Positions 1-33,704 of a DNA stretch of 33,704 nt are shown here, piece after piece; position 1 is the first letter of the stretch; each line of letters opens with the position of its first letter. Under the pieces are notes generated by a model that did not search any database, was not told where the DNA came from, and saw nothing but the letters and a program-made list of their open reading frames with translations. The DNA comes from Planctomycetaceae bacterium (GTDB taxonomy: Bacteria > Planctomycetota > Planctomycetia > Planctomycetales > Planctomycetaceae), in contig JANQQW010000315.1 of assembly GCA_028284885.1 (NCBI GenBank), forward strand, positions 1-33,704, in the 5' to 3' direction. Made by a program: the position numbers and the translations under genes.

Positions 1-2650
1 CCGACGCCGGGACGACCGGGATGCGCCCCTTCAGCTCCAGCTGCGTCGGCCGCAGGCAACGACCGTCGCGGCACGGCTGGTACTTCACCACCAGTTGCAG
101 CTCCTCGGTCTTCCCCGCCGCCGCGGCCGGGATCTCCAGCTCGCCGCGGACCAGCACGCTGCCCTCGTAGATCGAGATCGTCTCGTCGAGCCCCTCGTCG
201 ACGTACTTCTTCCCCTTGGGGTACTTCGCCGAGGCGAGCTTCACGCCGCTCGCCGACGTGACGAGCACCTCCACCGGCTTCATGTACTCCGGCTGCGGCG
301 GGTTCGCGTTCACGTGCCAGCCCTTCGCCACCTGCAGTTGGAACAGGATGCGACACTTCCCGCCCGCAGGCAGCTTGTCGTACTCGAGGAACGCCCGGGC
401 GGCGAGAATCTCGTCCTTCTTCGTCGTCGCCGGCTTCGAGTCCTCGCGACCGGATGCCGACTCGCCCTCCTCCTCCGGGAACTCCGCCGAGACGAGCTGC
501 ATCCGCGAGTCGCCCGTCGGCTGCGACCGGCGGTACCGGGACGGACCCGCGAGCCCGGTCTCCCGGGAACGGGGCGTCACGTTGGCACCGAAGTTCGGGT
601 CGTCGAGGTACTCACCCAAGGCGAGCGCCAACGTGGACGTGCCGACGGGGGCCCGCTCCAGGTCGGCGGCGAACGCGGCGAGCGTCTCGGCCGCTCGCGT
701 GCGGTAGTCGCGGACGCCGCTGATCGACGCGATCCGAATCAGGTTGCGGACCGAGACCGCGTTCGCCGCGGGCAGGGCGTCGTCGAACGCGAGCTTGATC
801 GGGACGACCAGCTCCTCGCCGTCTCGGGCGGTGTAGAAGAACCCGTGCCCGCGGTCGTCCCAGAACAGGTCGAGCTGCTCGTCGGTCAGCCGTCGGGCGG
901 CGTTGAACCACTTCTCCTCGCGCGTCGTCTCGTGGAGCGCCAGCAGCCCCTGCACGAGGTAGGCGTAGTCGTCCAGGTAGGCCACGTGCTCCGACCGGCC
1001 GTCGCGGTGGCTCCGCAGCAGGCGGCCCCGTTCGTCGCGGAGTTCGTTCAGCACGAACAGCGCCCCGTCGGCGGCGGCCCGCGTGTAGTCGTCCCGGCCC
1101 AGCACACGACCGGCTCGGGCGAGCGAGCCGATCATCAGGCCGTTCCAGGCTGTCAGGATCTTGTCGTCCGTCCGCGGCGGCTGTCGGCGACGTCGGTGCT
1201 CCAGCAGCGTCCGGCGGGCCTCGGCGAGGCGGCCCTCCAGCGCGGTCGTCGTCTCGCCCGTCGCCGAGGCGGGCGACTCCAGCGACCGCGGCCGGTGCAG
1301 CACGTGGCCCGACTCGAGCTCCGGCTGTCCCTCCAGGTCGTACGCCGTCGCGAACAGCGTCCAACCCTTCGGGCCCAGCACCCGCTCGACCTCGTCCCGC
1401 GACCAGACGTAGTACGCCCCCTCCACTCCTCCCTCGCTCTCGGCGTCGATCGCGGAGAGGAACCCGCCGCCGGCGTTGCGGAGGTGGGCGAGCGTGAAGT
1501 CGCAGATCCCCTCGGCGACGGCACGGTCCGCGGGCTCGTGGTCGATGCGGTACGCCTCGGTGTACGCCTCGGCGAGCTGGGCCTGGTCGTACAGCATCTT
1601 CTCGAAGTGCGGCACCTTCCACTGGCGGTCGGTGCTGTAGCGGTGGAAGCCGCCGCCGAGGTGGTCGTAGGTCCCGCCGGCGGCCATCGCGTCGAGCGTC
1701 GTCCGCAGCGCCGCCGCCGCCCGTGCATCGCCGAACCGCCGCACCCGGTACTGCAGCAACGCGAGCCGCGAGCCGACCGGGAACTTCGGGGCGTCCGGCT
1801 GCCCGGCGTCGTAGGCGAACCCGCCGTACTGGTCGTCGAACGAGGCGAGCAGCGCCTCGGCCGCGGCATCGGAGAGTTCGCGGTTCGACTCGATCTTCGC
1901 CAACGCGAGCGTCGGACTCAGCGTGCGCCGCATCTGGCCGACGAGCAGGTTCGAGAACTCCGTCACGGCCTCCTTCCGTTCCCGCCACAGGGTCACCACC
2001 CGCTCCGCGACGTCCGGGAAGCCGGGCCGGCCTTCCTTCCCCTCGGGCGGGAAGTACGTGCCGCCCAGGAACGGCTTGCCGTCCGGCGTGAGGAACAGCG
2101 ACATCGGCCAGCCGCCCCCCTGGTCCGACTCGACCGCCCGCAGGTACGTCAGCAACCCCGTCATGTAGACACGGTCCACGTCCGGCCGCTCCTCGCGGTC
2201 CACCTTCACGCAGACGAAGTTCTGGTTCATGTACCGGGCGATCTCGACGTCGGAGAAGACCCGTCGCTCCATCACGTGGCACCAGTGGCAGCTGCTGTAG
2301 CCGACCGACAGGAAGATCGGCTTGTCCTCACGTCGGGCCTTCTCGAACGCCTCGGCCCCCCACGGGTACCAGTCGACCGGGTTGTGGGCGTGCAGCAGCA
2401 GGTACGGACTGTTCGACCGAGCCAGCCGGTTCGTGTGCTCGTGCGCGACCGGCTCCGCCGGCTCCTGCGCCCGCTCCGACGAGACCGACTCGAAGTCGAA
2501 CGGCTCCGAGTCGACCGGCGGCCCCGGCTCGACGTCGTCCGCCCCCGAGAACGCACCCGGCATCCGGAGCTCCTCGCAGCCGACCAGCGACCCCGCGAGC
2601 AGCGGAATCAAGCACAGCGACCACGTCCACGCCGAAGAACGCACGACCAT
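1..2650 (-). CDS. YyaL/SSP411-type thioredoxin-domain lipoprotein fused to a DsbD N-terminal-like domain (partial, 3' end outside window)
   Basis: The frame starts at ATG 2650, with a GGAG Shine-Dalgarno about 6 nt upstream, and runs off the left edge without a stop. Residues 1-25 form a lipoprotein signal with lipobox LVGC (Cys25, then Glu-Glu). Residues about 80-200 are the DUF255/thioredoxin-like domain with the motif SSCHWCHVM (C121-x-x-C124). Residues about 200-650 resemble the six-hairpin glycosidase-like part of the YyaL/SSP411 family (motifs [24 protein letters not shown]). From about residue 740 the sequence changes to a DsbD-N-like beta domain ([10 protein letters not shown], then QPCRDGRC with two Cys near the edge). 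YyaL proteins normally end before such a domain, so this is a fusion. Family knowledge suggests a thiol redox or chaperone role at the cell surface; no substrate can be named. The family call is firm, the function is not. Confidence 0.88.
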
Positions 2651-2821
2651 CACGATCTCCTGACCTCCCCCGCACACCGCCGCCGGAAGGTCCCCGCGAC
2701 GGGCCGGAGTTCCGAGGGAATTCCCGTTCTCCAGCGATGCTAACAGCAAGCCTGTTTTGCTGCTGCGCCGATTTTCGGGGGCCCCGTCGTCAGAGGAATT
2801 GGAGACTCCCAGCCGACTTGG

Positions 2822-3466
2822 CTACCAGTTCACGCACTGGCGGGTCTTTTCCAACCCACTCGCGAGAAGCCTGAGCGCAGAATCCGTGTAGATGTCGCGC
2901 GCAAGCTTCCACGCCTCCTGTTCGAGCGCGGCGTCATCGGTCGCCGCTGCAAGTACGAGCCGCCTCCAAGCTTCCGGTGGTCGCACACGATCGGGGACGA
3001 CCATCGGCCCCGCCCATTCGGTTGGGTCGTCAAGTGCGAACGCAAGGAACAGGTCGTGAATGTGGTCCCAGACAGACGTTGGAGTCTGTGCCAACGCGTA
3101 CAAGCGCGCTGAACAGCTTGCCCACGTAATGAGCGGCCTCTGCCTGCCGCAGCAGTCCGCGATCGACGCCATCCAGTCTCGGTTGCCGTACGCATCCAGC
3201 TCAGCCGACTGAGTCACCCACCCGAACAGCCCGCCGGGATCGCACAAATTCGGGATGTCGACACCGGGAGCGAGGCAAGCGTAGCCAGGGTGCATCCATC
3301 CAATCTCCAACTCGGGCGCGATCGCGAGTTCACGCAGGACGGTTTCGACGCTGGTGTGGACACTGGCGAAGTAGTGCGGAGAGAGTTGCCGCAGAATCGT
3401 GTCAAACGGTTCCGCCAAACACAGGATCTGTCCACCACCCCGCAGTTGTCGGCTGTCGATCTTCAT
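2822..3466 (-). CDS. Hypothetical protein, 214 aa
   Basis: I do not recognise this family. The chosen start is ATG 3466, which has GAGGA about 6 nt upstream; an in-frame GTG at 3478 would overlap the stop of the upstream dus gene. Only 8 nt separate it from that stop, so it is probably translated from the same message. The protein is soluble with no signal peptide or membrane segment. It is rich in Trp and Cys (about 8 Trp, 7 Cys) and has an alpha-helical C-terminal half. Its codon use is visibly less G+C rich than the neighbours, with more A/T-ending codons, which suggests later acquisition. The open frame, ribosome site and tight spacing support a real gene. Confidence 0.7.
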   Translation of the reverse strand: MKIDSRQLRGGGQILCLAEPFDTILRQLSPHYFASVHTSVETVLRELAIAPELEIGWMHPGYACLAPGVDIPNLCDPGGLFGWVTQSAELDAYGNRDWMASIADCCGRQRPLITWASCSARLYALAQTPTSVWDHIHDLFLAFALDDPTEWAGPMVVPDRVRPPEAWRRLVLAAATDDAALEQEAWKLARDIYTDSALRLLASGLEKTRQCVNW

Positions 3467-3474
3467 TGAAGTCC

Positions 3475-4506
3475 TCACCAGCGCTCCACCGGCCCGTTCG
3501 GCACTCGGACGAGAGCCGTCGCGACGTCACTCTCCCGTTCGCCGTGCCGCTGGCGGATCTCGGTGGCGATGCCGTCGAACTCGTTGAGGGACTCGCAGCG
3601 GCGGAGGCGGTCTTCGAGGTCCTCGGGGATGCCGAGCCGGGCGCCGTACCAGCCGGCGAACTTGCGGAACATCAGGCAGCCGTGCGGGCCGTGCTGCTCG
3701 TGCACGAGGCGGTAGTGGCGGACGAGGAAGTCGATCTGCTCGTCGGGCGAGGGATTCACGTCGTCCGGCTGGCCGTGCACGAGGCGTTCGAGCCGCCGGA
3801 AGATCCACGGGTCGAGCATCGCCCCGCGGCCGATGGCGACGGCGTCGCAGCCGGTCACCCGTCGCATGTGGATCGCGTCCGCGGGCGAGCGGACGTCGCC
3901 GTTCCCGACGACCGGCATCGAGTCGACCGCCTCGACCGTCTCGCGGATGCCGTCGAGGTTCACCTCGCCGTGGAACCCCTGCGACCGCGTGCGGCCGTGC
4001 ACGGTGACGGCCGCCACGCCGAGTCGTTCGAACTCGCGGGCGAGGGCCGGGGCGGTCAGGTTCTCGCGGTCCCAGCCGAGCCGCATCTTGACGGTCACCG
4101 GCACCTCGACGGCCGCGAGGACCGCCTCGACCACGCCGCAGGCGCCGCCCGTGTCGCACATCATGCGGGCACCGCCGCCGCGGCCGTTCACCTTGGCCAT
4201 CGGGCAGCCCATGTTGAGGTCGATCGCCTCGAACCCCATCTCGACGAGCCGCCGGGCCGCCGCGACGAGGTGCTCCGTCACGCCGCTGAAGATTTGCACG
4301 GTCAGCGGCCGGTCGGCCGGGCTGGTCGCGACGAGGTCGAGCGCCTTCTTCTTCCCGGCGACCAGCATGGTCGCCAGCACGAGGTCCGTCGTCGCCAGCC
4401 CGAGCCCGCCGATCTCGCGGAGGACGGTACGGAACCCGAGGTGCGTGTACCCGGCCAGCGGCGCGAGGAAGTACCGCGACGACAGCCGCCGCCCGCCGAT
4501 CGTGAT
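3475..4506 (-). CDS. dus: tRNA-dihydrouridine synthase (DusB-like), apparent AUC start
   Basis: FMN enzyme that reduces uridine to dihydrouridine in tRNA D-loops. The TIM barrel carries the family motifs: LAPLAGYTHLGFR near the N-terminus (FMN binding), NMGCPMAKVN with the catalytic Cys, VTVHGRTRSQG, VVGNGDV and IGRGAM. No ATG, GTG or TTG lies upstream of the APLAG motif before the coding region of the preceding gene. The codon aligning with the first Met of DusB proteins is ATC at 4506-4504, preceded at 8 nt by a perfect AGGAGG (4520-4515). Taken from there the protein is 343 aa, the normal family length. It lies 50 nt after the DUF1080 gene and 8 nt before a hypothetical gene, all on the minus strand. 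The family is certain; the subfamily (DusA/B/C) is inferred from DusB-like motifs. Confidence 0.9.
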   Translation of the reverse strand: MTIGGRRLSSRYFLAPLAGYTHLGFRTVLREIGGLGLATTDLVLATMLVAGKKKALDLVATSPADRPLTVQIFSGVTEHLVAAARRLVEMGFEAIDLNMGCPMAKVNGRGGGARMMCDTGGACGVVEAVLAAVEVPVTVKMRLGWDRENLTAPALAREFERLGVAAVTVHGRTRSQGFHGEVNLDGIRETVEAVDSMPVVGNGDVRSPADAIHMRRVTGCDAVAIGRGAMLDPWIFRRLERLVHGQPDDVNPSPDEQIDFLVRHYRLVHEQHGPHGCLMFRKFAGWYGARLGIPEDLEDRLRRCESLNEFDGIATEIRQRHGERESDVATALVRVPNGPVERW

Positions 4507-4520
4507 CGACGGATCCTCCT
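4504..4520 (-). promoter_or_regulatory. Shine-Dalgarno AGGAGG and presumed AUC initiation codon of dus
   Basis: AGGAGG at 4520-4515 on the minus strand is followed by 8 nt and then ATC (4506-4504). This is the only position giving a protein whose first residues align with the DusB N-terminus. Using the next GTG or ATG downstream would delete the FMN-binding APLAG motif. Confidence 0.55.
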
Positions 4521-4556
4521 CGCCGAACGGCCGGGCGTTCGCCGTCGGCTCCGCGA

Positions 4557-5228
4557 TCAGAGCGGCTTCACCTTGACGTTCCGGTACCACACCTTCGCCC
4601 CGTGGTCCTGGAAGCCCAGGAACCCCTTCCGCGGGAAGTCCTTGATGGCCGCCTTGTACTTGTGCTTGCTGCCGTCGAGCCGCTTGCCGGGCTCGGTCCA
4701 CTCGTCGACGTTCATCTCGTTGACGACCTTGCCGTTCGACTCGACGGTGATGTGGGGCCCCTTGCACGTGATGACGACAGTGTTCCACTCGCCGGCCGGC
4801 CTGCGGTTGTTCTCGGTCGGGGCCTGCAGGTCGTAGATGCTGCCCCAGCCGTTCTTGGTGAGGCCGTCGTTGGTGAGGACCTGCACCTCGAAGCCGGTCT
4901 GCACGGGGTTCTTGGGGTCGCCGATGCGGAAGAAGATGCCGGAGTTGCACTTCTCGGGGGTCTTCACGTCGCAGGAGAAGACGAAGTCGCCGAACTCCTT
5001 CTCGTGAATCAGGATGTACCCGCCCGACTTGTAGGGGACGAGGGTCCCGTCCTCGACGATCGTCTTGGCCGGGTCCTTGCCGTTGTTGCAGATCCAGCCC
5101 TCGGTCGTGCTGCCGTCGAACAGCAGCATCCACCCGTCCGCCTTCTCCTTCCCGCTGAGCGTGTTCGGCTCGCCGGCGAGCAGCGGCACGGCGGAGAGGA
5201 CGAGCAGCAGCGTGACAACGGACTTCAT
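4557..5228 (-). CDS. Secreted DUF1080 (3-keto-disaccharide hydrolase-type) protein
   Basis: A 223-aa protein with a Sec signal peptide (Met-Lys, a hydrophobic run, cleavage probable after LLAG at about residue 19). The rest is one DUF1080 concanavalin/laminin-G-like beta sandwich. Typical features are W-LLFDG--T-GW near the N-terminus, a central CNSGIFFRIG, the GFEVQV strand, and a C-terminal GFLGFQDHGAKVWYRNVKVKPL-type end. The family is greatly expanded in Planctomycetota and includes 3-keto-glycoside hydrolases; which sugar is attacked here cannot be read. Start ATG 5228 has GGAG about 9 nt upstream and gives a clean signal peptide; longer upstream extensions in frame do not. It is the first gene of a minus-strand run with dus and diverges from the TIR-NB-ARC gene. 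Confidence 0.9.
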   Translation of the reverse strand: MKSVVTLLLVLSAVPLLAGEPNTLSGKEKADGWMLLFDGSTTEGWICNNGKDPAKTIVEDGTLVPYKSGGYILIHEKEFGDFVFSCDVKTPEKCNSGIFFRIGDPKNPVQTGFEVQVLTNDGLTKNGWGSIYDLQAPTENNRRPAGEWNTVVITCKGPHITVESNGKVVNEMNVDEWTEPGKRLDGSKHKYKAAIKDFPRKGFLGFQDHGAKVWYRNVKVKPL

Positions 5229-5428
5229 GGCAGGGACTCCGAGGTGGGGCGTGACGAAGTCATCGTCCCCGTGACCACGCCGCCCGTCAAGCAGATCGGG
5301 GACCGCGTGGCCGGGTCTGGACCGTGGGGAGGACCCGGCTGGTCGCCGCTTCACACCGCGAGCGTGGATCTGCGTACCGAGGTGCGACAGAATCGGTCTC
5401 TCTGAACGCGCGGCCACGGGGCTTCATC

Positions 5429-7837
5429 TTGGGCGACTTCGAGTACGACTTCTTCATCAGCCGCGCCGGGGCGGACAAGGAGGTCGCGGTCCGCATCGCC
5501 GACCTGCTCGTCGCGGCAGGGAGGAAGGTCTACATCCAGGACTACGACTTCGCGATTGGGCACGACTTCCTCGAACGGATGGAGAACGGACTCGGTCGGA
5601 GTCGACGGGTGCTCTCCGTCGTCTCGGAGGCGTACTTCGACGAGTCCCGGTTTACGTTGCCGGAGTTGCGGGCCGCGTTTCGCAAGGACCCCAGCGGCCG
5701 GGAGCGGCGGCTCGTCATCGTGCGCGCGGCCGACTGCACGATTCCAGACCCCTACGGCTCTCGGGTCTTCGATGACCTGTTCGACCGCGACGACGAGACG
5801 TTCGAGCAGACCGTCGCCGACTTGGCGGCGGCTTTCGGGGAGAACGTCTCGGAAGTGGCAGCGGAGAAGGTGTCGGCGACCGGGCCGTCGGTCTGGAACG
5901 TGCCGTTGCCGAACGAGCACTTCACCGGTCGGCGGGCGTTGCTGGACGAACTGGGACGGCGGCTGGACAGCGAGGCGACGATGGCCGTCACGCAGTCGGC
6001 CGCCATGCACGGGATGGGGGGCGTCGGCAAGACGCAGGTCGCCCTCCGCTTCTGCTACGAGCACGCGGCCGAGTACGACCTCGTCTGGTGGATCGACGCG
6101 GAGACGGAGGCCGAGACCGACTTCGCCGCGCTCGCCGACGAGGTCGGAGTCGAGGCGCCGCCCGGCACGGACCAGCGGGAGGTCGTCGCGGCCGTCCGGA
6201 AGGCGCTCGAACAACGGGACCGTTGGCTGCTCGTGTTCGACAACGCCGAGAAGCCGGAGGCGATCCGGGAGCTGCGGCCGCAGTTCGGCGGGCACGTCCT
6301 CGTCACGTCTCGCAACCCGAAGTGGGGGAAGACGGCCGGGACGCTGTCGGTCGAGACGTGGACGCGGCCCGAGAGCGTCGAGTTCCTCGCGACGGCGACC
6401 GGTCGCGACGAACCGGACGCGGCCGACGCGCTCGCCGCGGAGTTGGGGGACCTCCCGCTCGCGTTGGCCCAAGCGGCCGGCTACGTCGAGGCGACCGGCT
6501 TCACGCTCGCCGAGTACCTGGAGGAGTACCTGGACCGCCGTGAGGCGTTGTGGGCGCAGGAGGCCGCTCCGGAGGACTACGCGAAAACGGTGGCGACGAC
6601 CTGGGAGTTGTCACGGCAGGAGATCGGCGACGGCGTGGACGTGCTGCGACTCTGCGCGTTCCTGGCCCCGGAGGGCATCACCCGCGAACTGCTGGCGGCC
6701 CGTCCCGAGGCGTTGCCGAAGAAGCTCGCGAAGACGTTGACGGACGCCCTCGCGTTCAACAAGGTCGTCGCCCGACTGCGGCGGTTCTCGCTGGTGACGG
6801 CCGAAGGGGGCGTGCTGTCGGTCCACCGACTGCTGCAAGCGGTCGTCCGGGACGGGATCCGCAAGCAGGACCGCGAGGACTGGCTCGAGCGAGCGGCGAG
6901 AACGGTCTACGCGGCCGTCCCGTACGACCAGAACGTCCCCGAAACGTGGGGGCCCTCGGCGCAGATGGTGACACACGCGATGGCCGTCGACGGGCACGCG
7001 AAGACGGTCCGTTTGGAAGGCAATCCCGTGGGGCGTGCGCTCGACGAAAGTGGGCAGGCACTTCACGACTTGGGGCAATACTCGTTGGCGCGCGAAGTAC
7101 TCTTGAGCGCTGTTGAGGTCGCCAGAACGGACCTCGGCGACGAACACGTGGACGTCGCGACGAGTTGCTCGAATCTGGCGCTGGTGGAGAAGGACCTGGG
7201 GAACCTCGGGGAGGCGAAACGGCTGCTGGAACGGGCCGTCGAGAGCGGGACGGAGGCGTTCGAGGCGGACCACCCGACACTGGCGGTGAGGTACTCGAAT
7301 CTGGCGGTGGTGGAGCGGGACCTGGGGAACCTCGGGGAGGCGAAACGGCTGCTGGAACGGGCCATTGAGATCGAGGAGCAGGCGTTCGAGGCGGACCACC
7401 CAACGCTGGCGAGCAGCTACTCGAACCTGGCAATGGTGGAGCAGGGCCTGGGGAACGTCCGGGAGGCGAAACGGCTGATGGGACGGGCCGTCGAGATCGA
7501 GGAGCAGGCGTTTGCGGCGGACCACCCGACGCTGGCGGTCAGCTACTCGAACCTGGCGACGGTGGAGCAGGGCCTGGGGAACCTCGGGGAGGCGAAGCGG
7601 CTGCTGGAACGAGCCGTCGAGATCAAGGAGCGGGTGTTCGAGGCGGACCACCCATCGCTCGCGTTCACTTACAACAATCTCGCAGATGTTCTTTGGCGTC
7701 TTGGGGAGCATGACGCCGCGCGGTTGCACTGGCGCACGGCCTACCGGATCTTCTCGACGAGGCTCGGGGTTGAGCACCCGAACACGAAGGTCGTTGCCGA
7801 GTGGCTGCGGGCGTACGACCCCGACTTCGACGGCTGA
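5429..7837 (+). CDS. TIR - NB-ARC - TPR protein (bacterial NLR/STAND-type, candidate anti-phage sensor)
   Basis: About 802 aa from TTG 5429 (GGGG 8 nt upstream). GTG 5324 would add 35 residues of non-conserved sequence before the TIR strand. Residues 4-150: TIR domain (EYDFFISRAGADK, then DYDFAIGHDFLERME and SVVSEAYFDES), with Glu79 in the position expected for the NADase glutamate. Residues about 165-500: NB-ARC ATPase, with the entry motif FTGRRALLDEL, Walker A GMGGVGKT at 195-202, Walker B WLLVFDNAE, sensor LVTSRNPKW and a GLPL-type LGDLPLALAQAAGY. Residues about 540-795: kinesin-light-chain-like TPRs of 42 aa, four nearly identical. In characterised bacterial relatives, TPR recognition drives oligomerisation and TIR NAD+ cleavage. 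This protein's trigger is unknown. It stands alone between unrelated genes, with G+C like the host. It converges on the sigma gene with a 3-nt gap. Confidence 0.92.
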   Translation: MGDFEYDFFISRAGADKEVAVRIADLLVAAGRKVYIQDYDFAIGHDFLERMENGLGRSRRVLSVVSEAYFDESRFTLPELRAAFRKDPSGRERRLVIVRAADCTIPDPYGSRVFDDLFDRDDETFEQTVADLAAAFGENVSEVAAEKVSATGPSVWNVPLPNEHFTGRRALLDELGRRLDSEATMAVTQSAAMHGMGGVGKTQVALRFCYEHAAEYDLVWWIDAETEAETDFAALADEVGVEAPPGTDQREVVAAVRKALEQRDRWLLVFDNAEKPEAIRELRPQFGGHVLVTSRNPKWGKTAGTLSVETWTRPESVEFLATATGRDEPDAADALAAELGDLPLALAQAAGYVEATGFTLAEYLEEYLDRREALWAQEAAPEDYAKTVATTWELSRQEIGDGVDVLRLCAFLAPEGITRELLAARPEALPKKLAKTLTDALAFNKVVARLRRFSLVTAEGGVLSVHRLLQAVVRDGIRKQDREDWLERAARTVYAAVPYDQNVPETWGPSAQMVTHAMAVDGHAKTVRLEGNPVGRALDESGQALHDLGQYSLAREVLLSAVEVARTDLGDEHVDVATSCSNLALVEKDLGNLGEAKRLLERAVESGTEAFEADHPTLAVRYSNLAVVERDLGNLGEAKRLLERAIEIEEQAFEADHPTLASSYSNLAMVEQGLGNVREAKRLMGRAVEIEEQAFAADHPTLAVSYSNLATVEQGLGNLGEAKRLLERAVEIKERVFEADHPSLAFTYNNLADVLWRLGEHDAARLHWRTAYRIFSTRLGVEHPNTKVVAEWLRAYDPDFDG
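7171..7674 (+). repeat. Four tandem 126-bp direct repeats encoding TPR units
   Basis: Copies begin at 7171, 7297, 7423 and 7549, each exactly 126 bp (42 codons). They share long identical stretches such as gaggcgaaacggctgctgga and gaggcggaccaccc. A fifth, diverged unit follows from 7675. The high nucleotide identity between copies indicates recent duplication or gene conversion inside the gene. Confidence 0.93.
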
Positions 7838-7840
7838 CGC

Positions 7841-8491
7841 TCAGTCGAGGTCGGACTGGGGGGCGCGGAGGCTTTCGAAGAGGCTGTCGTCGCCGAGGAG
7901 CTTCTGCAGCTTCTGCAGCGAGCGGGTCAGCAGCACGCGGGTCGCGCCGTCGGTCCGGCCGAGGCGTTCGGCGATCTCCTTCGACGGCAGGTTCAGCACG
8001 TACCGCATACGGAGTGCCTCGCGGTTGTCGTCGGCGAGCTGCTCGAGGGCCTCGGCCAGCTTGAACTCCCGCTCGCCCCGCTTGAACGCACTGCTGGGCG
8101 TGGTCATCGTCACGGAGAGGACGTCGAGCAGGCCGCCCCCCTCGCCGCTGCGGCTGCCGGCCTGCAGGGCGACCTCCTTGTCCGCGTTCCGCTTCTGGGC
8201 GAAGAAGCGGCGGTGGGCGTCGATGATCCGCCGCTCGGCCAGTCGGCAGAGCCACGAGAACGGGTCGCGGTCGCCGAGCTCGATCTCGTCGAGGGCCGAC
8301 ATCGCCGAGAGAGCGACCTCCTGGAGGACGTCGTCCGGCTCGATCTTCCGCTTCAGCTGGTCGCTGGTGTTCTTCTCGATGAAGCTGAGCAGCGGCCGTC
8401 GCTTCAGTTCGAGGAACTCCGCCATCGCGTCCTCGTCACCCTGCTTCAGCCGGGCGACCAGTTCCTCCTCGGCAGCTTCGGCGTCGTCCAC
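7841..8491 (-). CDS. Sigma-70 family (ECF-type) RNA polymerase sigma factor
   Basis: 216 aa from GTG 8491. Region 2 spans about residues 10-95 (EPDDVLQEVALSAMSALDEI for core binding, then DPFSWLCRLAERRIIDAHRR for -10 recognition). After a linker, region 4 spans about 150-205 with a helix-turn-helix (LPSKEIAERLGRTDGATRVLLTRS). There is no region 1.1 or 3, so it is an ECF-like factor; it resembles the planctomycete ECF groups. It lies 36 nt downstream of the vWA membrane protein gene on the same strand and is probably co-transcribed, so the vWA protein is a candidate regulator of its activity (inference). A weak GAGA lies about 10 nt before the GTG. Confidence 0.9.
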   Translation of the reverse strand: MDDAEAAEEELVARLKQGDEDAMAEFLELKRRPLLSFIEKNTSDQLKRKIEPDDVLQEVALSAMSALDEIELGDRDPFSWLCRLAERRIIDAHRRFFAQKRNADKEVALQAGSRSGEGGGLLDVLSVTMTTPSSAFKRGEREFKLAEALEQLADDNREALRMRYVLNLPSKEIAERLGRTDGATRVLLTRSLQKLQKLLGDDSLFESLRAPQSDLD

Positions 8492-8527
8492 GGGGACGTC
8501 TCTCGGTGGCGAGGTTCGCGACGCGAC

Positions 8528-10546
8528 TCAGATCTTGATCCTGATCGGCGGCGCCGGGCGCTGGCGTCGCTCGACCATGCGGCGGCGGGGGTCGTCCGGG
8601 GCGAACTGCGGCCGGGGGCGGTTCTCGCCGTTGTTGTTCATCTGGCGACGGCCGGTGTTGATGACGACCTTCTTCGCCTCCTTCCACTGCCAGCCCATTG
8701 GCTGGCTGAGTTCCCGCTGGGCGAGGACGGCCCACGGCGTGCCGGGGTGCTCGTCGATGACGCGGCGGAGGTACTCCTCGGCCCGCTTGGCGAGCTTGCG
8801 GACCTTGGGGCCGCCGTCGATGTCGCGGGACGGCTCGAGGTGCCACTCGTTGCTGCCCTGCTTCTCGAAGGACCGCGGGGCGACCTTCATGCCGGCGAGC
8901 GCCTTGTCGTACCCCTCGGCCCGGGCCCGCATGGCGAGCAGCCGGCCGACGGCGAGGTCGTAGTTCGCCCGCCACCGCGGCTCCTCGATCTCGTCACGGG
9001 ACTTCTCCCCGGCGAGCAGGTGCGTCTCGATCTTCTCGAGCGGATACCGGAAGATCGCGAACGGCTCCTGGGCCTCCGCTAACTGCGTCCGCAGCACGTT
9101 GTCGTTCGGGGCGTCGAACACGCGCTGCGGCGTGGGGACGTCGAGGTTGGGGAGCTGGGCGTACGAGTAGGCCGTGCGGGCCTGTCCGAGCACGCCCTGC
9201 AGCAGCGTCGCCATCACCGGGTCGCGCTTCACGGCCGGGTCGAACATGGCGATGGTCGAGATGAGGGAGACCTTCGCCTCGTTCTTGGCGAGGTTCTCGA
9301 CGTACCGCTTGGGGGTCGAGTAGTCCGGGGCGTAGTTGCGGAGCACGTCGTGGTCGAAGCGGGGTCCGTTGGTGTCCTCGGTGACGAGGTACAGGCCGCC
9401 GGTCTCCACGCAGAGCCGCGTGAGGGCGTACGGGCCGAAGCCGGAGGACATGTTCCGCAGGTCGCGCGTGCCGACCGACCAGAAGGGGAGTTGGATCAGT
9501 TCGGGGAGGAAGGTCTCCGGGCCGGGCTCGAGGACGGCGGTGACGGTCTCGCCCTCGTACTCCCAGGGGATCTCGACTTCCTTGCGGCCGAACGGGGCGG
9601 CGTTGCCGACGACGTAGCAGCGGATGCTGTTTCGGCGGAGGAACTTCACGGTGTCCTCGACCTGCAGCTGGTCGGAGCCGGCCTCGTCCGTGACGACGAT
9701 GATCATCACCTCGCGCTTCCGCGAGCCGCGGCGGTAGCTCATGTGCTGCTGGGCGGCCAGCTTGACGGCGGTGAAGACGTTCTCCTCGCCGCTCGGCTCG
9801 GGCTCGATGCCGCGAATCGCCTCGACGACCGACTGCGGGTCGTCGACCGGGGACTCGGTGACGAGGGTGAAGTCCTTGCCGAACGCGGCCACGGAGGTGA
9901 CGAGCGAGTGCTGCGAGTCCGGCTCGAGCATGTCGAGCTGCTCGTACACGCGGCGGAAGCGGCTGGCGATCTGCTCGCGACGCTGGTTCACCGAGGGGGA
10001 CCGGTCGAACAGCCAGCAGACGACGGCACGGTCGTCCCGCAGCGTCGCGCGAATCTCCATCGTGATCCTGTCGACGGCACCGGGGACGCCGCCCGGGTGC
10101 TCGGTCGTGCCAGTCCGGTCGACGACGTCGGTCAGCTCGTTCCGGTTCGGCTCCTGCACCTGGTCCTGGGGCGGGATCTCGAGGTTGTCGAAGTCCTCGA
10201 CGATCGGCTCGACCTGCTGCTGCGGAGCCATGCCCTGGCGGGTGGCGCTCGCCAGCGACGGGCTCTGGCGGTTGAGCGTGCTGTCGCTGCCGATGACGTC
10301 GACGTCCGTGCTGTCGAGCTTGTAGTCGATCTCCTCTTCTTCCATCTCGCTGACGATGGTGGCGGAGAAGGGCTCGACGGTCTCCTGCACGATCCACGCG
10401 AGCGGCGCGAGGATGGCGACGTGGAGCATCATGCTGACGACCCAGGCCGGCGTGTCCCCGATCGACCAGCCTGCCTCCTCGTAGTACTCCTCGTACTCTT
10501 CGTCGGCCGACTCGTAGACGTCGATGCTGTTGGGCACGGAACTCAC
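8528..10546 (-). CDS. Membrane-anchored vWA-domain protein
   Basis: 672 aa from GTG 10546, with GGGAG about 7 nt upstream. Residues 1-33 are very acidic (runs of Glu and Tyr) and would be cytoplasmic; residues about 34-53 form a single transmembrane helix. The vWA domain begins at about 172: an intact MIDAS D181-x-S183-x-S185 and a VTDEAGSD strand indicate divalent-metal-dependent ligand binding. A helical region follows, and the end is a strongly basic, Pro-rich tail (many Arg, ending RIKI). Proteins of this layout recur in planctomycetes without known function. The gene is directly upstream of the sigma-factor gene on the same strand. The fold is clear; the role is inferred only from context. 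Confidence 0.87.
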   Translation of the reverse strand: MSSVPNSIDVYESADEEYEEYYEEAGWSIGDTPAWVVSMMLHVAILAPLAWIVQETVEPFSATIVSEMEEEEIDYKLDSTDVDVIGSDSTLNRQSPSLASATRQGMAPQQQVEPIVEDFDNLEIPPQDQVQEPNRNELTDVVDRTGTTEHPGGVPGAVDRITMEIRATLRDDRAVVCWLFDRSPSVNQRREQIASRFRRVYEQLDMLEPDSQHSLVTSVAAFGKDFTLVTESPVDDPQSVVEAIRGIEPEPSGEENVFTAVKLAAQQHMSYRRGSRKREVMIIVVTDEAGSDQLQVEDTVKFLRRNSIRCYVVGNAAPFGRKEVEIPWEYEGETVTAVLEPGPETFLPELIQLPFWSVGTRDLRNMSSGFGPYALTRLCVETGGLYLVTEDTNGPRFDHDVLRNYAPDYSTPKRYVENLAKNEAKVSLISTIAMFDPAVKRDPVMATLLQGVLGQARTAYSYAQLPNLDVPTPQRVFDAPNDNVLRTQLAEAQEPFAIFRYPLEKIETHLLAGEKSRDEIEEPRWRANYDLAVGRLLAMRARAEGYDKALAGMKVAPRSFEKQGSNEWHLEPSRDIDGGPKVRKLAKRAEEYLRRVIDEHPGTPWAVLAQRELSQPMGWQWKEAKKVVINTGRRQMNNNGENRPRPQFAPDDPRRRMVERRQRPAPPIRIKI

Positions 10547-11152
10547 GGTTGGCTCCCTTCAGAGCGATTCGAGGCCGTTCGTGTGGACGGAGGTCTCGTC
10601 TTGTCGTGCGGCGGGACGTGTAGGACGTAGCCTTGCCACGGAAGTTCCCGTCAGACTGGATTCAGGCTACCCGATTCCCAGTTGTGGAACAACATGCCAA
10701 CTCTGGTCGCCGTCAACGGTTCCGTTACGGCTCGGCCGCCCGTCCGAGGGAATTGTCGGCATGCCCGACGGGAATGCCAGAACGATTTGCCGAATTCGCC
10801 GTCTCTCGAACGGACAGGCCATGGGATCTACCCGCTCCGATGCGTCCGGGTTCGTGCCGAGTTTCCCTCAGCGGGGCATTTGTCGGTTGCCGATGTAGTC
10901 GAAACGGACCGGTTGATCCGGTCAGGCGGATTGCAGCGGCACCTGAAACGGTCGCAAGATGATGCGCCAGTTGGCGTTGCGGTCGAGATCAGTCGCTGCG
11001 GGCCATCTGCCGGCGGTCGAGAGCTGTTGCCTCCAGAAGGCCTTACCCGACGGGCTGCCCCTTGCCTCGGATTCGCGAACTCCCAACCCTGTGGAAGTCA
11101 CGAACGTGTCCATGACTTCGCATCAGCATCGACTTCCAGGGGAGACTTCGCC
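10547..11152. other. Intergenic region without recognisable gene (606 bp)
   Basis: This stretch lies between the divergent vWA and TlpA-like genes and is visibly less G+C rich than its surroundings. Open frames crossing it have no recognisable motifs or plausible ribosome sites. A small inverted repeat, GTCGGCATGCCCGAC, is at 10755-10769. Promoters for both flanking genes should lie here, but I found no convincing -35/-10 pair. Confidence 0.6.
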
Positions 11153-12151
11153 GTGATCCGGGCTCGCGAGATGGCAGGACGCACGTTGGGTTGGTGGGTG
11201 ACGGCCGCGGTCGCCGTCGTTTTCTCGTTCGAGACCGGCGGCGTGCTTCGGGCAGACGAACCCGGCTTCCGCGCGATTCTCGACTCGACGACCCGCGCCC
11301 AGATGCGGGCGGTGTCCGAGTACGTCACCGGGCACCCGGACGCCGAGGACGCCGACGAGGCCTACACCTGGCTGTTCCAGACCGCTCTCGAGAACGGGAT
11401 GGAGGACGCGGCGGCCGAGGCGGCCACGCGGTTCCTCGAGAAAGACGAGGCCGAGCCCGGCATCGCCCGCGGCGCGCTCGCCGTCCGGTCCGTCGCCCGG
11501 GCCAAGGCGGGGGAGGCGGTCGGTGCGATCGAGGACTTCGAGGAGCTGTTGACGCTCGCTCGGCTCCGCTCGACGAGCATCGAGCAGTTCACCGCCGAGC
11601 AGCTGGCCGTGGAGTTCCAGCTGGCCGGCAAGCCGGAGGCGGCCCGCAAGGTCTTCGACGAACTCGGCCGGCGGTTCGCCATCGTGCCCGAGCTGCGTCG
11701 ACGTCTGCAGAACAAGCAGGAGAAGCTCGCCCTGATCGGCGAGGCGCCGCCGACGCTGGGGCTCGACGACCTCGGCGGCCGGCCGATCGACCTCTCCGAC
11801 TACGCCGGCAAGGTCGTGGTCGTGGACTTCTGGGCCACCTTCTGCGGCCCCTGCATCGAGATGCTGCCGGTGCTCCGCAAGCTGCAGGCGGAACACGGCG
11901 GGAAGGACCTCGTCATCGTCGGCGTCTCGCTGGACGAGGACGCGAGCCTCGTCGAGCGGTTCACGAAGTCGCAGCGGATGACCTGGCGGCAGGCCCTCGA
12001 CGACCGCGAGGCCAGCTTCGCCTACAAGGCCCTCACCATCCCGGCGCTCTACGTCGTGGGACGCGACGGCAAGGTCGCGTACGTCGACGTGCGGGACGAG
12101 GCCCTGGAACGGGCCGTCACCAAGCTGCTCCGGGAGAAACCGAAACCGTAG
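11153..12151 (+). CDS. Secreted TlpA/ResA-like thioredoxin-fold protein
   Basis: 332 aa from GTG 11153, preceded at about 8 nt by GGGGAG. A frame extension back to 10682 has no ribosome site and no conserved content. Residues 1-34 form a signal peptide (hydrophobic core WWVTAAVAVVFSF, probable cleavage after LRA). Residues about 40-195 are helical and resemble TPR-like hairpins. Residues about 200-330 form the redoxin domain with AGKVVVVDFWATFCGPC (C231-G-P-C234), IVGVSLDED and the cis-Pro loop TIPALYVV. Family members reduce or oxidise periplasmic protein thiols, for example in cytochrome c maturation. The helical N-terminal extension is common in planctomycete versions. It is followed 44 nt later by an alpha/beta hydrolase gene on the same strand. 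Confidence 0.9.
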   Translation: MIRAREMAGRTLGWWVTAAVAVVFSFETGGVLRADEPGFRAILDSTTRAQMRAVSEYVTGHPDAEDADEAYTWLFQTALENGMEDAAAEAATRFLEKDEAEPGIARGALAVRSVARAKAGEAVGAIEDFEELLTLARLRSTSIEQFTAEQLAVEFQLAGKPEAARKVFDELGRRFAIVPELRRRLQNKQEKLALIGEAPPTLGLDDLGGRPIDLSDYAGKVVVVDFWATFCGPCIEMLPVLRKLQAEHGGKDLVIVGVSLDEDASLVERFTKSQRMTWRQALDDREASFAYKALTIPALYVVGRDGKVAYVDVRDEALERAVTKLLREKPKP

Positions 12152-12195
12152 TCGCAACCGTGGAGGATCGACTCCACCCCGGCGGAGGAATGGCG

Positions 12196-13161
12196 ATGAA
12201 GACCAGCGTGCTCGAGGTTCTGGCGGACGACGGAACACCGCTCCACGTTCGCTGCCACCAACCGCTCCGACCCGCCGACCGCACCCTGCTGCTCGCCCAC
12301 GGTGCCTCGGAGCACGGCGGCCGCTACACGCACGTCGCACGGTTCCTCACCGAGAAGGGCTGGAACGTCGTCCTCCCCGACCACCGTGGCCACGGGCGGT
12401 CGGGCGGCACGCCCATGTACGTCCCGGACTTCGACGAGTACGCCCGCGACCTCGAGACCGTCCGCGAGTCGCTCGGGCTCGTGCCCTCGTGCACGGCGGT
12501 CGCCGGGCACAGCATGGGCGGCCTCGTCGCCATTCGGCACCAGCAGTGCTACCACGGGCGGAACGTCGCGCTCGCGATCCTCTCGCCGCTGCTGGGCATT
12601 CGCGTCGCCATCCCGTCGTGGAAGCTCGCGCTCGGGCACGCCGTCCGCTGGGTGCACCCGCTGTACGCGTTCGAGTCGGACATCAAGATCGAGGAGACGA
12701 CCCGCGGCGAGGCGGCGATCGAACGTCGCAAGAACGACCCGCTGATGCACCACCACGTGACGGCCGGCTGGTTCTTCGCCGTTCGGGAGGCGATGCTCCG
12801 CGCGTGGAAGGACGCCGAGAAGATCGACCTGCCCGTCCTCGCCATGCAGGCCGCCGAGGAGTTCGTCGTCGATCCGGACGTCGTCGAGCCGTGGTTGGAG
12901 ACGGTCGCCTCGCAGGACCGCACGTTTCGGTTGTTCGAGGGGATGTACCACGAGCTGCACAACGAGCCGGAGTGGGTGGAGAACGTGACCTACCTGCACG
13001 ACTGGCTCGACGCCCGCCTGCCTGCCGGCCCGGCGGCCGAGGCGCCGGACTTCACCGCCTGCATCGCCGCCTGCCGGGCACGGACGGCGGAGCGTCGTCA
13101 CGAGGTCGACGTGGCCGAGCCCGAGGAAACCGTCGTCGCCGAGACCGCGGTGGCGGGTTGA
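12196..13161 (+). CDS. Alpha/beta hydrolase, monoacylglycerol lipase/lysophospholipase-like
   Basis: 321 aa. ATG 12196 is preferred over ATG 12190 because GGAGG then sits 7 nt upstream rather than about 1 nt. Family features are LLAHGASEHGGRY (oxyanion-hole HG), the PDHRGHGRSGG strand-turn, nucleophile elbow GHSMGG with Ser106, and YHELHNE with the presumed catalytic His252. The usual catalytic Asp of the HGxxD motif is replaced: the segment reads MQAAEEFVVD, putting Glu222 there. The end (about 280-321) is an Ala/Glu-rich extension outside the fold. Likely a cytoplasmic esterase acting on lipid or acylglycerol substrates; the substrate is not readable. Confidence 0.87.
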   Translation: MKTSVLEVLADDGTPLHVRCHQPLRPADRTLLLAHGASEHGGRYTHVARFLTEKGWNVVLPDHRGHGRSGGTPMYVPDFDEYARDLETVRESLGLVPSCTAVAGHSMGGLVAIRHQQCYHGRNVALAILSPLLGIRVAIPSWKLALGHAVRWVHPLYAFESDIKIEETTRGEAAIERRKNDPLMHHHVTAGWFFAVREAMLRAWKDAEKIDLPVLAMQAAEEFVVDPDVVEPWLETVASQDRTFRLFEGMYHELHNEPEWVENVTYLHDWLDARLPAGPAAEAPDFTACIAACRARTAERRHEVDVAEPEETVVAETAVAG

Positions 13162-13287
13162 GCGCCCGTCGAAGTGTCGGCTTCTGCCGGAGGTCGTCGT
13201 TCAGGGGGATTCGTCGCCGCCGCCGTTGACCGGTCGTGCTCGCCACCGACAATGCCGTCGGTCCCAGTCCCGAGCACGGAGCAGACG

Positions 13288-13791
13288 ATGGACTTCAAGA
13301 CGCAGGCGCTCTACGGCCTTCGCTGGTCGCGTGGATTCCTCGAGCAGTTGGTCGCCCCGTTCGACGGCGACGACTGGTTCCACCGCGTGGACGACAACAC
13401 GAACCACGCGCTGTGGATCGTCGGCCACCTCGCCATCGTGGACAACGTGATGGCCGGCCGCTTCGCCCCGGAGTCGAAGATCGACGAGCCGGACGGCTGG
13501 AAGGACCTCTTCTGGAAGGGGAGCAGCATCCAGCCGAAGGAGTCGTACCCGCCCGTCGCCGACGTGCTCGCCTTCTTCCGCGAACGGCGGGAGAACTTCC
13601 TGAAGGTCGTCGAGAACCTCGACGACGAGGTCTTCTCGCAGCCGGGCCCGCCGAAGGACGATCCGTCGCCGATCGCCGGCGCCCCGAACACGGGCGAGAC
13701 GTTCATCTTCCTCGCCCGCCACGAGAGCCTGCACGGCGGCCAGATCACGATGATCCGCCGCGCCCTCGGCCACGCCCCCCTACGCGGCTGA
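13288..13791 (+). CDS. DinB-family (DUF664/YfiT-like) four-helix protein
   Basis: 167 aa from ATG 13288, with GGAG 8 nt upstream. An earlier in-frame ATG at 13252 lacks a ribosome site. The fold is the DinB/YfiT four-helix bundle. The metal-binding His triad is visible as His47 (NHALWIVGHLA) and His145/His149 (ARHESLHGGQI). Relatives are metal-dependent thiol transferases or proteins of unknown role; a specific reaction cannot be assigned. Confidence 0.87.
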   Translation: MDFKTQALYGLRWSRGFLEQLVAPFDGDDWFHRVDDNTNHALWIVGHLAIVDNVMAGRFAPESKIDEPDGWKDLFWKGSSIQPKESYPPVADVLAFFRERRENFLKVVENLDDEVFSQPGPPKDDPSPIAGAPNTGETFIFLARHESLHGGQITMIRRALGHAPLRG

Positions 13792-13807
13792 GAACCGGTC
13801 GACTACT

Positions 13808-13891
13808 CTGCAGTCCCGAACGACGCGCCACCGACACGACCGTCGGGCACCCTCTCCTCGGGGAGAGGGCCAGGGTGAGGGGCCTGCAGTC
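13808..13891. repeat. Palindromic REP/MITE-like sequence flanked by 8-bp direct repeats
   Basis: The inner hairpin CCCTCTCC-TCGG-GGAGAGGG (13850-13857 with 13862-13869) is perfect and is followed by CCAGGGTGAGG, a dispersed-repeat-like sequence seen in many high-G+C genomes. CTGCAGTC occurs at 13808-13815 and again at 13884-13891, directly flanking the segment as a target-site duplication would. It sits between the DinB and ruvX genes and could also affect transcript ends. Confidence 0.5.
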
Positions 13892-13916
13892 GTTCGACAC
13901 ACCATGGACCTCCCGC

Positions 13917-14396
13917 GTGACCGAAGCCGTCGAACAATCCGACCCTCCGTTCCCGACCGACGGCCCGCTGCTCGGGCTGGACTACGGGACGAAGCGGATC
14001 GGCTTCGCGATGTGCACGCCGGAGCAGACGATGGCCGTGCCGCTGGAGAACTACGACCGGCGGAACGAGGCGATCGACACGAAGCACGTCCAAGCGCTCT
14101 GCGAGGAGTACCGCCTCGTGGGCATCGTCGTCGGGCTGCCCGTGCACACGGACGGGACCGAGAGCCACATGTCCCGCCAGGTCCGCGAGTACGGGGAGAA
14201 GCTCCGCGACGCGACCGGCCGGCCGCTCGTGTTCTGGGACGAGCGCTACACGTCGCACGCGGCGGAGGAGTCGCTGATCGCGATGGAGCAGTCGAGCCGC
14301 ACGTGGAAGGGCCGCGTCGACATGCTCGCCGCGACGATCCTGCTGCAGTCGTTCCTCGACGCCGACGACCGGACGGCGACGCCCGAGATCGAGTGA
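13917..14396 (+). CDS. ruvX: Holliday junction resolvase-like / pre-16S rRNA nuclease RuvX (YqgF)
   Basis: 159 aa from GTG 13917, with only a weak ribosome site. The RNase H-like fold has its expected motifs: GLDYGTKRIGFA with the first catalytic Asp, IVVGLPVHTDGTES, VFWDERYTSHAAEE with the acidic pair, and RVDMLAATILLQSFLD with the last Asp. The family (YqgF/RuvX) processes the 5' end of 16S rRNA in E. coli and was earlier proposed as a Holliday-junction resolvase. The N-terminus is about 15 residues longer than usual before the first strand, so the true start could be slightly later, but no better codon is visible. Confidence 0.92.
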   Translation: MTEAVEQSDPPFPTDGPLLGLDYGTKRIGFAMCTPEQTMAVPLENYDRRNEAIDTKHVQALCEEYRLVGIVVGLPVHTDGTESHMSRQVREYGEKLRDATGRPLVFWDERYTSHAAEESLIAMEQSSRTWKGRVDMLAATILLQSFLDADDRTATPEIE

Positions 14397-14424
14397 GGGC
14401 GTCGCGTCTCGACGGCCGCGGGGC

Positions 14425-14526
14425 TCAGCCGAGCTTGATCTTCGCGCGCTTCTTGCGTCGGGCCTTCGCGCTGCCGGGGCGGGCGCCGTGGTTGGCCTTC
14501 TTCAGCTTCCGTTGGGTCTTCGCCAT
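14425..14526 (-). CDS. 33-aa highly basic small protein, possibly ribosome-associated
   Basis: ATG 14526 is preceded at 8 nt by GGGAG and ends with TGA at 14427-14425. The product begins MAKTQRKLKKANHGARPGSA and continues with an Arg/Lys-rich end; about 15 of 33 residues are Lys or Arg. The composition and length resemble small ribosomal proteins such as bL34 or bTHX, but it matches neither clearly, so I give no symbol. It converges on ruvX (28 nt between stops) and sits downstream of the tRNA-Asp terminator, with its own candidate promoter. The strong ribosome site and non-random composition argue for a real gene despite its size. Confidence 0.72.
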   Translation of the reverse strand: MAKTQRKLKKANHGARPGSAKARRKKRAKIKLG

Positions 14527-14593
14527 GGTCGTTCTCCCGAAACCTGCCGCGACGGGGAGACCGCCGGACGGAGCAGAGTGTTGCGAATTCGCG

Positions 14594-14623
14594 ATGGTAG
14601 ACGAAAAACGCCCACCGTCGCAA
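14594..14623 (-). promoter_or_regulatory. Candidate promoter of the 33-aa gene (TTGCGA-18-TACCAT)
   Basis: The -35 TTGCGA (14623-14618) lies in the loop and descending arm of the tRNA terminator; the -10 TACCAT is at 14599-14594. The predicted leader is about 60 nt. The hexamers match those proposed upstream of the Hsp70 gene. Confidence 0.35.
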
Positions 14624-14635
14624 CGACGGCGGGCG
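14603..14635 (-). terminator. Rho-independent terminator after tRNA-Asp
   Basis: On the minus strand the 12-bp arms CGCCCGCCGTCG and CGACGGTGGGCG (14635-14624 and 14620-14609, one G-T pair) enclose a 3-nt loop and are followed by five T (14608-14604). It lies 7 nt past the tRNA 3' end. Confidence 0.85.
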
Positions 14636-14642
14636 CTCTCAG

Positions 14643-14716
<74 letters not shown>

Positions 14717-14749
14717 AACGCTGGTCGCTCGACGGACGAGCGGCCCCGT

Positions 14750-14777
14750 ATGGTATCAGAGGCAGACACCATTTCAA
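14750..14777 (-). promoter_or_regulatory. tRNA-Asp promoter (TTGAAA-16-TGa-TACCAT)
   Basis: The -35 TTGAAA (14777-14772) matches the sigma-70 consensus at 5 of 6 positions. After 16 nt comes the -10 TACCAT (14755-14750), preceded by an extended-10 TG. The predicted start is about 26 nt before the mature tRNA. Confidence 0.65.
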
Positions 14778-14864
14778 CCTTGTCGGTTCGGGAGGCCGGG
14801 CAACTTCAGTGGGACGCCCGGTTTCGTCGTCCCCTCGGCGGGCGGACGACCGGTCGAACCCCTC

Positions 14865-14893
14865 TTGACCCGTTTCGCCGTTTCTCGTACATC
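14865..14893 (+). promoter_or_regulatory. Candidate ispE promoter (TTGACC-17-TACATC)
   Basis: The -35 TTGACC (14865-14870) is 5 of 6 to consensus, with a 17-nt spacer and a weaker -10 TACATC (14888-14893). Transcription would begin near 14900, just after the ATG at 14899, which argues that IspE starts downstream of that ATG. Confidence 0.45.
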
Positions 14894-15045
14894 CGGCGAT
14901 GCTGATCGGTTCTCGGGCTCCCGAGGGCCCGGTCGGCCCAACTCCGACTTCGGGGCCGCCCAGTTCCGCGGCCACCCACGTCAACGACAACGTGGAACGC
15001 GCGAGCCTTCCACTTCCACGGCAACACCGAGCACGGCGAATCGCG

Positions 15046-15945
15046 GTGCGACTTCGACAGCGGGCGGAATCACTGACGATTCACGCCCCGGCGAAGCTCA
15101 ACCTGTTCCTGGAAATCCTGGGTCGTCGAGACGACGGCTTCCACGAGTTGGAAACGCTCGTGGTCACCATCGACTGGTACGACACGTTGACGTTCACGGA
15201 CGAAGTCACGGAGGACATCCGTCTGCACTGCCACGTTGCGGAACAGGCAGCCGGCCCGCGCACGCCGATCCCCACGGGCGACGAGAACCTCGTCGTGCGG
15301 GCCGCCAAGCTGCTGAGAGAGCACCGGCCAGGAGGGTCCGGCGTTCGCATCGACCTCGTCAAACGGATCCCGGCGGAAGCGGGACTCGGGGGCGGCTCGA
15401 GCGACGCGGCGGCCACGTTGGTCGGACTGAACCACCGCTGGCGGCTCGGGCTCTCCCGCGGCGAACTGGCCGAACTGGGGGCCGAACTGGGGAGCGACGT
15501 TCCCTGCTTCCTCGCCTCCACGCCGGCGGTACTGTGTCGCGGGCGGGGGGAACGGATCGAGCCGATCGTGCCCGTGCGGCCGCTGCACTTCGTCGTCGCC
15601 AAACCGGCCAGCGGCTGCTCGACGGCCGAGGTCTACCGAAACTGCCGAGTCCCCGCAGAGCCCGTCCGAATGGACACGATCGGCGAAGCGGTCCAGTCCG
15701 GGCGGCCGATCGACGTGGCACGGCTGTTGCACAATCGGTTGGAACCGGCTGCACGAGAAGTCAACGCGGACGTACGACAATTGGCCTTGCGCTTCGATCG
15801 ACAACCAGTGCTCGGGCACTCGATGAGTGGGAGCGGGTCGGCTTGGTTCGGCCTGTGCTCGTCTGCGCGGCAGGCTCGCGCAGTCGCTCGACGACTGAAG
15901 GCCCAGGGACTTCCCCACGTCACCGCGTGTCGAACGCGATTCTGA
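15046..15945 (+). CDS. ispE: 4-diphosphocytidyl-2-C-methyl-D-erythritol kinase
   Basis: ATP-dependent kinase of the non-mevalonate (MEP) isoprenoid pathway. 299 aa from GTG 15046, the usual family length; other in-frame starts (GTG 14992, ATG 14899) add unconserved residues. Motifs: [23 protein letters not shown] at residues 13-35 (catalytic-site Lys17), the GHMP ATP-binding glycine loop [17 protein letters not shown] at about 109-125, and the C-terminal [14 protein letters not shown]. It is followed 31 nt later by spoVG, a linkage also known from Bacillus (ispE-purR-yabJ-spoVG). The ribosome site is weak at all candidate starts. Confidence 0.93.
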
Positions 15946-15976
15946 CGCAGCCGACGACCACCCCGGAGGAGCCGCC

Positions 15977-16690
15977 GTGAACGTCACCGAAGTTCGCATC
16001 AAGCTGATGAACGACCCGCACGAGCGCCTGCTCGCGTTCTGCTCGATCACGCTCGACGACTGCTTCGTCGTGCGGGACCTGAAGATCATTCAGGGAACGC
16101 GGGGGGCCTTCGTCGCGATGCCCAGCCGCAAGCTGACGGACCACTGCGGCCGCTGCCACGCGAAGAACCACCTGCGGGCCCGGTTCTGCAGCGAGTGCGG
16201 TGCCCGACTCGACGAGACCCGCGCCGAGACCGAGGGGGCCAGCCGCACGAAGCTGTACGCCGACATCGCCCACCCGATCAACTCGGAGTGCCGGGAGGGG
16301 ATTCAGTCGGAGATCATCGCCGGCTACGAACGCGAACTCGTTCTCGCCGAGCAGCCCGGCTACTCGTGCACCTACGACGACTACGGGGAGGACCGGGTGG
16401 CCGCCGTCGCGGACGAACCGGACACCGTCCCCGTGAACGGCAACGGCAACGGCCATTCCCACTCGAACGGGAACGGGAACGGTTCGGCCACGACCCCTTC
16501 CGAGGTGACGGCCCCCGCCGCTCGACGGGACACGACCGAACCCCGGCGGCGCTTCGACTCGACGGACGAGCGGACGCACCGGATCGACCCGGGCAACCCC
16601 CGCTCGGTGGGGCCGCACGACCGCAACGGGACGCCGCAGCGAGCCCTCAGCCGCAACGGCGACGACGGCTTCGCCGAAGGAATCGCCTGA
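15977..16690 (+). CDS. spoVG: SpoVG-family RNA/DNA-binding regulator with inserted zinc ribbon
   Basis: 237 aa from GTG 15977, with GGAGGA 6 nt upstream. The SpoVG core is split. The first half ends at [10 protein letters not shown] (about 45-53), then a four-Cys zinc ribbon (C57-x2-C60, C71-x2-C74) is inserted, and the core resumes with [17 protein letters not shown] (about 94-110). Ordinary SpoVG proteins have a short loop at this point and are about 90-100 aa long. After the core comes a low-complexity tail with Asn-Gly and His-Ser-Asn repeats (about 145-165), then a basic disordered end. SpoVG proteins bind nucleic acid and act as global regulators. The zinc ribbon probably adds a nucleic-acid or protein contact (inference). 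It follows ispE and converges on the Hsp70 gene. Confidence 0.88.
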
Positions 16691-16706
16691 AGGCGAGCAG
16701 CCGGCC

Positions 16707-18281
16707 TCAGTCGATGCTGTACTGCTCGGCGAGGCTCCGGAACGCCTCGACGGAGTTGTCGTCGAGCGTCCCCTCGTACTGGATGTCGACCGACGCCTCG
16801 GCGTTCCCGGTCAGCTCCCGCGCCTTCACGACGATCCGTCGGTTCGAGTCGTACGAGTAGCTGACCTCGACGGGCGAGCCGGCCGGCAGTCCGGGCGGCA
16901 GGTTCGTGATGCGGAAGTCGCCGACCGGCGTGCACGCGTCGATGTCGGACACCTCTCCCTCGAGCAGGCGAATGCGGATGCCCTGGGGGTTCGGTCGGTC
17001 GGTGACGAACCGCTGGTCGATCTTCGCCGGGAGCGGCGAGTTCCGGGCGATCATCACGTGGTTCCGCTTCCCGCCGGGGGCGGACGGGTCGGTGATCTCG
17101 ACGCCGAGCGAGTGGGAGTTCACGTCGGTGGAGGAGACGGAGCCGAGCCGGGCGCGAACGGCGTCGGACAGTCGGCTCTCGCCGCCGGTCGCCCGGGCCT
17201 CGAGAATGGCCGCGTGGACCGCGGCCCCCTGGGCGACCGCGATCCGCGGGTCGAGCGTGGTCGACGGGGTCCGGCCGGTGAGGTCCTCGAGCATCGTGTG
17301 GACCATCGGCATGTAGGTCGAGCCGCCGACGAGCAGGATCTCGTCGAGGTCCGCGGCGTTCACGCCGGCGAGTTCGAGCACGAGTTCGGTCGTGTCGCGG
17401 GTCCGCTGCAGCAGGTCGGCGGTCAGCGCCTCGAAGTCGGCCCGCGTGACGGCGATCTGAAGGTCCAGCCCGCGGTAGCTGACGTCGATCGTCGTCCGCA
17501 TCCGCTTCGTGAGGTCCTGCTTGACGACCTCGCAGTCCTCCGTGAGGGCGACCCGGGCGTGCGGGTCGTCGCGGGGGTCCATGTTGTACTTCTTCTGAAA
17601 CTCCTCGGCCGCGTGGTTGACGAGCCTTCGCGTCCAGTCGAGACCGCCCAGGAAGGTGTCGCCGTCGGTCGCCTCGACCTGGAAGTTCGTCGGCGTGTAG
17701 GTGACGACCGTCACGTCGAACGTTCCGCCGCCGAGGTCGTAGACGAGGATCTTCTTCGGCTTCGCGTTGGCGGCGGCAACGCCCAAGTCGCCGTGCATCC
17801 ACGCGTACGCCAGCGTGGCGGCGGTCGGCTCGTTGATCACGTCGAGCACGTTCAGTCCGGCGATCTGCCCCGCCTGCATGGTCGCCTGGCGGCAGGGGTC
17901 GTTGAAGTAGTACGGCACCGTGATGACGGCGTTCCCGATCGGCCCGACCACCTGCTCGCAGTCCTGCTTCAGCTTCCGCAGGATCATCGCGGACAGGAAC
18001 TCCGGCGTGAGCTTCTTCCCCTCGTAGATGCGGAAGTAGTCGTTGTTCCCCATCTGCCGTTTGACGGCGACGACCGTGTTGTCTGGCTGCTCGATCATCA
18101 TCTCCGGCGTCGGGCCGACGGAGACGCGGTGGTCGTCGCCGAGCAGCACGATGGAGGAGGTGACCGGGCTGCCGAGCGCGTTGTCGACGACGACGGGCGC
18201 GCCCTGGTCGTCGAGCTGGCACAGCGACGAGAACGAGGTGCCGAGGTCGATTCCGACGGTGGTGCCTTCGACGAGTTGCAT
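16707..18281 (-). CDS. Hsp70 (DnaK-like) chaperone lacking the C-terminal helical lid
   Basis: 524 aa from ATG 18281, which has no good Shine-Dalgarno. The ATPase domain is complete: phosphate-1 GIDLGTSFSSL (10-20), connect-1 around INEPTAATLAYA, phosphate-2 YDLGGGTFDVTVV, LGGLDW, and adenosine motif ILLVGGSTYMP. A short linker (TDVNSHSLGVEI) leads to a beta-sandwich substrate-binding domain (about 405-505). The protein ends shortly after, without the roughly 100-residue helical lid of DnaK (about 638 aa). No grpE or dnaJ lies nearby, so it is an accessory Hsp70 and I give no dnaK symbol. A candidate promoter (TTGCGA-17-TACCAT) is about 130 nt upstream. Confidence 0.92.
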   Translation of the reverse strand: MQLVEGTTVGIDLGTSFSSLCQLDDQGAPVVVDNALGSPVTSSIVLLGDDHRVSVGPTPEMMIEQPDNTVVAVKRQMGNNDYFRIYEGKKLTPEFLSAMILRKLKQDCEQVVGPIGNAVITVPYYFNDPCRQATMQAGQIAGLNVLDVINEPTAATLAYAWMHGDLGVAAANAKPKKILVYDLGGGTFDVTVVTYTPTNFQVEATDGDTFLGGLDWTRRLVNHAAEEFQKKYNMDPRDDPHARVALTEDCEVVKQDLTKRMRTTIDVSYRGLDLQIAVTRADFEALTADLLQRTRDTTELVLELAGVNAADLDEILLVGGSTYMPMVHTMLEDLTGRTPSTTLDPRIAVAQGAAVHAAILEARATGGESRLSDAVRARLGSVSSTDVNSHSLGVEITDPSAPGGKRNHVMIARNSPLPAKIDQRFVTDRPNPQGIRIRLLEGEVSDIDACTPVGDFRITNLPPGLPAGSPVEVSYSYDSNRRIVVKARELTGNAEASVDIQYEGTLDDNSVEAFRSLAEQYSID

Positions 18282-18852
18282 GGAGGTTCTCGTGGAAATC
18301 GTCGCGGACGGAAACGGGGACGCGGATCGCGAGCGTGGGCGAGTTCGGGGACCCGCACGACGGCGGCTGTGGTCCGTGGTGAAGGCCTACGGGCGCGACG
18401 AGGGCGTCGCGAATCGCAAATGGTACGCGTCGGTCGGGGGGCTCGCAACGTGTCGCCCGTCGTCTCGGCGCGTGGGAAGAGTGAACGCAGACGACTTTGT
18501 TAATTCCACGCCGTAGCCGCCCTCGACACGCCGAAGCGGTCTTGGCGAGTTCCGGCAGAGCACGGTAGAGTCCGCTCCGGCACCAAGGTGAATTATCGAT
18601 TAATTCATCGTGGTTCCCTCGGATTGCCGAAATCAGGAAATGCGTCGTGCCCGAACGGGTTCGACGGGCATCGTCCCGCGGGACAGCCGTGTCGGCATGG
18701 GGCCGACGTCGCGGGACACCGTGGCAGATCGACAACCAGGAACAGGCACCCGACCTCGGAACAAGGAGCAAACGGCGAAGCCCACGTTCGCCACGTCCAC
18801 CACACCGTCGACCTGAGCGCTCGACGTCGGCCTGAAGCGAGGGACCGCTTCC
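18282..18852. other. Intergenic region (571 bp) between divergent Hsp70 and C39-like genes
   Basis: It contains a candidate Hsp70 promoter and an A+T-rich perfect inverted repeat, GAATTA-TCGAT-TAATTC, at 18590-18606, which could be an operator. Short open frames here have no ribosome sites or recognisable products. No RNA gene is recognisable by eye. Confidence 0.55.
18420..18448 (-). promoter_or_regulatory. Candidate Hsp70 promoter (TTGCGA-17-TACCAT)
   Basis: The -35 TTGCGA (18448-18443), 17-nt spacer and -10 TACCAT (18425-18420) on the minus strand predict a leader of about 130 nt. The -10 is the same hexamer as at the tRNA-Asp promoter. No CIRCE-type (TTAGCACTC) heat-shock element is visible. 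Confidence 0.35.
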
Positions 18853-19731
18853 ATGACCGACTTGTATCTCGGACTCGGAATCCTCGCACTGATCTCGTTC
18901 CTCGGCTTCGGGATCGGGCAGCGTGTCGCGAGAAGACTGCAACCGCGAGCGGTCGACCTGGTCGCGGTGCTCTCGGTCCTCGGCGTTCTCCTCTACGTCG
19001 TCGCCTTGTGGAACGACGTGCTCCTCTCCCGCCTGTTGCCGTTCTCGAACCTGATCGTGCTGGGCAACTGGTTCCCGCCCGCCTCCGCCTTCGTGGTGGG
19101 GCTCACCTGGCAGCGTCGTCGCTCCTGGCTGCAGTGTGTTCGCAAGCGGGTGTTGCTCGCCGGGCTGTTGGGCGTCGCGTGGTTCTCCGCCGTGCAGCCG
19201 CTGCAGGGTCGGCCGCCCGAGTGCACGGACGCCTGGTCCGGCGAAGTCTGCCTGCAGACCTCGCGCTACACCTGCAGCGCCGCCTGTGCGGCCACGCTGC
19301 TGAAGGCCCACGGCATCCCGGCCAGCGAACGCGAGATGGCCGAGCTCTGCCTGACCCGCTCCGGGACGAACTGGCAGGGCCTGTACCGCGGGCTGAAGTG
19401 GAAGACGATCGGCACGGAGTGGGACGTCGAGGTCTTCCGCGGTAATCTCTCGGACCTCCGCGGCATGCCGGGGCCCGCCATCCTGAGCGTCGAGCTGCCC
19501 GAGTCCGCGGCCGAGACCTACTACGCCCAGGAGTGGGGCTGGATTCCCGGACAGTCGCACTCGGTCGTTTTCTACGAGTTCCGCACCGACCACCTCGTCC
19601 GCATGGCCGAGCCGACGAGCGGCTTCGAAGTCTGGAGTGCCGATGAACTCGAGTTCCTCTGGGAAGGCGTCGGCATACGGCTCGTTCGCCGGCCGACCGG
19701 CGAGTCGAGCTGGGCGACGGCCCTCCGCTGA
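18853..19731 (+). CDS. Membrane protein with C39-like cysteine peptidase domain
   Basis: 292 aa from ATG 18853, with GAGGG about 10 nt upstream. Hydrophobic helices lie at about 3-22, 35-53, 60-84 and 100-116. The C-terminal half is a papain-like C39 domain: Gln135, then five residues to candidate nucleophile Cys141 (QTSRYTCSAACAATLL), and His236 in GQSHSVVFYEF. The third residue, normally Asp before Pro-x-x-Gly, is Glu253 in EPTSG. C39 domains cut double-glycine leader peptides of exported bacteriocins or peptides, usually as part of ABC exporters. Here no ABC transporter or leader-peptide gene is adjacent. The downstream gene encodes a small zinc-ribbon membrane protein. The domain call is fairly secure; activity is untested. 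Confidence 0.8.
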   Translation: MTDLYLGLGILALISFLGFGIGQRVARRLQPRAVDLVAVLSVLGVLLYVVALWNDVLLSRLLPFSNLIVLGNWFPPASAFVVGLTWQRRRSWLQCVRKRVLLAGLLGVAWFSAVQPLQGRPPECTDAWSGEVCLQTSRYTCSAACAATLLKAHGIPASEREMAELCLTRSGTNWQGLYRGLKWKTIGTEWDVEVFRGNLSDLRGMPGPAILSVELPESAAETYYAQEWGWIPGQSHSVVFYEFRTDHLVRMAEPTSGFEVWSADELEFLWEGVGIRLVRRPTGESSWATALR

Positions 19732-19847
19732 GCCCGTTCGACGGTTCGTCGCGAGAATCCCCGGTCGATGCTGGCCTCGGCCGGTCGACCGCGGCACACT
19801 GTGGACTCGTCTCTGGTCCCGGTGGTCGTTCGAACGGAGCGGGCGTC

Positions 19848-20210
19848 ATGCTCGAGCTACTGGTCGTCATCTTCCTCTGCCGCAAGATCGGTGAGGAGGT
19901 TCGCCCGAAAGGGTACAAGCCCCTGGGGCTGCAGATCCTCGCCGTCGTCGCCTGGTACGGCACGCAGTTCGGCTTCGGCTTCTTCTGGGGAATGCAGGGC
20001 TGGGACGACGGGTGGGGCTTCTACGTCGGCTGCATCGCCGTCGGAGCCGCGGCCGGCGGAAGCGTCTACGTGTTCGCGAAGAGCCTGCCGGCCAAGAACG
20101 AGTTCGACGAGCCCGTCGCCGGTTCGACCGAGTGTCCCGCGTGCGGCGAGCGGGTCGTCAACGAAGAAGTCGTCTGCCCCGTCTGCGGTGCCCGCATGCC
20201 CTACGCGTGA
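19848..20210 (+). CDS. Small membrane protein with C-terminal zinc ribbon
   Basis: 120 aa from ATG 19848, with GGAG about 9 nt upstream. Hydrophobic segments fall at about 1-12, 25-48 and 55-78. The C-terminal cytoplasmic part has a CxxC-CxxC zinc ribbon (ECPACGERVV and VCPVCGARM). The function is unknown; this is a general planctomycete layout for membrane proteins with a zinc-ribbon anchor. Its TGA lies 1 nt from the converging stop of the GTPase gene, inside a palindrome (20204-20218). Confidence 0.8.
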   Translation: MLELLVVIFLCRKIGEEVRPKGYKPLGLQILAVVAWYGTQFGFGFFWGMQGWDDGWGFYVGCIAVGAAAGGSVYVFAKSLPAKNEFDEPVAGSTECPACGERVVNEEVVCPVCGARMPYA

Positions 20211-20218
20211 GTCACGCG
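20204..20218. repeat. Palindrome spanning two converging stop codons
   Basis: CGCGTGAGTCACGCG is symmetrical about 20211. The TGA of the plus-strand gene (20208-20210) and the TGA of the minus-strand gene (20214-20212) form its two halves. It might fold as a hairpin but has no T tract. Confidence 0.6.
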
Positions 20219-22077
20219 GGGGCGTCCGCCGTCGGCCGGGCGGGGCGTGACGTCGGTTGCAGCACGGGCGTCGCCTCGCGGGCCAGCCGGGCTCCTAGCT
20301 TCTCGCTGGAGGTCACGTCGCGTCGCAGGTCGTCCGCGTCGAGCAGCAGCGCGTCGAGCCGTTCGCTCGTCCGGCGGATCCGCTCGCACGTGTCGTCGAG
20401 CTGAGGGAACGGTCCCTTGGACAGCCGACTCCGCGAGAGGTCCTCGGCGAGGGCCGAGATCCGTTTGTCGAGCCCGAGCCGCAGCCGTCGGGCGAACAGC
20501 ACGACGAGGAATCCCGTCCACAGCACGAACAGGATGCCGGCCGAGATGAAGAAGGTCGAGCCGAAGACCTCTTCTTCGCCGAGCCAGAAGTTGTCGTAGA
20601 AGAAGTTCTTGCCGATGCGGAACAGCAGGAACCCGGCGAACAGCAGGAACAGCGTCTCGTACCAGCCGCGGACGAACCAGCCGGAGTTCCGACGGGCGAG
20701 GTCGTCGATCAACTCGTCGACGCGCTGGCCGGCCCCGCCGAGGAACGCGTCCTCGGTCCGTGCCGCCTGGTCGCGGAACTCGGCGAGCGCGCCGCCGCCG
20801 AGCCCTTCCTCGAGTTCGACGCCGGCCGACGCGACGTACCCGTTGACGACCGTTCGCACCTCACGGAGCAGGTCGTCGTCGAGTCCCAGCCGGCCCACCT
20901 CCTCGAGGCTCGACTCGGCCGCGCGTTCGTCCTGCTGGGCCTTCAACCACCGGGCTCCCTGCACGGCCCCCAGCAGCGCGAACTGCACGGAACTCCGGGC
21001 CCGGAAGAACGACAGCGACGCCAGCAGCCCGCCGAGGCCGTTGTAGACGCGGAGCATCGTGGAGAACGGGCTCGTGCCCCACCGCTCGGTGACGGCCGAC
21101 AGCAGCCGCCGTTCCCACAGGTTGCGACCGTCCCGCAGCTCGCGTTCGAGCCGCTCGGACATCGTCGCCGTCAGCCGCTGCCGTTGTTCGTCGAGCGCCC
21201 GCTCCAGTTCCCCGACGTCCGGACGTCGTTCCTGCAGCATCTGCCGACAGCGGTCGAGCACGTCGTGCACGAGGTCGAGGATGTTCGCCCGGCGGATGCG
21301 GACCCGCTCGCTCGCGGCGAGTTCCGTCGTCAGCACGTCCAGCAACCGGCCGAAGTCGCCCGACGGCCGTCGCCCGTCCCGCTGTTCCTCCAGGGCCCGC
21401 AGCGAGTCGACGAAGAAGACCTCCGGCACGGCGAAGTGCTCGGCGAGTCGTTGTCGCCAGTCCTCGCGGACGTCCTCGTCGACGTCGGCCCGCGTCTGCA
21501 CGAACAGCAGCCGCTGCCCGGTCGCCGCCTGCCCGAGTTCCTCGACGACGCGGGCCGAGCGGTACTTCTGCTGCGTCGAGGTGTAGAGCAGCACGTCGCA
21601 GTGCGGCAGCGTGTCCCGCAGGATGGCGAGGTTGCTGCCGGTCGTCTCGCCCTCACTCGTGTCCGGGTCGGGGCAGTCGACGAACACGACGTCCCGCAGC
21701 AGCCCGGCGTCGGACTGCAGCACCTCGAAGTCCTCCAGCGGCAGCCCCAGCCGGCCGGGGTCGATGCTGCGGTGCGTGATCAACACGGGGCGTCGCGTCG
21801 TCGGTCGCTCGCGGCCGCTGCGGGTCACCTCCTCGCCGACGAGCGCGTTGACGAGCGTGCTCTTCCCGGTGCCGGTGCCGCCGAACGTCGCGACGACGAG
21901 TGGCGTCTCGATCCGCACCCGCAGCTCGTCGATCCGCGTCAGCATCCGCCGCACGACGGCCCGCGACCGCTGGTACGGCTCCCACGGCACGTCCTGCTCG
22001 CTCCACCGCACGAGCCGCTCGACGAGCGAGTCCACGCGGGCCAGGAGTTCCAACTGCTCGACTTCGACGTTCGACAT
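20212..22077 (-). CDS. Dynamin-like membrane-associated GTPase
   Basis: 621 aa from ATG 22077. GTPase motifs: G1 FGGTGTGKSTLVNAL (P-loop 66-74), G2 at RPTTRR (about 91-96), G3 VDCPDPD (about 134-139; DxxG has become DxPD) and G4-like QTRADVD. Amphipathic and coiled-coil helices follow, including a stretch around ELERALDEQRQRL. Two adjacent transmembrane helices sit near 485-510 and 530-555, then a cytoplasmic tail. The arrangement resembles bacterial dynamin-related proteins that act on membranes, but the fold beyond the GTPase is not certain. The P-loop GTGTGKST is unusual. There is no Shine-Dalgarno; a -10 box TAGAAT lies 6 nt before the ATG, so the transcript may be leaderless. It diverges from the PLP decarboxylase gene. 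Confidence 0.82.
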   Translation of the reverse strand: MSNVEVEQLELLARVDSLVERLVRWSEQDVPWEPYQRSRAVVRRMLTRIDELRVRIETPLVVATFGGTGTGKSTLVNALVGEEVTRSGRERPTTRRPVLITHRSIDPGRLGLPLEDFEVLQSDAGLLRDVVFVDCPDPDTSEGETTGSNLAILRDTLPHCDVLLYTSTQQKYRSARVVEELGQAATGQRLLFVQTRADVDEDVREDWRQRLAEHFAVPEVFFVDSLRALEEQRDGRRPSGDFGRLLDVLTTELAASERVRIRRANILDLVHDVLDRCRQMLQERRPDVGELERALDEQRQRLTATMSERLERELRDGRNLWERRLLSAVTERWGTSPFSTMLRVYNGLGGLLASLSFFRARSSVQFALLGAVQGARWLKAQQDERAAESSLEEVGRLGLDDDLLREVRTVVNGYVASAGVELEEGLGGGALAEFRDQAARTEDAFLGGAGQRVDELIDDLARRNSGWFVRGWYETLFLLFAGFLLFRIGKNFFYDNFWLGEEEVFGSTFFISAGILFVLWTGFLVVLFARRLRLGLDKRISALAEDLSRSRLSKGPFPQLDDTCERIRRTSERLDALLLDADDLRRDVTSSEKLGARLAREATPVLQPTSRPARPTADAPA

Positions 22078-22083
22078 GCGATC

Positions 22084-22089
22084 ATTCTA
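22084..22089 (-). promoter_or_regulatory. -10 box TAGAAT of the GTPase gene, probable leaderless start
   Basis: TAGAAT ends 6 nt before ATG 22077, so transcription would begin at or next to the A of the start codon. No matching -35 was found. Confidence 0.35.
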
Positions 22090-22125
22090 CGCGAACCATC
22101 CGGCGGGCGCACCACTCGAAGCGAG

Positions 22126-22207
22126 TCGGACGGGAACCTTCCCGTCCGAGCGGTCACTCACCATCGGCGTCGAGTGCCGGGGCGACGCCGACGGGAAGGT
22201 TCCCGTC
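22126..22207. repeat. REP/BIME-like element: two inverted copies of an 18-nt palindrome plus a third hairpin
   Basis: GACGGGAACCTTCCCGTC (core of the palindrome at 22126-22149, 11-bp arms) and GACGGGAAGGTTCCCGTC (22190-22207, 8-bp arms) are exact reverse complements. Between them lies a 7-bp hairpin (22166-22172 with 22183-22189). The whole segment can fold as two separate hairpins or one long one. It fills the gap between the divergent GTPase and decarboxylase genes. Confidence 0.8.
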
Positions 22208-22231
22208 CTACGTCGCCCGTGCCGTCCCGGC

Positions 22232-22237
22232 TACCAT
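22232..22237 (+). promoter_or_regulatory. -10 box TACCAT of the PLP decarboxylase gene, probable leaderless start
   Basis: TACCAT ends 7 nt before ATG 22245, and no Shine-Dalgarno is present. The -35 position (22209-22214) is poor. Confidence 0.3.
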
Positions 22238-22244
22238 CGAGTCC

Positions 22245-23738
22245 ATGTCCGAGACGCCCCCCGTCACCGACCGCATCCGCGAGGCCTACGCGCCGGAGAA
22301 CCTCCGCTTGCTCGGGCACCGGCTGGTCGACGTGCTCGCCGAGCACCTCGACGGCGTCGAGCAGTCTCGCGGCCGCGTGCTCAACTGGAACGACCCGGCC
22401 GAGAACCGCGTGGTTGCGTCGGACCGGCTCGATGCTCCCAAGAACGCCGCGCTCGTCGAAGCCTTCGAGCGGGCCGCGGCGACCGTCCTCTCACGCGGCC
22501 AGAACCTCCACGATCCGCGGTACGTCGGTCACCAGGTCCCGGCCCCGGTCCCGCTGGCCGGACTGTTCGACGCGATCGGCAGCGTTACGAACCAGGTGAT
22601 GGCCATCTACGAGATGGGGCCGTTCGTCTCGGCGGTCGAAGAGGTCTTGGTCGAACGGCTCGGGGCCCGCATCGGGTACCAGCCCGGGACGTTCGCCGGC
22701 TTCGCCACGCACGGAGGGTCACTCGCAAACCTCACGGCCCTGCTGACCGCCCGGAACGTCCTGCTCGGCGACTCGTACGAGGCCGGCGTCCCGAGCAAGG
22801 GGCCGCGGCCGGTGATCGTCTCGCACGCCGAGGCCCACTACTGCATCAGCCGTTCGGCCGGCATCCTCGGGCTCGGCACCAACCAGGTCGTGAAGGCCGA
22901 ACTCGACGACCGCCGCCGCATCGACCCGCAACGACTCGACGAGACGCTCGGCCGGTTGCGTGCGGAGAACGTCCCGATCGTCGCCGTCGCGGCCGGTGCG
23001 TGTGCGACTCCGATCGGGGCGTTCGATCCGCTGAACGACCTCGCCGACGTCTGCGAGCGGCACAAGGTCTGGCTGCACGTCGACGCGGCCCACGGCGGGG
23101 CGGCCCTGTTCAGCCAGACGCACCGCCACCTGCTCGACGGGCTCCAGCGGGCGGACAGCCTGATCTGGGACGCCCACAAGATGCTGTTCGTCCCGGCCCT
23201 GTGCGCGTTCGTCTTCTACCGCGACCGCGAGCACCGCTTCCGGGCCTTCCACCAGGACGCCCCGTACCTTTTCGACCCGTCGGCCCCCGAGTTGATCGAG
23301 GCGGACAGCGGCCTGAAGACGATCGAGTGCACGAAGCGAGCGGCCGCCCTGCCGCTGTGGGGCGTCTGGTCGCTGTTCGGACCGGAACTGTTCGGCGACC
23401 TCGTCGACCGGACGTTCGCCCTCGGCCGCGCGTTCCACCAGAAGCTGCAGGCGGCCGACGACTTCGAGCCGCTGCACGAACCGGAGTGCAACATCGTCGC
23501 CTTCCGCCACCGGCCCGAACGACTCCAACACGCCACGCCCGCCGAGGTCGGTTCGTTCCAGCTCGAACTGCGAAAGCGCGTCATCCGCTCCGGCGCGTAC
23601 TACCTCGTGCCGACGTCGAAGGACGGCACCGGGGCGCTGCGGGTCACGCTCATCAACCCGCTGACGACGCCCGACCACCTCGACGGGCTGCTCGCGACGC
23701 TCCGCGAAGAGGGCGAACGGCTTCTCGACGGCCGCTGA
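22245..23738 (+). CDS. PLP-dependent group II (aromatic-L-amino-acid-type) decarboxylase
   Basis: 497 aa from ATG 22245. Type I PLP fold with the group II decarboxylase signatures: THGGSLANL (phosphate binding, about 155-163), SHAEAHYC with a His stacking on PLP (about 193-200), HVDAAHGG with Asp280, and Schiff-base Lys312 in DAHKMLFVP. The usual residue after the Lys is Trp; here it is Met. The substrate (aromatic amino acid, glutamate, aspartate or diaminobutyrate) cannot be read safely. No amine biosynthesis or transport gene is adjacent. It ends 5 nt before the converging sulfatase stop. The start has no Shine-Dalgarno; an upstream in-frame extension would run through the REP-like element and is unlikely. 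Confidence 0.87.
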   Translation: MSETPPVTDRIREAYAPENLRLLGHRLVDVLAEHLDGVEQSRGRVLNWNDPAENRVVASDRLDAPKNAALVEAFERAAATVLSRGQNLHDPRYVGHQVPAPVPLAGLFDAIGSVTNQVMAIYEMGPFVSAVEEVLVERLGARIGYQPGTFAGFATHGGSLANLTALLTARNVLLGDSYEAGVPSKGPRPVIVSHAEAHYCISRSAGILGLGTNQVVKAELDDRRRIDPQRLDETLGRLRAENVPIVAVAAGACATPIGAFDPLNDLADVCERHKVWLHVDAAHGGAALFSQTHRHLLDGLQRADSLIWDAHKMLFVPALCAFVFYRDREHRFRAFHQDAPYLFDPSAPELIEADSGLKTIECTKRAAALPLWGVWSLFGPELFGDLVDRTFALGRAFHQKLQAADDFEPLHEPECNIVAFRHRPERLQHATPAEVGSFQLELRKRVIRSGAYYLVPTSKDGTGALRVTLINPLTTPDHLDGLLATLREEGERLLDGR

Positions 23739-23743
23739 CGGCC

Positions 23744-25096
23744 CTACTTCTCGGGCTGAACCGTCGCCCCGTCCGTCACGTCTCGCCTCCACTCCTCGAG
23801 AGCCGCCCACAACTCGCGAACGCGCTCCGGGTGCTCGTCCGCGAGGTCCTTCGACTCGCCGAGGTCGTTCGCGAGGTCGAACAGGGCGGGCTTCCGCGAC
23901 TTCTGGCCCTTCCCGCCGACGACCAGTTTCCAGTCGCCGCGGCGAACGGCCGCGCCGTTGCCGAACTCCCAGACGAGCGTCCGCGGTTCCCCTTCCGGCT
24001 CGTCCCCCTTCAGCAGGCTCGCGAAGCTGACGCCGTCGAGCGGCCGCTCGGCCGGTGCCTCGACGCCGGCGAGTTCGAGCATCGTCGGCATCACGTCCAT
24101 CCCGATCGTCGTCGCGGGAGACTCGCGGCCGGCCTCGACGGTCCCCGGCCAGCAGGCGATGCCCGGCACCCGGTGCCCCCCCTCCCACACGCTCCCCTTG
24201 AAGCCGCGGAGCGTCCCGTTCGAGCCGAGCGAGGTTGCCCCGTTGTCGGAGAGGAACACGACGAGCGTCTTCTTCGAGAGCCCGAGCTCTTCGAGTGTCG
24301 CCCGGATCTCGCCGATCCCTTTGTCCATCTCGCGAACCATGGTCGCGTACCGTTCGAGCCGCTCCGGCATGGGCAGCTTCGGCCGCGTCACCTTGCCGGG
24401 CGAGCGCTCCGGCGGGTCGTCCGGCCCCTGCAGCGGGTAGTGCGGAGCCTCGTGGGCGACGTACAGGCAGAACGGCTGCTGGGCCTGTTCGCGGACGAAC
24501 CGGCACGCGTGGGCCGTGATCAGGTGCGTCGAGTACCCCTCCTCGGGCACGAGTTCGTCGTTCCGCCACCAGTCGACGAAGCCGGCTTGGTCGACGTGGG
24601 AGACGTAGTCGACGTTGCCGGAGACGTAGCCGCGGAACTCGTCGAAGCCGTGGTGGACCGGGTTGAACTTCTTGTCGTAGCCAACGTGCCACTTGCCGAA
24701 GACCGCGGTCGCGTAGCCAGCCTTCTTCAGCAGCTCGGCGAAGGTCGTCTCGTGGGTGTGCAGCCCGTGGTGGCGGTTCGCCTTGGGGTCGGCCTTCACC
24801 ACGCCCGGAATGCCGGCCCGCTGCTGGTACCGGCCGGTCAGCAGGGCGGCCCGGGTGGGACTGCAGACCGGGCCGTTCGAGTGGTAGTCGGTCAGCCGCA
24901 GCCCCGCCTTCGCCATCGCGTCGAGGTGCGGCGTCTCGTACCGCGTACCGCCGTAGCAGCCGAGATCCCCGTAGCCGAGATCGTCCGCCATGATCACGAC
25001 GAAGTTCGGTCGCTCTGCGGACTCGACGAGTCGCGGGGCGAGCAGCGGCGGCAGCAGGGCGAGGAGGCCCACGAGTCTCGAGGAGAGTGCGGACAC
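23744..25096 (-). CDS. Secreted arylsulfatase-type sulfatase
   Basis: 450 aa from GTG 25096, with GGAG 8 nt upstream; the longer frame to 25189 adds 31 unconserved residues before the signal peptide. Residues 1-27 form a signal peptide (LVGLLALLPPLLAP). Sulfatase (alkaline phosphatase fold) motifs: metal-binding NFVVIMADDLGYGD (Asp38/Asp39), the C-S-P-T-R formylglycine motif at 78-82 (VCSPTRAALLTGR), GKWHVG and FLSDNGATS. The Cys is converted to formylglycine by a separate enzyme, not encoded here. Secreted sulfatases are amplified in planctomycetes and remove sulfate from algal or animal polysaccharides; the substrate is unknown. Confidence 0.92.
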   Translation of the reverse strand: MSALSSRLVGLLALLPPLLAPRLVESAERPNFVVIMADDLGYGDLGCYGGTRYETPHLDAMAKAGLRLTDYHSNGPVCSPTRAALLTGRYQQRAGIPGVVKADPKANRHHGLHTHETTFAELLKKAGYATAVFGKWHVGYDKKFNPVHHGFDEFRGYVSGNVDYVSHVDQAGFVDWWRNDELVPEEGYSTHLITAHACRFVREQAQQPFCLYVAHEAPHYPLQGPDDPPERSPGKVTRPKLPMPERLERYATMVREMDKGIGEIRATLEELGLSKKTLVVFLSDNGATSLGSNGTLRGFKGSVWEGGHRVPGIACWPGTVEAGRESPATTIGMDVMPTMLELAGVEAPAERPLDGVSFASLLKGDEPEGEPRTLVWEFGNGAAVRRGDWKLVVGGKGQKSRKPALFDLANDLGESKDLADEHPERVRELWAALEEWRRDVTDGATVQPEK

Positions 25097-25225
25097 GGCG
25101 TGCTCCAGAGGATCGGATCGTCTTCGAGTATTCCGTCGCCGGGCGGCCCGTTCAACGAAGCCGACTGCGACGTGCTCGTCGGCCGGCACGCACTCCGATG
25201 TGGAACGAGGCCGCCGGGCCGCCGG

Positions 25226-27517
25226 TTACGGAGCGACCGGTTCCGGGGGCAGCAGGGCCCCGGTCTCGTTGACGAACCGCAGCCAGCGACCGACCGACGA
25301 CTCGCGAACGTCCGTCCGGGCGTGAGGCTGGTAGTCGAAGTCCCGGCCGGTCAGCCGCCTGACGTGGAAGAAGGCGAGGTGCCGGATCGCCTCCTCCTCG
25401 TCGTTCAGCCAGCCGACGAGCAGCTGCGAGGTGACCGGGTTGCGGGCGTCCTCGGCGTCGAATCCCCAGAGAAGCCGGTAGACGTCCTCGGCCGTCTGCT
25501 CGGGGAAGTAGCGGGGGAACTCCGTCCGCAGCCTGGCCGCCACCTCCTTGGGCGACTGCCCGGTCATCCAGGTCCGCAGCCCGACGACCGCGGCCTGCCG
25601 GGCCTCGGCGTGCGGGGCCATGGCAAGGGCGTTGACGAGGGCGTCCTCGGCCCCGATCAGGTCCATCGTGCGGACCGCGTACATCGAGATGTCCGGGTCG
25701 TCGTCCTTCACGATCGGCTCGATGCTGTGCTGCACGGTGTCCGCCAGCCCGAACTCGCGCTCGAACTGGATGCGGGCCTGACGCAGCGCGGAGGACAGGA
25801 TGCGGCGTCCGCCGGCGAGCCAGTCCGGCATCACCGGGGCGGCCGGCATCGGCAGCAGCGGCACGGCACCGGGCGCCTCGAGCGGCCACTCGTCGGGCAT
25901 CAGCGAGACCGCGTAGTTCGGCTGACGGAGCAGCACGGACCGCCCGTCGTTCTGGCCCGCCTCGCCGTCTCCGCGGGGGGGCAGGTCGAGGGCGACCAGC
26001 TGGCACTGCCCCTTCACCACGTACAGGGCGGCCGGCCGCGAGGTCGGGTCGAACGGCTCCTCGTACCCGGTCGGGCCGAGCGGGAACCCGTTCCGGTCGG
26101 TCGAGTCGACGGCGATCCCGCAGCGGCTGCTCGCGTCGAGCCGCAGGGCGTAGCGTCGGCCGTGCACCACGAACTCGCAGTCGACCGGTTGACGGGGATC
26201 GCCCCCCGTCCGCTCGACGACGACGCGTCCGCGCTCGAGCTCGAACGAGGCGACCGCTCCCTCGGGCGTCGCCCGGGCCCGCAGTCGCGAGCCGCCCAGC
26301 ATCTCGATCTTCAGCAGCCGCGGCACCACGAGCGACGACTCGAACGGCTCGGGGCAGGCGAGCCCCTCGCCGGCGTGGATCACCGACCGCTTCGGCAGCA
26401 GCTTCCAGTTCGTGACGGTCACCTCCTCGTCCTCGATCGTCTCCTGCTCCTCGACCGTGTGCACGAGCACCCCGGAGATCGCCTCGTAGATCAGGCTGGT
26501 CGGCTCGGGCATCGGGGCGGCGGGCGGCTCGGGCTTCACCTCGCCCTCCCGCGGCGGCACGGGCACGTTCTCCCCCACTCCCGCGGGCGGCTTCGTCCCA
26601 CCGGGAGCGCCGGCGACCTCGACGGGGGGCGTGTTGCCCGTGCCCGGCTCGTCGTCCGGCGGCGGGGGGTTGATGCCGGCCACCGGAGGCAGCCCGTCCA
26701 TCGGGTTCTCCCCGCCGCCGACTTCGGTCGTCGCCGGTTCACCCGAGCCGATGTTGTTCCCGCCGACGCCGCCGACCTGCGTCCCCGCACCGTCGTTCCC
26801 GCCGGCCTCCGGTCCTCGGCCGCCGTCACCCGGGTTGCCGCCGTTCTCGTCGGACTCGGGGGTCCCTTCCTCGCCGTTGGCGGCGACCTGCTCGCCGCCG
26901 GGGTTGGCCGCCGGGCGGCCGAACGGGTTCAGCGACGGGTCGAAGTAGACCAGCGCGAACCACAGGCAGGCGACGCCGCCGACCACGAGGAACGGCAGGG
27001 CCTTCCGCAGCGGAGCGTTCCGCCGTTCGTAGTCCTCGCGGAGGTAGTCGGGCAGTTGCGACTCGAACTTCGACGACTCCGGCTGCGACTTGGCGGCCGG
27101 CTGCTCGGCTGCCTCGAGTTGCGGGGCCTTCGTCAGCGGGCCGAGCGCGTAGGCCCGTTCGCGACGTTCCTCGGGGACGTTGACAGCCTCGCCCAGCACG
27201 AGCGTGAGAATCTGGTGGCTCGCGGCGACCTCGGCGAGGTGCAGGTCGGACTCCAGGCAGATCCGCTCCACGTCGGCGACGCTCGTCGGCGAGAGGGTGT
27301 TGTCGAGGTACTCGGCGACCGTGTTCGGGTCGAGCCCCATGTCGGGTCCGCTCACGTCGGGGGCCCCCAGCCGTCGCCGCCGCATCACGTCCTTGATCCG
27401 CTGCAGCAGTTCGCGGGCGACCTCGCTCTCCTGGAGTTTCTGGCCGATCTCCCGGGCCTGGGCGGGCTCCAGGATGTCGTCGGCGTAGGCCAGCAGCGTG
27501 CGGAGGGTGAGTCGCAT
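25226..27517 (-). CDS. Membrane protein with tandem anti-sigma-like N-terminal repeats and HEAT-like C-terminus
   Basis: 763 aa from ATG 27517. Two related helical units (about 8-48 and 66-106; motifs LLAYADDILEPAQAREIGQKL and VAEYLDNTLSPTSVADVERI) resemble the zinc-less anti-sigma-like module found in many planctomycete membrane proteins. One transmembrane helix lies at about 173-192. A Gly/Pro/Asn-rich linker (about 197-335) precedes an extracytoplasmic beta-rich domain (about 345-500). A helical region with HEAT-like pairs (about 565-720) follows. The function is unknown; the anti-sigma label is an analogy. It lies 144 nt downstream of the SpoIIE-type phosphatase gene on the same strand, and SpoIIE phosphatases often act on anti-sigma circuits, so a link is plausible. 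The ribosome site is weak. Confidence 0.78.
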   Translation of the reverse strand: MRLTLRTLLAYADDILEPAQAREIGQKLQESEVARELLQRIKDVMRRRRLGAPDVSGPDMGLDPNTVAEYLDNTLSPTSVADVERICLESDLHLAEVAASHQILTLVLGEAVNVPEERRERAYALGPLTKAPQLEAAEQPAAKSQPESSKFESQLPDYLREDYERRNAPLRKALPFLVVGGVACLWFALVYFDPSLNPFGRPAANPGGEQVAANGEEGTPESDENGGNPGDGGRGPEAGGNDGAGTQVGGVGGNNIGSGEPATTEVGGGENPMDGLPPVAGINPPPPDDEPGTGNTPPVEVAGAPGGTKPPAGVGENVPVPPREGEVKPEPPAAPMPEPTSLIYEAISGVLVHTVEEQETIEDEEVTVTNWKLLPKRSVIHAGEGLACPEPFESSLVVPRLLKIEMLGGSRLRARATPEGAVASFELERGRVVVERTGGDPRQPVDCEFVVHGRRYALRLDASSRCGIAVDSTDRNGFPLGPTGYEEPFDPTSRPAALYVVKGQCQLVALDLPPRGDGEAGQNDGRSVLLRQPNYAVSLMPDEWPLEAPGAVPLLPMPAAPVMPDWLAGGRRILSSALRQARIQFEREFGLADTVQHSIEPIVKDDDPDISMYAVRTMDLIGAEDALVNALAMAPHAEARQAAVVGLRTWMTGQSPKEVAARLRTEFPRYFPEQTAEDVYRLLWGFDAEDARNPVTSQLLVGWLNDEEEAIRHLAFFHVRRLTGRDFDYQPHARTDVRESSVGRWLRFVNETGALLPPEPVAP

Positions 27518-27661
27518 CGGTCGTCGTCCGAGGGAGTTGCGAGCACGCGACCGTCCGTGCCCGCGGGCCCGAACGTCGGCGGTCTACGAAAACAGTGCCG
27601 GCGACCGCCGCGATTCTTGCAGCGATTTCGGCGAAGTTCGCAGAAACGTCCGATTCGTCGG

Positions 27662-28843
27662 TCAGTCGTGGTCGAGCAGCAGCAGCGACGTGTCGTCGTG
27701 CCGGCCGCTCCCCTCGGTCCACGCGTGCGAGTCGGCGAGCAGGGCGTCCAGCGTGGCGGCGGGCGTCGTTCCCCAGGTCCGCGCGAGCGTCTTCCGGACG
27801 CCGGCCTCACCGAACTGCCGGGAGACGTCTCCCTCCGGATGGGCCTCGGTCAGTCCGTCGGTGAAGATCAACAGTCGGCTCTCGGCGGGCAGCGTCGAGG
27901 TGGCGACGTCGTAGCGGTACCGTTCGTCGAAGCCGAGGGGCGGGCCGGTCACGTTCAGTTCGCCGAGCGGCTCGACCTCGTTCGGCGACCGCTGCAGCAG
28001 CGGCAGCGGGTGTCCGGCGGACGCCCACGTCAACTCGCGTCGGTCGGTCCGCAGCACGCCCGCGAAGAAGGTGAACATGGTCCCGTCCTGAAAGACGGCG
28101 TGCTCGCAGAACCGCTGGTTGACCTCTTCGAGGAACTTGTGCGGTCGCCGCATCGACTTCTCGGCGAGCATGTGGATCAGCGTGTACATCGCCATGATCG
28201 ACATGCAGGCCCGCATGCCGTGCCCGGCGGCGTCGCCCGTCAACAGGATCAGCGTGCGGTCGTCGATGCAGATTGCGTCGTAGTAGTCCCCGCCGGCGAG
28301 GGCGACCGGCCGGCCCCCCTGCGTCCGAATCTGCGACGGCTCGTACCGCCCCTCGAGGGTGAATCCCCGCGAGGTCGGGAGCGTCTTCGGGATGACCGAC
28401 TCCTGGAACCGCCGCACCGACTCGATCTCGGACCGCATCTTCGCCGCGGCCGCGCGCTCCCGTTCGGCCCGGACCGCGTCGACCGTGCTGCGGAGCGTGG
28501 ACGACAGCAGGAACACGAAGTCGCCCCCCGCGTCCTTCAGCAGGTAGGACCGCATGCCGCTGGTGATGAACGTCGCGAGGCGGAAGACGTCGCCCGTCGC
28601 GCACGCTCCGACGACCGGACACTCGGGCAGGAGCTCGTGGACGGACTGGAAGCGGGCGAAGGCCGTGTCGTGGTCCGGCCACGCCGTCGGCAGCAGGACG
28701 ACGTCGAACGTGTCGTCCGACTCGGCGACGCGGGTGAACTCGTCGGCGTCGCAGGTGACGACCGCCGAGTCCTCGTCCACGTCGAGGTACAGCGCGATCA
28801 GCTCGGCCTGCTCGGCGTCGTCCCAGAGGATCAAGGCACGCAT
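27662..28843 (-). CDS. Pseudo-receiver - SpoIIE-type PP2C serine/threonine phosphatase
   Basis: 393 aa from ATG 28843. Residues 1-120 form a CheY-like receiver: the acidic pair at ILWDDAEQ and the SYLLKD Lys are kept, but the phospho-acceptor position (FDVVLLPTAWPD) holds Pro instead of Asp. A short coiled coil (about 122-145, ERERAAAAKMRSEIE) follows. Residues about 165-390 form a PPM/SpoIIE phosphatase with GGDYYDA, GDAAGHGMRA, FTDGLTEA and HDDTSLL. The metal-binding Asp residues are present, so the phosphatase should be active. Such enzymes dephosphorylate anti-sigma-factor antagonists. The gene lies 25 nt downstream of pyk, probably in the same message, and precedes the anti-sigma-like protein gene. 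The phosphatase call is certain; the loss of receiver phosphorylation is inferred from one residue. Confidence 0.9.
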   Translation of the reverse strand: MRALILWDDAEQAELIALYLDVDEDSAVVTCDADEFTRVAESDDTFDVVLLPTAWPDHDTAFARFQSVHELLPECPVVGACATGDVFRLATFITSGMRSYLLKDAGGDFVFLLSSTLRSTVDAVRAERERAAAAKMRSEIESVRRFQESVIPKTLPTSRGFTLEGRYEPSQIRTQGGRPVALAGGDYYDAICIDDRTLILLTGDAAGHGMRACMSIMAMYTLIHMLAEKSMRRPHKFLEEVNQRFCEHAVFQDGTMFTFFAGVLRTDRRELTWASAGHPLPLLQRSPNEVEPLGELNVTGPPLGFDERYRYDVATSTLPAESRLLIFTDGLTEAHPEGDVSRQFGEAGVRKTLARTWGTTPAATLDALLADSHAWTEGSGRHDDTSLLLLDHD

Positions 28844-28868
28844 GCGGGTCTCGGACTTCCGGCTCGGC

Positions 28869-30338
28869 TCACTCGGGGACGACGTGCACGAACACCTGGT
28901 TCTTGCCCTCGCCGGTCCAGTCGGACGTGCCGACGATGACGACGCGGCTGCCCGGCTTCAGCATCCCGCGTTCGAGGCCCCACTCTTCGACGAACTTCAC
29001 GAGGTCCCCGGCGACCGACGTGAAGCAGACGTTGGTGACGACCGGCGTGACGCCCCACGCGAGGCACAACCGCCCGCCGGTCCGCGGTTCCGCGGTGAGT
29101 GCGACGACCGGGATCGCGCTCCGGAGCTCGGAGATGGCGATCGCCGTCCGGCCGGTGCGGGTCAGCACGGCGATCATCGAGGCGTCGAGCTGCTCGGCGG
29201 CCGTCATCGCGCCGAGGGTGACCGCGCGGGTCATCTGCGTGGCCGCGTTCCTTGAGACCAGTCCCAGCGGCAGTTCGCGACGCGGTGCGACGAGCGGCTC
29301 GGCCGTGCTGACGATGCGGCTCATCATCTTCACGGAGCTGTGCGGGTACTGCCCGACGGCCGACTCGCCCGAGAGCATGACGGCGTCGGTCCCGTCGAGC
29401 ACGGCGTTCGCCACGTCGCTCGCCTCGGCCCGCGTCGGCAGTTCGCTGTGCTGCATGCTGTCCAGCATCTGCGTCGCCGTGATGACGGGCACCCGCCGGG
29501 CGTTGCAGCGGTGGATGATCTCCTTCTGCACGACCGGCACGCGGGCGATGTCGATCTCCACGCCCAGGTCGCCGCGGGCCACCATCACGGCGTCCGTCTC
29601 GGACAGGATGTCGTCCAGCTCGTCGAGCGCCTGCGGCTTCTCGATCTTCGCCACGAGGAAGGGAGGGTACTCCGTCCCGTGCTCGGCAACGAGCGTCCGC
29701 AGTTCGCGGAGGTCGTCGGCCTTCCGGACGAAGCTGAGGCTGACGAAGTCGAGGCCCTGGTCGAGCGCGAAGACGAGGTCCTCGCGGTCCTTCTCCGTGA
29801 TGCTGGGCACCCGCAGCGTGGCGCCGGGCAGGTTGATCCCCTGCCGGCTGCGAAGCAGCCCCGCCTGCTCCACGTGGCAGACGGCGCGGTCAGGGTGTTT
29901 CTCGACGACCCGCATCGCGACGGTCCCGTCGGCGAGCAGCACACGGTCCCCCTCGGAGAGGTCGTCGATCAGCCCCTCGTAGGTGCAGGTGAACTTCGTC
30001 GGGTCGCCGGGGACCTCGTCGCGGACGAACTCGTAGGTCTGCCCGAGCTCGACGTTGATCTCGTCGCCCGGCAGCGAGCCGAGGCGGATCTTCGGACCGG
30101 CGAGGTCGCCGAGGAGGCCGATCGGCCGACCGAGCTTCTCGGCGACGGCCCGGACGTGGGCGACGGTCTCCGTCAACGCGTCGTGTTGGCCGTGTGCGAA
30201 GTTGAGTCGGAAGACGTCGACCCCGGCGAGGGCCAGCCGTTCCAGCCCGGCGGGCGTGTCGCAGGCCGGGCCCACGGTCGCGACGATCTTCGTCCGCACG
30301 TGCAGCCCTTCGCGGTAGTCCTCTCGCGGCGTGTTCAT
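28869..30338 (-). CDS. pyk: Pyruvate kinase
   Basis: Glycolytic enzyme that converts phosphoenolpyruvate and ADP to pyruvate and ATP. 489 aa from ATG 30338. An alternative GTG at 30299 (before RTKIVATVGPA) has a better ribosome site (GAAGGG, 6 nt) and would give 476 aa, closer to the usual N-terminus. Motifs: VRTKIVATVGPACD, RLNFAHG (RLNFSHG in most), DLAGPKIR, the catalytic-Lys segment VAKIEKPQALDELDD, VMVARGDLGVEI and ITATQMLDSM. The C-terminal domain (about 365-489) holds the effector-site fold. A candidate promoter (TTCGCA-16-TAGGAT) lies upstream. Confidence 0.94.
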   Translation of the reverse strand: MNTPREDYREGLHVRTKIVATVGPACDTPAGLERLALAGVDVFRLNFAHGQHDALTETVAHVRAVAEKLGRPIGLLGDLAGPKIRLGSLPGDEINVELGQTYEFVRDEVPGDPTKFTCTYEGLIDDLSEGDRVLLADGTVAMRVVEKHPDRAVCHVEQAGLLRSRQGINLPGATLRVPSITEKDREDLVFALDQGLDFVSLSFVRKADDLRELRTLVAEHGTEYPPFLVAKIEKPQALDELDDILSETDAVMVARGDLGVEIDIARVPVVQKEIIHRCNARRVPVITATQMLDSMQHSELPTRAEASDVANAVLDGTDAVMLSGESAVGQYPHSSVKMMSRIVSTAEPLVAPRRELPLGLVSRNAATQMTRAVTLGAMTAAEQLDASMIAVLTRTGRTAIAISELRSAIPVVALTAEPRTGGRLCLAWGVTPVVTNVCFTSVAGDLVKFVEEWGLERGMLKPGSRVVIVGTSDWTGEGKNQVFVHVVPE

Positions 30339-30389
30339 CGGAGTCCGGTTCCCGGTTCGACGATCCGAGCGTGTTCGGCGAGCGTCGTC

Positions 30390-30417
30390 ATCCTACCGAC
30401 GCGAAGTCGGCTGCGAA
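30390..30417 (-). promoter_or_regulatory. Candidate pyk promoter (TTCGCA-16-TAGGAT)
   Basis: The -35 TTCGCA (30417-30412) and -10 TAGGAT (30395-30390) flank a spacer with a small hairpin (CCGAC-TTCGC-GTCGG). The predicted leader is about 45 nt. Confidence 0.3.
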
Positions 30418-30462
30418 CCCCTCCGCGAGCAGGTTGCTTCCCAAACGGACGTTTCCACGGCC

Positions 30463-30468
30463 TACAAT
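30463..30468 (+). promoter_or_regulatory. -10 box TACAAT upstream of the permease gene
   Basis: TACAAT is 30 nt before GTG 30498, leaving a leader of about 23 nt that includes GAGGTGAT. No good -35 at the standard spacing. Confidence 0.35.
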
Positions 30469-30497
30469 GGAGTCGGCGACCCTGTACGAGGTGATCT

Positions 30498-31754
30498 GTG
30501 CTCTCGGCGATCTGGACCATCTTCGCGGAACTGGCCCCGTGGCTGCTGCTGGGAACGGCGGTGGCCGGGCTGCTGCACGTCTGGCTGCCGGCCGAGTGGA
30601 TTCGTGGGCGACTGCGGGGGCCGCGGGGGGTCGTCGAGGCGTCGTTGCTCGGTGTGCCGTTGCCCCTCTGCTCGTGCGGCGTGATCCCCGCCGGCATCGG
30701 CCTGAAGAAGGACGGGGCGAGCGACGGGGCGTCGGTCGGCTTCCTGATCAGCACGCCGCAGACCGGAGTCGACTCGATCCTCGTCGCGGCGGCGTTCCTC
30801 GGCTGGCCGTTCGCCCTGTTCAAGACGGCGGCCGCCTTCGTGACGGGCATCGTCGGCGGGCTGGTCGTCGAGTACCTCGGCAGGAAGCCGCCCGAGCCGC
30901 CGGCGGCCGACGACTTCGGGCTGACGGTCCTCACGGAGCCGGTCGCCCCGACGCCCCACGAGCCGCCGGCCCCGGTCGGGCCGGCGTGGCGGCGAGCCGT
31001 CGACCACGGCCAGGAGATCCTGCGGTCGATCTGGTTGTGGGTGTTGTTCGGCGTCGTCGTGTCGGCCGCCATCACGACGTGGCTGCAGGAGGACACGCTG
31101 AAGGGAGTGGACGCGATGGGCGGCGTGGTGCCCGGTCTGGTCGCCCTGGGCGTGTCGCTGCCGTTCTACGTCTGTGCGACGGCGTCCGTGCCGATGGCGG
31201 CGGCCCTCGTCTCGACCGGCCTCTCGACCGGGACGGCCCTCGTCTTCCTGATGGCCGGGCCGGCCACGAACGTCGCGACCATCGGAGCCGTCTTCAAGCA
31301 GTTCGGCCGCACGGTCACGGCGGTCTACCTCGGGACGATCGTCGTCGGCAGCCTCGCCTTCGCGATGCTGTTCGACCAGCTGGTTCCGAACGCCGCGGCG
31401 ACGGTGCACGACCACGGCCACGACCACACCGCGTGGTGGGCGACCGGCTCCGCCGTCGCGCTCGCCGGGCTGTTCGGCTGGTTCGCCGTCGACGACCTCC
31501 GTCGAGTCTCCCGACGCTGGTTCGCCCGACCGGTCGATGCGGACGGCGATGCGATCCGCGTGCCGGTCGAGGGGATGACGTGCCACGGCTGCACCGGCAA
31601 GCTCGAGTCGGCACTCCGTTCGACGGACGGCGTCCAGGCCGTCGAGGTCCGGCTCGAGCCGGGCGAGGCGATCGTCCGTGGCGACGTCGACGAGGCGACC
31701 GTGCGAACCGTCATCCGCGGAACGGGGTTCCGCGACGTCACCTCCGTGAGTTGA
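30498..31754 (+). CDS. SO_0444-type permease (DUF318/ArsP-like) with C-terminal HMA metal-binding domain
   Basis: 418 aa from GTG 30498, preceded by GAGGTGAT (near-perfect ribosome site). The membrane part has about 8 helices in two halves with family motifs: GVPLPLCSCGVIPAG (about 51-65), LISTPQTGVDS, YVCATASVPMAAAL and LVFLMAGPATNVATI. A His-rich loop (HDHGHDH) at about 306-312 could bind metal. The C-terminal residues about 350-415 form an HMA domain with GMTCHGC (metal-binding Cys pair). Members of this family are proposed copper, zinc or organoarsenical exporters; the HMA domain favours a soft metal such as Cu. It diverges from pyk and converges on glgX. No metal-responsive regulator is adjacent. 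Confidence 0.87.
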   Translation: MLSAIWTIFAELAPWLLLGTAVAGLLHVWLPAEWIRGRLRGPRGVVEASLLGVPLPLCSCGVIPAGIGLKKDGASDGASVGFLISTPQTGVDSILVAAAFLGWPFALFKTAAAFVTGIVGGLVVEYLGRKPPEPPAADDFGLTVLTEPVAPTPHEPPAPVGPAWRRAVDHGQEILRSIWLWVLFGVVVSAAITTWLQEDTLKGVDAMGGVVPGLVALGVSLPFYVCATASVPMAAALVSTGLSTGTALVFLMAGPATNVATIGAVFKQFGRTVTAVYLGTIVVGSLAFAMLFDQLVPNAAATVHDHGHDHTAWWATGSAVALAGLFGWFAVDDLRRVSRRWFARPVDADGDAIRVPVEGMTCHGCTGKLESALRSTDGVQAVEVRLEPGEAIVRGDVDEATVRTVIRGTGFRDVTSVS

Positions 31755-31764
31755 CTGCCGGAAC

Positions 31765-31778
31765 GGCGGCCGGCCGCC
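31765..31778. terminator. GGCGGCCGGCCGCC palindrome between converging genes, weak terminator candidate
   Basis: A perfect 14-bp palindrome lies in the 28-nt gap between the stops of the permease and glgX genes. It has no T tract, so rho-independent termination is uncertain. Confidence 0.35.
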
Positions 31779-31782
31779 TCCG

Positions 31783-33704
<1,922 letters not shown>

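What the first reader, a model, noticed from the sequence alone, without database searches (positions are those of the whole stretch)
5429..7837. Stand-alone TIR - NB-ARC - TPR protein resembling a bacterial NLR immune receptor
Seen: a TIR domain with a Glu at the NADase position, a complete NB-ARC ATPase and a TPR array in one polypeptide, with no partner gene. Known: bacterial STAND proteins with TIR effectors can cause abortive infection by NAD+ depletion after the sensor part binds a phage product. Inferred: this is a single-gene defence system whose trigger is read by the near-identical TPRs. The domain set is like plant TNLs, but with TPRs instead of LRRs.
Basis: partly seen in the sequence, partly recalled or inferred. 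Interest (0 to 1): 0.62.

Follow-up and report, generated by a model that had tools for sequence, protein, structure and literature searches.

The report
Bacterial TIR-NLR with exchanged sensor module
This planctomycete gene encodes a one-protein immune receptor of a known type (NAD-cleaving TIR domain, ATP switch, repeat sensor), and comparison with its sister genes shows that the sensor half has been exchanged between receptors, as seen before in fungal but, to our knowledge, not bacterial relatives.

Summary
In detail: window 5429-7837 (+) encodes 802 residues with an N-terminal TIR, an NB-ARC/winged-helix switch with all motifs, and a 42-residue (kinesin-light-chain type) TPR array. Glu79 is invariant in ten TIRs and aligns with the catalytic Glu of bacterial TIR NADases. 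The gene is stand-alone but not unique: the same genome holds most likely three further paralogues (two split over contig ends), each beside unrelated housekeeping genes. The architecture is known: the P4-satellite TIR-NLR that protects E. coli is also TIR-STAND-TPR; NCBI's 'FxSxx_TPR' model matches too, although the FxSxx maturase is absent from this genome. A whole sensor module was exchanged, and TPR units were homogenised among three paralogues. Variation between repeats is concentrated at positions expected to line the groove (P=0.015), but positive selection is not statistically shown. Most likely function: an abortive-infection receptor that depletes NAD+ when its TPR groove binds a foreign protein. 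Defence is inferred, not shown.

The parts
5429..7837 (+). TIR - NB-ARC - winged helix - TPR protein, 802 aa
   Evidence: open frame, Pfam, NF040586 440 bits, AlphaFold model pLDDT 85.4
5429..5836 (+). TIR domain (residues 1-136)
   Evidence: TIR_2 4.7e-21; model pLDDT 83.7, Foldseek hits AbTir 7uxu TM 0.75/0.80, MyD88, PdTIR, RPP1
5663..5665 (+). Glu79, putative NADase catalytic residue, near the start of helix 76-86
   Evidence: invariant in 10 TIRs; aligns with the Glu of the WPxxEL motif in PdTIR/TcpB
5909..6628 (+). NB-ARC NTPase (residues 161-400): P-loop 6011-6034, Walker B 6227-6244, VLVTSR 6296-6313, GLPL-like 6443-6466
   Evidence: Pfam NB-ARC, motif positions, motifs kept in paralogues
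6629..6880 (+). winged-helix/ARC2 region with MHD-like SVHRLLQ (6818-6838)
   Evidence: DUF7779 1.9e-8; alignment
6818..6820 (+). exchange junction: best breakpoint (residue 464) between divergent 5' part and near-identical 3' part shared with paralogue C202
   Evidence: 2lnLR 172 against a maximum of 18.5 in 200 permutations
6881..7834 (+). sensor module: helical lead (residues 485-578) and TPR array
   Evidence: residues 485-620 dS 0.05 to C202 against 0.89 for residues 1-455
7163..7666 (+). four near-identical 42-aa TPR units (residues 579-746)
   Evidence: TRF 7168-7667 period 126; units listed

Best explanation
A single-gene STAND/NLR-type immune receptor. In the resting state the NB-ARC/winged-helix part holds ADP and keeps the TIR monomeric. 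The C-terminal KLC-type TPR superhelix binds a stretch of a foreign (probably phage) protein in its concave groove; this opens the switch, ATP binds, the protein oligomerises and the clustered TIRs cleave NAD+ through Glu79, stopping growth of the infected cell. The genome keeps about four such receptors at scattered loci, and their specificity changes by exchange of whole sensor modules (junction at the MHD-like motif) and of TPR units between paralogues. Shown by sequence here: architecture, intact motifs, conserved Glu, paralogue family, module exchange, unit homogenisation. Inferred: NADase activity, oligomerisation, ligand type, anti-phage role.
For: Domains and motifs; TIR fold closest to MyD88/PdTIR/AbTir, with plant RPP1 among the hits; Glu79 invariant; full-length model matches a STAND-TPR protein 6mfv, TIR-NLR RPP1, Apaf-1, CED-4, Avs3 bound to phage terminase, and KLC1-TPR bound to cargo peptides. 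The same NB-ARC-TPR core carries other N-terminal domains in relatives (SEFIR, trypsin-like, none, more divergent TIR), the usual NLR pattern. Sporadic distribution: NB-ARC core in 17 of 298 genomes of the class, close TIR in 4 of 392 of the phylum. Homologues on plasmids lie near a restriction endonuclease (L062), an abortive-infection family gene (L063) and a NACHT gene (L064). Sensor exchange. Between-unit variation is higher at groove positions 2, 5, 9, 12, 13 (P=0.015). A TIR-STAND-TPR single gene is a tested anti-phage system (PMC9122126).
Against: The window and the paralogue loci are housekeeping neighbourhoods, not defence islands. No PADLOC model covers the architecture (only TIR-part hits). 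No match in 50,697 phage records. Diversifying selection is not significant (dN/dS 1.4 for residues 485-620, P=0.34); the ratio of 2.1 at three hypervariable positions is post hoc. Self/non-self recognition between cells rather than phage sensing would leave the same marks.
Confidence: 0.62

Rival explanations
1. A receptor for self/non-self recognition or developmental cell death among planctomycete cells, like fungal NB-ARC/TPR incompatibility NLRs, rather than a phage sensor.
For: The closest evolutionary parallel is fungal NLRs: KLC-type TPRs with high internal identity, exchange between members, variable positions on the concave side (PMC4986451); related conflict systems favour multicellular or aggregating bacteria (PMC7159879).
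Against: The only tested bacterial protein of the same architecture that I found is anti-phage; plasmid-borne homologues sit with restriction and abortive-infection genes.
Confidence: 0.15
2. An FxsT-type component of an FxSxx-COOH peptide-modification system, with a regulatory role rather than a stand-alone defence role.
For: NF040586 FxSxx_TPR 440 bits against a cut-off of 300; C229 380 bits.
Against: The FxsB maturase family reaches only 23.6 bits in this genome (cut-off 370; 11 of 14 control genomes also ring below cut-off); no FxSxx, VMAP or MoxR gene among the neighbours identified; plasmid relatives annotated fxsT have no FxsA/FxsB beside them, so the model catches the NB-ARC-TPR core, not the system.
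Confidence: 0.03
3. A TIR-STAND signalling regulator (AfsR/SARP-like) that uses the TIR as an oligomerisation scaffold without NAD+ cleavage.
For: The NB-ARC region gives weak matches to the AfsR model; some TIRs are scaffolds only (general knowledge).
Against: No DNA-binding domain; Glu79 invariant; best structural hits include the NADase AbTir.
Confidence: 0.1
4. The sensor exchange is an assembly artefact (chimeric contigs), and the gene is an ordinary member of the family.
For: The draft has 399 contigs and several paralogues end inside the repeats.
Against: At the junction the two genes share no exact run of 25 nt or more until residue 494, short for the usual assembly overlaps; the shared part still differs by about 5% at many sites; homology with C206 ends at the stop codon, so the flanks differ.
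Confidence: 0.07

Closest known systems
TIR-NLR defence system of P4-like satellites (Rousset et al. 2022, PMC9122126)
   Same: Single gene, N-terminal TIR, central STAND NTPase, C-terminal TPRs; protects E. coli against phages
   Different: Host lineage (planctomycete chromosome, not a satellite); sequence relation not tested here because that protein's sequence was not at hand; no activity data for the window protein
NF040586 FxSxx_TPR / fxsT proteins and the TIR-AP-ATPase-TPR of actinobacterial VMAP/FxSxx loci (Kaur et al. 2020, PMC7159879)
   Same: Homologous NB-ARC-TPR core; the actinobacterial version can also carry an N-terminal TIR
   Different: No FxsB in the genome, no FxSxx/VMAP/MoxR neighbours; stand-alone paralogue family
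Fungal NB-ARC/TPR NLRs of Podospora (Dyrka et al. 2014, PMC4986451)
   Same: KLC-type TPRs (PF13374) with near-identical units; exchange within and between family members; variable sites on the concave face
   Different: Fungal N-terminal domains are different (e.g. sesB-like, PNP_UDP, HET); positive selection and repeat-number polymorphism are shown there, not here
Plant TIR-NB-ARC-LRR receptors (such as RPP1)
   Same: TIR-NB-ARC order; model matches RPP1
   Different: TPRs instead of LRRs; bacterial
Avs (AVAST) STAND receptors
   Same: STAND switch with C-terminal repeat sensor; Foldseek match to Avs3 with phage terminase
   Different: Much smaller; different effector; only a partial, low-TM structural match

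Membership tests
Single-gene TIR-STAND-TPR (TIR-NLR) defence proteins | N-terminal TIR, central STAND NTPase, C-terminal TPRs in one polypeptide | tested here: met
Single-gene TIR-STAND-TPR (TIR-NLR) defence proteins | no partner gene | tested here: met
   divergent/convergent unrelated neighbours here, and unrelated neighbours at the paralogues
Single-gene TIR-STAND-TPR (TIR-NLR) defence proteins | match to a curated defence model of this system | tested here: inconclusive
   PADLOC gives only TIR-part hits; it is not known whether the library holds a TIR-NLR model
Single-gene TIR-STAND-TPR (TIR-NLR) defence proteins | protection against phage | not testable with these tools
   needs plaque assays
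TIR NADases | TIR fold | tested here: met
   model pLDDT 83.7, AbTir 7uxu TM 0.75/0.80
TIR NADases | catalytic Glu at the start of helix alphaC | tested here: met
   Glu79 in helix 76-86, invariant in 10, aligned to the PdTIR/TcpB Glu
TIR NADases | NAD+ cleavage | not testable with these tools
   needs enzyme assay
FxSxx-COOH system (FxsT) | NF040586 score above cut-off | tested here: met
   440 bits against 300
FxSxx-COOH system (FxsT) | FxsB radical SAM maturase in the genome | tested here: not met
   23.6 bits against a cut-off of 370, as in control genomes
FxSxx-COOH system (FxsT) | FxSxx precursor / VMAP ternary genes adjacent | tested here: not met
   neighbour annotation; the vWA gene 8528-10546 has no recognised MoxR/VMAP partner and follows an ECF sigma factor on the opposite strand. 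A very short precursor gene could be missed
Plant TNL | TIR and NB-ARC | tested here: met
Plant TNL | LRR domain | tested here: not met
   TPR instead
Thoeris / TIR two-component systems | separate effector gene beside the TIR gene | tested here: not met
   no ThsA-like neighbour
NLR repertoire with concerted evolution of repeats (fungal type) | near-identical repeats exchanged between paralogues | tested here: met
NLR repertoire with concerted evolution of repeats (fungal type) | positive selection at concave positions | tested here: inconclusive
   excess variability P=0.015; dN/dS 1.4 not significant

The most novel reading that the evidence does not exclude
A bacterial genome maintains a small repertoire of TIR-NB-ARC-TPR receptors whose specificity is renewed by gene conversion: complete sensor modules are transplanted onto different TIR-NB-ARC signalling halves at the MHD motif, and single TPR units are shuffled among members, a bacterial counterpart of the fungal NLR diversification process without a retroelement.
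Probability: 0.6. Interest if true: 0.68.

Novelty: new member of a known kind. Interest (0 to 1): 0.5.

Why it matters
The protein itself is a further TIR-STAND-TPR receptor. The wider point is how bacteria renew receptor specificity: diversity-generating retroelements are one described way (PMC10907252); here a family of about four receptors in one genome shows exchange of sensor modules between signalling halves, as in fungal NLRs. The natural pair of this gene and C202 (two different signalling halves, one sensor type) shows where such a receptor can be cut and rejoined and gives a ready experiment.

Tried and rejected
Longer start GTG 5324: rejected, paralogues start at the TTG-equivalent place. 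An apparent 780-aa N-terminal extension of C229: judged spurious, since it carries no domain and runs into the ATP-sulfurylase gene on the other strand. FxSxx-COOH system membership: rejected. VMAP/vWA partnership with window 8528-10546: no supporting gene. Phage or viral copy: no match in phages; three IMG/VR contigs with NB-ARC-only similarity of 28-35%. Joining C202 to C206 and C184 to C112: plausible from positions but no contig overlap proves it. A test for positive selection in the exchanged block was not significant. Two TIR receptors of another genome (G059) are close throughout and show no clear sensor exchange, though both have near-identical repeats. Literature searches for repeat exchange in bacterial NLRs gave no report, which covers only the held library.

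Full report
OBSERVATION. The frame 5429-7837 (+) is open for 802 residues with coding-type base composition (GC3 0.89). Pfam places TIR_2 first (E 4.7e-21), then NB-ARC (3.4e-6, above its cut-off), DUF7779 (1.9e-8; the winged-helix region) and TPR_12/TPR_10 repeats (4.7e-61, 4.1e-47) (the scan used the longer frame from 5324, so its residue numbers are 35 higher). NB-ARC motifs are complete: GMGGVGKT 195-202, LLVFDN 267-272, VLVTSR 290-295, LGDLPLAL 339-346, SVHR at the MHD place 464-467. The repeats form a 126-bp tandem array, 4.0 copies, 87% matches.

TIR AND Glu79. Closest solved structures by sequence are bacterial TIRs (PdTIR 3h16, TcpB/BtpA, AbTir); Glu79 aligns with the Glu of their WPxxEL motif, the NADase catalytic residue by established knowledge. 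Among ten TIRs from own paralogues and distant relatives, only F9, D16, L27, S66 and E79 are invariant. A model of the TIR (pLDDT 83.7) puts Glu79 near the start of helix 76-86 and matches AbTir in its 3AD complex (TM 0.75/0.80), MyD88, PdTIR and plant RPP1.

WHOLE PROTEIN. The full-length model (pLDDT 85.4, pTM 0.70) matches a STAND-TPR protein (6mfv), plant TIR-NLR RPP1, Apaf-1, CED-4, Avs3 bound to phage terminase, and KLC1 TPR domains bound to cargo peptides; also a Podospora protein with nearly identical TPR-like repeats (4y6w).

NEIGHBOURS. A divergent 3-keto-disaccharide hydrolase gene and a convergent ECF sigma factor flank it, with DusB, vWA, redoxin, hydrolase, pyruvate kinase and glycogen debranching genes around. 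There is no defence island and no partner gene.

PARALOGUES. The genome (6.47 Mb, 399 contigs) holds related genes on C229 (complete; 52% identity), C202 (5' part, contig ends in the TPRs), C206 (TPR part from a contig end), C184 (5' part) and C112 (3' part), most simply four genes in all with the window's. All have unrelated neighbours: ATP sulfurylase and a cNMP-binding/4Fe-4S protein, DUF1559, an EF-Tu-type GTPase, a SpoIIE phosphatase, HEAT and sulfatase. The next best matches outside the genome are near 40% identity, so this is a lineage-specific family. The 126-bp unit occurs nowhere else in the genome except one marginal short match. The genome has 16 TIR_2 places in all.

SENSOR EXCHANGE. 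Compared with C202, residues 1-455 of the window protein have dS 0.89 (fourfold sites near saturation), residues 485-620 have dS 0.05. The best breakpoint is residue 464, at the MHD-like motif; divergence falls from 36% to 7%, 2lnLR 172 against a maximum of 18.5 in 200 permutations. Groupings conflict: for the TIR and for the first part of the NB-ARC, C202 groups with C229 (998 and 996 of 1000 bootstraps); for residues 485-575 C202 groups with the window gene (1000 of 1000). With C112, only TPR residues 590-710 are close (dS 0.22) while both flanks are near saturation (0.90 and 1.20). Exact shared runs near the junction are below 25 nt up to residue 494, so an assembler join at that point is unlikely; homology to C206 ends at the stop codon. 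A caveat is that this is a draft assembly and no reads were available.

REPEAT VARIATION. Ten high-scoring units from four contigs are invariant or nearly so at most positions, including the Asn at canonical position 6 (an 'asparagine ladder' position in peptide-binding TPRs such as OGT and KLC; from general knowledge). Variation is concentrated at unit positions 29, 39 and 42, then 7, 16, 10, 11, 31, 34. The canonical groove positions 2, 5, 9, 12, 13 (unit 42, 3, 7, 10, 11; mapping from general knowledge) are more variable than average (entropy 1.34 against 0.60, permutation P=0.015; units are not independent). dN/dS in the exchanged block is 1.4 (P=0.34), so positive selection is suggested only. 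C229, which shows no recent unit exchange, has Asn at that place in only one of its five units.

RELATIVES. The NB-ARC core occurs in 17 of 298 genomes of the class, with other N-terminal domains in relatives: more divergent TIR, SEFIR, trypsin-like, or none. Near-identical adjacent units recur (94-98% in G059, 96% in G258, 94% in Prosthecochloris), but not in all. Homologues on plasmids lie near a restriction endonuclease and recombinase (Prosthecochloris), a second fxsT and an abortive-infection gene (Methylobacterium) and a NACHT gene (Streptomyces). Some planctomycete relatives adjoin LRR/Roc-COR proteins or a DNA methyltransferase, others housekeeping genes. So orthologues do not sit in one constant non-defence operon.

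KNOWN SYSTEMS. Rousset et al. 2022 tested a single-gene TIR-STAND-TPR protein from P4-like satellites that protects E. coli (PMC9122126). Kaur et al. 2020 describe TIR-AP-ATPase-TPR proteins next to FxSxx loci in actinobacteria (PMC7159879). NF040586 matches here at 440 bits but FxsB is absent: family by sequence yes, FxSxx system no. Fungal NB-ARC/TPR NLRs show the same repeat exchange with variable concave sites (PMC4986451). DGR-based diversification of bacterial sensors is another route (PMC10907252). I found no report of repeat or sensor exchange between bacterial NLR paralogues in the held library, which is not proof of absence.

VERDICT. The gene is real and of a known kind; anti-phage NADase function is the best explanation (0.62) but untested. 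The added value is the evidence that bacterial receptors of this kind exchange their sensor modules.

Noticed in passing
L062:1325-10340 (Prosthecochloris plasmid pPAES01): A full-length TIR-NB-ARC-TPR homologue lies on a conjugative plasmid with a restriction endonuclease and, about 5 kb away, a diversity-generating retroelement (avd and reverse transcriptase).
   Followed up: no
L067:1705-5555 and L068:10183-13911: Two TIR-NB-ARC-TPR genes of one planctomycete relative (G059) each adjoin leucine-rich-repeat and Roc-COR coding sequence (LRR-Roc-COR), another eukaryote-like switch protein.
   Followed up: partly
G000:C119:4196-6320: Three TIR_2 domains close together in the window's own genome; 16 TIR_2 places in the genome in all.
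   Followed up: no
window 15977-16690: SpoVG domain with a zinc ribbon inside its span (SpoVG match 1-118 of 237 aa, zinc ribbon at 56-78).
   Followed up: no
window 25226-27517: 763-aa minus-strand gene with good coding composition and no Pfam or NCBIfam match.
   Followed up: no
L043:583-2631: A 41%-identical NB-ARC-TPR relative (G029) is interrupted by one TGA stop, a likely pseudogene or assembly error.
   Followed up: no
window 7841-10546: ECF sigma factor followed on the same strand by a vWA protein without any defence-model match; a possible sigma/vWA pair.
   Followed up: no
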